Origin: Pseudomonadota bacterium
Lineage (GTDB): Bacteria > Bdellovibrionota > UBA1018
Direction of reading: 5' to 3'
Length of the DNA: 64,000 nt
NCBI GenBank assembly: GCA_027485695.1
Contig: JAIXQO010000002.1
Span: 749,212 to 813,211, forward strand
Position numbers and translations under genes: made by a program. Shown one piece after another: positions 1 through 64,000 of the stretch; position 1 is the stretch's first letter; each line of letters begins with the position of its first letter. The notes under the pieces were generated by a model, which saw only the letters and a program-made list of their open reading frames with translations, did not search any database and had not been told where the DNA came from.

Positions 1-409
1 CAATCATTTTCTCGAGATCTTCGTCGGTCTCATAGACCTCGTCGATCGACGGCGAACGCATCAAGTAACTGACGATCATTCCAGCCACTTGTTTCAGCGG
101 CTTGATGAAATAGAACCCATTCAGCTCATCGTCGCCGAAACTCGCTCGAACAATCGCGCGGGCCGCCTTGTAAGCGTCGGATTCGGTCATTTGAGCATCA
201 TTGATCTGCTCCGCTTTTGCGCCCATTTTTGCGAGGGCTTTCTCGCGAAGGTCTTCGTCCGTCATGATGTAGGGACCGACCAGCTGATAGACTTCCTCGA
301 AAATTATGCTTCGAAGCCGAGGTGGAAACGCAATGGACTTTTGGTTTTCCAGGCGAGTAGCGATCGTCTTGCAAAGCGTTTTTACATACTCTTTTCGGGT
401 GGGCGTCAT
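1..409 (-). CDS. Partial (C-terminus beyond window) conserved protein, possibly DUF507 family
   Basis: Open frame from ATG at 409 to the window edge: MTPTRKEYVKTLCKTIATRLENQKSIAFPPRLRSIIFEEVYQLVGPYIMTDEDLREKALAKMG...; not in ORF track because truncated. Confidence 0.6.
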   Translation of the reverse strand, partial: MTPTRKEYVKTLCKTIATRLENQKSIAFPPRLRSIIFEEVYQLVGPYIMTDEDLREKALAKMGAKAEQINDAQMTESDAYKAARAIVRASFGDDELNGFYFIKPLKQVAGMIVSYLMRSPSIDEVYETDEDLEKMI

Positions 410-507
410 GTTAATTCGAGTCTAGCCTCAAAAGAAAGCAAGAGCGAAGCAGAAAAGCATCGAGTCCATGGTTTTTTTTAGTTTTTTCAGTGCCATGAAC
501 GCCCGTT

Positions 508-2289
508 TTAACGGCGGAATACGCGAGAAAACAGGCGCCCGGCCCGGCTGGCCGCCCAATCGAACGCTTGAGCGGTATCGCGAATTCCCAGCCCTTTGCC
601 GATGACTCCGATCGCCCCGACCCCAATACAAACCTCGGCGCCGACCAAGATCAAGCGAATGGTCGTGCCGCTCGAGACAGCATCTCCGATGAAATGAGTC
701 AGCGCTAAATCCGCTCCGTAAACAACGGCGCCCATAAAACTCGCGACGAACAATTGCTCCAGGAATGCGCGGAAACAAGACCGGATATCGACGTACTCTC
801 GCAAGAGCACAAAAAGATAAGTCGAGTTCACGAACGCAGCGATCGAGGTCGCAAACGCCAGGCCCATCGGTCCGAAATGACCGATCAAATTCACGCCCGC
901 GAAATAAGAGATGAGGATCGTGAACAGACTCGAAACCACCGCCTGCTTGGTTTTGCGAGCGGCATAACAGACGGGCACGAGGATTTTTACCAAGGAGTAA
1001 AACGAGAGTCCTACCGCATAGCCTGCGACCACGCGAGCCGTGGCATGGGTATCGTCCGCATGAAATTTTCCATATTGAAAAAGCAGCGCCACGACCGGAA
1101 TCGAAGTCACCGCTAAGCCCACCGATGCTGGTAAATTCACCGCGAGAGCAAAACGAATGGATTTAGTGAGCGTCTCCCGAGCCTGAGCAACCTCACCGGC
1201 CGCAAGCCTCCGTGAAACCTCAGGCAGAGTAGCAGACGCGAGACTGACCCCAAAAATCCCAATCGGAAATTGCATCAAGCGAAACGCATAGCTGATCCAA
1301 GTAACCGCGCCTGCACCGAGGCCAGTCGCCAGCACGCTATTGATCAGAACGTTTACCTGAGTTGCAGCGAGTCCCACGATACTCGGAAGCATCAGAGCCA
1401 AGATCTCACCGAGCGCTTTTTCTTGGTGCCAAGGCGGAGCATCCGGGAGCTCTTCACGAGTTTCATAACGGTAGCCCGAACGGTACAAACTCGGTAACTG
1501 AGAGAACGCCTGCACGGCGCCGCCCAATACCACTCCGACCGCCATTCCGACGATCGCTTCTACGCCAAATTTCGGAAGCAGCCACGCAAAAAGCAGGCCG
1601 GTCGCGATGGACGTTATATTAAAAAGCGCGGATGCGAACGCCGGGAGAAAAAACTTACCGCAAGCATTCAAAATACCCATGAACGCGGCCGCGAGCGACA
1701 CGAGAGGAAAGAACGGAAACAAAACCTGGGTCATGAGGGTCGTGAGTTTGAATTTCTCCGGTATCTCAGCGAACGACGGCGCGTAGAGTTTGACTAAACC
1801 CTCAGAGAAAAAAATTCCGATGAGCGCGATGACAGAGCCCATGATGAAGAGCGCGCGAAATACGAGGCCGGCTACGCGCCAAGCTCGACGCTCGCCATCC
1901 CTCACCCTCACACGATGAAAGGTCGTGATAAAAGCGGAGCTGAGCGCCCCCTCTGCAAAAAGATCACGCAGCAAATTCGGGATTCGAAATGCGATGTAGA
2001 AAGCGTCGGTAAAATGTCCGGCCCCAAAGAAAATCGCGAACACCTGTTCTCGCACGAGACCAGTAATCCGGCTCAGAAAAGTCGCGGCACCCATGGCGCC
2101 TGCAGATTTAGCTACGGAGTGCGAGCTTGATGACGCCTCTACGCGTCCAGCTTGGCCTCGGGAAAGTTCTTCTTGAGCCATCGGTCGATTCCTTCGTCGA
2201 TCTTCGAACGGAACGGCAAGGCCAGGAGGCTCAGGTTGGCCTCCAGTCGAACGCAGCCAGGCTCGCAGAAGAGCTGAGCGTTCACCCAT
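508..2289 (-). CDS. murJ: Lipid II flippase MurJ (MviN family); true start probably internal (about 2181)
   Basis: AATFLSRITGLVREQVFAIFFGAGHFTDAFYIAFRIPNLLRDLFAEGALSSAF plus multi-TM pattern. Confidence 0.95.
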   Translation of the reverse strand: MGERSALLRAWLRSTGGQPEPPGLAVPFEDRRRNRPMAQEELSRGQAGRVEASSSSHSVAKSAGAMGAATFLSRITGLVREQVFAIFFGAGHFTDAFYIAFRIPNLLRDLFAEGALSSAFITTFHRVRVRDGERRAWRVAGLVFRALFIMGSVIALIGIFFSEGLVKLYAPSFAEIPEKFKLTTLMTQVLFPFFPLVSLAAAFMGILNACGKFFLPAFASALFNITSIATGLLFAWLLPKFGVEAIVGMAVGVVLGGAVQAFSQLPSLYRSGYRYETREELPDAPPWHQEKALGEILALMLPSIVGLAATQVNVLINSVLATGLGAGAVTWISYAFRLMQFPIGIFGVSLASATLPEVSRRLAAGEVAQARETLTKSIRFALAVNLPASVGLAVTSIPVVALLFQYGKFHADDTHATARVVAGYAVGLSFYSLVKILVPVCYAARKTKQAVVSSLFTILISYFAGVNLIGHFGPMGLAFATSIAAFVNSTYLFVLLREYVDIRSCFRAFLEQLFVASFMGAVVYGADLALTHFIGDAVSSGTTIRLILVGAEVCIGVGAIGVIGKGLGIRDTAQAFDWAASRAGRLFSRVFRR

Positions 2290-2456
2290 TTCGAATCGAG
2301 CTTGAATGTTTTTGCGTCACTGTCTTTACGCAGATCTACCGGACCAAGAGTGCCTTCTTGCGAGGCCTTGTACTTTTCAATGTCGCGATTGATTCGATCA
2401 AAAACTTCGGCGGCATCGACTCCGGGCAACAGAATTTTGCGTGAATATTTCGGCAT
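2139..2456 (-). CDS. Polyhydroxyalkanoic acid system (PHA_gran_rgn-like) family protein
   Basis: 105 aa, MPKYSRKILLPGVDAAEVFDRINRDIEKY...; overlaps the long murJ ORF start. Confidence 0.55.
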   Translation of the reverse strand: MPKYSRKILLPGVDAAEVFDRINRDIEKYKASQEGTLGPVDLRKDSDAKTFKLDSKWVNAQLFCEPGCVRLEANLSLLALPFRSKIDEGIDRWLKKNFPEAKLDA

Positions 2457-2473
2457 ACCGAAAAAGTGTAGCT

Positions 2474-3034
2474 AAAACGGGGCCAGGGAGCAATGGTACA
2501 GCGAGGGGCAGCGAGGCAAAGAGGGCAATCGGGCAACGCGGAGGGCGGAGAAGCATTCGTGAAAGAGTACGCATACCGTCACTTTTGCTGCGGCTGAGTG
2601 GCTCGACACAATCGATAAAGTGAACCACCTAGCCGGGACAAGAGTCCATTTAGTTCCGGTTCACTCGCCGGATGAATATCAAAAATTGCTTCGCATTCTC
2701 GAAACGAGCCAAGCGCAATTCTGTAAAATTGATGCCGCTCTTTTTCGCTGCGACGAGCGGAGCCTTCTTTTAAATTAAGCGCAATTGAGGACGAAGCCCG
2801 ATCCAGTTGGTATTTGAGATCAGGAGGAAGCTTGATTTGCCGACAAATTTTTGCGAATTCAACCGCAAGATCATAGGTTCGAAAGCCGGACGAAAAAACA
2901 GGCGGTTGAGAGGTTTGAACTAAAGCATGAGCCATAAGGCTTCCGACTAGTGCAATCTTCTAGCCACAACAAGAACACTCACACCTTGCCTCGCTCACTG
3001 CCTGATTGCCCCATTGCCACTATGCCCCGTTTTT
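2474..3034. mobile_element. Putative IVS-like element: four-helix-bundle gene between imperfect inverted repeats
   Basis: aaaacggggc (2474-2483) vs gccccgtttt (3024-3033); gcgaggcaa (2511-2519) vs ttgcctcgc (2986-2994); gcaatgg/ccattgc and gggcaatc/gattgcc words on both arms. Confidence 0.6.
2579..2935 (-). CDS. Four helix bundle protein (23S rRNA intervening-sequence protein family)
   Basis: YDLAVEFAKICRQIKLPPDLKYQLDRASSSIALNLKEGSARRSEKERHQFYRIALGSFRECEAI, typical of the S23/IVP family. Confidence 0.88.
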   Translation of the reverse strand: MAHALVQTSQPPVFSSGFRTYDLAVEFAKICRQIKLPPDLKYQLDRASSSIALNLKEGSARRSEKERHQFYRIALGSFRECEAIFDIHPASEPELNGLLSRLGGSLYRLCRATQPQQK

Positions 3035-4890
3035 ATCAGTTCAACCTTAGCGAGTTCTTGTCCCAGCGTCACTTGATCGCCTGGTTTTACGTTCCAAGAA
3101 AGTACCTTGACCGGCGATAAAACTGCGTGAGGTACGAGCTGCCCGAGGCTGCGAATCATGACGAGACGTGACTGAGGCGCAATCTGCGCACCTGCCTTCT
3201 CAAAAATGGCGTGGACCTGACCACTCGCAAGCGCTGTGATTGAACGCTCCAGTGTAGTGCCGTTCCCAGCTTCTCCTAACCCGACTCGCCGAACGGAAAC
3301 CGTCCACACACCCACTCGGACGTTCCAGCGTCTTGCGGTCAGTGGATAAAAAGAAAACCGCGTTGGGGGTAAATCGGCGAATCTCACGAGTCCAGACGCA
3401 CCCTCAAAATCACCGACTCGAAACTTCGAATGTTCGCTTAACTCGAGCGGAATTCCACCCTCTTCGACCCATTGGCCGCTCACCACCCAACGGGCTCCGG
3501 GGTCGCCAAATAAACGCGCGGCCAGATCCACCACCTGGCGAAGGAAACTCGACGAGGGCCAAGACTCGGGAATAAATTCCTCGTCAGTAAAACCCGCATG
3601 AAAAAGATTTTCGCGAACGAACGGATGATGAAGGTGCTCAAGCGCAAACTTCTGATTGCTCAATAGCGATCCACTCATCCAGAAACCTTCGAGACGCTTG
3701 GTGGCAAGCTCCAATGCGCGTTTTCGTCCTCGCGCGAAACAGAAAAACTCGCCAATCACTCCAGAGGAATCCGGCATCACGTCCATACCGCTCTGATAAG
3801 GCGTCAGGAGAAATGCTTCGGTCTCTGCATCTTTCCAAACTCGTTCGGGACTCATTTCATGGATGCGGCCCGGAGCCGGTAACAAACGCACCGGATCTTC
3901 TGCATGCAGGCGAATGGAAATTCCCGCCTCGAACGGAAACGGTTCGCTGCGCTTAGGAGTACTCAATAGGCCCATCGAAGCGAGCTGCCACTCAAGAGCG
4001 GAAACTCCCGCCACTTTTTCCCAGAGTGGAAACGCAGCGTTCAATCTCGCCGAACCATCAATCAAATAGAGTCGGTCGGCCTCGGAGAGGAATTCGAGCG
4101 TTCCGATTCCTTCGAATCGAACATGGTTCGCCCACCGCCGCACATACTCCTCTACTCGTCGATGACTGGTGCCATCGAGATCCTGGGCCGGGCAAAACTG
4201 AATGAATCGTTTCCACCGATTTTGGAGCGAGCCATCGACGATCGGGAAAATCGTGATCTCACCTTCGCGATCTCTCGCAAACGGCACGATCCAGTGACGC
4301 GCACTCGTGAGCGTCCGCTCGATGATCGCCGTGGAGTCGCCATAGCGCTCGTCTAGTTGATCGAACCAAAGCGGGAGTTGAGCATGAAGATCTGCTTCGG
4401 AGCGCAGGTGGAGCGTACCGAAGCCGGCGCCCCCCAGAACGGATTTCAAAAGGAGAGGAAATCGTAAGCTATGTTCCGAGATGACTTCGCTGGCTTCTTT
4501 GACGGTGGATACCGGGTCCAGAGTCGCCGCCAGCGTCGGAATATCCAAAGACTGCGCCTGCGTGAGAAAACTGATCTTGTTCTGGTAAAGGCTCAGAAAC
4601 TTGGCTGACGGAGAAACAGGCACCATTCCTAAACTAGCGACCAATGACGGAAACGACGGCCGTTCCGACCAAAAAGAGATGCCAGGATGAACGAAAACTT
4701 CGGCTCCAGATTCCCCCATCGCTCGAAGCGCCGAGACCAATTCACCCTCATCTCGAGGAGTTGGCATCACAAACGTACCTCGACCCAAGCGCTCGAATCC
4801 TTCTCGAATTCGCTCGGCAAGCTCAGCAGGCCCGAATACAACGGCGAGCCGCGGGGTGTGAGTGGACATTTGAGCGAGCTTCAATCGCAT
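2995..4890 (-). CDS. Biotin-carboxylase-like ATP-grasp protein with C-terminal biotinyl/lipoyl-like barrel, probably catalytically degenerate
   Basis: HPGISFWSERPSF, FPLLLKSVLGGAGFG, GIGTLEFLSEADRLYLIDGSARLN; C-terminal SPVKVLSWNVKPGDQVTLGQELAKVE. Confidence 0.75.
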   Translation of the reverse strand: MRLKLAQMSTHTPRLAVVFGPAELAERIREGFERLGRGTFVMPTPRDEGELVSALRAMGESGAEVFVHPGISFWSERPSFPSLVASLGMVPVSPSAKFLSLYQNKISFLTQAQSLDIPTLAATLDPVSTVKEASEVISEHSLRFPLLLKSVLGGAGFGTLHLRSEADLHAQLPLWFDQLDERYGDSTAIIERTLTSARHWIVPFARDREGEITIFPIVDGSLQNRWKRFIQFCPAQDLDGTSHRRVEEYVRRWANHVRFEGIGTLEFLSEADRLYLIDGSARLNAAFPLWEKVAGVSALEWQLASMGLLSTPKRSEPFPFEAGISIRLHAEDPVRLLPAPGRIHEMSPERVWKDAETEAFLLTPYQSGMDVMPDSSGVIGEFFCFARGRKRALELATKRLEGFWMSGSLLSNQKFALEHLHHPFVRENLFHAGFTDEEFIPESWPSSSFLRQVVDLAARLFGDPGARWVVSGQWVEEGGIPLELSEHSKFRVGDFEGASGLVRFADLPPTRFSFYPLTARRWNVRVGVWTVSVRRVGLGEAGNGTTLERSITALASGQVHAIFEKAGAQIAPQSRLVMIRSLGQLVPHAVLSPVKVLSWNVKPGDQVTLGQELAKVELIKTGHSGNGAIRQ

Positions 4891-5016
4891 CGCAAGAATT
4901 TAACCGATCTCCGTGGCATCGGCGAGAAGTGTTTCCGAGGTCTTCGGTGTGGAATGAACGATATTCCCCCCCGCATCAGTGGTCTTTTCGCGAGAACCTG
5001 CTAGATTGCGCGTCAG

Positions 5017-6270
5017 ATGAAGATTTCCGACGCACTTTCCAAACGATTCGACTCCACCTTAATGAAAAGTATCCTCGAGATACTCGCGGATCAGAAATAC
5101 ATCGAATCCGTGACTGACGTGGAGTCCCCTCGATTTCTCAATCGATCAGTCGTCCCTCACATGAGCGCACTGTCGCAAATGTTCAATCGTCTGGATTCGA
5201 AAGACAAAACAGCGCCTCAAGAACCCGTGGCATCTGGCTTGAAAAACTACTGGCGAGCCGCTCGCAATCCCAAAAACTTCATCCTCGGCTACGTGCTGGG
5301 CTACATGCCGGGGAATGCGATGCGAGTCGCGTCGGTATGGTCAGAATTATTGAGACTCGGTTATACGGGAATTGGCCAAGACGGCCCGATTCGCGCAATC
5401 GAACTGGGAGCCGGCCCGGGATCCGGCGCGATCGGAATTGCACTCGGCGAGTCGTTCTCAAGTGGACCGAAGAAATCGTTCGATTGGACACTGTACGAAC
5501 AAGACCGCGGCATTGGTGAACTCGGAAGCCGTTTCGTCGAACGCGTTCACTCTGACCTGGGCTTAGACGCCCAGGTTCAAGCGGTCCACCGCAAACTCTC
5601 GATCAACGATTTTCTTCAGCCCAAGAACTCGAAACCCGCCGAATTGTTCCTCACCTCTTACTTCATGAACGAACTCGCGGAATCCAGCGAAGAGATCGCA
5701 GAAGCGTTCCTCAAACGTTGGGACAAAGAGCTCGCGACCGAAGCCTTGGTCATCCTGGTCGAACCAGCGCTCAAGGTAGAATCCCGGAAATTGCTCGCAT
5801 TTCGCAAAGCGATCTTGGATCGCCTCGCGCATCGCAAGGGTAGCCGCTATCAAATCTTACTCCCTTGCCTGGGACACCAAGCTTGCGAAGCGCTTGAGAA
5901 CCCGAAGGACTGGTGCCATGAAGAAGTCACTTGGTGGCGTCCGGAACTCACGCGTACCCTTGACCGTCTCGCGGGCCTTGACCGCAAATCGCTGCCTTAT
6001 AGCTACCTGGTGATCGCCAAAACGAATCGATCGATCGAAGAGATCCTTCCAAACGCGTTCCCGTCGCGCAATCGCGTGCATCGACTTGTCAGCCCCGTTC
6101 ATTTCGAGGGCAAAGACTCCGAGTTTTTTGTCTGCGGCGAAGACGGTAAACGACGTGTCCGTTTCCGTACGGACGCGGACCTCGGACGCGGCAGCCTGCT
6201 CGTCGGCGCAGAAATCCGTGGCGAAAAAGAAGCCGGCCGCGTTGATCGCGTCAAGCAGGTCGTTGAATAA
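5017..6270 (+). CDS. Rsm22/METTL17-family methyltransferase-like protein
   Basis: SAM-binding-like IELGAGPGSGAIG; LLPCLGHQACEALENPKDWCHEEVTW; RKSLPYSYLVIAK. Confidence 0.7.
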   Translation: MKISDALSKRFDSTLMKSILEILADQKYIESVTDVESPRFLNRSVVPHMSALSQMFNRLDSKDKTAPQEPVASGLKNYWRAARNPKNFILGYVLGYMPGNAMRVASVWSELLRLGYTGIGQDGPIRAIELGAGPGSGAIGIALGESFSSGPKKSFDWTLYEQDRGIGELGSRFVERVHSDLGLDAQVQAVHRKLSINDFLQPKNSKPAELFLTSYFMNELAESSEEIAEAFLKRWDKELATEALVILVEPALKVESRKLLAFRKAILDRLAHRKGSRYQILLPCLGHQACEALENPKDWCHEEVTWWRPELTRTLDRLAGLDRKSLPYSYLVIAKTNRSIEEILPNAFPSRNRVHRLVSPVHFEGKDSEFFVCGEDGKRRVRFRTDADLGRGSLLVGAEIRGEKEAGRVDRVKQVVE

Positions 6271-6412
6271 CCATAGCGCGGCCCAACGTTTTGAGACGCA
6301 GCCTGTTCAGAATAGACCTCAATGAAGCGGAAACTTGAGCCCTGGTGCTGAACGCGGTTCGAGGCCTCTACGAGCCTACTCGATCGCTAAAACGGTTGAA
6401 GACTCCGACCTT

Positions 6413-8527
6413 TTAATTGCAGTAGGCGTTCAGGCTCCACCCATCGTTCAAATCCGGGCTACCAGGACATTCCGGAGCATCTCCATTCAATGTCATCACT
6501 TCGATGAAAACATCACCGTCGCCCGTAATGGCCGGAGATGTCCAAAATGTATTTGCGTTACTCAGGTAGCTTCCCCACTCTCCAGGGTGCTGACAATATC
6601 CACCCGCAGTGCTGTTTCCATAATACGAGTATCCCACCCAAGGAGAACTCGCATTCAAATCCCCGGAAACCCGAACCTGGTTTGGCACTTCATAAGGATC
6701 CAACCGAACGTTTATGGTTCTACCTTTTGCGCAAGTGGCAATTTTTATTTTTCCGTATCCATGCAATCCGAGAGCAGAAGAGCTCCCAGTCGTATTCACT
6801 GGAAAACACTGAAAGTTACACGACGTTACTGTAGTCTCGCACTTACAGCCCGGCGAGCCCGGATTCTTGAGCGTCTGACCCGCAGGGCAAGACGTAATCT
6901 CGCATCCTTTTTTCTGACAAAAACATCCTGCTTGTCCCGGATTGATCAAATCCTCTCCCGCAGGGCAAGAGTTCAAAGAACAGAGTGGAGCGCAGTAGCA
7001 GCTCTGCTGTCCTGGGTTTTTCAGTTCCTGCCCACCGGGACATCCCGTGAGAGCACAGCCCACTTTGCAGGTGCAGTCGGAATTTACGCCGTTCGGACAT
7101 TGAGCGTTCGTCAAATTACACGCGCATGAACAAGACGCATCACCTGGATTCTGAAGCGTGTAGTTCGAATTCGGGCAGCTGGAGATTCCACATCCAGCAC
7201 CCGGCAAGCAGGTACAACTATTCGTATCCACACCATTCGCGCACTGAGCATTGGTGAATCCGCAGCGACACGCGCAATTCGATTGCGTTGGATTATCGAG
7301 GACGAAGTTCGGAGGACAACTCGTCAGGCTACAACCACCTCCGCCTTCGCATGCGCAGGAGGCTGAATTAAACGTCTGACCCGAGGCGCAGTTCGCTTGC
7401 GACAGAGTACAACCCGGATCATCGCAGTGACAGGTCGCAGAGTTGAACGTCTGCCCGGCCGTACATTTAGCGGCCTCAATTGCTTGATTACAGTAGAATC
7501 CTTCGCATGAGCAGCTACCCGAATTAAAATTCTTGGAACGATCGTGGCAATACTGCTCGTTGATCGTACAATTGAGTTTACAGTCGCCGCTGTCCCAAAC
7601 GAAATAGTTGTAGTTGTTCTGGATCAGTTCTTCTTTGCATCGGCAGTTACATTTCTTCTTCGGGCCAAACGGTCCAGTACCATCTGGATCTTGATAGCCA
7701 CGCATCCGTGGATGCGAGCAGAACTCACACTGCACGGGAACTTCGCGGGCGGCGGGTGCGGCGGGAGGGATCGGAATCGCACAGCGACCATCCGTTTTGG
7801 TTCCCGAACAGAAACACCAGTCGCTCTGGGGACGATACAAATAACCGGAACAGTAGTTACCCTTGTCCGAACATTTGGAGGCCGGGCAGTTCAGCGCCGG
7901 AGGCGTGCAAGTTTTCTTGGTATTGTCCCAAGTCAAACCCAAGTCATCACAGATGTACTCAGGCTTCTTGGTACAAGCTCGAGTCGTCGAACTCCACTCG
8001 TACCGCTGACTTTTGAGTCCTTTGCAGACTTCTTCCATTCGGTCGAGGACAGTCGTCGCAGAGAGGATCCACGGGATCGACTGTGGGAGTTTGATATAAC
8101 CGAATTTGGAGCTCGATTTACCTTCGGCATGTCCAGCGCCTTGCACTGAATAAACGACTTGAGCGCGGATGTAACTTCCGGTCTCGCACTTGCCCTCTTT
8201 GTCGTTCGGACAATGACTGGTCTTGCGGACGTCAACGTAGATCGGCCAGCGATCGTCCGGGCACTGTGCAGGAGCATTGAGCGAAAGCGCGTCTGCACGG
8301 CGGGTGAAATTAAAATCATAACAACCGTTGAGATTCGTTCCGAGAGCGGGATCGTTGAGGTTCGGAAACGAACCGGCGTAGCCCTCAACCTTGCAGGGCT
8401 TTTCTTTGGTCGCCATCAAACACGCGCGCAAGTCTTCTTCTTCGGCACCCAACGCGTAGCCGTGGAAGCCGAGGCCGATCACTAAGAAACTCAAGAGACT
8501 TGAAAAAACCCTATAGATCACAGCCAA
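6413..8527 (-). CDS. Secreted cysteine-rich repeat protein, function unknown
   Basis: Signal peptide-like N-terminus; repeated CPAGQTLKNPGxxxCxC / CTLSQANCASGQTFNSASCACE units. Confidence 0.8.
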   Translation of the reverse strand: MAVIYRVFSSLLSFLVIGLGFHGYALGAEEEDLRACLMATKEKPCKVEGYAGSFPNLNDPALGTNLNGCYDFNFTRRADALSLNAPAQCPDDRWPIYVDVRKTSHCPNDKEGKCETGSYIRAQVVYSVQGAGHAEGKSSSKFGYIKLPQSIPWILSATTVLDRMEEVCKGLKSQRYEWSSTTRACTKKPEYICDDLGLTWDNTKKTCTPPALNCPASKCSDKGNYCSGYLYRPQSDWCFCSGTKTDGRCAIPIPPAAPAAREVPVQCEFCSHPRMRGYQDPDGTGPFGPKKKCNCRCKEELIQNNYNYFVWDSGDCKLNCTINEQYCHDRSKNFNSGSCSCEGFYCNQAIEAAKCTAGQTFNSATCHCDDPGCTLSQANCASGQTFNSASCACEGGGGCSLTSCPPNFVLDNPTQSNCACRCGFTNAQCANGVDTNSCTCLPGAGCGISSCPNSNYTLQNPGDASCSCACNLTNAQCPNGVNSDCTCKVGCALTGCPGGQELKNPGQQSCYCAPLCSLNSCPAGEDLINPGQAGCFCQKKGCEITSCPAGQTLKNPGSPGCKCETTVTSCNFQCFPVNTTGSSSALGLHGYGKIKIATCAKGRTINVRLDPYEVPNQVRVSGDLNASSPWVGYSYYGNSTAGGYCQHPGEWGSYLSNANTFWTSPAITGDGDVFIEVMTLNGDAPECPGSPDLNDGWSLNAYCN

Positions 8528-8583
8528 CGTATCCGCATTTCCAGAGCCGACGATCGAGGCCGCCTCCGTTTGCTTGTTACAGA

Positions 8584-9000
8584 CTAAAGAGCCTTCGATC
8601 TCGGCTTACCCGTGCGAAGCATAGCTTCCCACGGCTCTTCCGGGCATATTCCAAGAGATTTCAACACAGATGCTACCCGAACGGTCATGAGGTCAAATTC
8701 TTCACCAGAAGAAACTCGATTGGCGTGCTCCAAAAACCAGCGCGTCGTCGTCATCAGATCCCAAAGAGCATCTCTGCCTTTGCGCTGAAGAGAGCGACTT
8801 TCCACACGTTTTAGTTGATTCACGATTTCCATGGCTAGCCGTGAGAACACCATTGCCTCGGTCTGCTGAATGTCTTCGCTCGAGGTTCTCACCTGGAGAA
8901 GGACATCGTAAATACCACTGAAGTCCAACTCGGGCGCGTTAAGCAGCTCCTCGGTCTTAGAAATCCAGTGAGATAGCTCGCTGAGATCTTCCTGATTCAT
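8584..9000 (-). CDS. Hypothetical protein (138 aa)
   Basis: Complete ORF MNQEDLSELSHWISKTEELLNAPELDFSGI... in the gap between convincing genes. Confidence 0.55.
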   Translation of the reverse strand: MNQEDLSELSHWISKTEELLNAPELDFSGIYDVLLQVRTSSEDIQQTEAMVFSRLAMEIVNQLKRVESRSLQRKGRDALWDLMTTTRWFLEHANRVSSGEEFDLMTVRVASVLKSLGICPEEPWEAMLRTGKPRSKAL

Positions 9001-9071
9001 TCCTATGATTTTACTCTCAAAGTTCCGGCTTGTGGATAGAAGTTTTGTTCGTTATTTTCGCGACCTAGGTC

Positions 9072-11198
9072 ATGAACGACATCCTTTCCCGCTTAAACCC
9101 ACCGCAACAACGCGCAGTCCGCCATAAAAATGGCCCTCTTCTGATCCTCGCAGGCGCAGGAAGCGGAAAAACCACGACTATGGCGTCAAGAATCAGTTAC
9201 TTGATTGCCCAACATCATATCGCGGGAAGCAACATCCTCGGGCTCTCATTTACACGCAAAGCGGCAGAAGAACTCAAAGAACGGGTCGCCAAACAAGTTC
9301 GGAAAGTCAGCGGCGCCAAAGCTCTCAAAGGTCTGACGGTCACGACGTTCCACTCGCTCGCCGTTCGTATGCTCCGTCAATTCGCGCCCGCGATCGGATA
9401 CTCCACCGAATTCACGATCCTCGATGAGTCGGATCAACGAGAAATCATCACGTCGATTCTGAAGCACATCAAAATCGACGACCGGCGATTCGACATCGAC
9501 GTCATTCGTGCAGAAATCAGCTTGGCTAAAAACCGCTTCTTGAATCCCGATCAAGCCCGGGATTATTTCCTCGAGAAAAAGAAAATCCCCGAGGACTATG
9601 CCATCGCGACCGCTTCGGTATACGAGCACTATCAAGCGCGACTGAAAACACTGAACGCATTCGATTTCGATGACCTCCTTTATCGAGCGGTTGAGTTACT
9701 AGAAACCTCCGAAGAAGCGTCCAATCATTTCAATGCGCGTTTCCGTTACATCTTGGTCGACGAATACCAAGACACGAATCCTGCGCAGTTCAGGCTATTA
9801 GAAAATCTGACCAAGAGTTCCCACAACATCTGCGTCGTGGGCGACGACGATCAATCGATCTACGCTTGGCGAGGAGCCGAAGCGAGTCACATCCTCGAAT
9901 TCCAGAATCATTTCCCGGGCGCCGAGATCATCACGCTCGATCAGAACTACCGCTCGACGAAAGCGATCCTCGACGCCGCCAACGAAGTCATCGCCAAAAA
10001 TACCAAACGATACCCGAAAAAACTCTGGTCCGATCAAGGCGAAGGCGAGCCGATCAAAGAAGTCATCGTCGAAGAAGATCGCGCCGAAGCCGAGATGGTG
10101 GCCGAAGAAATCCTCCATCTCAAAAGCGATACGAATCTCAATTTTCGTTTCTGGGACTTCGCGATACTGTTTCGCTCCAATGCGCAGTCACGTCTGTTCG
10201 AAGAAGCGCTTCGCATGCGCAAGATGCCGTACAAGATCGTCGGCGGCATGTCGTTCCTCGAGCGAAAAGAAATCCGTGATTCGCTCGCCTATTTGAAATT
10301 ACTTCACAATCCGCATGACGATGCCTCGTTTCGCCGCGTGGTTAACTACCCGGCTCGGGGCTTGGGCAAAACCTCGCTCGACTACCTGAATACCGAGGCA
10401 CTCAACAGCGGCGAGTCTCTCATGCAGGTCTCGAAACGCGTTCAATCGATCGCAGCCATCCAACCCAAAGCACGCGAAACCCTCGAGCGATTCGCAAATT
10501 GGTTCGAGTCCGAACGTGAAAAATTCTCGCAGATACCATTCGATCTGGCTGTCTATTGCGATTACATCAAAAAATTCTACGCCGAGATCGGACTGAAGCA
10601 AGCGATCTTGGATGACAACGAGAATCCCGTTCAAGCCGAGAAGAAATGGGAGAACGTCGAGGAACTGGTCAACGCGTTCGGACAGCTCGAACTAGAAGAA
10701 GAGACCGAGAAAACCTCGCTCTCCGCCCTCACCGAATTCTTGAGCTTGATGATGCTCGACCCGGACCAAAAAGACGACGACAAGGATCAGATCAAAGACG
10801 AGATCACCCTCCTCTCTCTCCATGGATCCAAAGGTCTCGAATATCCCGTCGTATTCATGGTCGGAATGGAAGAAGGACTGCTCCCCCACCGCCGTACAAT
10901 CGAAGAAGGCGCAGAATTCGACGAGGAACGCCGTTTGGCTTACGTCGGAATTACGCGAGCGAAACGTAAACTCTACCTCACTCGTTGTGCGAATCGCATG
11001 CGCTACGGAAAAAAAGTGCCGAGATTGCCCTCTCGTTTTACCGAAGATATCCCCCTTACCCTCAAGATCATCCAAAACGAATCCGAGGAACTGCTCCCAC
11101 TTGCTGATGAAAAAGCGCGCGAAGAGCATGAGACCAAGGTCAAAGATTTTCTCTCCCAAATCCGGGCTCAGATCAGCAAGCCGGCCAGTAAACTCTAA
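9072..11198 (+). CDS. pcrA: UvrD/PcrA-type superfamily 1 DNA helicase
   Basis: LNPPQQRAVRHKNGPLLILAGAGSGKTTTMASRI; VDEYQDTNPAQF; GDDDQSIYAWRGAE; LLSLHGSKGLEYPVVFMVGMEEGLLPH. Confidence 0.95.
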   Translation: MNDILSRLNPPQQRAVRHKNGPLLILAGAGSGKTTTMASRISYLIAQHHIAGSNILGLSFTRKAAEELKERVAKQVRKVSGAKALKGLTVTTFHSLAVRMLRQFAPAIGYSTEFTILDESDQREIITSILKHIKIDDRRFDIDVIRAEISLAKNRFLNPDQARDYFLEKKKIPEDYAIATASVYEHYQARLKTLNAFDFDDLLYRAVELLETSEEASNHFNARFRYILVDEYQDTNPAQFRLLENLTKSSHNICVVGDDDQSIYAWRGAEASHILEFQNHFPGAEIITLDQNYRSTKAILDAANEVIAKNTKRYPKKLWSDQGEGEPIKEVIVEEDRAEAEMVAEEILHLKSDTNLNFRFWDFAILFRSNAQSRLFEEALRMRKMPYKIVGGMSFLERKEIRDSLAYLKLLHNPHDDASFRRVVNYPARGLGKTSLDYLNTEALNSGESLMQVSKRVQSIAAIQPKARETLERFANWFESEREKFSQIPFDLAVYCDYIKKFYAEIGLKQAILDDNENPVQAEKKWENVEELVNAFGQLELEEETEKTSLSALTEFLSLMMLDPDQKDDDKDQIKDEITLLSLHGSKGLEYPVVFMVGMEEGLLPHRRTIEEGAEFDEERRLAYVGITRAKRKLYLTRCANRMRYGKKVPRLPSRFTEDIPLTLKIIQNESEELLPLADEKAREEHETKVKDFLSQIRAQISKPASKL

Positions 11199-11210
11199 CG
11201 GAGAGAATGC

Positions 11211-11954
11211 TTGGGGAAACCATTCAAGAAACGAGCGCCACTCGAACGCATCCTCTCCAAGCGCGGGATAGCCTCGCGAGAAATCGCTAAATCTTGGATC
11301 TTAGCCGGACGCATCCGCCTCGGATCCGTGGTTCTAACAGATCCTCTCAAGGAGTTTCCGATCGATCTCAAAGGTCTACTCTTGGATGACAAACCACTGG
11401 AATCCGCCCAGTTCCGGTTCATTGTCTATCACAAGAGAAAAGGCGAACTCGTCACCCGGTCCGACGAAAAAGGCCGCGAAACCGTTTTCGACTCCTTGCC
11501 CGAGGAGTTTCGTACGCTCCACGGCGTCGGGCGCCTCGATCAAAACACCACGGGGCTGCTTTTTCTGACGAACTCGACTGCATGGTCTTCCTGGTTAACT
11601 GCCCCTAAAAACGCGATTCCTCGTACTTACCTCGCGACCGTAGAAGGCGAATGGACGGACGAAAAAACCGATCTCGCTCGCGCCGGAATCACCGACGACG
11701 GAGAACTTCTCCGCGCGACCGGACTCGTCCCGGTTAAAACCAGCGGTCGCGAGAGTTTGCTCAAGGTGGAACTCCAGACCGGAAAAAATCGAGAGGTGCG
11801 CCGATTACTCGAACATCTCGGGCATCCAGTACGCAAGCTCAAGCGAATCGCGTATGGATCATTTGAGCTGGGAGAACTACCGCTCGGTCACTGGCGGGAA
11901 GTATCCCTTCAAGAACTTCGGGAGTTTTTCCCGCAGTCCGTGCACGTCACGTAG
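11211..11954 (+). CDS. RsuA/RluB-family pseudouridine synthase
   Basis: S4-like N-terminus (ERILSKRGIASREIAKSWILAGRI) and GVGRLDQNTTGLLFLTN catalytic motif. Confidence 0.92.
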   Translation: MGKPFKKRAPLERILSKRGIASREIAKSWILAGRIRLGSVVLTDPLKEFPIDLKGLLLDDKPLESAQFRFIVYHKRKGELVTRSDEKGRETVFDSLPEEFRTLHGVGRLDQNTTGLLFLTNSTAWSSWLTAPKNAIPRTYLATVEGEWTDEKTDLARAGITDDGELLRATGLVPVKTSGRESLLKVELQTGKNREVRRLLEHLGHPVRKLKRIAYGSFELGELPLGHWREVSLQELREFFPQSVHVT

Positions 11955-11967
11955 ATGCAAGTCATGA

Positions 11968-12408
11968 TCAGTGGTAGCGAACCGTGCAATCCATCAGGTA
12001 GTCTTGTCCAGCCTTTGCTTTCAGACGCGATAGCCCACGCTCGGAACTCGACAAATCTAACTCCAGGCCACGAACGTTTCTCAAATCAGACATAGGCTCA
12101 AGCTTGCCGAGCCAGGTATCGTTACCGTCTACCGACGTTCCGGAAAACTCGACGTCTTTTAGGACCTCCATTTTCAAGTAGCCATAGCCGACATATGTTC
12201 GAAGCTCGCTGAATTGAACCGAGACCACGGGGTCGGCAGTCTCTGTATTCGTTACTCTGATCGTCCCGATCGCGTCTGCGATCCATGAAAAATAATGCCC
12301 GGCGCTGCTATCCCAACTCTTCACACAGAGCAAGTCACCGGACCAGCCTTCGGCATGTGCAGAGGATCCAAGAAAAACAGTAATAACAGCAAGCAGCAAA
12401 TGTTTCAT
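11968..12408 (-). CDS. Secreted hypothetical protein
   Basis: MKHLLLAVITVFLGSSAHAEGW signal peptide. Confidence 0.65.
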   Translation of the reverse strand: MKHLLLAVITVFLGSSAHAEGWSGDLLCVKSWDSSAGHYFSWIADAIGTIRVTNTETADPVVSVQFSELRTYVGYGYLKMEVLKDVEFSGTSVDGNDTWLGKLEPMSDLRNVRGLELDLSSSERGLSRLKAKAGQDYLMDCTVRYH

Positions 12409-12593
12409 GAGACTGGCCTTTCTAAATAATATCTATAAAACATAACCTAACACCACTGGCGAATTGCGCGAGAGTTCAGTTCGCAAATCGTATAAGTCTG
12501 CAGAGTAGAACCTCTCTAAATGAAACATTGAATCGCGGTTTTTCAGGAAAATTCCAAACCCAGGAATGATCAGCTTCCGCTAGGTTATTGCGA

Positions 12594-13055
12594 ATGAAAT
12601 TCATCGCCTTCGTCGCTGGGATCTTCTGTGCTCATTTTGCGTTTGGCGCCCAATCGCCTCGATGCATCTCTTACTACCGAGAAATCGAGCTCCATTCGGT
12701 GAAAGAAAATCCTGGCCGATTTTATGTGATTCATAAGGCTTCAGACGGTTGGGGAAAGCCGACCGAAAAAACATACTTCGTGAAATCCATTTCAAAAACG
12801 GCTTGGTTCGCGAAAAATCGATACCGAACGAAAGAATGGGATCCTGCTCGTGATTCGCGAGTATCCAATAGTCTGATCGTCGATCTAGCAACCAATGACG
12901 ATCACAAAACGTATCAGATTCTCGTGCGCCCACTCCAATCCAGGGCACTCCATGGCAAGGATGAAGCATGGATGAGCGGTCATGATATTGTAGACGCCGT
13001 ATTTTTTCAGTGCGACGCCGATTTCTTTTCCGAGCTCAATCGATATGCGCTCTAA
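12594..13055 (+). CDS. Secreted hypothetical protein
   Basis: MKFIAFVAGIFCAHFAFGAQ signal peptide; ATG at 12594 preferred over TTG at 12588. Confidence 0.65.
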   Translation: MKFIAFVAGIFCAHFAFGAQSPRCISYYREIELHSVKENPGRFYVIHKASDGWGKPTEKTYFVKSISKTAWFAKNRYRTKEWDPARDSRVSNSLIVDLATNDDHKTYQILVRPLQSRALHGKDEAWMSGHDIVDAVFFQCDADFFSELNRYAL

Positions 13056-13241
13056 TCAATGGCAATCCGGGCGTTTGCTACGAGTCTGAAACAGTTCTCG
13101 CAATCGAAATGCCCATTTTACCTGACCGCGCTTGAGCAACCACTCTGAACCGATCTTGGCAACCGCCAGATGAAGTCTAGAATGCTTGAGAAGATGAAGT
13201 CCCGCTCCGACGACGATCAGATAAACGACGATTTCTTGCAT
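13056..13241 (-). CDS. Small membrane protein next to feoB (FeoB-associated-like)
   Basis: 61 aa MQEIVVYLIVVGAGLHLLKHSRLHL..., directly downstream of feoB; position and length resemble FeoB-associated small membrane proteins. Confidence 0.45.
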   Translation of the reverse strand: MQEIVVYLIVVGAGLHLLKHSRLHLAVAKIGSEWLLKRGQVKWAFRLRELFQTRSKRPDCH

Positions 13242-13245
13242 AGAA

Positions 13246-15108
13246 TCATCCTCCGCCTAGCGCGATAGTCACTCGGTAAACGACGAACGAAAGCAAATAA
13301 GCGAGCGCCGTCATGTAGACCAGCATGAACAGTGCCCATTTCCAGGAGTTCGTCTCACGTCGAACCACCGCCAAAGTCGATAGACACTGCGGAGCCAAGA
13401 TGTACCAAGCGAGCAGACTGAGGCCGGTCGCAAGACTCCAGTTCTTGGCCAGGGTATCGCCCAGAGATTGAGCGGTCGCTTCTTCGTCTTTGCCCTCGAC
13501 CGCGTAGACGGTCGCAAGGGCACTAACCATCACTTCGCGGGCCGCAAATCCTGGGATAAATGCGATCCCCACCCGCCAATCGAAACCAATTGGTTGAATG
13601 AGTGGTTCGATCGCGTGCCCAATTTTTCCAGCGTAGCTGTAGTCAATCGCAGGTTGAGTCGCGTTCACGGGCGCTTTTGGATAGCTCGACAGAAACCACA
13701 AGATCACGGTGATCGACAAAATCACTGTGCCCGCACGCTTAATGAATAGGCCCGCGCGTTCACGCAAGCCCAGGAGCACGCTTTTCCAGCTCGGGATCTT
13801 ATAGGTCGGGAGTTCGAGAAGCAGGATCGGTTTTTCGCCTTTGAACAAGGTGCGCTTGAATACATAGGCGACCGCTAGCGCGGTAACGACTGCAAATACA
13901 TACAGGCTGAGGAGGACCAAACCTTGAAGCCCCAAACCTAGGAAAACCGATTTGTTCGGAATAAACGCCGCGATTAAGAGCGAGTAGACCGGCAGACGTG
14001 CCGAGCAGGTCATGAGAGGAGCAACCAAGATCGTCGTCAAACGATCCCGACGGTTCTCAATGGTCCGCGTCGCCATCACTCCGGGAATCGCGCATGCAAA
14101 AGACGAGAGCAGCGGGATGAACGCGCGCCCGTGGAGACCGACCGATCCCATCACCCGGTCCATCAGAAACGCCGCTCGAGCCATGTAACCGGAATCCTCG
14201 AGCAGAAGTACGAATAGGAAAAGAAGAATGATCTGAGGCAAGAAAACAACGACACCCCCAACACCAGCGATGATGCCGTCGACGACGAGACTCTTGAGTA
14301 CGCCGTCTCCGAGGAACAAGCCTACTTGAGTTCCGAGCCAGGCGACTCCTCCTTCGATCCACTCAGTCGGAGTCGCCGACCAGGTAAACACCGCTTGGAA
14401 AACGAGCGCGAGAACGACCAGGAGAACAAGCGAACCCCAAAAGGGATGCAAAACGATGTGGTCGATTTTTTCCGAGATGACCGATCTGGCGACTTGTTTT
14501 TGAATCGACGCTTTGAGGATCGTATCCACGCGCTTGAATCGCGCATGAACGTCTTTGGCCTCCTCGGAAAAATCGTGAGGGATGAATGTCGATCGGTCGA
14601 CTTGGGAAAGCATTTCCAGTGATCGTTCGATCAAATCTTCGCGACCCTGACCGTCTACGGCCACCGTCGGAATCACTTTCATGCCGAGTTCGCGCTCCAG
14701 AGCCTTGAGATCTAATTTGAGTCCACGTTTTTCGGCGAGATCCATCATGTTCAGCGCAAGAACGATGGGTTTCTTGAGCTGCGTGAGCTCGATGACGAAA
14801 CCGAGACTCCGCTCCAGGTTCGTGGCATCCGCGACAGCGACGATCGCTTGCGGAGCTTCTTCGCCCGCAAGCTTGCCGAAGAGCACGTCGTGAGTGACCT
14901 CCTCATCCGGCGTTCGCGGCGAGAGACTATAAGTACCCGGAAGGTCGAGCACACGAATGGACCCGCGGTTGTCGAGATTCGCCACGCCTTCCTTGCGTTC
15001 AACGGTGACACCGGGATAGTTTCCGACTTTTTGGCGGCCGCCGGTCATTGCGTTGAAAAGTGCTGTTTTTCCGCAGTTCGGATTACCAGCCAGTGCGACT
15101 AAACTCAT
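13246..15108 (-). CDS. feoB: Ferrous iron transport protein B
   Basis: MSLVALAGNPNCGKTALFNAMTGGRQKVGNYPGVTVERKEG; start at 15108 overlaps the feoA stop (ATGA). Confidence 0.97.
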   Translation of the reverse strand: MSLVALAGNPNCGKTALFNAMTGGRQKVGNYPGVTVERKEGVANLDNRGSIRVLDLPGTYSLSPRTPDEEVTHDVLFGKLAGEEAPQAIVAVADATNLERSLGFVIELTQLKKPIVLALNMMDLAEKRGLKLDLKALERELGMKVIPTVAVDGQGREDLIERSLEMLSQVDRSTFIPHDFSEEAKDVHARFKRVDTILKASIQKQVARSVISEKIDHIVLHPFWGSLVLLVVLALVFQAVFTWSATPTEWIEGGVAWLGTQVGLFLGDGVLKSLVVDGIIAGVGGVVVFLPQIILLFLFVLLLEDSGYMARAAFLMDRVMGSVGLHGRAFIPLLSSFACAIPGVMATRTIENRRDRLTTILVAPLMTCSARLPVYSLLIAAFIPNKSVFLGLGLQGLVLLSLYVFAVVTALAVAYVFKRTLFKGEKPILLLELPTYKIPSWKSVLLGLRERAGLFIKRAGTVILSITVILWFLSSYPKAPVNATQPAIDYSYAGKIGHAIEPLIQPIGFDWRVGIAFIPGFAAREVMVSALATVYAVEGKDEEATAQSLGDTLAKNWSLATGLSLLAWYILAPQCLSTLAVVRRETNSWKWALFMLVYMTALAYLLSFVVYRVTIALGGG

Positions 15109-15329
15109 GACTCCACCTCGATCCAATTTGCTTCGTTCCTACGAAGCGCTACGAGTGATCCACGCACACGTACGGCAATCGGGTCGCTACCCCAAGGGGC
15201 TTCGAACAGAACTTCGACCAGTGAACCTTCGACGAATCCCATCTCGAGCAATCGAGTTTGCAACGCTTCAGGACCGCTCGTCCGAATGATTTTCGCGGCA
15301 GAACCGCATTTCATCTCACCTAGCTTCAT
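15105..15329 (-). CDS. feoA: Ferrous iron transport protein A
   Basis: 74 aa SH3-like FeoA; 4-bp overlaps with both neighbours. Confidence 0.88.
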   Translation of the reverse strand: MKLGEMKCGSAAKIIRTSGPEALQTRLLEMGFVEGSLVEVLFEAPWGSDPIAVRVRGSLVALRRNEANWIEVES

Positions 15330-15682
15330 GACATCAAATCCTCGACATGATCGATTCCTTCTCTCAAGAGCGAATCGATGTGTTGATCATCCAAACGATA
15401 ATACGATGTGCGTCCGTCCTTGCGGACCTGCACCAATCTCAAATTTCGAAGCGTCCGCAGATGATGACTGACTGCGGGTTGGCTCATTTCAAGAAGCTCA
15501 GCGATATCACTCACGCAGAGCTCACCTTTGGAAAGTGCCCAGACGATTTGCACTCGCGACGAGTCGCCCAATGCCTGAAAGGTTTCAGCAAGAAGCAGGA
15601 ACGTTTTCTTGGATCTGAGCCCTGACGCTCGATCGTCGGCCCGGACAGAATTGAGGGATGGGAAAGAAACCAACTTCGACAT
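15326..15682 (-). CDS. ArsR/SmtB-family transcriptional regulator
   Basis: FQALGDSSRVQIVWALSKGELCVSDIAELLEMSQPAVSHHLRTLRNLRLVQVRKDGRTSYYRLDDQHIDSLLREGIDHVED; alpha5-type D-x-H...H-x-x-E metal motif. Confidence 0.92.
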   Translation of the reverse strand: MSKLVSFPSLNSVRADDRASGLRSKKTFLLLAETFQALGDSSRVQIVWALSKGELCVSDIAELLEMSQPAVSHHLRTLRNLRLVQVRKDGRTSYYRLDDQHIDSLLREGIDHVEDLMS

Positions 15683-15700
15683 ATAAGTATATGCTTATAT
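15681..15700. promoter_or_regulatory. Palindromic operator candidate overlapping the arsR-type start codon
   Basis: ATATAAG-TATATG-CTTATAT, 7-bp perfect arms. Confidence 0.6.
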
Positions 15701-15824
15701 ATGGATATGAATACCAGTCAAAGGGATTTTGGGCTGAAATGGCGGTCATTTAAGTTACTTGAATGAGACGGACCGCATGAGCCCCGATTTTTAGAGGATG
15801 AGTGGTAGCCAGGTCAATTAAAAT

Positions 15825-15843
15825 GATAATGAATCGCATTTTC
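15825..15843. promoter_or_regulatory. Fur-box-like site upstream of arsR-feoAB
   Basis: GATAATGAATCGCATTTTC matches the 19-bp consensus GATAATGATAATCATTATC at 14/19 positions. Confidence 0.5.
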
Positions 15844-15905
15844 ATTGAGTACCCTGCCTCATCCACCAGGCGCCTAGGCAGGACTACAGTTCAGAATGCC
15901 TCTCA

Positions 15906-16346
15906 TCACCTCTGATTGACCGCCAAACAGAGCGGTCGAATCAAACGGGCCATCAATTGATGTTCTACATTTCGAAGTTCAGGACCTTTGTTCTGGGGGT
16001 CCTCCAGTGCACGCAAGGTTTTTAGCGCATCTTCACAATCTCGGGCTTTTTTAAGCTTCCGGATATCCACCCACTCGAATGCCTCCAGTAGTGCCAAATC
16101 ACCATTCGCACATTCAGCCTCGCCCGCTTCGATCCCCGCTTTCAGGTATAGAGACTCCTGATCTCGGAGTAACGTCCTGAGTTTCAACAAACGATTTCGA
16201 TATAAAGCGCGAGATTCCATCGAGCCTTTGGCTTCGGCTTCCTTGATTTGCGCGGCAACTTCGGATGAATAACTCCCCAATCCCTCCACTGGATCGGCAT
16301 TCACGAACCTGAGGAATAAAAACGACCAAAAAACGCCTAAAAGCAT
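15906..16346 (-). CDS. Small secreted hypothetical protein
   Basis: MLLGVFWSFLFLRFVNADP signal-like; overlaps the end of the upstream SLT-like gene by 10 bp. Confidence 0.6.
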   Translation of the reverse strand: MLLGVFWSFLFLRFVNADPVEGLGSYSSEVAAQIKEAEAKGSMESRALYRNRLLKLRTLLRDQESLYLKAGIEAGEAECANGDLALLEAFEWVDIRKLKKARDCEDALKTLRALEDPQNKGPELRNVEHQLMARLIRPLCLAVNQR

Positions 16347-17557
16347 CGTGAACCTACGCTTTTCTCAGTTTGGGCGAGCATCTCACGTACTCCATTATTT
16401 CTATTGGGATCAGAGAGATAGGTCGCCACCTCTGAACGCCGCTCTGCTGTCGTTTCCGATGAACCGTAGTGCTGTCGGATGTACTGAGAAAAAACCGTGA
16501 GCATTTGTGAGGTCGAAAGACTCCTCGGACGGACGGACTGCAATTTTCCGTTGATTTCGGCTTTGAACGAATTCAAAAGAAAAAACGTCTTAAAAAGCCT
16601 CATCATTCCGGCAATCCCACCGTTGTAAGCATACTGCGAAAGGGCAAAGACGATTTCATTCTGACTCTTCTCCGACGCGTGCACAGTTCCGCTAGTGAAT
16701 CGCGGAACTACATCTTCGAATATTTTTCTGCCCACCAAATAGTTTTTTGCCCCGATAATATAAGCCGCCGTTGGCATGACCGGTTCGGACAAGAGTTCAC
16801 AGCTCTGACTCGAGTCCACCGGTGAATATCGCGCCAAAGTCGCAAGATTTGAGCATTGAGGATCAATCCTCAGACGATTGGATAAACCTCTCACCGCATT
16901 CCTTGCGATATTCATGTGGGCTTCGCTCATGTAAGGGTCGTTGAATTCGCCTTCTTTGAAATCGAGATCTCGAATAAAATCTACTGCGCCCGAAGTCAGC
17001 TGGGTAGCGCTCACCGCTCCGGTATGCGACACCATATTCATGTGCAATCCCGATTCGTGATTCCACAGTCCAAACAGTTCTCGAGCCTCAAGGCCCCCGC
17101 AATGAGCGACGGTTTTCAGTAAGATCGTCGAAACTCGCACGTAGTTTTCCGACAAACATGGCCTCGGAGCGAGTTTGAAATTTTTCCCGGAGCGAATGGT
17201 ATCCGTCGCACTTTTGCAGTGAACGAACCGGTGGATGGGATAACTGACTTGCGCGGCTTCGACACAACGGAGTTCTTTTGCAGTTGGAACCATTGGACGA
17301 GGCGTTACGCCGATGTTGTCTATGAATACGGGCGTCACCAATCTTGGTTCATTCCTGAAACAACGGTTCAAAAATGATGAGAAATCATTGGTTTGAGTAG
17401 GACGCCCCGAAAAACCAACGAGCTCACCGCCCAGCGTCCGCATCGTTCGGGCGAGCCCTGCCTCTAAATAGTTGTTCCGACTGTCACAGACCTCGTATCC
17501 GAATGAGTTCGTGCTCAGGAACAGTATGATCCAGAATAAATGAACGCTCGGTTTCAC
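16337..17557 (-). CDS. Secreted lysozyme-like/SLT transglycosylase-like protein
   Basis: Signal peptide; LFGLWNHESGLHMNMVSHTGAVSATQLTSGAV resembles the SLT catalytic ES plus GAxGxxQ motif; ALSQYAYNGG. Confidence 0.6.
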   Translation of the reverse strand: MKPSVHLFWIILFLSTNSFGYEVCDSRNNYLEAGLARTMRTLGGELVGFSGRPTQTNDFSSFLNRCFRNEPRLVTPVFIDNIGVTPRPMVPTAKELRCVEAAQVSYPIHRFVHCKSATDTIRSGKNFKLAPRPCLSENYVRVSTILLKTVAHCGGLEARELFGLWNHESGLHMNMVSHTGAVSATQLTSGAVDFIRDLDFKEGEFNDPYMSEAHMNIARNAVRGLSNRLRIDPQCSNLATLARYSPVDSSQSCELLSEPVMPTAAYIIGAKNYLVGRKIFEDVVPRFTSGTVHASEKSQNEIVFALSQYAYNGGIAGMMRLFKTFFLLNSFKAEINGKLQSVRPRSLSTSQMLTVFSQYIRQHYGSSETTAERRSEVATYLSDPNRNNGVREMLAQTEKSVGSRCF

Positions 17558-17633
17558 CCTTCTAGACTACCAACCGGACGCACCACTTCGGATCGGAAAA
17601 TCTTGCCTAGTCGCTTAACAAGCGAAGGAGGTA

Positions 17634-19355
17634 TCAAGCGTTCTTAATTCGCTTGGAGCCCGACTTCACACGGATTGCAACCAAGGCAACAAATGCGAAT
17701 TGCGCAACCAAGAATCCCGCCACGGTCGACTGCCCGCCACTCGAGAACCCGTAAGAATGGAGTCCTACGCCGAGAACGAAATTCACACCGTACCAAGCCA
17801 TTACGACGAGCGCGAAACTCACGACCGTCCAGGCCGCGAATCCGAATGCTTTCATCCAACCCGTGTATCGTGCGTGCAAGACCGCGAGGTAACCGAGGAG
17901 CGCGATGAGTGCCCAGACTTCTTTTGGGTCCCAACCCCAAAAACGTCCCCAGGAATAGTCCGCCCAGACGCCGCCCAGGATCGTACCGGCCGCTAGCAGA
18001 ACCACACCAAACTGCATCGCTCGGTAAGAGAGATAATTCAGTGTCGTGATTTTCTGCATTCCGGTCGGCGTTAGATGCACTCCCTTGAGGTATTGAAAGA
18101 GTGCGACGTTGCCAATCCCCATCGTCAATGCCAGCGCCGCGTAACTGATCGTGATCGTAAGAACGTGGATCGTGAGCCACATATTCGAACGCAGCACTGG
18201 AACGAGCGGATGAATACCTGGGTCCATGACCACTGGCGCCGCATCAGCGACGATGAGCGTGAGCATTCCGAGTGTAGTTGAGACCGCGGTTAAAATTGGA
18301 TTTCGCTGCAGGTAATAGAGAACCAGTCCGAAGAATACGACACCAAACGCGACCCAGACGATCGATTCATACATGTTTGTTACGGGAGGGCGTCCAGCCA
18401 CATAGGAACGAACAACCATGCCCGAGATATGAAGCAGGAATCCGATCCCCGTGACGGCAAGAGCCGAACGCGTGAGGATTTTCTCGAGCTTTTTGCCCTT
18501 GAGCCAAATCGCCGCTGCCCACAAAAGCGCCGCAACCAAATAAAGAATCCACGCTTTCTGAAACGGGTGCACACGCTGGTACCACATCTCAGCGCCTACA
18601 CTGCTCGATGCTTCGCTATTCCAATCACTGCCCATCTCAGTCTTGACGAGCTCGTCGAGATCTTTGACCAGGCCCGAAAAATTCACGTGATCGCTATAGA
18701 GATAGGCGGAAAAAATCTTAAAATACTTCTCGCGCACTTTAGCTCCGGGCATCGCAGCGAAATCCACTCCATTCGCGGGATCGCCTTCGCGAAGCGCGAG
18801 CCAAGGCTGCGGGGAAGTTACGGGAATGACCTGCCAAGCTTGTCCGAGGATCACCGCACGATAGAGCGCTACGCGATTGATCACGCGTTTGAGTTCTTCG
18901 TTCCGCGGATCGGGCTTCGAGGTGATTGCGATCGGGGTTGCCTGCGCGGACATGCCACCGCCCACCTGCCCTGCTCCACTGGTCGCGTAGTCGATCAGGG
19001 ATGACTGATCGAGGAGTTCCTTCGGAGAAAAGCGCGTTTCTGCCTCGGCAAGGCCCAGCTGACGTTTCACGTCCGGGCGAGAGATCAGGATGAATCGCTC
19101 GTTCTCCCACTCTTTGGGAGAAGTAATCCACGAGAGGAGCAGCTCAGTGGATTTCCATCCCTTGAAACTCATGCGTCCGGTGACACCCAAAACCGTGTCC
19201 TGAGCAAAGGACTCAAACGGCTTCAGCCGCCCGCCCACCTGCACCGGAATCGCCTCGAGGCCGGAGAAATCAAACTCCGTTTTGCGTGTGGGCTCCGCTT
19301 GCGCGGCCACAATCGTCAAAGTCAGAAGACTCGATAAGAAGAATGATCGGATCAT
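17634..19355 (-). CDS. ccsA: Cytochrome c biogenesis protein CcsA-like (system II)
   Basis: SYAALALTMGIGNVALFQYLKG; WADYSWGRFWGWDPKEVWALIALLGYLAVLHARY. Confidence 0.92.
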   Translation of the reverse strand: MIRSFFLSSLLTLTIVAAQAEPTRKTEFDFSGLEAIPVQVGGRLKPFESFAQDTVLGVTGRMSFKGWKSTELLLSWITSPKEWENERFILISRPDVKRQLGLAEAETRFSPKELLDQSSLIDYATSGAGQVGGGMSAQATPIAITSKPDPRNEELKRVINRVALYRAVILGQAWQVIPVTSPQPWLALREGDPANGVDFAAMPGAKVREKYFKIFSAYLYSDHVNFSGLVKDLDELVKTEMGSDWNSEASSSVGAEMWYQRVHPFQKAWILYLVAALLWAAAIWLKGKKLEKILTRSALAVTGIGFLLHISGMVVRSYVAGRPPVTNMYESIVWVAFGVVFFGLVLYYLQRNPILTAVSTTLGMLTLIVADAAPVVMDPGIHPLVPVLRSNMWLTIHVLTITISYAALALTMGIGNVALFQYLKGVHLTPTGMQKITTLNYLSYRAMQFGVVLLAAGTILGGVWADYSWGRFWGWDPKEVWALIALLGYLAVLHARYTGWMKAFGFAAWTVVSFALVVMAWYGVNFVLGVGLHSYGFSSGGQSTVAGFLVAQFAFVALVAIRVKSGSKRIKNA

Positions 19356-20803
19356 AGAGGTTTAACCTCGCTCGTTTTTGGACGTTTACGAACTCGTTCC
19401 GTGAAAAGCAGGATCGTGCCGAGTACCAGAAGCAACGAGCCCAAATACTTGGCAAATCGTCCTGGATCTTGGTTCACCGAAAAAATAGAAGTCACCGGAC
19501 GCGGCTCGCCCGGGATGTAGCTCGATTGGTAAAAAATGAATCCACCGTGTTTGAGCGGCTCATTCATGCGAATCCAGAGATTTTGAGGTGCTTGAGAATC
19601 GCGCGTGTCGATCACGTTCACCTGAGAGGCAAAAGAGGCCGGATTTTTCGTACCTTGATAGTAGTCGATCTGAAATTTCTGAAGCTCAACCGCGAAAGGG
19701 AGTGTGACGCGCCTCGGGAAATACCCGAGTTGGATTTTTTTACCGCTCGTCTCGAGCTCCGCCCGTTCACCAAGCCCAAGCCAGACGCCTTCGGTGGCTC
19801 CGGTCGCCGTCAGGTGGATCGCACTCGAAGGTGCGCTCGTTCCAAACTGAATCTGGGACGGACTGTAGTCCACGCGAGAATCCGCGGAGAAATAGGTCTC
19901 CAAAATCTGGAGACGGGCGTCGATTTTCCACCCCAAATCAATCTCGATCGGCTGTGCAAGTACGCCGTCTTTTTCAATACGGATCGTGCCTTCTTTGTAG
20001 TTCTTCTCGCTGCCCAGAGAACGCCATTGGAGTTTGCCTGGTTCGCCATCGGCGAGAAATTGAATGATCGGACCGCGCTCGAGCTTGCCTTTGAAATTGA
20101 TCGAAGAGCTCCAGGTCACAACGGCCGGCCCGGCTTGCGTGCCGAACCAATTCGGATCCTTGGCCCAGATCCAGAACTCTTGTCCGCGGCGCATGAACGG
20201 GGGCGCCTTAGGCCCACCGTATAGACGAGCGCGAATGGCTCCAGTCATCGGTCCGGGTTTGGCGCTCGATAGAAAACTCACCTTGGAATCAGCATGCGAG
20301 AGGAACTGATCCACGGTAATACCGTGTTCTTGGAGAACCATCGGTTTAAAGTCCACGAACGGTGGACGCCAACCAATCTCCACCGTCTTAACGCCTTCAT
20401 CGCCTGCGATTAGGAGCAAAGGCTCGTTGATCTCTACGACAGATTCGCGCATGCCTTCGTCCACTCGCAACTGTCCGTCGATACCGAGTTTGAACGTCAG
20501 AAAGGATCCATAGAGTAGGATCAAAATCCCGAGATGCGCAGTTAAGAAAGCGGCGTGCTTCTTCTGCCAAGGAAGTCGCGAGAGCGCGACAAAAAGAATG
20601 ATGGCGCCAAATACGGTGAGAAGCGCGTAGAAATAAATCGATTGGTAGACGAAATACTGCGAGGTTGGCGTGTCGTACATCGACTCCAGGACGGTCGCCA
20701 CAATGAGAGAAAGGGTCAAGAGGGCGATCACGATGACCGCAAACTTCACCGAAATGAGCATTTTCCAGATCGACCAAATCGTCTGACGAACTAAACGCCG
20801 CAT
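19352..20803 (-). CDS. ResB-like cytochrome c biogenesis protein
   Basis: LTAHLGILILLYGSFLTFKLGIDGQLRVDEG; NEPLKHGGFIFYQSSY; 4-bp overlap with ccsA. Confidence 0.88.
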   Translation of the reverse strand: MRRLVRQTIWSIWKMLISVKFAVIVIALLTLSLIVATVLESMYDTPTSQYFVYQSIYFYALLTVFGAIILFVALSRLPWQKKHAAFLTAHLGILILLYGSFLTFKLGIDGQLRVDEGMRESVVEINEPLLLIAGDEGVKTVEIGWRPPFVDFKPMVLQEHGITVDQFLSHADSKVSFLSSAKPGPMTGAIRARLYGGPKAPPFMRRGQEFWIWAKDPNWFGTQAGPAVVTWSSSINFKGKLERGPIIQFLADGEPGKLQWRSLGSEKNYKEGTIRIEKDGVLAQPIEIDLGWKIDARLQILETYFSADSRVDYSPSQIQFGTSAPSSAIHLTATGATEGVWLGLGERAELETSGKKIQLGYFPRRVTLPFAVELQKFQIDYYQGTKNPASFASQVNVIDTRDSQAPQNLWIRMNEPLKHGGFIFYQSSYIPGEPRPVTSIFSVNQDPGRFAKYLGSLLLVLGTILLFTERVRKRPKTSEVKPL

Positions 20804-20851
20804 TCCCCTACCTCCTCTGATCGAAAACGAATCGCCCGAATGATCGGAGCG

Positions 20852-21406
20852 TTAAGCGTGTTTCTGTGCGCGCGCGAACTCGGAGCCGACTTCTTTGCCC
20901 AGATCCTGAAGCAGCTCGCCCTTTTGAGAGAGCGGCACGCCAGCAAGACGGAGTACCTCGCGTTGCGCGAAACGCTCGCGCTCGAGCAAATCTTTCGGTA
21001 ACTGTTTCTCTTTGAATTCATCGAAGACGCGATCGTAGATGTAGGCGCGGAAAAATCCAGCGTTGCGACCGACCGTAACTTTGGTGCGGGAGCGGAGGTG
21101 ACGGGCGAAAAACCATTTGCGGCGCTGGCTCGGGCCGGTGAAATCGATGAGCAAATCGATTTTCTCAGGTGCGACTTCCGAAAGTGGAATGGCGAGCGTG
21201 CTGTAGAAATATACTTTTGAGCTTGGGTAGGTCAGATGGATTTTCTGCTCAAGCGCAGCGCGATCAAATACCATCCCTCGCGAGGACAGGACCACCAAGA
21301 CCACCTTGACTCCAGCGACTTTGAGTTCGCGGATTTTTTCTTCACCGGCGAGTTGGTTCAGGAAATGAGTGGATTCAGAATCGACCGTGTTGGCAAGATT
21401 TGACAT
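20852..21406 (-). CDS. Hypothetical protein (184 aa)
   Basis: Complete ORF with ATG 3 bp upstream-compatible spacing; no family recognised. Confidence 0.6.
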   Translation of the reverse strand: MSNLANTVDSESTHFLNQLAGEEKIRELKVAGVKVVLVVLSSRGMVFDRAALEQKIHLTYPSSKVYFYSTLAIPLSEVAPEKIDLLIDFTGPSQRRKWFFARHLRSRTKVTVGRNAGFFRAYIYDRVFDEFKEKQLPKDLLERERFAQREVLRLAGVPLSQKGELLQDLGKEVGSEFARAQKHA

Positions 21407-21566
21407 GAGTATCCTCTGGATAAATAGCCCGTAACTATCCGTCTAAACAATGTGAATGAGCTGATTTTACCAAAGCTTATACGAAACGGCCACAAACTCT
21501 TGATCAAAGCCGAGTGAAACATGCCTACTTAACGGTGCATCATGCCGACCCGCCTGAAGTAAAAAT

Positions 21567-22904
21567 TCATTCATCCGAGTCGCGTTTTGTCTGATTTTTA
21601 GGAATGAATCGCCGGGGTTTCCGGTCCTCTTCGACCGGTTTAATCGGCGATGGTTTAACCGGGCGCGGACTTTCTGCCACACGAGGAGCTGCGTCGGTTT
21701 CGACTCCTGCCTCTGGACGCGGTTTACGCGGCTCGCGGCTGCCCGTAAACAGATCGTAGAGCTGGAAGCGGCACTCAATCGGGCCGTTCCAGACCGGGAT
21801 TCGTCTTGAAGCCTGAAGTCCGACTTCTTTGCCCAGTATCTGCTCAGGAACGAGAATTCCCGCCTTCCAGCCGGGGAAAACCTTTTTGAGCTGATCGCCC
21901 ACTTTGCGATAAAGCGGCACCAACTCCTGTGCGTCACCCAAGCGCTCTCCGTAAGGTGGATTTAATATCACCAAGCCCGTCTTGTCGGGAGCGGCGGTCC
22001 AATCGGCGAAATCACGACGTTCGAAATGAATCGCATCCTGAACTTGAGCGACTTCAGCATTGAGCTTGGCCTGCTGGAGAGTTCGAGCTCCGATATCGCA
22101 GGCATAGACTCGGCGACCATCGACAGGTCTCTCGGCTGCAATCGCTTCTTCTTTTAGCTTCTCCCAAAGTCCATTTGGATTCTGAAGCCAGCGATCAAAT
22201 CCATAACGTTCACGGAATCGACCGGGAGCGCGATTCATGAGCATCCACGCGCCTTCAATCACGAAGGTGCCGCTTCCGCACATGCCATCGAATAATGTTC
22301 CACCCTGAGCGGCGATCTCTGGCCAACGAGCCAGTCTGAGTAGAGCAGCCGCAAGATTCTCCTTGAGCGGAGCTTCGGTAAACGCCTTGCGATAACCCCG
22401 TTCGTGGAGCGGCTTACCAGAGAGATCGAGGTTCACGGTTGCGACGTCGTTTGCCAGATGAACTTGTATCTGAATATCCGGCGCATCCACGCGAACACTC
22501 GGACGCTCACCGGTGGTGCTGCGAAACTGATCAACGATCGCGTCCTTGGTTTTCTGCGCGCCGAATTGGGTGTGCGTGATCGCGGATTGCCGAGTGACGA
22601 AATCGATCGCAATCGTCTCATTCGGAGTGAAATGCTCCCGCCAACGAATCGATTTCACTCCGCCATAGAGTCGTTCGGGCGTCGGCGCCGAAAACGTATG
22701 CAAGCGCAGGTACACGCGCGAAGCGACGCGAGAATAGAGAATCACTCGATACGCATCTTCGATCTCACCTTCGAAAGAAACGCCGCCGGTTTCCCGAGGT
22801 TTCTCAGGCCACTTGGGTTTTCTATCTTTCAGGATCTCCAGAAGCTCCTCTTTGAGGCACTCCTCCAGACCTTTTGCTACGGTGACAAAAAATGCATGTG
22901 CCAT
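21567..22904 (-). CDS. rlmL: THUMP-domain 23S rRNA methyltransferase (RlmL-like)
   Basis: LFDGMCGSGTFVIEGAWML; LVILNPPYGERLGD; KPLHERGYR. Confidence 0.92.
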   Translation of the reverse strand: MAHAFFVTVAKGLEECLKEELLEILKDRKPKWPEKPRETGGVSFEGEIEDAYRVILYSRVASRVYLRLHTFSAPTPERLYGGVKSIRWREHFTPNETIAIDFVTRQSAITHTQFGAQKTKDAIVDQFRSTTGERPSVRVDAPDIQIQVHLANDVATVNLDLSGKPLHERGYRKAFTEAPLKENLAAALLRLARWPEIAAQGGTLFDGMCGSGTFVIEGAWMLMNRAPGRFRERYGFDRWLQNPNGLWEKLKEEAIAAERPVDGRRVYACDIGARTLQQAKLNAEVAQVQDAIHFERRDFADWTAAPDKTGLVILNPPYGERLGDAQELVPLYRKVGDQLKKVFPGWKAGILVPEQILGKEVGLQASRRIPVWNGPIECRFQLYDLFTGSREPRKPRPEAGVETDAAPRVAESPRPVKPSPIKPVEEDRKPRRFIPKNQTKRDSDE

Positions 22905-22908
22905 ACAA

Positions 22909-23514
22909 TCACAGGTCTTTCAGGATCTGAGCGACATGTCCTTCGACTTTGACCTTGGAATAGAGCTTGCGCACGGTTCCCTTGCCTGACGAGTCAACAT
23001 CCACGATCACGGTCGTGCGTTCGATACCCATATACTGACGACCGTACAAGGATTTCTCGACCCAGACTCCGTAAGCCTCGGTCATTTTTCCCGACTCATC
23101 ACTGAGCAAGGCAAACGGTAGCGAGTACTTGTCCTTGAACTTGACGTGGCTCTTGACCGAATCGCGACTCACACCGAGCACCACCGCTCCTTTGGATTTC
23201 ACGCGCGAGAAAGAGTCGCGGAAATCGCAGCTTTCTTTCGTGCATCCTGGAGTGTCGTCTTTTGGGTAAAAGTAGATGACCAGGGTCTTACCTTTGAAAT
23301 CAGATAGAGAGACGATTTTACCGGAATCATCTGAAAGTGAAAACTGAGGTGCCGCCTGACCTTCCACCAGTATCGATGGTTTGGTTTTTTTCACTGCAGC
23401 CTGAGGCACGGACTTCTGCACGGGCGCTTTTTTTGCGGGAGCTTTTTTAGAGGCCAATTTTTTTGCGACAGACTTTTTTGCGATCGTTTTCTTCTTCGAG
23501 ACTTTCTTAGCCAT
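22909..23514 (-). CDS. bcp: Bcp-type peroxiredoxin with Lys/Ala-rich N-terminal tail
   Basis: MAKKVSKKKTIAKKSVAKKLASKKAPAKKAPVQKS followed by YFYPKDDTPGCTKESCDFRD. Confidence 0.93.
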   Translation of the reverse strand: MAKKVSKKKTIAKKSVAKKLASKKAPAKKAPVQKSVPQAAVKKTKPSILVEGQAAPQFSLSDDSGKIVSLSDFKGKTLVIYFYPKDDTPGCTKESCDFRDSFSRVKSKGAVVLGVSRDSVKSHVKFKDKYSLPFALLSDESGKMTEAYGVWVEKSLYGRQYMGIERTTVIVDVDSSGKGTVRKLYSKVKVEGHVAQILKDL

Positions 23515-24775
23515 TCTTCTCTCCTGAGAGCTGAATCCAGCCCATTTTCATTTTCAGGTATTTGCCTTCGGGAAACCCGGACTTCAGCGGATGATCAGCA
23601 GACTGCTGTCCTGCTGAGATCCAACTCACGGATTTTTCGGAGTTCTTTTCTGCATACGCGAGCACCTCCAAGAACGTCGATTCGTCGAGAAGCTGCGAAC
23701 AAGAGCTCGACACGAACCAACCGCCGGGACGAGCGGCACGCAGAGCTTCGCGATTGAGTTTCTGATAAGCGCGAACCCCTTGCGGGATGGACTTACGATT
23801 TTGAATGAGCGCAGGTGGATCACAAATGACGATGTCGAAATTCTTGTCCGTCAGAGTCTCAAGATCCTTGAGAACATCGGATTTTTTTGCGATCGCGATA
23901 CCGCCGGCTGCTCTCACGTTCTGAGTAGCAAACTCGAGCGCCTGAGCGGACAAGTCCATCAGCGTGCACTCCACCGTAGCGCCACGAGACTTTAAGAAAC
24001 TCGCGAGATGAGTTGACCATTGTCCGACGTAACAGCAGATGTCGAGGACGCGAACTTTCTTGCCGCTCCAATCGATGCTCGACAACCGACGGATCAGCTC
24101 CGCGACGTTCTCGGCTTGGTCGAGAAAAAAACCCGTTTTTTGTCCATCTCGAAATGAAATTTTAAAGGTCATCGTACCGCCGGATGGCGTTGCTACGACG
24201 ATTTCATTCGTTGCCCCCAAACTCTCGGGACATTCCACCTCAGAAACGAGACCCTCGAGTTCGCGGTGTCGCACGTCATTTCTGAAAACGATTTCGGAAA
24301 TAGAAGGATCCACCTGACGAATCGCCGAACGCAATAAGTCTTTGAGGCGATCGGCTCCCGACGTATGGCATTGAACCACTGCGACTCGCTGGCCCGAGGC
24401 GAGCAGATAATCCTCAATGATGAGACCTGGGAAATCGTCACCTTCGCCGTGAATCCATCGATAGCTTGCTTTCGTGAGACCGAGCGTCTCGCGAAGTGAC
24501 CGTGCTTTTTTTAAAATACGAGCGAGACCCGATTCCGTCATCCACTCACGAGCGGACTCATCGCGAGTGACGGCACGAAACGCGATCAGGGAATTCTTGT
24601 TGCCGTAGCCGTGCGCGAGAAATGTGCCGCCTGGATCAACGAGCGTGACGGGCGCGCCATTCGCTTGGAGGCCATCACAAGATTGAACCTCGTTAGAAAA
24701 TACCCAAGGGTGGCCACCGCGAAAACGACGGTCCATACCCTTTTTCAGGCGCCAAACAACGGGAGACTCTTGCAT
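23507..24775 (-). CDS. Class I SAM-dependent rRNA methyltransferase with PUA-like N-terminus (RlmI-like)
   Basis: GHPWVFSNEV; DGQKTGFFLDQ; VLDICCYVGQWSTHLA; DIVICDPPALIQNRKS. Confidence 0.92.
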   Translation of the reverse strand: MQESPVVWRLKKGMDRRFRGGHPWVFSNEVQSCDGLQANGAPVTLVDPGGTFLAHGYGNKNSLIAFRAVTRDESAREWMTESGLARILKKARSLRETLGLTKASYRWIHGEGDDFPGLIIEDYLLASGQRVAVVQCHTSGADRLKDLLRSAIRQVDPSISEIVFRNDVRHRELEGLVSEVECPESLGATNEIVVATPSGGTMTFKISFRDGQKTGFFLDQAENVAELIRRLSSIDWSGKKVRVLDICCYVGQWSTHLASFLKSRGATVECTLMDLSAQALEFATQNVRAAGGIAIAKKSDVLKDLETLTDKNFDIVICDPPALIQNRKSIPQGVRAYQKLNREALRAARPGGWFVSSSCSQLLDESTFLEVLAYAEKNSEKSVSWISAGQQSADHPLKSGFPEGKYLKMKMGWIQLSGEKNG

Positions 24776-24841
24776 GGGTCTGATTTATCACAATAGGTTC
24801 GGCTGGGCACCTTCTCTTCATTAGTATATCCTCTGGTTCAA

Positions 24842-26356
24842 ATGGGATTTCAGTGGAGTTGGAAAGAGTTACATAGAATCTGGGGCTGGTACTCAGACGA
24901 TCTAACGGGCTCTTTCGTCGAAAAGGTTTACATTCCCGCCCGACCGGACCGGGCCGCAGGCTTTATCAAGAATGAGTGGGCGATTCGATTGAGCGGGCGA
25001 TCCCAGACCCATTGCTTGATTTTCCGCTTAAGACCCCAGGAAATCATTCTGGATTGTCGCTCCGGCAAAGGCCCCTCGGCTGCCGCTGGGGCATCCCGGT
25101 CGGGATTTGACCTGTTCCTCGACAAGATCCTTCCGGGACTCAAAGTCACGAAACTCTCGCATTTTCCAAACGAACGAGTCCTCGCTTTGGAACTCCAGAG
25201 TTCGCCTCACCCACTCATTTTGTACCTAGTGCTCATCCCCGCTCAGCCTGAAGCGGCCCTCATCGAAAAACTCTCGGACGGCTCGCATCGCGTGATCGCT
25301 CGCTCCAAGATGAGCGAAGAGTTGGAAGATTTTAAACTACCGACGCCGCAATCCGAAGTGGCGCTCCAAAAGACCGTTCCGCTCCGAGAGGATATCCTCT
25401 CGGACCGAAGAACGTACGAACGACATATTCGCTCCGCTCAAGACTGCGAAGAGGTCGAGAGTTATCTCGCTGGACTTCTCAAAATAGAGAATCAAATTCT
25501 CAAGAAGCTCAAGTCCAGTTGTGATCTCACCAAGACTCAGGCGCTGCGCGCGAGAGCCGAGCCCAACTACGCGCTCTTCGGTGACTACCTAAAATCGGTC
25601 GTCCATGAATTTCCCTCTGGGTTGCGAGAATACACGTCACCCGTAATCGTCGAAAATTGGGAGACCGGAGAACCGGTCAAAATACCCGTCGATCTACAGC
25701 TGTCTCCGGTCGAGCAGGTTCAGAAATTCTATTGGCTCGCCAAGCGCAAAGAAAAACGGATGAGAGAGGGCGACGACCGCTCCGCCGACCTCGAACTAAA
25801 AATCGAAGCACGAGAAGAACGGGTTCGCAAACTCAAGGCGCTCTCGATCGAGAACCTCCGTGCAAGCGCCGATCGCGAGAAAATCCGAAGCGAGATCGAG
25901 AAACTTACCGAGAGCCAAGGCTCAAAGCCCGGGCATTTTTCATCCAAGGAGCTCCTGAATTTCGCGGAATTCCCAGGCAAACGTTTCGCCTCCAAAGAAG
26001 GTCTCACGATCTTAGTGGGAAGGAACTCCAAGGAGAACCTGGAACTCACCACGCGGCTCGCTCGCGGCAACGATCTTTGGCTGCACGTTAAGGGTCGTCC
26101 GGGCGCGCATACGGTCATCATCTTGCGTGAACGCAAGAACGCCTCACTTGAAACTCTTTTAGACGCCGCGATGCTCACGATTTTCTACAGCGGTGGCAAA
26201 GAGTGGGGAAAAACGGACGTCGACTACACCTTCCGTAAGTACGTCAAGCGGATCAAGAATTCGACCGAGGTCAGCTACACGCAGAACAAGACGCTCTCAG
26301 TAACGATCGATCAAAAACGATTGAACGAGTTACTAGGTCAAGACTCGCAGTCTTAG
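24842..26356 (+). CDS. NFACT-domain protein (RqcH/FbpA-like)
   Basis: NDLWLHVKGRPGAHTVIIL; AAMLTIFYSGGKEWGKTDVDYTFRKYVKRIKNS. Confidence 0.88.
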   Translation: MGFQWSWKELHRIWGWYSDDLTGSFVEKVYIPARPDRAAGFIKNEWAIRLSGRSQTHCLIFRLRPQEIILDCRSGKGPSAAAGASRSGFDLFLDKILPGLKVTKLSHFPNERVLALELQSSPHPLILYLVLIPAQPEAALIEKLSDGSHRVIARSKMSEELEDFKLPTPQSEVALQKTVPLREDILSDRRTYERHIRSAQDCEEVESYLAGLLKIENQILKKLKSSCDLTKTQALRARAEPNYALFGDYLKSVVHEFPSGLREYTSPVIVENWETGEPVKIPVDLQLSPVEQVQKFYWLAKRKEKRMREGDDRSADLELKIEAREERVRKLKALSIENLRASADREKIRSEIEKLTESQGSKPGHFSSKELLNFAEFPGKRFASKEGLTILVGRNSKENLELTTRLARGNDLWLHVKGRPGAHTVIILRERKNASLETLLDAAMLTIFYSGGKEWGKTDVDYTFRKYVKRIKNSTEVSYTQNKTLSVTIDQKRLNELLGQDSQS

Positions 26357-26375
26357 CCTCAAGGCACAGCTCAAT

Positions 26376-27884
26376 CTAAAAATGAGTAATCACGAATTCG
26401 ATCGCTTCTTCTCGGGTCGCAATCCGTCCTTCGATGCGCTCATCTTCGACTTCCCTCAGCACCTCGGAAAACCGGCGACTGGGTTTAAAACCCAATTCAA
26501 TCAAATCCTCTCCGGACAACAAGGGAGATCCCACGGGCGGCTCGTTCGAAAGATCTTTGAGTAGACCCAAGTAAAACTGAGCGGTCATGAAATCCCCGCC
26601 GTCGGCGAGCGCCCGCAAACGATAAAGATCCAGCAGCACGGGAAAATGCGGCTCACTGATCCAGCGAATGAGCTTCGCGTCTCGCATACGAAACGCTTCG
26701 CTCATTCGAGGCAACTCCAAGAGCACTTTTCTAACGGTCTGCGAGACGGCTTTAGAAAGTTTCATTCGGTCGCAAATCGACTGCAAAACGGCTTCGTCAC
26801 GCTCTCCCGCCTGCGCCGAAAAAAGCAGCGAAAATATCAGCTCCTCGCTGCGAGGAATTCCGCTTCGCTCCCATTCCCCAAAAAGTTCCGCTTTGAGCCC
26901 CATCGCCTCCGGCAAGATCAGCGGCCAGAGCTCGAGGTCTCGAAGCATTTCGAATCCGATCTGAATCCCGGGACCCGAGAAGAGTGAAATGATCTCCTCC
27001 CGAATGCGCTCTTGCGAGACCTTGCGCAACCTCGCGCGCTCAGCCTGAATTCCTGAATATAGCTTCGGATCGAGTGACAGACCAAACCGGGCCGCGAAAC
27101 GAATCGCTCGAAGAATCCTGAGCCCATCCTCATGAAATCGAGCTTTGGCATCGCCGATGGTCCGAAGTTTCTTGGACGCGAGATCATCGACGCCGCCTAC
27201 GGCATCCAAAATGCGCTTGGACTTAAAATCATAAAGCAGCCCGTTCATCGTAAAATCGCGCCTGAGCACATCCGAATACGGATCCCCGAAAACCACTTCG
27301 GAGGGACGTCGCCCATCGAGGTATTCACCATCCGCCCGAAAGGTCGCAATTTCCAAGAACCGCTCATCATCATCTAGGGCAATATCAGGAGAAATCCGCG
27401 AGAGCGGGATCTTGATCACTCCGAACGCACGGCCGACATCTAAGCCCTCAGGAAATAGCCCGAGTATTTCTCCCGGGCTCGCACTCGTCACTAGGTCGTA
27501 GTCTTTTGGGGGTCTACCCATCAAAAAATCACGAACCGCCCCACCCACCAGATATACGGCGTGATCTGCCTCATCGAGCTTGCGGATACTCTCGCGCACG
27601 TACGAGGGAAGCCGGAAATCTCCCTTAATCGGGATCGACTTCCAAGGATTGACCGTTGAGGTAGTATTGGCTTTTGAGGATGGTGTCGGCTTCGAAGCGG
27701 TCGAGCGCTTGGGTGCCTTCGGTTTCTTTGACTTCAACGCGTTTCCCTCGCTTTTTGGAAGGCTGAGCGGACGCGGAGGCCTCCCCTTCGCCCGTCGGAG
27801 CGGAGGCGGCAGGTGCATCTGACACGGGGACCGGCGGGGCCGGCTCCTCGGCAAAAGCGACTGTCGTGAGAAGCATCCATGCAA
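26376..27884 (-). CDS. pcnB: Poly(A) polymerase / tRNA nucleotidyltransferase family protein (true start probably internal, e.g. GTG at 27599)
   Basis: VYLVGGAVRDFLMGRPPKDYDLVTSASPGEI; RRDFTMNGLLYDFKSKRILD; FHEDGLRILRAIRFAARFGL. Confidence 0.93.
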   Translation of the reverse strand: MHGCFSRQSLLPRSRPRRSPCQMHLPPPLRRAKGRPPRPLSLPKSEGNALKSKKPKAPKRSTASKPTPSSKANTTSTVNPWKSIPIKGDFRLPSYVRESIRKLDEADHAVYLVGGAVRDFLMGRPPKDYDLVTSASPGEILGLFPEGLDVGRAFGVIKIPLSRISPDIALDDDERFLEIATFRADGEYLDGRRPSEVVFGDPYSDVLRRDFTMNGLLYDFKSKRILDAVGGVDDLASKKLRTIGDAKARFHEDGLRILRAIRFAARFGLSLDPKLYSGIQAERARLRKVSQERIREEIISLFSGPGIQIGFEMLRDLELWPLILPEAMGLKAELFGEWERSGIPRSEELIFSLLFSAQAGERDEAVLQSICDRMKLSKAVSQTVRKVLLELPRMSEAFRMRDAKLIRWISEPHFPVLLDLYRLRALADGGDFMTAQFYLGLLKDLSNEPPVGSPLLSGEDLIELGFKPSRRFSEVLREVEDERIEGRIATREEAIEFVITHF

Positions 27885-27894
27885 AAAGACTCAT
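27625..27894 (-). CDS. Small secreted acidic/proline-rich protein (89 aa)
   Basis: MSLFAWMLLTTVAFAEEPAPPVPVSDAPAAS signal peptide; occupies another frame over the N-terminus of the long pcnB ORF. Confidence 0.6.
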   Translation of the reverse strand: MSLFAWMLLTTVAFAEEPAPPVPVSDAPAASAPTGEGEASASAQPSKKRGKRVEVKETEGTQALDRFEADTILKSQYYLNGQSLEVDPD

Positions 27895-28031
27895 AAAACG
27901 AGCGTAGCGTAGGAAAAAGGCGTTGCACAGGAGAGAATCGGTTTTTCGCCTGCGTCCCCTGTTCCGAAAAACTCCACTTTGCGGACCCCGGACGCCCAGG
28001 ATACTCGCCCGCTGCCTGGGAGGTATTTACG

Positions 28032-28667
28032 ATGAATTTTCGTACGATGAAACGGCAAGTGATCGTCTGCACGGTTCTCTTTATTTGCGGACTTCTCCCC
28101 TGCCAAGCGGCGGATCTCCCGGCTCTTCAGTCGCTTTTTTACCACGACTACAACGATCTCTATGTGCCTCGGTTTTGCGGACAAAATATCGAGCGGTTTC
28201 TCCGACTGGCGGAAGAGCGATCGATCGACCTAGAAGGATCAGTCGTCGTAAGGATTTCTGGACAAGGTTTTTTTGAGACGAGCTCTTTTTTCGGCCGGGG
28301 TTCACCCAATCGTCGCCAAAACTTGGGAACATTTCATTTCATTTTGGTCGCCGAAGGACACGTATTTGATTTCGATCTCCACGTTCCCGTGGTGCTTCGC
28401 GAGCCAGACTATTTTCGTCTGCAACTCACGCCGGACGAAATGGTTTCGTCACCAATCAGCGGACTGACACATCCAAAGTTTCACGCACGCGAGGAACTCG
28501 CGAACTTAGAAGTGAAAAAATTTGCCCCTGAGGCTTTTATTCATCTCCGTGGAACTCAGCCCTATTGGGTGGGGCAGTTGCGCCAACTGCAGGATATCGA
28601 CACGATTTTGAGAATCGATCGACGACTTCTGAGTCGGAATGGTCTGAATCGCGCAGGTTTCCCTTAA
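28032..28667 (+). CDS. Secreted protein with Cys/His/Asp arrangement (possible cysteine amidase-like fold)
   Basis: Signal peptide QVIVCTVLFICGLLPCQAAD; RFCGQNIERFL ... FHFILVAEGHVFDFDLH. Confidence 0.7.
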   Translation: MNFRTMKRQVIVCTVLFICGLLPCQAADLPALQSLFYHDYNDLYVPRFCGQNIERFLRLAEERSIDLEGSVVVRISGQGFFETSSFFGRGSPNRRQNLGTFHFILVAEGHVFDFDLHVPVVLREPDYFRLQLTPDEMVSSPISGLTHPKFHAREELANLEVKKFAPEAFIHLRGTQPYWVGQLRQLQDIDTILRIDRRLLSRNGLNRAGFP

Positions 28668-28791
28668 TTCGCTCAAATTCAAAAGTTCCGAGACTACGGC
28701 CAAATTTTGGGCAGATCCCGAGCGAAGACCTCCAGCAGATCCGGCTTGTTATAAATACATTTTAAAAGCATAAATAAGACGGAGTTTCGCC

Positions 28792-29742
28792 ATGGTGTTG
28801 GTCGTCGTCATCCATTTTATTTTATCGATCGCGAACGCCCAATCGGCAACGCTGACGATTCACGGAGAAACCCACGACACCCCGCTTTGCGTCGACCAGC
28901 GTATCACTCTCGCGAAACAAGCGGCTTCCGGAACCGGACTATTTTTCACCGAAAACGCATCCACACCGGAATGGACAGATGCTTGGTCTATCCAGCGTGC
29001 CAAGAGACTCCTGCAAAATGTGCAAATCTCCCCCAGGGTCCAAGGACTTGAGTCACCTAACTCTTGGGTAGCGGGAGTCTATTTTCGCAATAAGAGCCTA
29101 TTCGATCGAAAACGAGCGGATGCGCTTCGTATCGGCGACAGCCCGCGCAGTCGGCGCAAACAATTCGATCGCCAAGTTCAACTCATCGGCGCCCGGGGTT
29201 GGTTAGATAACTTTTTGAGCGATAACGGTGTTTATGAGAGTGAGCCCCTCCGGTCCGTTTTCTGCCGGGGTATCCAGTACGATTCAAAGAGCGTTTATTC
29301 ATATAGCGATCAAACTCTTTTTGAATTTATTTCTGGCCCCGCCGAAACGCTGATGGAACGGCTCGAGTCCTCGGCCCTCGATGAAATTTCCCGCTATTCA
29401 GATGAGCTCGGGGTCTCTAGATCAGTCAAAGATTCTCGCGAACGCCGCTGGGTGAGTGATGTGGATAGCAAATTTTCTCGTGGCGAAATCGACTATTTAA
29501 TCATCTGGCGAAACTACGTGATGCAGAAGAATCTGGAGATTGCACTCGATCGCATGAGTCCCCCCCTAATAGATGAGGATGTTCATATCATTCTCGGTGC
29601 TTCGCACGTTCGTCATTTTTATAAGACTCTCTTGAGAGATTATCCACAACTGGTTAGCCGCTATCAGATTCAAGTAAATTTTGATTGCATGAGCGAGGAC
29701 CATCGCAACCATTACATTCGAAAATTCAGGAGTGGCCGTTGA
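28792..29742 (+). CDS. Secreted TIKI/TraB/EreA-like superfamily protein, paralogue 1
   Basis: TIHGETHD ... IDYLIIWRNYVMQKNL ... DVHIILGASHVRHFY. Confidence 0.7.
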   Translation: MVLVVVIHFILSIANAQSATLTIHGETHDTPLCVDQRITLAKQAASGTGLFFTENASTPEWTDAWSIQRAKRLLQNVQISPRVQGLESPNSWVAGVYFRNKSLFDRKRADALRIGDSPRSRRKQFDRQVQLIGARGWLDNFLSDNGVYESEPLRSVFCRGIQYDSKSVYSYSDQTLFEFISGPAETLMERLESSALDEISRYSDELGVSRSVKDSRERRWVSDVDSKFSRGEIDYLIIWRNYVMQKNLEIALDRMSPPLIDEDVHIILGASHVRHFYKTLLRDYPQLVSRYQIQVNFDCMSEDHRNHYIRKFRSGR

Positions 29743-30689
29743 ACCACCAATTGCTCCTGTTGTTCATCCTATTGGTTTGTGGTCCTGCTCAAGCCGAGAC
29801 CCAGGCTACCCTTTATCTCCATGGAGAAACCCACGACTCTGAGGAATGCGCCAAACAGCGCGCGACGCTCGCTCGCTCCGCAGCCGAGGGACATTCGCTT
29901 TTTTTCACTGAGAATGCGTTCACCTCCGAATGGACCGACCCTTGGTCCACTCAGATCTCGAGCAACCTCATTGGAACCGTTCCATTCTCGGCTCGCGTAC
30001 GTGGCCTGGAGTCGCCCTATTCCTGGACTGTCGGCCTCTATTACCAAACCCAAGCGAATTTTGATCGATTTCGATCGGAAGCCTTCGAGAAATTCTCACA
30101 CCCGGACGATCCTCGTTCGAACGCGCTTCGAAAAGCGAACCTGAACAAAGCCCGAGCCTGGCTCGATATGCTCCTGAGTGACAGTGGTATCTGTGAGAAC
30201 GAGCCCGTGAGATCCGTTTTTTGCCGAGACATCACTTACGACTCCGAGCGAGCGCTCTCCTATCGAGACGAAGCCCTCACAAAATTCATTCAGGGCCCGG
30301 CTACGCAAATACTTTCGAAATTCGGACAATCGGTTCAAAAACGCATCAAAGTCATTCAAAGCGACCTCGGAATACCTTCTGAAGTCCAGGACCCACGGGA
30401 GCGCGAATGGGTACAAGCCGCGCCCGGAAAATCGAATTCACGTGGACAAATCGACTATCAGATCATCTGGCGCAACTACGTCATGGAAAAAAACCTGAGC
30501 GCCGCTCTCCAGACCTCCGCAATTGACATTGCTCAAGACGTCCACGTGGTGCTCGGTGCTGCACACGTGAGGCATTTCTATGAAACGTTGAAGCGGGACT
30601 ATCCCGCGATCGCAGAGCGCTATCGGATCAAGGCCACGTTCGAGTGCGTTCGCCCCGAACTGCAAACGCACTTTTCATTCACTCAGTAG
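29739..30689 (+). CDS. Secreted TIKI/TraB/EreA-like superfamily protein, paralogue 2
   Basis: YLHGETHD ... IDYQIIWRNYVMEKNL ... DVHVVLGAAHVRHFY; probable TTG start at 29739 overlapping the preceding TGA, with aggag upstream. Confidence 0.7.
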   Translation: MNHQLLLLFILLVCGPAQAETQATLYLHGETHDSEECAKQRATLARSAAEGHSLFFTENAFTSEWTDPWSTQISSNLIGTVPFSARVRGLESPYSWTVGLYYQTQANFDRFRSEAFEKFSHPDDPRSNALRKANLNKARAWLDMLLSDSGICENEPVRSVFCRDITYDSERALSYRDEALTKFIQGPATQILSKFGQSVQKRIKVIQSDLGIPSEVQDPREREWVQAAPGKSNSRGQIDYQIIWRNYVMEKNLSAALQTSAIDIAQDVHVVLGAAHVRHFYETLKRDYPAIAERYRIKATFECVRPELQTHFSFTQ

Positions 30690-30704
30690 CGATTGATTTG
30701 TCCT

Positions 30705-33056
30705 CTAGAGCCGATGAAAACTATTCAGCAAGAATTCACGTAAGCGGCGTAAGGGTTCTGGTCGAATCGTCGCCTGACAAGCTACCTGGCGAGCATCGCG
30801 GAGTTCGTTTTCGATCCGCTCAACGAAACTCTTGCTGTCGGGCGAATTGACCCGCGCGTGCATATCTCGCACTCGACCGAGCAGCTCTCGCGCCGTATTC
30901 TCTCGATCCTGAATCGAGGTCACGCTCAGGAGTTTATCGCCGTATACAACAGCCTCATAGTACGCGGTCTCTCCGAAATTTCGTAGCTCCAATTCCTGCC
31001 AATATCGCTTACGCAGCGGACTGACGATTTCGTCTTCATGCTCCTTGAACTCGCGAGCGAGGATTTCAATCGCCTCTTCGTCTGAATCTCGAACCACCCG
31101 ATTATCCGAACTCAACCAGTAGTCAGCCAGCGGCTTGAGCACTTTCTGGAAATTCACTTTGCCCTGCGCGCGATCACACATTTCTCTCAGTGATCGTGGA
31201 AGCACCCGACGATCTGACGCCTGAGTGTTGGTGGAGATATTCTTGAGCGCTCGAAACCAATCCGAAACCCAAACATCTAGACTCGCTTCTCGAATCAATG
31301 GAGCAGAGGTGGTTTTTTTTCGGAATTCGAGCTCATCAATCAGAGCGGCCTGTAAATCGAAATACTCAGTTTTCGGGGAGTCATTCAGTAGCCCCTGACC
31401 TTTTTGCGCCCAGTCCATCAACTCGGCGTGGGAGAGATGACGGACCCACGTGGAGAGGTTGCCCACGCGCCCCGCTCGCCAGAGTCGATCGAGAGCAGGA
31501 GTAATCGCGTCGCGGACTGCTGCGAACATCTTGGGTGAGGATACCCGGTATTTCTCCACGAGGCGCTGAATCGCAATCGTCCGAGCCTCCAATTCGTCGA
31601 GCGGGAGACGTTCCAGTCCGCTCGACTTGAACTGCGTCGATAAACGACGGAGTTCATTCTCTAAAAGAGCCACCGTATTTCCGTGCTCCTTGGTTAAATT
31701 CAAGACAAACGTCCACTCGGCAGAACTCCACGAACTTCGTAAATAATACGAGTCTAGGACCTGCTGATAGAGTTGATTGCGGCGAGCAACGCCATACGAT
31801 TTTTTCTTAAAAAACCCGCTGAGCTTCACTTCGCTACCATCAAGCTGTGGATTACGAACGGGCCCCAGGTGAGCGTATTCACTCCAAGGCAATCCGAGTT
31901 CCCCAAAAAACACTTGTGCCTGCGCGGCCGAACGCTGATTCGACCATCCTTCGAAATAACCAGGGGTAAAATCGACATCGTAGCCTCGATCCAGCCAATA
32001 CTTGATGAACTCCGCACGCCGTAGGCGATAGCGAGCCATGAGCTCCAGATCGAGCGCCTCTTTCTGAGGTCGAATCGCTCGGTTTTCGATGAGCAAAACA
32101 GAGTCGCCCACAATCGCAGGTCGATGCGCGACATACTTTGGTTTACTTCGCGCGCCTGTCAAACGAGATTCTTGATTCGGGTTTTTGTAGATCTCGGCAA
32201 GTTTTTTTACCAGGACCTTCTGATCCATGATTCGACGATCCGCGAATAGAGCGAGAATAGCCTCACTACTGGGAGGACGATTTGCATCAGCAAAGAGCGC
32301 TTCAAGTCGCTTGAGAAACGATTCCCACTGCCCTTCGTATTCTCGAATCACGGCCTGATAGGCGACTTGTTGATCACTCGCCCAACGCTTTACCGGAGTC
32401 GCGTTGTAACCGTCTTTGCCGAAAAATCCCCACGACATCACCGGTGTCTCGGCATCCAGCTTCAGGCTGGCCAGCCAAAATAGCGCATCGTCGTAACCCG
32501 ACTCCGTTACGTGCCCACCGAAGGCATCCAAATTCAGCCAGGCTCCTGCCTGGCGAGGTAAGTCAAACATATGCTTCTGATGTCGAGCGAGATTGAAATG
32601 TATTTCATCCACACTGAGCGGAGAATTTTGCCATTCAAGTGCTCCGGCATCGAGAGAGGAACCAATCGTCGAACGATCCGGATAAGTAATTCGATACGAG
32701 ATCGTACCATGGCTCTCGCGAGCTTCGGAGATCACACACTCGGGACAGTCTCTACGTAGCAACTCGAGGTATCGTAAACGAGCACGAGAATTGGTGTTTC
32801 CTTCGATCTCGAGAACCCCTTTGCCTCGTCCGGTGATTGCTTTTTTGAGAATAAAATAGCCAATATCTACCAACATACCCACGTTCGAGTGCGTCGGTTC
32901 AAATCCAAATTGGAATTGTCCGGAAAGATTCGGCCAACCACCTGGGCGACCACGATCGCCAGGACCTGCATACGCAAGTCCCGCAAAGAATTGCACCCAA
33001 ACAACTAGAATGAGACAAAAAATTGATCGATCAGAAACTCTTCGAGGACGGAACAT
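30705..33056 (-). CDS. Large secreted protein, possibly amidoligase-like
   Basis: Signal peptide LILVVWVQFFAGLAYAG; FGFEPTHS, ALEWQNSP, LDAFGGHV, LLIENRAIRP order reminiscent of amidoligase-fold motifs. Confidence 0.7.
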   Translation of the reverse strand: MFRPRRVSDRSIFCLILVVWVQFFAGLAYAGPGDRGRPGGWPNLSGQFQFGFEPTHSNVGMLVDIGYFILKKAITGRGKGVLEIEGNTNSRARLRYLELLRRDCPECVISEARESHGTISYRITYPDRSTIGSSLDAGALEWQNSPLSVDEIHFNLARHQKHMFDLPRQAGAWLNLDAFGGHVTESGYDDALFWLASLKLDAETPVMSWGFFGKDGYNATPVKRWASDQQVAYQAVIREYEGQWESFLKRLEALFADANRPPSSEAILALFADRRIMDQKVLVKKLAEIYKNPNQESRLTGARSKPKYVAHRPAIVGDSVLLIENRAIRPQKEALDLELMARYRLRRAEFIKYWLDRGYDVDFTPGYFEGWSNQRSAAQAQVFFGELGLPWSEYAHLGPVRNPQLDGSEVKLSGFFKKKSYGVARRNQLYQQVLDSYYLRSSWSSAEWTFVLNLTKEHGNTVALLENELRRLSTQFKSSGLERLPLDELEARTIAIQRLVEKYRVSSPKMFAAVRDAITPALDRLWRAGRVGNLSTWVRHLSHAELMDWAQKGQGLLNDSPKTEYFDLQAALIDELEFRKKTTSAPLIREASLDVWVSDWFRALKNISTNTQASDRRVLPRSLREMCDRAQGKVNFQKVLKPLADYWLSSDNRVVRDSDEEAIEILAREFKEHEDEIVSPLRKRYWQELELRNFGETAYYEAVVYGDKLLSVTSIQDRENTARELLGRVRDMHARVNSPDSKSFVERIENELRDARQVACQATIRPEPLRRLREFLLNSFHRL

Positions 33057-33178
33057 CCTCTCTTATCGGAAACTTTTGGCCCTGAATAAGTAGATGTTGA
33101 AACCGTCAATATATTCGCGCTTTGATCTTTCACCATCTCATCGCAAGTAAATCGATCGCTTCAGTGAGCCTCAAGTCC

Positions 33179-35842
33179 CTACCGAATCAGGACTTCGCGT
33201 GGACGAGCGCCATCGGCGGGACCGACGACTCCCCGCGCTTCCATGATCTCAATCAAGCGAGCCGCACGGTTGTAACCGATTCGAAGATGACGTTGCAGGT
33301 AACTCGCTGACGCTTGGCCGTTTTGCTTCACGAGCTCAAGCGCGCGAGGAAACATTTCGTCGTCCTGATCGTCTTCATCGCTACCATCCTCGGAGGCCGC
33401 ATCTTCGTCGATGAGGATCTCGTTACGGTAAGTCGGTTTGCCCTGTTCCTTGAGAAATGACGTCACTTTGAGGATCTCATCGTCAGAAAGGTATGCACCG
33501 TGGAGGCGAAGCAAGTTAGAGGTCCCTGGAGGGATGAAGAACATGTCGCCACGACCGAGGAGACGCTCAGCCCCGAAACGATCCAGAATGGTTTTCGAGT
33601 CGATACCCGAGGCCAACTGGAACGACACGCGCGATGGTAAGTTCGCTTTAATGATACCGGTCACCACGTCTGTGGATGGACGTTGGGTTGCAATCACCAA
33701 GTGAATACCGGCGGCGCGCGCCTTCTGAGCGATACGGGCGATCGAAAGCTCGACTTCTTTTTTGGCGGTCATCATCAGGTCGGCAAGCTCGTCGATGACG
33801 ATCACAATGTAAGGTAACTTTGCAAACCGGGCGTCGCCGTTCTCGTCTTTCTCGAACGCTTCTTGCCAGTCTCCGCCAGAGAGTTTTTCCATGCTCTCCA
33901 CTTGGCTCTCCGCCGTCTCGAGGGTCTCTTGCAGGAGATCAACCCCGATCTCGTCCACCCGCTGATTGAAGGATGCGAGGTTACGCACGTTCATCATGGC
34001 GAGAATGCGGTAACGTCGTTCCATCTCGCGAACCGCCCACTTGAGTGCCGCTGCCGCTTGCGAGGAATCATCGACGACCGGAAGGAGCAAATGCGGGATA
34101 TCCTGGTAGCTCGCGAATTCGATCATCTTCGGATCGACGAGGATCATGCGAAGTTCATCCGGCGTGAAACGGTACAACAACGAACAGATGAGCCCGTTCA
34201 TGAAAACCGATTTACCGGAACCCGTCTGACCGGCGCATAACAAGTGAGGCATCTTGGCAAGGTCGGCGAAATACGTAGAGCCCGCGATGTCCTTGCCCAT
34301 GGCAACCGTGATCTGGTGTTTGCCCGAGTAGAACTCAGTGTGCGCCATGAACTCTTTCATGAAGACGTTCTCGCGCGTTTCCGAAGGGATCTCGATCCCG
34401 ACCACGCTCTTGCCCGGAAGTGGCGCGATGATTCGCACGCTCTGCGCGGAGAGGGCCATCGAGATATCGTCCGCAAGCGAAGCGATTCGGGAGACCTTAA
34501 CGCCGGCGGCAGGTTTGAATTCATAGAGCGTGATCACGGGTCCTGGACGAACCGCTGTCACCTCACCTTCGATTTCGAAATCGAGGAATTTCTGCCTTAA
34601 AATCTCGGCGTTCTGGTAGAGGCGATCGGTATCGACGGTATTCTCGACCTTGGGCGGTTTCACGAGAAACTCGAGAGCCGGGAGTTTCCAGCTGCCGCGC
34701 TTGCGAGGTTGAGAGCTTTTTTTCTTTTTCTTTTCTTCGGATTCTTTTTCTTCACCGAGTGGAAGCAGGCTTTGCTTCTGAAGTTCGTGAGGGAGAATGG
34801 CGGGAACCGAAGTTGGAAGTTCGCCCATTGGACCGGCCGCCGCTGCCGCACTCGCAGGAACCGGAGTCGGTATCGCGATCAGTTTACCTTTGGATTTCGG
34901 TTTGAGTTCAACTTCTCTCTCGTCGTCCGCTTCTTCTTCGTCATCGATTTCAACGCCAGCCGTTCCCGCTGCTTCGAGATCCTCGTTCGCGATGAGGCCC
35001 GAACCCTGGTGCTCAATCGCCGCCAAAGTCTTAGCCTTGTCCGCGCCGATCTTGGGTAGGGCCCCTCGCTCTTCCTCGAGTGATCCCAATTTCTTAGCTT
35101 CGCGTTTCACGCGAGTTTCTTTGGCCCATTTGAGAAGTGCATCCATGGAGCGCTCAAGACCTCGCGACGCCGCTTGCGCGCCTTTCATCGCGAGTAGGCC
35201 CACGATGAAACTCAAGTACGTGAAAAGCACGCGCGAGATACGAACCACTACACGGGAAAATGCGACCAGAACTCGCTCGCCCACGGCCGCAACGCTGATC
35301 GGGGTTGAAGCCGCAATCGCGAGCAAGAAAATCAGGAGCGATAGAATGGAGGATCCCCATTCATTGAGTTGCTTGACCAAGATCTCGACGAACCAGATAC
35401 CCGCCGCACCGCCGGTCAAAAGTACCGCGCCGCCGTATGTCCAATTGCGTTTCTGCAGTGTAAGAAAGACGGTCAGCGAAAGCACCGCGACGAGCATTCC
35501 GCTCAGCGTCGCAAGCACCCGAAGGCCGCCTTCTCGACGAAAGATAGAGGTCGATATGAAGATGAGAGCCGCAGGAACGAGGAAAGCGGCAATCCCGACT
35601 GTTTCGAAAAGAAATGCAACGAGTTCGGCGCCGATGCGACCACAGGCGTTTCTTACCGGAGAATCTCCACTCGTAGAGAACAGAGAAGGGTCACCGGGAT
35701 GATAGGTCAGCAGAGCAACCATCAAGAAGAGAGCGACGGCAAAGACGCCGATACTGCCCAGCTCGACGCCGAGATTTTTTTCAGATCTTCCGGATCCCTG
35801 ACCACTTTTTGAACTGCCGACTGAACCGTTTCTTTTGCCCAT
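33179..35842 (-). CDS. ftsK: DNA translocase FtsK/SpoIIIE
   Basis: PHLLCAGQTGSGKSVFMNGLICSLLYR; IDELADLMM; winged-helix gamma domain SYLQRHLRIGYNRAARLIEIMEARGVV. Confidence 0.97.
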   Translation of the reverse strand: MGKRNGSVGSSKSGQGSGRSEKNLGVELGSIGVFAVALFLMVALLTYHPGDPSLFSTSGDSPVRNACGRIGAELVAFLFETVGIAAFLVPAALIFISTSIFRREGGLRVLATLSGMLVAVLSLTVFLTLQKRNWTYGGAVLLTGGAAGIWFVEILVKQLNEWGSSILSLLIFLLAIAASTPISVAAVGERVLVAFSRVVVRISRVLFTYLSFIVGLLAMKGAQAASRGLERSMDALLKWAKETRVKREAKKLGSLEEERGALPKIGADKAKTLAAIEHQGSGLIANEDLEAAGTAGVEIDDEEEADDEREVELKPKSKGKLIAIPTPVPASAAAAAGPMGELPTSVPAILPHELQKQSLLPLGEEKESEEKKKKKSSQPRKRGSWKLPALEFLVKPPKVENTVDTDRLYQNAEILRQKFLDFEIEGEVTAVRPGPVITLYEFKPAAGVKVSRIASLADDISMALSAQSVRIIAPLPGKSVVGIEIPSETRENVFMKEFMAHTEFYSGKHQITVAMGKDIAGSTYFADLAKMPHLLCAGQTGSGKSVFMNGLICSLLYRFTPDELRMILVDPKMIEFASYQDIPHLLLPVVDDSSQAAAALKWAVREMERRYRILAMMNVRNLASFNQRVDEIGVDLLQETLETAESQVESMEKLSGGDWQEAFEKDENGDARFAKLPYIVIVIDELADLMMTAKKEVELSIARIAQKARAAGIHLVIATQRPSTDVVTGIIKANLPSRVSFQLASGIDSKTILDRFGAERLLGRGDMFFIPPGTSNLLRLHGAYLSDDEILKVTSFLKEQGKPTYRNEILIDEDAASEDGSDEDDQDDEMFPRALELVKQNGQASASYLQRHLRIGYNRAARLIEIMEARGVVGPADGARPREVLIR

Positions 35843-35915
35843 CGTTATAGATTAAATGGTACACGACTTTTCCAGTTTTCAATTTTCAAAAAAAACCGTA
35901 AGAGCCTGTAGGCAT

Positions 35916-36893
35916 ATGGCTCGACCAGCGAAAAAACCCCTCAGCAAGAAGAAACCCAAAGTACTCGCATACGACCTCGGAGGGACCAAAGTATCCGTCG
36001 GAGTGATTGATTCGAGCGGCAAAATTTTGGCTTCTCACCGTGAACCGGTTCTCATCTCTCAAGGCAAAAAAGCGACGCTCGATCAACTCGCTCGCTTGGG
36101 CCTCGAGATGATCAAACAATATCCGGAAATCGAAGTCGCCGGCATCGCTTCCGCTGGACCGCTCGATCCTGAAAGAGGCGATCTGCTCGACCCGACCAAC
36201 TTCAAAGGTCCAGATGGCCCTTGGGGACGCACACCGATCACCTCTATTTTAAAGAAGCGTCTCAAAATCGAAGTCGTACTCGAAAACGACGCAGCTTCTG
36301 CTCTCCTTGCCGAAAGCTGGCAGGGACTGGCAAAAAAATTCCGCAACTCCATGATCCTCACGCTCGGAACGGGACTCGGAACTGCATTCATTTGCAATGG
36401 ACGACTCGTTCGTGGCGGGAACAGCTCACACACCGAAGCCGGTCACATGATGATCATCCAAGACGACGAGAGCGCACTCTGCGGCTGCGGAAACTATGGA
36501 TGTGCCGAAGCCTATCTTTCCGGTAAGTTTTTTGCCCACCGGGCTCGTAAGCGTCTCAAAAACGATCAGATTGATGCAGTGCAAATCGCTGCCCGTGCGC
36601 GCCGCGGCGAAAAGGCAGCACTTGCGCTTTTTGACGAATACTCCGGTCACATGGCGACTACGCTCCATAACTGCTACCGCATCTTCGGACCAGAGATCGT
36701 GATTCTCACCGGTTCATTTGCGGCCGCCTATGATTTGTTTATTCCCCAGACTCAAGAGAAACTGCGCTATCTCATGCGCCGCTACTTGGATTTGACGGGT
36801 CCTCTTCCAGAAATTCAGGTTTCTACGCTCGAAAACCAGGCTGGTTTGCTTGGCGGCGCTTACATCGCGCTCCAAAAAATCGGCGCCCTTTAA
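35916..36893 (+). CDS. ROK-family sugar kinase/regulator (glucokinase-like)
   Basis: LAYDLGGTKVSVGVID; VLENDAASALLAE; LGTGLGTAFI; EAGHMMI...CGCGNYGCAEAYLSG. Confidence 0.93.
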   Translation: MARPAKKPLSKKKPKVLAYDLGGTKVSVGVIDSSGKILASHREPVLISQGKKATLDQLARLGLEMIKQYPEIEVAGIASAGPLDPERGDLLDPTNFKGPDGPWGRTPITSILKKRLKIEVVLENDAASALLAESWQGLAKKFRNSMILTLGTGLGTAFICNGRLVRGGNSSHTEAGHMMIIQDDESALCGCGNYGCAEAYLSGKFFAHRARKRLKNDQIDAVQIAARARRGEKAALALFDEYSGHMATTLHNCYRIFGPEIVILTGSFAAAYDLFIPQTQEKLRYLMRRYLDLTGPLPEIQVSTLENQAGLLGGAYIALQKIGAL

Positions 36894-36910
36894 TAGAGAG
36901 ATCGAGATAA

Positions 36911-37008
36911 AGACAAAAGCCAGAGCCTGAGTCGAGGTGGAGTCCGAGATCGAGAAGGACTCTCTCGCCGATCCTTTTCAAACTCACCTCTGGCTCTTTC
37001 TTCTGTCT
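36911..37008. promoter_or_regulatory. Structured intergenic region (nested/competing inverted repeats)
   Basis: agccagag (36918-36925)/ctctggct (36988-36995); gaggtg/cacctc; gagtcc (36940-36945)/ggactc (36957-36962). Confidence 0.5.
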
Positions 37009-37325
37009 AATGCCCTCTGTCTATATTGTTGCTGTTATTCACGTTACGCAGTATCGCCCACCCCCACACCCCCTACATCTAGTGTGCGTTTATGAGTTGA
37101 CAGTGTTTATGGGCGCCTGCACTCTCATATTCATAGCATTCGCTCTTTTGACAAAAGCAGTACAGTTTGAACGGCCCTCTTGCGATCTGTAATGCGATAA
37201 AGAGTGTCTTTTCAAGCTGAGCTTGTGGGCTACCTTCGCTCAGAATCCCGAGTTTTAGTTTCGACTCTCCGATTTGAGCGGCAACGTGGCCGTTTGACTA
37301 TCCTGCTTTTGTTTTCGTTTGGGGG

Positions 37326-37436
37326 TTTTCCTCATGCATTACCGAGGAAAATCAGGCGGAAAAAAAGGGGCGGTTGCTACGAAACAACAACTCAATCGAA
37401 CCGTAATAGGTTCGGACTCACTCTGTTGAGGGGAGA
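37326..37436 (+). promoter_or_regulatory. Structured 5' leader of outer-membrane protein gene
   Basis: ttttcctc/gaggaaaa (37326-37351); cgaacc/ggttcg (37397-37414). Confidence 0.5.
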
Positions 37437-37442
37437 TATTCA

Positions 37443-38567
37443 ATGAAGACTCGTATGATTTCCATGCTTGCTCTGGTTGCTATCGTCGCCGGTTCTACCG
37501 ACGCTTTCGCTTCCCGCGCGCGCGTTAATGTCATGGGCCAAGGCGATGCAGGTTTCATCCTGAACAGCAGCGGATCCATGTACTACGACGACATGTACAA
37601 CATTTTCTACAACCCAGCTTACGTCAATGACTTCAAAAACTGGGTGATCGTCGAAAAAGGTTCCGCAACTGGCACCAACGAAGGTGGTTTCGTGACCTCT
37701 TTCATGGGCGTGAACGTCGGCGCATTCTTCAACCGCGTTGATGCGTTCAACTTCACTTCTGGCGCAACCGCTACCGCTAACAACTCCGTTCTTCGTCCGA
37801 TCGACCTCGTGGTCGGTGGCGATCACGGTGTGAAATGGGGTCTCGGACTCACCTATGCAAAAAGCAAAGGTGACGCTGTTACCGCTGGCAAGCAGAACCA
37901 CCTCACCGCTCGCGCTGGTGTGATGGTTGCTGACTTCGCTCCATTCGTCAGCTATCGCATCAAAGGCGAAGACAAGACGAACGACGCGAACAAAACCAAA
38001 GCAAACGACATGACGATTGGTGTGAAATACCAGTACGGCGAATGGTCCCCATACGCTGCTTACCGCACCTTCAAGCATGAGACGACCGCTGCAAGCGTCA
38101 CCACCAAAGACAACAGCCTCACGGCAATGTTGATCGGTGCTGGCCGTAACACGAAGATCGGCGAAAACGCCCGTCTCGTTTACAACCTCGCATACGCTCG
38201 CCTCACTGCAAAAGACATCGGCGCAAGCGCAAGCAAATCCGCACGCACGGTGATCCCAGTTGACTTCGCTATCGAAGGCGACGTCGCTTCCTGGATCACG
38301 GTTCGCGCTGGTCTCCAATACCGCCTCATGGACCGCGTTGCTGGTGCAACGAACGCTGCCATCGTCGGCGGTACGGCTGCAAAGTCGGGCTCCCAAGCTG
38401 ACAACACGGGCGGACGCATCGGTGCGACCTTCCACGTCAGCAAATTGGACATCGACTGGGCTTTCGGCTCTAACAGCGCTTCGGCAGGTGCAGCTAACCT
38501 CGACACCGACACCGTCGGTTTCGACAGCGGCACGTTCTCGAACCTGTCCGTCAGCTACAAGTGGTAA
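37443..38567 (+). CDS. Abundant-type outer membrane beta-barrel protein
   Basis: Signal peptide MKTRMISMLALVAIVAGSTDAFAS; alternating strand pattern; C-terminal SNLSVSYKW; RBS ggggag; strongly biased codons. Confidence 0.85.
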   Translation: MKTRMISMLALVAIVAGSTDAFASRARVNVMGQGDAGFILNSSGSMYYDDMYNIFYNPAYVNDFKNWVIVEKGSATGTNEGGFVTSFMGVNVGAFFNRVDAFNFTSGATATANNSVLRPIDLVVGGDHGVKWGLGLTYAKSKGDAVTAGKQNHLTARAGVMVADFAPFVSYRIKGEDKTNDANKTKANDMTIGVKYQYGEWSPYAAYRTFKHETTAASVTTKDNSLTAMLIGAGRNTKIGENARLVYNLAYARLTAKDIGASASKSARTVIPVDFAIEGDVASWITVRAGLQYRLMDRVAGATNAAIVGGTAAKSGSQADNTGGRIGATFHVSKLDIDWAFGSNSASAGAANLDTDTVGFDSGTFSNLSVSYKW

Positions 38568-38592
38568 TTTGAGAGTCTAACTCTCGAAAGAG

Positions 38593-38625
38593 AAACCCCG
38601 GGACTTGCGTCCCGGGGTTTTTTGT
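38593..38625 (+). terminator. Rho-independent terminator
   Basis: aaaccccgggac-ttgc-gtcccggggttt (perfect 12-bp stem) then tttg ttttta. Confidence 0.93.
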
Positions 38626-38627
38626 TT

Positions 38628-40424
38628 TTAGCGCTTCAGTTCGGCTCTCAACCAATTCTTCCACTCTACTTCGACCAATCCCATCCCCAATGTTCCATTC
38701 ACGAGCATCTGTGCGTGAAACCGTCGCAGATCGAATTTTTTCCCTAACTTTTCCTGCGAGATTTTTCGCATCTCCTGAAACTTCAGCTGCCCCATTTTGT
38801 ATCCCAGCGCTTGCCCCGGGAGTACGGCATATCGATCTGTTTCGATCTCTGCCTCCGCTGGGCTGAGTGCGGTATTTTCATTCATGTAAGTGAGCGCAGT
38901 GGCCTTGCTCCATCCTCGAGCATGGATTCCAGTATCCACCACCAAGCGCACGGCGCGAAGCAGCTCATCGCTCAACTGACCAAACCTCTGATCAGGCTGA
39001 TCTAATAATCCCATTTCGCGGCCCAAAGATTCTGCGTAGAGTGCCCATCCCTCGACAAATGAATTTGCATAGAAATACGAGATTCGCGCGCGCGGTGTAC
39101 CCGAAGTGCTTTTGGACTGGGCGTATTGCAAAGCCAATTGCAAATGATGCCCAGGCACGCCTTCGTGCATGAAAAGCGTCGTCGCTCGAAAACGGTAGGC
39201 AAAATCAAATCGATGCGTGTTGAGCACAAGCTTGCCATACGGCTGTGCATCGGTAGGGTCTCGATAATAGGCGGCCGTAGACAAGGTTGAATCACCGTTA
39301 ACGATTCTGAGTTCTGCGAGCTCACTCACATCGAAATACTCGGGCATTCGACTTTCAACGCGCTTTTGTACCGCTTGGAACTCTGCCAGCAACTCCTCAC
39401 TCGATCGATATCTCTGAGACGGGTCGGACTTCATGAAATCCAGGAAGTCTTTGACCCGCGAAAACGAACCGTAAACATGACTCAACTTCATCACTTCGCT
39501 TTGAATGCGCGCAACCTCGCGAAGACCGAGCGCGTGTATCTCATCGGCAGTAATTCCATCGATATCCGTTTGTCGGGCGATCTCCGCCTGGTACCACGCC
39601 TTGCCGTCAGGCAATGCAGAGGCCCCGTATGAATTGCGACAATTCCGTCCGGGTTGAGCCACTTCATAGTATTGAATCAACTTTTGAAAAGACGGAACCA
39701 CGAGGCGAGAGACTTGGTCCAAATACGAACTCATGAGTTCAGATCGCTGTTCTTTACTGAGTTCGGTATGAGCCGCCAGATAGATCTCAATGGGTTGACG
39801 AAACGGATTTTTTTCCAGATCAGGATTGACCGCCGAGCTCCATCGAGAAACCAGTTTAGGCAGAATATCGCAGGGTAAAAACCAACCTTGTTTTCCTAAT
39901 TCTCGATTCGCGCGAATATGTGCGGGCACTCGTTTCGAAAAAATTTCGAAGCGCTCGCGAAAAATCGATAGGTGCTTGGGATCATCAAATGAAAATGACG
40001 AGATTCCCGGATTCGCATCCCAGAGGAGCTCTGTCGCGAAATTATTCATGTGCTCAAACGAATAGAGACGGCTGGCGGTGAAATGAAATGATTTCTTCCG
40101 CTGATCGAGCTGACGTTTCAAGTTTTGGTAAACGATCTGATTTTCTGGGGTGAGATTTCGATCGTCAAACTTGCGCACTCGCTCAGCAGCCCGCCGATAG
40201 GCCACATCCAAGCGACGAGAGAACCGTTGCGGATGGGCGGCTTCATTCCAAAGTTGATTCGACGGGCTTGTAATCGGGAGCTGATCGTCAAACTGAATGA
40301 GGTCCGAATAGACCTCAGAAATCAAATGAGGCAGGTCAGCGCTGGAACCTGCAAAACTACAATGGATCGAACTCAACAGAAAAAATACAGACCACACCCA
40401 AGTTTGCATCATGGGTGCACTCAT
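38628..40424 (-). CDS. DUF885-family metallopeptidase-like protein, secreted/lipoprotein
   Basis: LFMHEGVPGHHLQLALQYAQ; WALYAESLGREMG; signal-like N-terminus. Confidence 0.88.
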   Translation of the reverse strand: MSAPMMQTWVWSVFFLLSSIHCSFAGSSADLPHLISEVYSDLIQFDDQLPITSPSNQLWNEAAHPQRFSRRLDVAYRRAAERVRKFDDRNLTPENQIVYQNLKRQLDQRKKSFHFTASRLYSFEHMNNFATELLWDANPGISSFSFDDPKHLSIFRERFEIFSKRVPAHIRANRELGKQGWFLPCDILPKLVSRWSSAVNPDLEKNPFRQPIEIYLAAHTELSKEQRSELMSSYLDQVSRLVVPSFQKLIQYYEVAQPGRNCRNSYGASALPDGKAWYQAEIARQTDIDGITADEIHALGLREVARIQSEVMKLSHVYGSFSRVKDFLDFMKSDPSQRYRSSEELLAEFQAVQKRVESRMPEYFDVSELAELRIVNGDSTLSTAAYYRDPTDAQPYGKLVLNTHRFDFAYRFRATTLFMHEGVPGHHLQLALQYAQSKSTSGTPRARISYFYANSFVEGWALYAESLGREMGLLDQPDQRFGQLSDELLRAVRLVVDTGIHARGWSKATALTYMNENTALSPAEAEIETDRYAVLPGQALGYKMGQLKFQEMRKISQEKLGKKFDLRRFHAQMLVNGTLGMGLVEVEWKNWLRAELKR

Positions 40425-40533
40425 TAGCGCTCGAGAGGATCATTTCACATATCCAAATCCCGTCCACACGCCGGACAATTCGAAAAACTGTTCCAATTAT
40501 CGGGTAAATACTGGATGAGCCTGAAACAGCTTC

Positions 40534-40571
40534 AAAAAAAAGCCCAATCATTTCCATGATTGGGCTTTTTT
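40534..40571. terminator. Terminator (symmetrical, possibly bidirectional)
   Basis: aaaaaagcccaatca-tttcca-tgattgggctttttt. Confidence 0.85.
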
Positions 40572-40607
40572 CATCTGTCTGAGCCCTGACTCTTGGGCTC
40601 ATTCGAA

Positions 40608-41114
40608 CTAAAACGGCATCGCTACGCCAAAAGTGATCGCCTCATGGCTCAATTCTGCGCGGTAAAGGAATGCGCCCATATCGTAAAATGCGCCCACGCC
40701 AAAACGGGGGTGGAACGCGAAATCAGAACCGAACTTGGTGTTATCGTAAAAGTTGCCGCCGACGCCACCGAGAGCAAAAAGTGTCCAAAGCTCATCCTTG
40801 ACGAAATCCCAGCGCAAGTGGGCGCTGTACATCCAGAGCGTCTGGCCTTTTGCGAACATCGGTCCGAACTGACCTTCGATCGATACCGGATTCACGATAT
40901 CTGGAATCCATCCTTCACGTGCAATCACGGTCGAGATACTGGGCAGGATCAAGAGACCAGGCGTCGTGTTGATCAAGCCCATCCCGCCTGAAACGCCCAA
41001 GCGGACCGTGTCAGTCGGTTTGTAAGTTTTGTAATCTTCGGCTGCGAGAACCGATTGCGAAAACAACACAAGAATGAGGACGAACCAGTGAGTAAGTTTT
41101 TTCATTTGTCCCAT
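40608..41114 (-). CDS. Small outer-membrane/secreted protein
   Basis: Signal peptide FVLILVLFSQSVLAAE; Gly/aromatic beta-strand pattern, C-terminal ITFGVAMPF. Confidence 0.7.
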   Translation of the reverse strand: MGQMKKLTHWFVLILVLFSQSVLAAEDYKTYKPTDTVRLGVSGGMGLINTTPGLLILPSISTVIAREGWIPDIVNPVSIEGQFGPMFAKGQTLWMYSAHLRWDFVKDELWTLFALGGVGGNFYDNTKFGSDFAFHPRFGVGAFYDMGAFLYRAELSHEAITFGVAMPF

Positions 41115-41145
41115 TTTATTGAAACTTCGGGATTAGACAACTCAT

Positions 41146-41742
41146 TCAGGGATATTTCACGAGATCCAAGCGATCGAGAAGATTCTTCAGCATCGCTCCG
41201 GTTGCGCCCCAGACCCGATGCTCACCGATTTGAAAGACGTCGGTGGGGTACCGAACGCTCCCGCTCTCCACCCATTCTTTTCGGTAAACGCCCGGTTCAC
41301 GAAGTCGCTCAAGGCTCACCCAGAAAAATGACTCCACTTCGTCTCCACTGGGACGAAATGCCACACGATCAGGTGTCATCTCCAGTCTTGCGACAGTCGG
41401 CATGATTTCAAAACCACTCGGCGTCGTTAACTCCGGTAGCCGTCCCAACCATTCCACTTGCGGGGGAACCTCAGGACCGAGCTCTTCGATAAACTCGCGA
41501 AGCGCGGTCGCTTCAAAATCACTCTGCGCTAATTCATCGGGCTCCATGACTCCGCCCGGAAATGCATACTGACTCTTGTGCGACTCCAAGCGACTCGAAC
41601 GTTTCGTGATCAGGACTTCAGGATTGTCACCTGCCAGGAGCACCAGCACAGCGGATCTCCGACCGGGAGCTGTCAGCCGAAATGGATAGCCGACGTTCTC
41701 AAGCGCAAGTGCACGTGCGACCCGCGAGTAAATGTCGCTCAC
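41146..41742 (-). CDS. NUDIX hydrolase (CoA pyrophosphatase-like)
   Basis: LITKRSSRLESHKSQYAFPGGVMEPDELAQSDFEATALREFIEELG. Confidence 0.92.
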   Translation of the reverse strand: MSDIYSRVARALALENVGYPFRLTAPGRRSAVLVLLAGDNPEVLITKRSSRLESHKSQYAFPGGVMEPDELAQSDFEATALREFIEELGPEVPPQVEWLGRLPELTTPSGFEIMPTVARLEMTPDRVAFRPSGDEVESFFWVSLERLREPGVYRKEWVESGSVRYPTDVFQIGEHRVWGATGAMLKNLLDRLDLVKYP

Positions 41743-43064
41743 GCCTTGCCCTCTTTGAGGTTAATCCCATAGGCCTTGCACTTGCGATAGAGTGTTGCGC
41801 GATCGATGCCGAGCGTCTCCGCGGCCTTGGTCTTGTTGTAGTGGCACTCTTCGAGAACGCGACTAATGTGCTCTCGCTCCATTGACTCGAGCGAGGATAA
41901 TGTGGCACTCGGGCCATCGCGAAACATCCCCGGAGCGTCCGCAGACTTGAGGGCATCCAGCTGGATCGCGGCTTTGCTCAGTGCTGGGAAATCCTCGGGC
42001 TCTAGAATATCGGAATTCGAAAGCGCCACTGCGCGCTCGATCACTTGCTCTAGTTCACGCAAATTCCCGGGCCAACTGTACCGCTCCAAAAGACCACTTG
42101 CTTCGGCCGTCAGGCGCGGGCTCCGTCGATCGTTCAACTGCGAAACCTTGCCAAGGTAGAATTCGATGAGATCCGAGAGATCCTCTTTGCGTTCCCGAAG
42201 CGGGGGTAACTCCAGCGTGATCGTGCTCAAACGATAAAACAACTCGCTTTTGAGCCCAGAGCCTTGCTGAAGTTTTCCGAGGTCCGTTTGGCTTAAGGAG
42301 AAAATACGGAATTGCGCGCGTTCCTTTTCTCGAACGTCCAGGAACTGGGACAATGCCGCTTGTTTTTCATGACTGAGTCCTTCGATCTCTTCGATCATCA
42401 GCGACCCTTCTCTTAGCTGAGATAGCGTAGAGATCCAGGTTTCATCCTTCATTTCGGAGCCGAGTTTCACGAGCGGAAGACTGGAGAAAGACGAATTCTC
42501 GTGAATGGTGCGGGCAACGAATGTTTTTCCGGTTCCCGTCTCACCGACAATCAGTACCGAACTCTTGGACAGCGCAGCCCGTGCGCAGATCTTGTAGACG
42601 TCGACGATCTTCGGGCTCTTACCCATCAGATGTGCGGTTCGATCGCGATCCCAGGCTTCGTTTTTCCCTCGAGTGGGCTCCGGACTCTGCGTCGACTCGA
42701 ATTGTCGTACCGCTCGGCGGACCAGCGATCGGAGCTCTGCGATTTGAAACGGCTTGGAGATGTAATCAAAAGCACCCTCCTTGATCGCGGCCATTGCACC
42801 TTCGACACTGCCGAAACCGGTCATCAGGATGACAACCGTCTCGCTCCACCGACGTTTGATTTCCTTGAGCAGATCCAGGCCGGACATTTCAATCATACGG
42901 ATATCGGAGATGACGATCGGGATATTTTTCTTCTGAAGGACTTCGACCGCACTCTCTGCGCTTTCGGCGAGTTCGACGCTGTAGCCTTCTTTGGTCAGGA
43001 CCTCCGAGAGGAGTTCGCGAGAAACCAGATCGTCATCGACTATTAGTACAGGAGTTTTCATCAT
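41739..43064 (-). CDS. NtrC-like response regulator lacking the GAFTGA motif
   Basis: Receiver (VDDD, VISDIRM, ISKP), AAA+ (GETGTGKT ... WPGNLRELEQVIERAV), Fis-type HTH (NKTKAAETLGIDRATLYRKCK). Confidence 0.93.
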   Translation of the reverse strand: MMKTPVLIVDDDLVSRELLSEVLTKEGYSVELAESAESAVEVLQKKNIPIVISDIRMIEMSGLDLLKEIKRRWSETVVILMTGFGSVEGAMAAIKEGAFDYISKPFQIAELRSLVRRAVRQFESTQSPEPTRGKNEAWDRDRTAHLMGKSPKIVDVYKICARAALSKSSVLIVGETGTGKTFVARTIHENSSFSSLPLVKLGSEMKDETWISTLSQLREGSLMIEEIEGLSHEKQAALSQFLDVREKERAQFRIFSLSQTDLGKLQQGSGLKSELFYRLSTITLELPPLRERKEDLSDLIEFYLGKVSQLNDRRSPRLTAEASGLLERYSWPGNLRELEQVIERAVALSNSDILEPEDFPALSKAAIQLDALKSADAPGMFRDGPSATLSSLESMEREHISRVLEECHYNKTKAAETLGIDRATLYRKCKAYGINLKEGKA

Positions 43065-44506
43065 TCACTATCCTTGACTCGCGAAAAGGGTATCTCGATC
43101 GCCACTTCAGTCCAGGCGCCCTCTTCGGAACGAATCGTCAGCCGACCGTCCGCTTTTTGGAGGAGATCAGAACAAATCGAAAGACCTAAGCCCGTTCCCT
43201 CTTCGGGCGTTTTAGTCGTGTAGAACGGGCGGAAAACACTTTTGAGATTCTTGGCCGCAATGCCGACGCCGCTATCGCGAACGACGATCTCTAGCCACTC
43301 TTCGTCTTCTCGACGAGTCAGTCGTGAGTCGATTTGAATTACGCCGCCCGAGGTTTGAGCGGTTTTCATCCGAATCGCGTCAATGGCGTTATTAAGGACG
43401 TTGATCAGAACTTGCTCGAGTTCTACCGGAGCCATGCGAATCGGGCCGAGTGTCCGATCCAAGTTTTTTTCCAACCGAATCGAGAGGGCCTCCATCCGAG
43501 GCATCAATATTCCCAAGCTTCTCTCAATCGCTGGATTGACGTCGATCAACTGCGTTTGAGAAGGAGGCTTGGCCGTTGTCTGCAGGAAATTTTTCACGAT
43601 GCCCGCGATGCGATTGACTTGCCCTTCCAAGATGGAAATACGACTGCTCGCGTTTGGTTGACTCTGACCGAACTCTTCTTTGAGGAGAGTCAAATGACCC
43701 ATAATCGCGTTTAGTGGCGTACCGATTTCGTGCGCGAACGATCCGGTGAGCTGCCCGAGAATCGAAAATTTTTCCAGATTCATTAAGTTCCGTTCGGCTT
43801 CATGGAGCTGTTCGGACAAATTCAGGTTTTTGGTTTCCACATCGTGCAATCGTCGATCATTCTCAATCGTTCTCCGGAGCGCGGTCGTCAGGAGTAAAAA
43901 CAAACTGAGACCACCGATCGATCCGACGATTAAGATGATGTTCGAAAGAGCGGTCGCAACTCGCTTAATGAGTTGAATCGAAATAAAAACTCGCACGGCT
44001 CCCACGATCCGAGGATCCGGCTTCGTGACGGCGGCATTCATCGGAGCGATGACCTCCCACCCTTCTTCGAGTTCATTGTCGGGACCTTTGCCGCCGTGAA
44101 TGAGCGAAGTGGTCACCTGGGTGACAAACGGAACCGCTAGCCCATATTCCGCGGGATCATCCTCGACGGTGGAGGCCACCAATTTTAGCTCCGTCGTCAT
44201 ACCAACTCGTTTGAAAACGTCGATCCGACGGACGCTCGCGTAGAGGTAGGAATATTCACGGAGCCGCTCCTCGATCACGCGCTCCGAGTTTTCTCTCGAG
44301 AGCAGACGCTTGGAGAGGATCTCGCCCGCGATCGTCTGCGCAACTGAAACGCCCATCTGCTGGGCCTCAGAGAGGAGGACGGGGCGGACGAACTCGCGGG
44401 ACACCACGGTGAGCAAGATGAAAACCGGCGCTAGCACCCCGAGGAGAACGAGCGTGATTTTAGCTTGGAGGTCTAGATTTTTGAGGCGGTTTCGAAATCG
44501 GCTCAC
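43061..44506 (-). CDS. Sensor histidine kinase (probable GTG start at 44506; ORF opens to 44635)
   Basis: LGQLTGSFAHEIGTPLNAIMGHL; HATPase LEQVLINVLNNAIDAI, VRDSGVGIA, GTGLGLSI. Confidence 0.93.
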   Translation of the reverse strand: MSRFRNRLKNLDLQAKITLVLLGVLAPVFILLTVVSREFVRPVLLSEAQQMGVSVAQTIAGEILSKRLLSRENSERVIEERLREYSYLYASVRRIDVFKRVGMTTELKLVASTVEDDPAEYGLAVPFVTQVTTSLIHGGKGPDNELEEGWEVIAPMNAAVTKPDPRIVGAVRVFISIQLIKRVATALSNIILIVGSIGGLSLFLLLTTALRRTIENDRRLHDVETKNLNLSEQLHEAERNLMNLEKFSILGQLTGSFAHEIGTPLNAIMGHLTLLKEEFGQSQPNASSRISILEGQVNRIAGIVKNFLQTTAKPPSQTQLIDVNPAIERSLGILMPRMEALSIRLEKNLDRTLGPIRMAPVELEQVLINVLNNAIDAIRMKTAQTSGGVIQIDSRLTRREDEEWLEIVVRDSGVGIAAKNLKSVFRPFYTTKTPEEGTGLGLSICSDLLQKADGRLTIRSEEGAWTEVAIEIPFSRVKDSE

Positions 44507-44589
44507 GCAGTCGACTGTATCCCGTCTGAACCACCCGTCGAAAGGGGTTTTTTCCGCGTTTTGACGCGATATCTGGTAAGATCCGGTCC

Positions 44590-45810
44590 ATGGCAACCAC
44601 CTACGGACGCGTGATCGGGATTCATCCCGGCGCACAGGGAATTGAACTGGAAATCAGGAACCTTCGCGGTACGACTCAGGTCCCTTTGAACGCCCCCACT
44701 TCGGGCCCTAAACCAGTCCTGGGAGATATTGTCGAAGTCAAGGACGCCGGAATTCAAGTTCTGACCCCGAATCGGGCCGGCGGTTCGATGAAAAAAATGG
44801 AATCCGTTCTGAACCCGAGACGTCTGGCCGCCCTCAAAGTTCGCAACCAGGTCGAAGCATTCATCCGCTTGTTTTTCTTGTCCCGGGATTTCCTCGAAAC
44901 CCGCACCCCACTCCTCGTTCCCTCGCCGGGAATGGAGCCGCACATTCGTCCGTTTCGCCTGGAGAGCGGAGCATTTCTTCCAACCTCCCCTGAGTTCGCG
45001 ATGAAACGATTGCTCGTCGGAGGGCTCGAGAGAATTTTCCAGATTTCTTCTAGTTTTCGTTTCGAACCCGTCTCCCCCATCCACCACCCGGAGTTTCAAA
45101 TGCTCGAATGGTACCGAGCGTACTCTGGCTACGAATCCATCATGAAGGACACGGAGGAACTGTTCGAATTCATCGCCAAGAAAAAGAACGGTTCGCCCGT
45201 AATCCGCTTCGGACAGGACGAAATTGATTTGAAAACGCCGTGGCCGCGTACCACCGTACGGGAACTGTTCCTGCAGCACACTGGCCTAAAAATCTCAGAA
45301 GATCTCCCGATCCACGCGCTCAGGACCTACTGCGAGAAACAAGGGCATCCCGCTCCGGCTGACGCTAGCTGGGACGACCTCTATTTCCTGATCTGGTTGA
45401 ATGAGATTGAACCGAAACTCCCCAAAAATCGCCCACTCATCATCTACCACTATCCTCCCAGCCAGGCGGCGCTGGCCGTGACCGAGATCGGATCCGACGG
45501 ACACCGATGGGCCAAACGATTCGAGTTCTATATCGCAGGGATCGAACTCGGTAACGCGTTCGAAGAGCTCACCGATCCCGTGGAACAACGCGCGCGTTTT
45601 GAAAACGATCAGAAAGTCCGTCGCGAAGTTTACGGCAACCAGTATCCGGAATCACCGATCGATGAAGATTTTCTCGAGGCGCTCGCCGAAGGAATGCCCC
45701 CCTCCGGAGGTATCGCCGTTGGAGTGGACCGTATGGTGCAACTCTTCGCGAACGAACCAGAACTCGAGAAAACCCTCTGGCTGGCGAGCGATCCCGGGAA
45801 TACGACGTAG
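44590..45810 (+). CDS. epmA: EpmA/GenX-like elongation factor P lysine ligase with N-terminal extension
   Basis: FLETRTPLLVPSPGMEPHIRPF; LPTSPEFAMKRLLVGGLERIFQISSSFR; HHPEFQMLEWYRAY; GGIAVGVDRMVQL. Confidence 0.88.
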   Translation: MATTYGRVIGIHPGAQGIELEIRNLRGTTQVPLNAPTSGPKPVLGDIVEVKDAGIQVLTPNRAGGSMKKMESVLNPRRLAALKVRNQVEAFIRLFFLSRDFLETRTPLLVPSPGMEPHIRPFRLESGAFLPTSPEFAMKRLLVGGLERIFQISSSFRFEPVSPIHHPEFQMLEWYRAYSGYESIMKDTEELFEFIAKKKNGSPVIRFGQDEIDLKTPWPRTTVRELFLQHTGLKISEDLPIHALRTYCEKQGHPAPADASWDDLYFLIWLNEIEPKLPKNRPLIIYHYPPSQAALAVTEIGSDGHRWAKRFEFYIAGIELGNAFEELTDPVEQRARFENDQKVRREVYGNQYPESPIDEDFLEALAEGMPPSGGIAVGVDRMVQLFANEPELEKTLWLASDPGNTT

Positions 45811-45815
45811 AGAAT

Positions 45816-47591
45816 TCACATCGAAACGCGTTGCTCTCGGTCTACGGCTTCGAGACGCCGGTAGATGCCACCCAGTTTCATCAGTTCCTCATGCGTACCC
45901 ATCTCCGCGACTTCACCCCGATTCAAAACAACGATGCGGTCCATTTGTTTTACGGTCGACAAACGGTGGGCGATCATCAGGAATGTTCTCTGAGCAGATT
46001 CGGAGAAGAGTTGCTCCAGGAGTCGTTTCTCAGTCTCAGAATCGATTTGAGATGTCGGCTCGTCAAGTAGCCAAATACGGGGTTCCCGCTCAGCTACACG
46101 CAAATACGACAAGAGTTGGCGTTCTCCTGCCGAAAGGTTGCTTCCGCGTTCGTCTAGTTCTAGGTCCAGACGCGGTTCAATCCCGATCGCACCTGCCAAG
46201 CGCTGATAGCGATCTGAAATCTCACGATCTCCCCACAGCGATATATTCTCCCGGAGCGTTCCTGAGAACGTAAAAACATCCTGCTGTACTAAGCCGAATA
46301 CTGCGCGCAATTCTCGGACGGGAATCGCCTGAAGATCAACACCATCGAGCAATATGCGCCCGCTCGTCGGCGGATAGAAACGAAGCAAAAGCGAAATGAT
46401 CGTGCTCTTGCCTGCGCCCGTATGTCCGACGAATCCGACTTTCTCGTTGGGTGCGATCCGAAGGTTGAGATTTCGAATCACAGGGTCGACACCGTTATAG
46501 GCGAATGTGACGTTTTCGAAAACGATTTCACCCCGCCCTCGATTGAACTGAAAATGACTCTCGAGAGGCTTGGTTTGATCCGGTTCGATTTCCCATTCAA
46601 GTAGTCCGTAGATCCGCTCGGCTGAACTCATTCCCGATAAAAAAATCGTCCAGCGATCCACGAAGTCCCGAATCGGCTGAAAAAGCGATACCAGGTAAGA
46701 CGTGAACGCGACGAGCTCCCCTGTCGACAACTGACCTTGGATTGCCTTATTTCCACCGAATGCGAGAGCGGTGGCGACCGCGATCCCCGAGCACCACGTG
46801 ATGAGCGGCTGAAAATAAGAATACACCTGCACGCTTGCCATCTGATCCTGGCAATACTGCTCGTTCGTCTCGTCGAACCTCGCAAGTTGCTGCGCCTCAC
46901 GTCGGAACATCTGCACGGTTTTCATGCCGAGGATGTTCTCGGCTAGGAATGCATTGAGCGCACTGAGACGCATGCGGGTTTCGCGATACGAGGTGACGAG
47001 TTTACGACTGAAATGAATCGAGAAATAAATCAGAATCGGAAACGATAAAACGGAAACGAGGGCCAGTTTCCAATTCAAAACAAAAATCCAAATCAGCGTA
47101 CCCACGATGAGAAGAAAATTACCCAGCAATGTGACAAAACCTGCCGAGAACATCTCATTCATAGACGAGGTATCATTGGTCAAGCGAGTGATCAATCGTC
47201 CGACCGGCGTTCGATCATAGGTCGAGAGCGGCAGCCTTTGCAGGTGATGAAACACCTTCATTCTTAATCGCTGCATCATCTCTTGGGCGAGTTTCTCAAA
47301 AAAATAGGCCTGGAACACGAGGCTTCCTGCACGGATTACGAGAAGTCCGAAATAAAACATTCCGAGACGCTCGATCAATCCGACGTCACGTTTGAGGATT
47401 CCATCATCGATCACTTGTCCAAAAAGCGTTGGCTCGTAGAGCGCCGACGCCGTGCTCAGAATGACGAACAGGATTCCCAGGCCCAAGAAACGTTTTTGCT
47501 GGAACAGCTCTTTCAGGAGTTTGACCAGGACCACTAAGCTTGGTTTGGCGGTGCGAAAATCCTCTTTTTCGATATAAGCATCCAAACTCAT
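45816..47591 (-). CDS. ABC exporter half-transporter (subunit A)
   Basis: TMD plus GHTGAGKSTII, NLSAGERQLLSYLR, IWLLDEPTSQID. Confidence 0.93.
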   Translation of the reverse strand: MSLDAYIEKEDFRTAKPSLVVLVKLLKELFQQKRFLGLGILFVILSTASALYEPTLFGQVIDDGILKRDVGLIERLGMFYFGLLVIRAGSLVFQAYFFEKLAQEMMQRLRMKVFHHLQRLPLSTYDRTPVGRLITRLTNDTSSMNEMFSAGFVTLLGNFLLIVGTLIWIFVLNWKLALVSVLSFPILIYFSIHFSRKLVTSYRETRMRLSALNAFLAENILGMKTVQMFRREAQQLARFDETNEQYCQDQMASVQVYSYFQPLITWCSGIAVATALAFGGNKAIQGQLSTGELVAFTSYLVSLFQPIRDFVDRWTIFLSGMSSAERIYGLLEWEIEPDQTKPLESHFQFNRGRGEIVFENVTFAYNGVDPVIRNLNLRIAPNEKVGFVGHTGAGKSTIISLLLRFYPPTSGRILLDGVDLQAIPVRELRAVFGLVQQDVFTFSGTLRENISLWGDREISDRYQRLAGAIGIEPRLDLELDERGSNLSAGERQLLSYLRVAEREPRIWLLDEPTSQIDSETEKRLLEQLFSESAQRTFLMIAHRLSTVKQMDRIVVLNRGEVAEMGTHEELMKLGGIYRRLEAVDREQRVSM

Positions 47592-49420
47592 GATGTCGCC
47601 CCTCCTTGCGATTCGAGGAACTGTTCCAAGTCTTCGGCCCGACGTTGTTGTTCGTAATAGCGGGAATAGAGCGAATCTTTTTTGCGGATGAGATCGGAAT
47701 GCACACCACGATCGACGATCTCTCCTTCGTGGAGCACTAAGATCTGATCCGCCTCTCGCACGCTCGAAATGCGGTGAGAACTCAGGATCAAGGTCTTGGA
47801 AGCGGACTCTTGTTTTAAGGCGCCGAGCAACTTTTCTTCAGTGTGTACGTCCACTGCCGAGAGCGTGTCATCAAAAAGCAAGATCGGCGCATCGATCCAC
47901 CAAGCACGTGCGATCGCCACCCGTTGCCGTTGACCGCCCGAGAGATTCACTCCCCGCTCTCCGAGCAACGTCTCACGTCCTTCGGGAAGCGTCGCGAGAT
48001 CATGCGTGAGCTGGCTCTGCTCAATGATTCGATCCATCGAACGATCCACGTTTTCCGGATCCCCCCACACGACATTTCGCGCGAGCGTTTCGCTAAACAA
48101 ATAAGGATCCTGAGAGACAAACGCGATCGAGCGCCGGAGGATGCCGAGATCGAATTCCTCAATCGGTCGCCCATCGATTCGAATCGATCCCTCGGGTGCA
48201 AGATAAAACCTCGGAATGAGCCCGAGCAACGTGGTTTTACCGCTGCCGATCGACCCCACGAGTGCGGTTCGGGTCCCAGGTTCGGCGACGAAACGAATAC
48301 CCTTAAGCGCGTCCCGTTCCGCCCCGGGATAACGAAAATTTAAATCACGGAACTCGACGGTGCCAGAAATCTTGCGGGGGCCGGGCTGAGAAGGCGCGAG
48401 GATTTCATTCTTTTGGTCGAATACTTCCTCCAACCGCTCGGAACTAGCGCGCGCACGCTGATAGAAACTCACCGAGAAACCCAGCGCCATCATCGGCCAA
48501 ACGAGTTTCTGTGCGTAACGTTGCATCGCGACCATCGTTCCCAGCGTGATGGCGTCAGAAAGAACGAGCGTGCTCCCTTTGAAAAGTAGAATCACAAGTC
48601 CCAGACTCGTGAAAAAATCCATGAGTGGTCCAAACGTTCCCTGTACTCGTGCAAGACGCAAGTTGAGGTCGATGTATTCGCGTCCCTGCTTCTCGAAATT
48701 GCGGGTCACACGATCTTCGATCGCGAACGCCTTGATCAAACGAACTCCGTTCAAAGATTCCTGAGCCGACGCGCTCAATTTCGAAAAATGATCTTGCGAA
48801 GCCTTGAACCGCGAATGGATTCTCCCCTCGAAAAAAAGCACAACGAACGGTACCGCGAGCATCGGCGCGACCACCCAGAGCGCGAGCCTCGCATCGAGCC
48901 AGAACATCGCAACCGGAACCGTGATCAGAAAAAACACCGAATCTGCAAGCACGATCAGTCCTGATCCCACGAATTGCCGTACGCTCTCGACATCGCCATT
49001 CGCCTTGGACATCAAATCGCCGATACGGTTCTTGTCGAAAAATCGCGGTGGCAATTCAAAAAGTTTTTTTACGAAATCCGCACGAACATCTCGCCCCGAG
49101 GAGATCGAGGAGCGGACCAAAAATACCCGCCAACCGTAGCGGCAGACCCCTTGGAGAAAATGGACAACGACGTAAGCGCCTGCAAACCCGAGGATGAGCG
49201 AAAACGGAGATCCCGCCGCGATCGCATCGATCGTCTTCATCAACAGCAGAGGAGGAAAAACCTCGAGCACGTTCAAAAAGGCGAGCGTGAGTAAGCCGTA
49301 GAAAATGGGACGACTGTATCGCGTGATCAGTTCCGCGAGAATTCGATTGCGTCCAACCATTCGGTAAATCAGGGAGTCTTGAATTCGGGGCCCAGAGGGA
49401 GTCTGTAAGCGGTCAGACAT
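47588..49420 (-). CDS. ABC exporter half-transporter (subunit B)
   Basis: TMD plus GSIGSGKTTLL, NLSGGQRQRVAIARA, ILLFDDTLSAVD; 4-bp overlap with subunit A. Confidence 0.93.
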   Translation of the reverse strand: MSDRLQTPSGPRIQDSLIYRMVGRNRILAELITRYSRPIFYGLLTLAFLNVLEVFPPLLLMKTIDAIAAGSPFSLILGFAGAYVVVHFLQGVCRYGWRVFLVRSSISSGRDVRADFVKKLFELPPRFFDKNRIGDLMSKANGDVESVRQFVGSGLIVLADSVFFLITVPVAMFWLDARLALWVVAPMLAVPFVVLFFEGRIHSRFKASQDHFSKLSASAQESLNGVRLIKAFAIEDRVTRNFEKQGREYIDLNLRLARVQGTFGPLMDFFTSLGLVILLFKGSTLVLSDAITLGTMVAMQRYAQKLVWPMMALGFSVSFYQRARASSERLEEVFDQKNEILAPSQPGPRKISGTVEFRDLNFRYPGAERDALKGIRFVAEPGTRTALVGSIGSGKTTLLGLIPRFYLAPEGSIRIDGRPIEEFDLGILRRSIAFVSQDPYLFSETLARNVVWGDPENVDRSMDRIIEQSQLTHDLATLPEGRETLLGERGVNLSGGQRQRVAIARAWWIDAPILLFDDTLSAVDVHTEEKLLGALKQESASKTLILSSHRISSVREADQILVLHEGEIVDRGVHSDLIRKKDSLYSRYYEQQRRAEDLEQFLESQGGATS

Positions 49421-50313
49421 TCGATAAAATCCTGCGGCATCGGCGCTTTTAAAACAAGAGGTGCCTGTGTAACTGGATGATTCAAAACCAGTTCTGCGGC
49501 ATGAAGGAGCGTGCGCCCGGGAGTCCGGGCTCCATAATCTCGATCACCCACGATCGGGAACCCGAGCTCCGACAGATGAACTCGAATTTGATGCATTCGG
49601 CCAGTTTTTGGCATGGCCTGAACGAGGGCTCGTTGCGGAGAGATTCCTAAAACAATAAACTCAGTCTCGGCCACATCTCCGCCTGAACGCACGGAACGCA
49701 TCTTGCCCGCCTTGCCCTCGCCACGCTTCAGGAAATTTTTCACGCGGAACGACTCGCCGACTGCAGGAAATGGCTTGGATTGTTTCTCGACCACCGCCAG
49801 ATAGGTTTTCTGGGCCTGACGTTCCTTGAACGCGTCGGCCAAACCCTTGTTCGCCTTCTCGCTGATCGTGAATACGATCACACCCGAGGTGTCTCGATCT
49901 AGGCGGTGGTGTTGGCCGAGGTACTCAAACCCCTGGCTCGACTTTAACCAGTCGAACAAATTGATCCGTCTCGGATCGAGCGTCGGCTGCGACGGCAGCC
50001 CGGGAGGCTTCGAGACGGCGACGATGTATTCGTCACGAAAAATGATCGGCGCCTGGATGTCGCCATTTGTGGCCAGTTTCTGAGGAATGTCTCGATCATC
50101 GAGTTCCAAAACGAATTTCTCGCCTGGGCGGGCGAACCGAGTCGGAAGTCTGACCGGCGAATGAACGAGCTTGAGTTTACCGTCCAAGATCCATTTTCGG
50201 ATTAAGGAACGCGTGACCGGAAACTCGCCCAGCCGCTCGAGCTGTTCGAAAATCCAATGATCGACCCGCATGGGCGATTCATCTTTTTTCAACTGAAACG
50301 AGAACTGCCGCAC
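49369..50313 (-). CDS. RluA-family pseudouridine synthase
   Basis: GQHHRLDRDTSGVIVFTISEKA; GRMHQIRVHLSELGFPIVGDRDYG. Confidence 0.93.
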   Translation of the reverse strand: MRQFSFQLKKDESPMRVDHWIFEQLERLGEFPVTRSLIRKWILDGKLKLVHSPVRLPTRFARPGEKFVLELDDRDIPQKLATNGDIQAPIIFRDEYIVAVSKPPGLPSQPTLDPRRINLFDWLKSSQGFEYLGQHHRLDRDTSGVIVFTISEKANKGLADAFKERQAQKTYLAVVEKQSKPFPAVGESFRVKNFLKRGEGKAGKMRSVRSGGDVAETEFIVLGISPQRALVQAMPKTGRMHQIRVHLSELGFPIVGDRDYGARTPGRTLLHAAELVLNHPVTQAPLVLKAPMPQDFIECLTAYRLPLGPEFKTP

Positions 50314-50315
50314 AG

Positions 50316-51161
<846 letters not shown>

Positions 51162-52742
51162 TTATTTCTTTTCCACGCTTCGATTCAAAACACGGTGACT
51201 ACGATTCAAGATCTCCCAGAGCAACTGGTCAGAAGCGAGCTTCTCTTCGCGATCTTGGTAGAGTTTCTCGGCAAATCGCCGATGAGCGGCCGGATCAGTG
51301 ATCGAGCGCGCGTGCTGCCCCCAATCCGACCCAACCAGCTGTGCATAGCGGCCCATTCGTTCGACGTAATGATTGACCTTGTCTTTGGCGAGGTAGAAAT
51401 CTTTGAGCTCTTTTTCAGCAAGAACCTTGGATAACTCGGCAAGCGTTCCTGCCGCAGCCACGGATTTTGCGAAGACCGGTGCGTTGGGAATCACGGAGTT
51501 GATTCGCGCGCGATCCGCGTCTGTTGCCGTTTTGGACTCCTTGATTTCGTTTGCGAAATCCAAGGAGAGCAGCGTACCGCGATAGATCCCCTCCACCGAA
51601 GCGCCCTGCAGAAGCGAAGACAATAGACCTTGTCGAGCTTCGGCCGACGGCCCGGTCGACTCCACGTAGAGCACCGAAAAAATCTCGTTCGCATAGAAGG
51701 CGGCTTCGCCTTGCGCGAGCTGCGCGAGTTTTTTGATTTGAGCGGTCGTAGTCGGTACGGGTGATACGACGGGTGCCGGTTTTTGCAACCTCGTGCAACC
51801 CACGAGACCTGTCATTGCAGCGATGATCAAGAGCGGTCGGCCGAGAGCCTCGGGCGCCTTGGACTTACCAATGAATCCAGCCAATACCAGAACCGTCACG
51901 ATATAAGGCAGAATCTGGATGAATTGAACCGGAAGCGGTCCACCACCGAAAAGTGGCACTCCCTGAAGTCGAATCTGAAGCGCATCGGTCAGCCCGAAAA
52001 ACAAACAGGCGATCAGAGTCGGGACCGGACGCCATTTACCGAAGATCAGCGCCGCAAGCGCCATGAATCCCCGTCCCGCCGTCATGCCTTTGGAAAAAGA
52101 CGATGACAAGAACAACGACAGACTCGCGCCGCCGATGCCCGCGAGAACACCGCTCAATACGACTGCAGTGATTCTCGTGCGCACGACCGAGATACCCGAG
52201 GTGGAGAGCGCCTCGGGATGCTCGCCTGCGAATTGGAGCCAGAGTCCACCACGCGTGTACTTGAGAGCGAGCGAAATAATGGCGACGCAGAGGAATGCGA
52301 AAACCATCAGCTCAGATCCGAAACGATCCGTCATCTCCAGGCTCGGCGTCGCTCCACCGGAATCAAACAAATTTTTGGTCAGCAGCGGCGTCAGGCCAAA
52401 CGCGAGGAAATTCATCGCCGTACCGGCGACGATCTGATCGCTCTTGAGTTTGACAACGAAGATTGCGTAGATCAGCGCGAAAACAGAAGTGGTGCCGATT
52501 GCGAACAGGAGCCCAATCCACGGCGAATGATAGATAGCCGCCGCCGATGCGCCCGAGAACGCTCCAATGAGCAGAAATCCTTCGAGCCCCAAATGCACGA
52601 CGCCGGAGCGCTCGGAGAGTAGCCCCCCCATCGCAGCGAAAATGAGCGGTGTCGACACTCGAAGCGTCGATAACAAGAGTCCTAGGAGCGCTTCCATTCG
52701 GCGCCTCCGATCCATTTCTTGAGCCATGAATTCCAGATCCAA
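51162..52742 (-). CDS. BMP-type ABC transporter permease fused to lipoprotein-like C-terminal domain
   Basis: Permease region ends FIGKSKAPEALGRP and is followed in frame by LLIIAAMTGLVGCTRLQKPAPV plus ~190 aa soluble domain. Confidence 0.88.
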   Translation of the reverse strand: MDLEFMAQEMDRRRRMEALLGLLLSTLRVSTPLIFAAMGGLLSERSGVVHLGLEGFLLIGAFSGASAAAIYHSPWIGLLFAIGTTSVFALIYAIFVVKLKSDQIVAGTAMNFLAFGLTPLLTKNLFDSGGATPSLEMTDRFGSELMVFAFLCVAIISLALKYTRGGLWLQFAGEHPEALSTSGISVVRTRITAVVLSGVLAGIGGASLSLFLSSSFSKGMTAGRGFMALAALIFGKWRPVPTLIACLFFGLTDALQIRLQGVPLFGGGPLPVQFIQILPYIVTVLVLAGFIGKSKAPEALGRPLLIIAAMTGLVGCTRLQKPAPVVSPVPTTTAQIKKLAQLAQGEAAFYANEIFSVLYVESTGPSAEARQGLLSSLLQGASVEGIYRGTLLSLDFANEIKESKTATDADRARINSVIPNAPVFAKSVAAAGTLAELSKVLAEKELKDFYLAKDKVNHYVERMGRYAQLVGSDWGQHARSITDPAAHRRFAEKLYQDREEKLASDQLLWEILNRSHRVLNRSVEKK

Positions 52743-53755
52743 GAGCAGCTGACCGAGAGAATGATCAGCGCCTGGAGGACTTGAGAGAAATCACGAGTGA
52801 CTTTTTCGGTCTCGACGTCGAGGTCAGTCGTACCTTTTTGAAGCGCGCCGAAAAGGAACGCCGCCAGCAATACTCCTGTCGGACGTTTACGACCGAGTAG
52901 CGCAACGGCGATCCCGAGGAATCCCAGATCAGCCGAAAACCCCATGCGAAACTTACCGGCGCTGCCGAGTACTTCGTTTACACCTGCCATCGCCGCGAGT
53001 GCACCTGCGAGCGTCATGGCGATGATCTGCGCATGGTCCGAACGGATCCCATGTTGTCGAGCAGCCACGGGGTTCTCACCCACCGCTCGAATGGAATAGC
53101 CGGCCTTAGTCTTCCAAAGAAATATCCAAGCTCCGACGACCGCAAGAATCGCCAAGATGAAAGCGACGTTCAGCGGAGTATCACCGAAGGTCGTGAAACG
53201 AGTCAGCATGTATTGTGCTGGGATCGAGGCTGTCTCCGGATTCTGATTCTCCGTGCTCTTGAACCAATCGAGCGTCAGGTAACTCGTCAGTCCCGCCGCG
53301 ATGAAGTTCAGCATGATCGTCAGGATGACTTCGTGCGAACCGCGCTTGGCGCGTAAATAACCCGGGATAAAACCCCAGATGCCGCCCAAAACCAAGGCAC
53401 CCAAAATACAAGCGGTCGAGCCCAGTACGGGCGAGAGTTCCGGGAGTTTAAGACCGACGATGACGGCCCCCATCGCTCCCCAAAGGAGCTGGCCCTCGCC
53501 GCCGATATTGAACAGTCCTGCACGTAACGCCATCATCACGGAGAGACCCGAGAAAATGAGTGGCGTCGTGTAGTAGAGCGTCCAGCCAAAATCTTCGCGA
53601 GAGCCGAATGCGCTTTTAAAAAGAACTTTTGCGACGACGATCGGAGAATCGCCAATGAGGGCCACGGCCAAGAGCGCGGCTGCGATCCCGAACACGACTG
53701 AGATCACCGACTCGAATACCTGAACGGTTCGTCGTCTTGCGGAGTCTCTACTCAT
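52682..53755 (-). CDS. BMP-type ABC transporter permease
   Basis: LRAGLFNIGGEGQLLWGAMGA; AVGENPVAARQHGI. Confidence 0.92.
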   Translation of the reverse strand: MSRDSARRRTVQVFESVISVVFGIAAALLAVALIGDSPIVVAKVLFKSAFGSREDFGWTLYYTTPLIFSGLSVMMALRAGLFNIGGEGQLLWGAMGAVIVGLKLPELSPVLGSTACILGALVLGGIWGFIPGYLRAKRGSHEVILTIMLNFIAAGLTSYLTLDWFKSTENQNPETASIPAQYMLTRFTTFGDTPLNVAFILAILAVVGAWIFLWKTKAGYSIRAVGENPVAARQHGIRSDHAQIIAMTLAGALAAMAGVNEVLGSAGKFRMGFSADLGFLGIAVALLGRKRPTGVLLAAFLFGALQKGTTDLDVETEKVTRDFSQVLQALIILSVSCSWIWNSWLKKWIGGAEWKRS

Positions 53756-55278
53756 TTCGCGCCTCCCATATACTCGCCCAGTACGCGCTCGTTCGCGGTT
53801 TCACGCGAAAACTCGCCCGCGATCCGCCCTTCGTAAAACACGAGGATGCGATCTGAGAGCGCGAGCACCTCATCGAGTTCAGAGGATACGAGCAAAATCG
53901 CCATTCCGTCGTTGCGGGCGGCAATCAGTTTCTCATGGATTTTCTCGATCGCGCCGATATCCACGCCGCGAGTCGGTTGGCCGGCAATCAAGAATTTCGG
54001 TTTTTTCTCGAGCTCGCGCGCGATCACGAGTTTCTGTTGATTACCGCCCGAAAAATGTCGGAGGTGGAGCTCCGGTGCGCGCGGACGCACGTCGTTCGCT
54101 TCCATGCGTTCGGCCACCGTCTGGTGCAAACGCGGAGACTCGATGAATCCGTTTTTGGTAAACGAGTCGATCTGTCCGAGCATGAAATTCTCGTAGCAGT
54201 CTTGCGAAAGCAGCACCGCCTCACGATGGCGATCTTGCGGGATGCAGCTAATTGCCAGATCCAAGATATCTCGAGTACGAAGAGACTGGATCTCCCGACC
54301 TTCGAAACGGATCTTGCCGCTCGATTGAACCGTTTGACGCCAGAAAAGTTGCAGCAAACTTTGAACGAGTTCGTTCTGTCCGTTGCCTTCGACCCCGGCG
54401 ATGCCGACGATCTCGCCCGAGTTCACTTTGAAATTTAGTTTTTCGAGCTTCTTCGTGCCATCGAGTGAGAGTGACCAATCGGACACTTCGAGCACGGGTT
54501 TCGTTTGAGTGACCGTCTTTCGTTCGAACTTGCTCTCGATCGCGCGTCCCACCATCATCGACGCGATCTCAGATGCCGACGTATTCGCCGTATCGAGTTC
54601 TCCGCTCACGCGGCCGGCGCGAAACACGGTGATGCGATCGGTGTACTTCATCACCTCGCGAAGCTTGTGCGTGATCAAGAGGATCGTTTTGCCTTCGTCC
54701 TTGAGGCGGCGAAGGTTCTCAAACAAGAAATCGACCTCCGGAGGCGTCAGCACTGCGGTGGGCTCGTCGAGGATCAGGATTTCCGCGCGACGATAGAGCG
54801 CCTTCAAGATCTCGATCCGTTGTTGCACGCCGACCGGGAGTGATTCGACTTGTGCATCGAGATCTACTTCGAGTCCGTAACGTTTGGCGAGTTCTCGGAT
54901 GTCTTTTCTAGCGGCTTCGCGGTCGATGAATCCAAAACGATTCCGAGGTTCCACTCCTAAGATGATGTTCTCCAGCACCGTATGCGGATGCGAGAGCATG
55001 AAATGTTGGTGAACCATTCCGATGTGCCAAGCAATGGCGTCGAGCGGAGAACGGAACTGGGCGGTTTGACCATTCACTCGGATCTCGCCGGAATCGGCGC
55101 GATAGAGACCGTAGAGGAGTTTCATGGCCGTCGATTTGCCGGCACCGTTCTCACCCACAATTCCGTGGATGGAGCCTTTTCTCACCTGAAAAGAGAGTTG
55201 ATCACTCGCTCGGACCGAGCCGAACGACTTACAGACCGAACGAAACTCGACTACAAAGCTAGTGTCTAAAACGCTCAT
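53752..55278 (-). CDS. BMP-type sugar/nucleoside ABC transporter ATP-binding protein (two NBDs)
   Basis: GIVGENGAGKSTAMKLLYGLY; GMVHQHFMLSHPHTVLENIILG; ILILDEPTAVLTP; HFSGGNQQKLVIARELEKKPKFLIAGQPTRGVDIGA. Confidence 0.95.
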   Translation of the reverse strand: MSVLDTSFVVEFRSVCKSFGSVRASDQLSFQVRKGSIHGIVGENGAGKSTAMKLLYGLYRADSGEIRVNGQTAQFRSPLDAIAWHIGMVHQHFMLSHPHTVLENIILGVEPRNRFGFIDREAARKDIRELAKRYGLEVDLDAQVESLPVGVQQRIEILKALYRRAEILILDEPTAVLTPPEVDFLFENLRRLKDEGKTILLITHKLREVMKYTDRITVFRAGRVSGELDTANTSASEIASMMVGRAIESKFERKTVTQTKPVLEVSDWSLSLDGTKKLEKLNFKVNSGEIVGIAGVEGNGQNELVQSLLQLFWRQTVQSSGKIRFEGREIQSLRTRDILDLAISCIPQDRHREAVLLSQDCYENFMLGQIDSFTKNGFIESPRLHQTVAERMEANDVRPRAPELHLRHFSGGNQQKLVIARELEKKPKFLIAGQPTRGVDIGAIEKIHEKLIAARNDGMAILLVSSELDEVLALSDRILVFYEGRIAGEFSRETANERVLGEYMGGAK

Positions 55279-55317
55279 GACCTCAGCGGGATCCTAACTT
55301 GTCCGATGGCTCTCGAA

Positions 55318-56388
55318 CTACTTTTTGTTCGTGTAGTAGTCAGGGACTTGGATCTTGCCCGAGATGATATCGGCCTTGATTGCGTCCACTTTGGATTTGA
55401 TGTCGCTCGTAATCAGCGCCTGGTTGTTCGAATCGATTGCCCAATCGATGCCTTGGTCTTTGAGACCAAAACGAGTGGTACCGTTCTTAAACGAGCCGTT
55501 CTTGATCGCTTCGATCGAAGCAAATACCGCACGATCCACGCGTTTGAGCATGGAGGTCAGCACGCGACCGGGTTTCACCCAGTTTTGGTTCGAGTCGACG
55601 CCGATAGCGAAAATCTTTTTCTCTTCGACGGCGTCGAACACGCCGGCACCCGAGGCACCCGAGGCGTGGAAAATCACATCAGCCTTGGATGAGATCTGCG
55701 CGAGTGCGAGTTCTTTGGCGCGGGGAGGATTGTGCCAAGCATCGCCGGTCACGCCGACGTAGTTCGAGATGACCTTGGCTTTTGGGTTCACTTTTTTCAC
55801 GCCAGCCTGATAGCCCATTTCGAAACGGCGAATGAGCGGGATATCCATGCCGCCGATGAAACCGACGACGCCGGTTTTCGAGGCAAGAGCAGCGACCGCG
55901 CCCACGAGGTAGGAACCTTCGTGCTCCTGAAAAAGCGCGTTCTGAACGTTCGGCGCCGTAACCTCGGCATCCACGAGGAGGTATTTCTTATTCGGAAACT
56001 GGGCAGAGACTTTTTTTACTGCGTCGGCTTGGCTCACACCGATCGAGATGATGAGGTCGAAATCTTTTTTGGAGAAGTTCTTGAGCAGGTTCTCAAACGC
56101 GTTGTCGTCCGAGGCTTCGACGTACTTGATCGAGGCGCCGAGTTTGTCTTTGGCTTCCATCGCGCCTTGATAGGCCGAAGCGTTAAAAGACTTGTCGTCC
56201 TTGCCTCCCTTGTCGAAAACCAAAGCCACCTTAGGGCCTGCAGCTTGCGCGGCAGCAATCAGAAGGAGCGGGAGGAAAAACGTGACGGCGCGAAAAGCTC
56301 TCGGCATGGGATACCTCTTTATAAATGAGCGGTCGGAATGCTTTAAAAAATGCGTCAGCCCGGGTGAAATGTCACCCTTTTTTCTCAA
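55318..56388 (-). CDS. BMP-family ABC transporter substrate-binding protein
   Basis: VALVFDKGGKDDKSFNASAYQGAMEA; HASGASGAGVFDAVEEKKIFAIGVDSNQ. Confidence 0.93.
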   Translation of the reverse strand: MRKKGDISPGLTHFLKHSDRSFIKRYPMPRAFRAVTFFLPLLLIAAAQAAGPKVALVFDKGGKDDKSFNASAYQGAMEAKDKLGASIKYVEASDDNAFENLLKNFSKKDFDLIISIGVSQADAVKKVSAQFPNKKYLLVDAEVTAPNVQNALFQEHEGSYLVGAVAALASKTGVVGFIGGMDIPLIRRFEMGYQAGVKKVNPKAKVISNYVGVTGDAWHNPPRAKELALAQISSKADVIFHASGASGAGVFDAVEEKKIFAIGVDSNQNWVKPGRVLTSMLKRVDRAVFASIEAIKNGSFKNGTTRFGLKDQGIDWAIDSNNQALITSDIKSKVDAIKADIISGKIQVPDYYTNKK

Positions 56389-56524
56389 GATTTCAGAGAC
56401 TTTGGTCTAAATTGTGGAACGAACGATGCCCCACCAGACGAACGATTTCCCACTGAGCTGAGCGGGCGTCAAAAAACCATCATCCTATCCAGATTAAAAT
56501 TCCATTAACCTCTTAAGTCGAGGA

Positions 56525-58435
56525 ATGGAATCCATGAAACTACACCGACTATTGATCGTTGGCCTCACTCTCTCTGGGTTTTCGGCTTGCTCGCGCCCCG
56601 TCTCTGCTCCCGATGCGCCCCCCCGTTCCCCCCTGACGGAAACTCACGCGAGGAACGATAGTCCGACCGAGGCCTCCCGCTCATTTGAGGCCGCCATTTC
56701 CCAATTCAACCAGGTCCGACGTACCCCGAGTGATACTCGCGCCCGCGCACTCGAAGCCCGTCAGATGATTCAAAACGAAGCAAATCTCCTCCAAGACCTG
56801 GACGGGTGGAACGCGATGAGCGATGACACCTTGGAAACAGTTTTTGACGATACCGTACACAGTTCGCACACCCGCGCCGACATCCGCAAAGCCCTCCGCA
56901 AATCCCTCCACTGCGGAAATCAGAAATGCGAAGCCGACATCGGCGAAACCAACGTCTCCTGCCCACTCGACTGCGGTCGTCTCCCGATCTCGGGCTATAA
57001 TATGGGAACGCAGTGCCGAAACGTACAGAACGTTTTTGAGCCAAAAAGCCTAGAAGAAATGAAAGCCGTTCTCCGCGACCTCAAGAGCCGCGGCGCTAAG
57101 AAAATCCGTTTCGTCGGCAGCCGCCACTCCGCAAGCTCCCTCATCTGCACTGAGGAGTACGCAGTCGTGACCAAAGGCTTGAACCGCGTCCTGAAATTGA
57201 ACGAAGATGAGAAAAACCCTTGGGTCGAGATCGAATCCGGAGCTCAACTCGGCGAAGTCTGGGACTACCTCGATCGCCACGGCTATACGTTGGGCTACGG
57301 CTATCCGTTCCTAAGAGCGGCCACGCTTGCAGGTATGACCGCCACTGGGTCGCACGGCAGTTTCCGGGGCGAATACGGCGTTTCATCACAAAACATCCAG
57401 GAAATGACCTTCCTCGACCTCGACGGAAACGAGAAAACCTTAAAGCCGGCCGACGGCGACAAATTCAAAGCCGCCCTCGTTCACCTCGGAAACATGGGCT
57501 ACGTCTATAAACTGCGCGTCCGCATCGAGCGAGATTTCAACTTGCGTGCGACCATGAATGAAATCGATGGCCCAGGATTCCTAGACCGCGAGAATAAGAA
57601 GATCAACTGGGGCGAGCTCTGCGAATTCCATACGGTCGCCTGGTTTTTCGGTCCGACGAAAAAAGCGATCCGCATCTGTTTCAACCGCACAACGGATGCG
57701 GCCGAGCACGGCGCCGAGAACGTCATGCTGGTGCACGATGTCTCCGGTTTCCGCGGCAAAGCCGCCAAATACCTCATGCACTACGGGAAAACTCACCCTT
57801 CTTACATGTGCAAGGTCTCGGACTTGCGCGTGAAACAAGTGCTCAATGACTCGGTTTTCGTCAAAGGCGTCTCCAAGAGCGGCGGCGAAGAGCGAGCTTT
57901 CACCGTCGTCGGTAAATCTTCCAAGATTTTCTTGAGTCGGCACATCGAGAACACAAACCCGCTTTTCAATATCCATGACCTCTCATTTGCGATCGAAGAA
58001 AGCCGCACTTACGAGGCGCTCAATTTCATCCAGGAGTTCTCAGATAAAAACAAACTCTGTTTACCAATGACAGGCGTGATGCTGCGGTTTGCGGAATCGA
58101 ACGGTTCGAGTTTTCTCTCCCACGTCGAGCAAAACGGCCCTAAAAAACGCTACATCATGGCGGATTTTTTTGAGTACCGGTATTTCAACATGGATCAGAA
58201 CATCCAAGACGACCTGAACAAGCTCCGCATAGAGATGTTCAAGACGCTCATCAGCAAGTACCGCGCGGTCCCGCATTCCGCCAAAAACGACGACTGGATT
58301 TTCCAGTACGCTATCGACCAGGGGATCTATAACCGGGATCATTACACGCGCTACTTCAAGGCGCGGGATGAGTTTGATCCGAAATCGCTCTATATCAACC
58401 AGTACTTCGAAAAGTTCAGAAACGTGGCTCGCTAA
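56525..58435 (+). CDS. FAD-binding oxidoreductase (aldonolactone-oxidase-like) lipoprotein
   Basis: Lipobox LSGFSAC; CGNQKCEADIGETNVSCPLDCG; KKIRFVGSRHSASSLICT, GYPFLRAATLAGMTATGSHGSF. Confidence 0.85.
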   Translation: MESMKLHRLLIVGLTLSGFSACSRPVSAPDAPPRSPLTETHARNDSPTEASRSFEAAISQFNQVRRTPSDTRARALEARQMIQNEANLLQDLDGWNAMSDDTLETVFDDTVHSSHTRADIRKALRKSLHCGNQKCEADIGETNVSCPLDCGRLPISGYNMGTQCRNVQNVFEPKSLEEMKAVLRDLKSRGAKKIRFVGSRHSASSLICTEEYAVVTKGLNRVLKLNEDEKNPWVEIESGAQLGEVWDYLDRHGYTLGYGYPFLRAATLAGMTATGSHGSFRGEYGVSSQNIQEMTFLDLDGNEKTLKPADGDKFKAALVHLGNMGYVYKLRVRIERDFNLRATMNEIDGPGFLDRENKKINWGELCEFHTVAWFFGPTKKAIRICFNRTTDAAEHGAENVMLVHDVSGFRGKAAKYLMHYGKTHPSYMCKVSDLRVKQVLNDSVFVKGVSKSGGEERAFTVVGKSSKIFLSRHIENTNPLFNIHDLSFAIEESRTYEALNFIQEFSDKNKLCLPMTGVMLRFAESNGSSFLSHVEQNGPKKRYIMADFFEYRYFNMDQNIQDDLNKLRIEMFKTLISKYRAVPHSAKNDDWIFQYAIDQGIYNRDHYTRYFKARDEFDPKSLYINQYFEKFRNVAR

Positions 58436-58462
58436 CCGCCGCCTCGAAATATTGCACAAAAA

Positions 58463-58493
58463 AAGGCCCTTTTCCCGACCGGAAAAGGGCCTT
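58463..58493. terminator. Terminator between convergent genes
   Basis: aaggcccttttcc-cgacc-ggaaaagggcctt with flanking A and T tracts. Confidence 0.88.
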
Positions 58494-58521
58494 CTTATTT
58501 CCTAAATCTACGTTCGAACGA

Positions 58522-59043
58522 CTATGGATAGATCGCTTCTGGTCCCAGATCCGGATCCACTTCGGCGCAAGGATAGACCGATACACGTGGTGCATCGACG
58601 TAACCCGAGTACGTCAGGACTTGTCCGTTCTTGTGATAAGTGGTCGCACGTTGGGTTTTGTTCGCATAGGTCATGACCGTGCCGTTATCGTAGTACACAG
58701 TCGAACCGACTCGGCCTGCGGCGTAAGTAAACACGTTTCCATTGGAGTGGTACCAAGTAGCTCCTTCGGTCCCCACAGAATAAGCGAGCACATTGCCGTT
58801 GTCGTAATACCAGGTGGAACCCTGGGTACCAGCTGCGTACGTCGCTACATTGCCATTCTTGTGATACCAGGTCGCTCCGACCGTGCCGGCCGAATACGTG
58901 AACACTTGGCCGTTCGAGTAGTAAATCGCCGAACCACTCGCGCGCTGAGCGAGACGGCAGAGGCGGTTGAATTCACCGGCGCTCGCATTCGAAACTGAAC
59001 CCACCACGAAAATCGCAGCCAAAATGCCCATGAAAGCCTTCAT
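58522..59043 (-). CDS. Secreted 19-aa repeat protein (MORN-2-like)
   Basis: ATG at 59043 with aggagg upstream; MKAFMGILAAIFVVGSVSNASAG signal peptide; six repeats xATWYHxNGxVxTYAAGTx. Confidence 0.85.
   Translation of the reverse strand: MKAFMGILAAIFVVGSVSNASAGEFNRLCRLAQRASGSAIYYSNGQVFTYSAGTVGATWYHKNGNVATYAAGTQGSTWYYDNGNVLAYSVGTEGATWYHSNGNVFTYAAGRVGSTVYYDNGTVMTYANKTQRATTYHKNGQVLTYSGYVDAPRVSVYPCAEVDPDLGPEAIYP
58594..58935 (-). repeat. Six in-frame 57-bp coding repeats
   Basis: GSAIYYSNGQVFTYSAGTV / GATWYHKNGNVATYAAGTQ / GSTWYYDNGNVLAYSVGTE / GATWYHSNGNVFTYAAGRV / GSTVYYDNGTVMTYANKTQ / RATTYHKNGQVLTYSGYVD. Confidence 0.9.
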
Positions 59044-59179
59044 AAAACCTCCTGAAGAAATCATATTTGGAGGCCGTTTAACGAAGCGCACCGCGAGAGT
59101 CAACTCTCGACTGACAAAAATAAAAGCCCGAAGCGAAACACTTCGGGCTCATACAAAAAGTAAAAAATAAAATCGAAGA

Positions 59180-60046
59180 CTAAGACTTCGACGCCTTGGT
59201 TTCGCCGGCCTTGAGGAGGCCGATTTCACGGAGGCGCTCATCGAGATAAGTGCCAGCCGTGTGTTTTTCCGAGAGACGAATGTCCGCACGTGGATGCAGG
59301 AAAAGTGGCATCGAGTAGCGCGGCATCCGAGACTCCGGTCCGCGAGGGTTCATCACCCGGTGGGTGGTCGAAATGTAGTAACCACCCGATGCTTCCTGAA
59401 GCATGTCGCCTGCATTGATTGCCAGGTCGCCTGGGTTGCACTCGACTTGGTGCCAGTTGCCTTCCAGATCGCGAACTTCGAGGCCAGGCGCGCTTGCGGC
59501 TGGGAGAATCGTGATGAGATTGATGTCTTCATGAGCGGCCGCGCGGATGGCGCCTTCTTCTTCTTCACCGGTCAGTGGTGGATAGTGAATCGGACGCAGG
59601 AGCGTTTCTTTGGATCCTTGGATCATATCGGTGAGCGGCACCGAGAATTTGGAGCGCACGGAGTCCGGAGTATTGTTCTGAATCCAGCCCAGGAGTTCGA
59701 CGGCGAAATCAGTCATCTGTCCATAGAGCTGTTTAGTGCGAGGGCCGACCGAAGCGGGAACCGGAGTCTCCGTAAATAAGTGATAGAACTCTTTCAGGTC
59801 TTTGATCTTACTGTCCTTGGCGTTTTCGCTCTTGAACGGGAAATAACCGGCCTGAGTTTTCGGGTCAAAACGGTCATTCATTTTATCCGATGACGCAAAG
59901 TAGTTCTTCCAGTCATTAAACACATCCCCAATCAACGATTGCGGCAGGGGGTGGTTGCGAATCACCGCGAAACCGGTACGCTTAAGTGACTCGGCAAACT
60001 GGGCTGGGGCTTCAGGATTTCGATAATCAACCGTGAGTACTTTCAT
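59180..60046 (-). CDS. 2-oxoglutarate/Fe(II) oxygenase, isopenicillin N synthase-like family
   Basis: AAHEDINLITILPAASAPGLEVRD ... NAGDMLQEASGGYYISTTHRVMNP ... PRYSMPLFLHP (HxD...H, RxS). Confidence 0.92.
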   Translation of the reverse strand: MKVLTVDYRNPEAPAQFAESLKRTGFAVIRNHPLPQSLIGDVFNDWKNYFASSDKMNDRFDPKTQAGYFPFKSENAKDSKIKDLKEFYHLFTETPVPASVGPRTKQLYGQMTDFAVELLGWIQNNTPDSVRSKFSVPLTDMIQGSKETLLRPIHYPPLTGEEEEGAIRAAAHEDINLITILPAASAPGLEVRDLEGNWHQVECNPGDLAINAGDMLQEASGGYYISTTHRVMNPRGPESRMPRYSMPLFLHPRADIRLSEKHTAGTYLDERLREIGLLKAGETKASKS

Positions 60047-60072
60047 ACAAAAAGGTTTAGCCCTTTTGTATG
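60044..60072 (-). promoter_or_regulatory. Hairpin overlapping the oxygenase start codon
   Basis: CATACAAAA (60044-60052) / TTTTGTATG (60064-60072). Confidence 0.55.
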
Positions 60073-60164
60073 AATCTAACCATTAAATAAATAAAGGTGT
60101 TTATTACGGCTTGTTATCTATTAAACGCATACACACACCCCTTTGGAGCTCTAATTTGACGCGG

Positions 60165-60178
60165 CGGTATAAATACCG
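60165..60178. promoter_or_regulatory. Palindromic operator candidate upstream of the AAA+ gene
   Basis: CGGTAT-AA-ATACCG, 16 bp before the ATG at 60194. Confidence 0.4.
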
Positions 60179-60193
60179 TAGAAAGTTGTCTAA

Positions 60194-61012
60194 ATGAGTT
60201 GGGTTTCGCTCATCCCTCGTAAATTACGCCGCTCCGGATTTCTCGCCTCCCAAGACGATGAAACGCCCTGCTTACTCATCGGCGAAAATGGTTCCGGCAA
60301 AGGCGGTTTCGCCCGTTGGATTCACGAGCATGGCCCACGCGTCGGCCGCCCGGTCGTACTCCTGAATCGCAGGTCCACTTGGGAATCTCAAATTCTAGAC
60401 GCCGGCACCGGCTCCATCATGTTCCCAGAACTCGAATCGATGAATGGAGCCGAGAGTCTCATTCTGGAGCGTTGCCTGAGAAACAAGACCGTCGAACGGG
60501 ACAGCGCTGAATCGGGGCTGAGACTGTACTCCCTCGTGCCCGCGAGGATTTTCGTGACCGCGCTGGAGACTCCGCGCGCCGATTGGTCGCTCTACCCGTT
60601 TTTCAAAGACCACGTACTGCGCATTCCCGCTGTTCGTGAACGCAAGTCGGAGTTCGAGGACCTAGCCGTCATACTCCTCCATGAACTTGCGCACTCACTT
60701 CAGAAAAATCACATAAAGGGGTTCACCCCCGAAGCTCTCAACCGCCTCAAGAATCACACATGGCCCGGCAATTTGCGTGAACTTCGAAACGTGCTTCATT
60801 TCGCGATTTTGGGCGCATCTCAAGACTTGATCTCGCTCGACGACTTGCCGGAGATCGGCCAGACTTGGCTGGATCTCTCCGCCTCACGCGCGTCGTTCGA
60901 GCATACATTTGCGCCAATTCAGATCGAATCCGCGCAGGGACTCGTCGCCGTGCAACCTCTCAGGCAAGAGCCCCGCGTGCCTGCTGCGGGCATTGAATCG
61001 TCCGAAACCTAA
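60194..61012 (+). CDS. Stand-alone, degenerate NtrC-like AAA+ domain protein
   Basis: LLIGENGSGKGGFARWIH; TGSIMFPELESMN at Walker B position; NHTWPGNLRELRNVLHFAI; no GAFTGA, receiver or HTH. Confidence 0.8.
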   Translation: MSWVSLIPRKLRRSGFLASQDDETPCLLIGENGSGKGGFARWIHEHGPRVGRPVVLLNRRSTWESQILDAGTGSIMFPELESMNGAESLILERCLRNKTVERDSAESGLRLYSLVPARIFVTALETPRADWSLYPFFKDHVLRIPAVRERKSEFEDLAVILLHELAHSLQKNHIKGFTPEALNRLKNHTWPGNLRELRNVLHFAILGASQDLISLDDLPEIGQTWLDLSASRASFEHTFAPIQIESAQGLVAVQPLRQEPRVPAAGIESSET

Positions 61013-61116
61013 CGATCTCTCGGGCTGCAACTCTCCTCGTCGAATGAGTACGACTTGGAGGTGAGTCACCCGCGACACTCGCGCTCTCGATCGATTATTC
61101 CGATAACATAGCTACT

Positions 61117-61695
61117 ATGGGTTCAAGGGGTACATGCATTATCATTGCAACTTTGGTGTTTTCAAGTGGATGCCTGGAAATGAAAAACCAGATCCGTGAG
61201 AAAACCTCATCGACTTTCTATAGCTCCATCAACAACTGTACGGTCGACTCTTCGAAAAAGATTGCTCAAGTCAGTCGACGCTTGGCTTCGGCGAACGTTG
61301 CCATCACATCCACGTTCTGCTCCGAACCCGCGCAATACGAATGTTATCGGCGCGTTTTCAGCCCGAAAACCCGCAATACAAAAACTACCGAACAAGAGTG
61401 TGGCGAGCTGCCTGAACTCGGCGGCCGTTTCTGTATGAAATTGTCGACCCAATATTTCGACACGAGCGAGGCTGCTCGTCTTCCGGAGACTAGCTCCCAA
61501 GATCTCGAGATGGGCGGAGAATTCAACCGCACTGAATACGTATGCCATCAGCGCGAGCTCAAAGACGGAGATCTTTTTCTCACCGCGAGCCCGGGTGACC
61601 AACTCAAAGAATCCTTGCTAGCCGCGATCGCGCGCTGCCAAAGCGTGGTGCCTCGACTCTCTGCTGCTCAAACGCAAACGGGAGAAACCCCATGA
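61117..61695 (+). CDS. Hypothetical lipoprotein
   Basis: Lipobox LVFSSGC; 4-bp overlap with the next gene. Confidence 0.65.
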   Translation: MGSRGTCIIIATLVFSSGCLEMKNQIREKTSSTFYSSINNCTVDSSKKIAQVSRRLASANVAITSTFCSEPAQYECYRRVFSPKTRNTKTTEQECGELPELGGRFCMKLSTQYFDTSEAARLPETSSQDLEMGGEFNRTEYVCHQRELKDGDLFLTASPGDQLKESLLAAIARCQSVVPRLSAAQTQTGETP

Positions 61696-62228
61696 AGCAC
61701 GCACATAAGACCGCCGTTTTACTCCTATCGATCGTGCTCATGTCGAGCGACGCTCTCGCCCACGCGCGTTTCAAACTCAATGGCACAACCCCGCCGCGAA
61801 ATAATAGTACAGGTTTGAAAACCGGCCCTTGCGGGAACGTGCCTAGAACGAACAATCCAACCATCCTCGTCGCTGGTCAGACGCTTAAACTCCAATGGGA
61901 AGAAGTGGTCGATCACCCCGGTTACTACCGAGTGGCATTCTCACCGGCAAACGATGCCGGATTCGATCAAAACATTTGGGTCGCAAAAGTCGACGACGTC
62001 AAAGACGTCCACCAATACGAAGCAACCGTCACGGTGCCCAATACGCCTTGCACTCAGTGCTCGTTGCAAATGATTCAGTACATGACGGAGAATAATCCGC
62101 CGTCGCTCTATTACTCTTGTGCGGACATCGAGATCCGCCCGATGGGAACTCCGACACCTACTCCCACCATGACGGTCACGCCGAGCCCGACGCCGACGCA
62201 GACCGAGGCAATTCCTGATTGCCACTGA
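61692..62228 (+). CDS. LPMO-like (SCE4755-type polysaccharide monooxygenase-like) secreted protein
   Basis: Signal peptide ending ALA|HARFKLNG; DHPGYYRVAFSP; CTQCSLQMIQYMTENNPPSLYYSCADIEI; PT-rich tail. Confidence 0.75.
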   Translation: MKHAHKTAVLLLSIVLMSSDALAHARFKLNGTTPPRNNSTGLKTGPCGNVPRTNNPTILVAGQTLKLQWEEVVDHPGYYRVAFSPANDAGFDQNIWVAKVDDVKDVHQYEATVTVPNTPCTQCSLQMIQYMTENNPPSLYYSCADIEIRPMGTPTPTPTMTVTPSPTPTQTEAIPDCH

Positions 62229-62295
62229 TCTGTTACTACCGATTCATGGGTGCCTCCGTGAATCATTCCTGATGACGGACATTGAGCAGTCACGT

Positions 62296-62317
62296 TCGAG
62301 GAATAAAAATTCCTCGA
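62296..62317. terminator. Hairpin, possible terminator without a long U-tract
   Basis: TCGAGGAAT-AAAA-ATTCCTCGA perfect 9-bp arms. Confidence 0.4.
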
Positions 62318-62375
62318 TATTTCCTCGTATCATTGAAGCAAAATCACTTTACACGAGTTTTAGATACACTTAGTT

Positions 62376-62409
62376 AAAGGACCTTCAACCTCCTTCAGAA
62401 AGGTCCTTT
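62376..62409 (+). promoter_or_regulatory. Hairpin directly abutting the start codon at 62410
   Basis: AAAGGACCTT-CAACCTCCTTCAGA-AAGGTCCTTT followed by ATG. Confidence 0.6.
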
Positions 62410-62853
62410 ATGAAAACGTTCATGATCGCTTTAGTTGCCGTTTCCGCTTCTTTCAATGCATTCGCCGAAGAACAAACGAGAACCGACAAAACGGACAACA
62501 AAATTGTCGTCGCAGTAGGAAACTGCACGATCACCACCAAATACGACTCGTTCAATCAGAGAGACGTTTTTGAAGCCACCCTTCCTGCCACGGTCTGCCA
62601 AGAATACAAAACCTACCGCGCAACGGTGACCGGTAGCTTCTGGAACCAAACGGTTACCCCAATTGCTGGCTCGGAAACTTATTCGCACAAACTTGAGAAT
62701 GACACGGAAATCAACACGACCGACGCAACCAACCCAGACGGCTCATCCAACGTGTTCGGCTACCTGAGCGCTCTCAACCAGTGCAACAGCAAGCGCAAAC
62801 TCTTGAACCAACTTCGCGAAGCCCAAAAAGGCAAAGCGAAGTGCTCCCTCTAA
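62410..62853 (+). CDS. Secreted hypothetical protein
   Basis: MKTFMIALVAVSASFNAFAEE signal peptide. Confidence 0.75.
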   Translation: MKTFMIALVAVSASFNAFAEEQTRTDKTDNKIVVAVGNCTITTKYDSFNQRDVFEATLPATVCQEYKTYRATVTGSFWNQTVTPIAGSETYSHKLENDTEINTTDATNPDGSSNVFGYLSALNQCNSKRKLLNQLREAQKGKAKCSL

Positions 62854-62901
62854 TCTGAAATGTATGGGCGCGGGAGCCAAGACTGCTCTCGCGCCTTTTT
62901 T

Positions 62902-63915
62902 ATGAAGAAAATTTCGAACTCCATTTTCATCGCGACGCTCCTCGCATTCGTGCCAGAAGCCGGGGCCGGCAACGACCCGAGCGCGTGGGTTCGTACCAAT
63001 CCCTTTCTGCGTGGCACCGCGCTTCAAGCCGTCCAATTCCGACTCTGTTCAGAGTACCGTGCGACCCGCGACCTCTCGACCTGCTTGAGCGACGGACGAA
63101 AACTGGATGAGATCATTTCTTTCAGTGGCAAACTCTCGGACGCGGAGTACACGCGGCTTGCGCACGCCTTCCAGGCTCCCGTAGACGAAGTGAAAAAAAT
63201 CGCAATCACGGCGATCCATACCGACCGCCTGGCGCCTCTCCTGAAATCATCGTCTACCGTGGGCTACCTTCGAAACGTGAACTTCTATCACCGCTACTCT
63301 CCCGAATTCAATCTTTGGAGCGTCAGCGTTGCTGAGTCTTCATCTAAGTTTGAGGCACTCGAACGAATCGCGGTGTTGTTTCAGGATCTCTCTGAATCCA
63401 AGGAGCACCTCAGCTGGGCGCTCTCCCAAGAATTGCCAAAAATCTCGGTGGACGAACTCTTAAAAACGAACGCCGAGCTCGCTCAAGACCTCAAGCTTGG
63501 AGTCGTCGGCGCAACCGACGTCAAGCACCAAGCCCACTTTCCGGCAGCAGTGTTCAAAAGGGACCCGAGCTCATTCTCACCTGGAGCATACCACTTCTAC
63601 TCGACGGCGTACTGGGTGACCCGCCTCCGCAAATCTGGCGTCTCGCGAGACAACGCGATCCTGCACGCATTTGGAATCCATCTTGCCTATGAGCTCTCCA
63701 GCTTGAGCCAGAACCGGAACCTTTGGCCGGTCGGCTTCTTGCCACTCAAAGTGGATTCCGCCTATAAGTCGCGCGATCTGGCGACTGCGTATTGGGGAGC
63801 AGTCTATGGGGCCGCATTGACTGATCAAAAACCAGTCCCTGCTCCGACCGCGGGGCTCGCCAAACGGCTCCAAACGAACCTCAGAGGCGAAGTACGTCGG
63901 CTTCTCGGCAAATAG
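62902..63915 (+). CDS. Secreted hypothetical protein (337 aa)
   Basis: MKKISNSIFIATLLAFVPEAGAG signal peptide; ATG 62902 preferred over upstream in-frame ATG at 62860. Confidence 0.7.
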   Translation: MKKISNSIFIATLLAFVPEAGAGNDPSAWVRTNPFLRGTALQAVQFRLCSEYRATRDLSTCLSDGRKLDEIISFSGKLSDAEYTRLAHAFQAPVDEVKKIAITAIHTDRLAPLLKSSSTVGYLRNVNFYHRYSPEFNLWSVSVAESSSKFEALERIAVLFQDLSESKEHLSWALSQELPKISVDELLKTNAELAQDLKLGVVGATDVKHQAHFPAAVFKRDPSSFSPGAYHFYSTAYWVTRLRKSGVSRDNAILHAFGIHLAYELSSLSQNRNLWPVGFLPLKVDSAYKSRDLATAYWGAVYGAALTDQKPVPAPTAGLAKRLQTNLRGEVRRLLGK

Positions 63916-64000
63916 AGAGATAGAGAGATAGAGAGATAGAGAGATAGAGAGATAGAGAGATAGAGAGATAGAGAGATAGAGAGATAGAGAGATAGAGAGA
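63912..64000. repeat. Octamer microsatellite (atagagag)n, about 11 copies, open at window end
   Basis: Perfect 8-bp periodicity beginning inside the stop codon of the preceding CDS. Confidence 0.97.

Follow-up and report, generated by a model that had tools for sequence, protein, structure and literature searches.

The unit described here, found in the window (the whole analyzed stretch of DNA, 64 000 nt), belongs to a class of small insertion units that is widespread. Each such unit consists of a single gene for a four-helix-bundle (4HB) protein of the S23 type, or of a divergent pair of such genes around a central palindrome, beside degenerate arrays of 7–8-nt units. The units are located at gene boundaries, often between two successive genes of an operon, after the stop codon of the first and before the start of the second, and in the set found on plasmids their arrays are mostly inverted. 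In the window, the unit has been inserted into an operon, where it separates a carboxylase-like gene from a PHA_gran_rgn gene. Because similar units occur in several phyla and empty sites are present in close relatives, we consider the units to be tiny mobile elements of a class that is widespread but has been little described, in which a known IVS-type gene resides outside rRNA. The unit and its neighbors comprise the following features:

2139–2456, minus strand: PHA_gran_rgn-family gene (Pfam), the next gene of the operon, adjoining the carboxylase-like gene in about 30 relatives.
2474–2545, no strand: left arm, a AAAACGGGGC end followed by degenerate 7–8-nt units, on the downstream side of the 4HB gene; based on inverted repeats I1, I7, I8 and I16, the arm test and a gene-less copy on contig C1 with the same end.
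2579–2935, minus strand: 4HB (S23/IVP) gene, an ORF of 118 aa (ATG at 2933–2935, stop at 2579–2581).
2940–2944, minus strand: possible ribosome-binding site GGAAG, read from the sequence, before the 4HB start.
2985–3034, no strand: right arm, on the upstream side of the 4HB gene, pairing with the left arm and terminating in GCCCCGTTTT; based on inverted repeats, the arm test, an RNA fold that pairs both ends and a 43-nt match (86%) to the C1 copy.
2995–4890, minus strand: carboxylase-like gene (ORF, Pfam), whose orthologues end near the arm start.

The product of the 4HB gene matches both PF05635 (E-value 2.3e-13, 50.7 bits, cut-off 33.8) and TIGR02436 (E-value 1.2e-14, 54.4 bits, cut-off 24). 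Its AlphaFold2 model has four helices (pLDDT 86.8), and the closest solved folds, 2GSC (XCC0516) and 2RLD (S23 family), both represent the protein's own family. In the window's own genome (G000, ~93% complete), this is the only PF05635 gene that was found. Homologous 4HB genes at different places of one genome display dN/dS values of 0.03–0.14, and these paralogous proteins are thus under purifying selection.

The two arms are related by inverted repeats at 2474–2496/3011–3033 (23 nt, 78%), 2510–2519/2986–2995 (10 nt, 100%) and 2523–2535/2999–3011 (13 nt, 92%). In a joint alignment, the match between the arms covers the outermost 46 nt on the left and 49 nt on the right (AAAACGGGGC-CAGGGAGCAATGG...GCAGCGAGGCAA versus AAAACGGGGCATAGTG-GCAATGG...GTGAGCGAGGCAA). 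The strict score of this match, 29, was reached neither in 5000 dinucleotide shuffles nor by any of 8929 pairs of equal size from other parts of the window, the best of which scored 26; with looser scoring the match remains significant (p = 0.0004), 0.06% of the window controls being equally good. Both arms are composed of the degenerate units GGGGCAAT, CGGGCAAC and GAGGCAAA. In the minimum-energy RNA fold the two ends of the unit pair with each other. However, the fold energy of the whole unit provides only weak support alone (z-score −2.1; 6 of 100 shuffles fold equally well), and the same is true for the gene-less copy on C1 (z-score −2.4). Given arms that match beyond chance and predicted end-to-end pairing, the unit meets the IVS criterion of complementary termini able to form a stem around the ORF. 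The criterion of location in a 23S rRNA gene is not met, as there is no Rfam rRNA match within the window.

Both flanking genes are encoded on the minus strand, as is the 4HB gene. Their stop-to-start gap amounts to 538 nt in the window, compared with −1 to 79 nt (mostly 5–20) in about 30 genomes of the family. Since genes that are nearly adjacent in so many relatives are 538 nt apart here, the intervening DNA is an insertion. Thus, the window unit satisfies the definition of the class: a 4HB gene beside arrays of 7–8-nt (mainly 8-nt) units, and additional DNA at a gene boundary where the relatives have an empty site. The last codons and the stop of the carboxylase-like gene are read from the right arm. 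As there is no congener among the family relatives compared, the exact pre-insertion sequence is not established. Moreover, no target duplication of at least 4 nt is visible at the ends of the window unit, nor is one visible at its gene-less relative on C1. Recent mobility of the window copy itself is therefore not shown. The carboxylase-like protein stands alone and resembles biotin carboxylase (CPSase_L_D2, weak Biotin_carb_C); it terminates in a partial biotinyl-like stretch. Its family orthologues stop at the same point, so the truncation was not caused by the element.

Contig C1 of the same genome contains a gene-less unit of ~180 nt (468439–468623), which consists of arrays of the same repeat units as the window copy and has the AACGGGGCA...TGCCCCGTT ends in common with it. 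Another gene on C1 has a half array at its 3′ end (C1:432610).

An earlier note, made from the sequence alone, had described the region 2474–3034 as a 118-aa four-helix-bundle gene between imperfect inverted-repeat arms, of a family known from 23S rRNA intervening sequences and here situated between protein genes. All of this held: the gene through profile matches above cut-off, the AlphaFold2 model and PDB matches, the coordinates and arms through the located pairs and the 46–49-nt match, the family link through PF05635 and TIGR02436 (PMC4990558), and the position outside rRNA through flanks that are protein genes. The checks it proposed gave one further copy with the same ends in the genome (the gene-less unit on C1), an empty syntenic site in the relatives, arms more similar than in shuffled sequence by the strict score, and RNA folds in which the ends pair but the whole-unit energy is only weakly better than that of shuffles.

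Of 237 genomes of the host phylum, 68 contain PF05635, as do 19 of 56 relatives; a single genome can have up to 18 matches. Several genomes carry many copies that are 80–96% identical. Copies at different places are 82–91% identical in G001 and G022, while G118 (~100% complete) has four copies at 89–96% over the available stretches (two ~96%, one pair 85%). In G158, about ten full copies are accompanied by about a dozen short gene-less copies that start at the same point. Contigs often break inside these units, as assemblies do at repeats. Many units contain two divergent 4HB genes around a central palindrome; several abut stop codons, some of them between convergent genes (read by eye), and none of the loci tested with Rfam was located in rRNA. 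The arrays concentrate near the genes: within ~150 nt, C-N-G units at 7-nt spacing number 2.61 per flank, compared with 0.57 at 900 nt and 0.58 in shuffled sequence, and lag-7 periodicity (z > 2) is observed in 30% of near flanks versus 1.8%. Strict inverted pairing is a minority feature, exceeding the 99% control level at 6 of 71 loci; the remaining units have direct repeats or are too degenerate. This low yield is partly due to arms overlapping ORFs, and with other boundaries one locus (L015) scores 113. A fixed terminal motif across the class, AACGGGG, was rejected, being present in G000 and L012 and missing in most. No 4HB relatives in viral contigs could be confirmed.

Several additional arrangements were observed in this phylum. 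Two G118 copies, L141 and L142, are otherwise 89% identical but have the loop of their central palindrome, which lies between the divergent 4HB genes, in opposite orientations (GCACTATGGGCAG versus CTGCCCATAGTGC). In G158 (L145, L193–L212) direct copies of a ~75-nt core lie on either side of the 4HB pair; the core is also found by itself across the genome, bounded by 26-nt inverted ends (CTTTCTTCTTTT...). By analogy with solo LTRs, these solo cores could be products of recombination. Full-length, high-scoring PF05635 genes are also located a few hundred nucleotides from tRNA genes (L119, L120, L121, L124, L125, L126), possibly representing a separate, integrase-linked branch of the family. Finally, at L050 (G042:C433) ~200-nt segments with 4HB genes recur in opposite orientation 1.3–1.9 kb apart, which gives a composite appearance.

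In plasmids of cyanobacteria, Gemmatirosa, Azospirillum and Riemerella, most 4HB genes have inverted heptad arrays as close boundaries. The heptads vary (GGGAGTA, GGGTGTA, GGCAGGA, GGGAACA, GACAGGT, CAGAAGT, GGTTTAA). Over 21 loci including the window, the left and right arms of a locus are more similar to each other than to arms from other loci (median 34 versus 16, p = 1.5e-8). Twelve of the 21 loci exceed the 95% cross-locus level; the window, with a score of 29, is not among them. No inverted arm match was found at L228 and L233, and no array at L242.

Filled and empty versions of the same site are available for Nostocales plasmids. Site A is filled in Trichormus plasmid C and a Scytonema plasmid and empty in Aulosira, two Nostoc and Tolypothrix plasmids, with flanks ~97% identical. 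The filled junctions read AA-GTAAT-[unit]-GTAAT-TAAC, the empty site reads AAGTAATTAAC, and the comparison reveals an exact 5-bp target duplication, GTAAT. Heptads amounting to 14 nt distinguish the two filled copies, and a truncated remnant (L261) is also present at this site. Two plasmids of Nostoc sp. ATCC 53789 are reciprocal at sites B and C, the one filled where the other is empty; further Nostoc plasmids agree. Site B fits a TTCTA duplication with one base missing beside it, and site C fits a TAATG/TTATG duplication with one mismatch. A 5-bp duplication is therefore exact at one Nostocales site and imperfect at two, and is not established as a defining feature of the class. For the Riemerella plasmids no empty-site copy was found. 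Nostocales plasmids with both filled and empty sites represent ready test systems.

Three of the cyanobacterial plasmid units (L228, L231, L243) lie inside cas operons (cas6–cas4, cas10–cmr3). '23S rRNA IVP' domains occur in a survey of CRISPR-linked genes (PMC10910872). We infer that units in cas operons may account for such domains and could look CRISPR-associated in association screens.

Elsewhere in the class, the data show DNA-level insertion at intact gene boundaries, multiplication, changes in heptad number and short gene-less forms. That the class represents a mobile insertion unit with repeat-built arms is, in our judgment, highly probable. As the unit sequence varies between elements while the arms of one element usually match, the conserved feature looks like structure, namely a stem with several possible pairing registers, rather than like an invariant sequence at the ends. 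The mechanism is inferred. By analogy with the IVSs of 23S rRNA, the arms would fold into a long stem on read-through transcripts, and RNase III may cut this stem, so that insertion into an operon would be tolerated; there are no RNase III data. The 4HB protein, translated from the loop, would bind the stem as DNA or RNA and would recruit an enzyme supplied in trans that makes a staggered cut in the target; neither binding data nor a movement experiment is available. A reverse transcriptase in the genome is not required in this view. Taken as a whole, inferred steps included, we lean towards this combined explanation, though by no wide margin. Several points weigh against it. A target duplication is visible neither at the window copy nor at its C1 relative. 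A retro-step in some lineages cannot be excluded, considering the RVT_1 enrichment described below. In addition, strict inverted pairs are few in the host phylum, some units have direct repeats, L228 and L233 have no inverted match and L242 no array, and the whole-unit fold is weak.

The suggestion of a small 'mobile unit' in the earlier note is accordingly supported at the level of the class, by dispersed near-identical copies and by the filled and empty plasmid sites. An IVS-like mobile unit outside rRNA is thus supported; the enzyme that moves it is unidentified, and the window copy lacks a target duplication. The qualifier 'non-autonomous' is not proven, because the 4HB protein is under strong selection and may itself be the mobility factor. 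A bolder reading builds on this possibility. The 4HB protein would mobilize the members of a new class of minimal mobile elements that extends across phyla; the repeat-built stem would be recognized by its structure, leaving the repeat sequence free to change; and the IVSs of 23S rRNA together with many bacterial heptad arrays would be the rRNA-inserted and gene-less forms. As a joint claim, we consider this reading more likely to fail than to hold.

Among the rival explanations, a MITE-like unit survives best, although we find it unlikely. According to it, an IS transposase acting in trans recognizes the arms and generates 5-bp duplications, and the 4HB gene travels as cargo that serves the host in another way. 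The duplication at site A, the inverted ends and the gene-less short copies in G158 and G000 speak for it. A MITE would share defined terminal inverted repeats with an autonomous element; what is seen is ends common to the two G000 units. However, no end sequence is common across the class, and the arm sequence shifts while pairing stays. Furthermore, the G158 end motif was found only at these units, without any autonomous partner, and 4HB genes recur in units from phyla that are not related.

RNA-mediated spread is still less plausible, and we regard it as very unlikely. Here, the stem-loop RNA would be copied by a reverse transcriptase in trans (of the DGR or group II intron type) and integrate, the 4HB protein acting like Avd. 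In favor of it, PF05635 is homologous to DGR Avd (PMC10053308), and genomes positive for PF05635 are enriched in RVT_1 (odds ratio 2.5, p = 0.003), though PF05635 genes belonging to DGRs would yield the same signal. However, no RVT_1 profile match was detected in 6 of the 14 genomes with at least six PF05635 matches, nor in the window's own genome (genomes without a match: G000, G118, G158, G067, G215, G009, G036). The DGR criterion of a reverse transcriptase in the genome is thus not met in G000, with the reservation that this genome is ~93% complete; G118, ~100% complete and also without RVT_1, has copies that are 89–96% identical. Y1 transposases were likewise not found in the window's own genome and are not listed for G118 or G067. 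As a universal partner, either enzyme was rejected, since neither is present in all genomes.

The third possibility, an old resident gene whose flanking simple repeats grew by slippage as elsewhere in bacterial genomes, can draw on heptad numbers that differ between close copies (L237 versus L245) and on the abundance in Xanthomonas and Nostoc of heptad arrays for which no 4HB genes are reported (PMC4692102), but it is all but excluded by the filled and empty plasmid sites with ~97% identical flanks, by the empty window site in about 30 relatives, by dispersed copies in unrelated contexts and by the restriction to 68 of 237 phylum genomes.

The mobile insertion unit with repeat-built arms, which we prefer, resembles several known systems. 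MITEs and foldback elements are short units with inverted ends and gene-less forms and without a recognized transposase of their own; the ends of foldback elements are built of tandem short repeats. The 4HB units share the former properties but differ in carrying a conserved, selected protein gene, in having no fixed end sequence and in that no partner transposase was found. DGR Avd has a related four-helix-bundle fold and belongs to the same Pfam family (PMC10053308), whereas the window's own genome has no RVT_1 match. Heptad arrays are known as GGGNATC in Xanthomonas and Nostoc (PMC4692102) and as TAACTGA in Beggiatoaceae and cyanobacteria (PMC4679880). Like the arrays described here, they consist of 7-nt units, are intergenic and occur near stop codons, and Xanthomonas has 70–75 inverted pairs in close proximity. 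However, neither study mentions 4HB/S23 genes, and in PMC4692102 no general association with mobile elements is reported. In the open-access literature searched we found no paper joining heptad arrays to 4HB genes; an earlier description is not excluded, as subscription papers and preprints were mostly not covered.

The function and origin of IVSs and the role of abundant heptad repeats have been described as unclear (PMC4990558, PMC4692102, PMC4679880). Our data tie the IVSs of 23S rRNA and heptad repeats together in one insertion unit seen in several phyla. IVSs with an S23p ORF are known in 23S rRNA, for example in Coxiella burnetii (PMC4990558). The window unit is like them in its protein family, in complementary ends able to form a stem around the ORF and in the absence of a transposase, and the Coxiella IVS also has heptameric repeats (GACAGAT) beside its ORF (PMC4990558). 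It differs in that it is located between protein genes of an operon rather than in rRNA, and in that its arms are repeat arrays on both sides.
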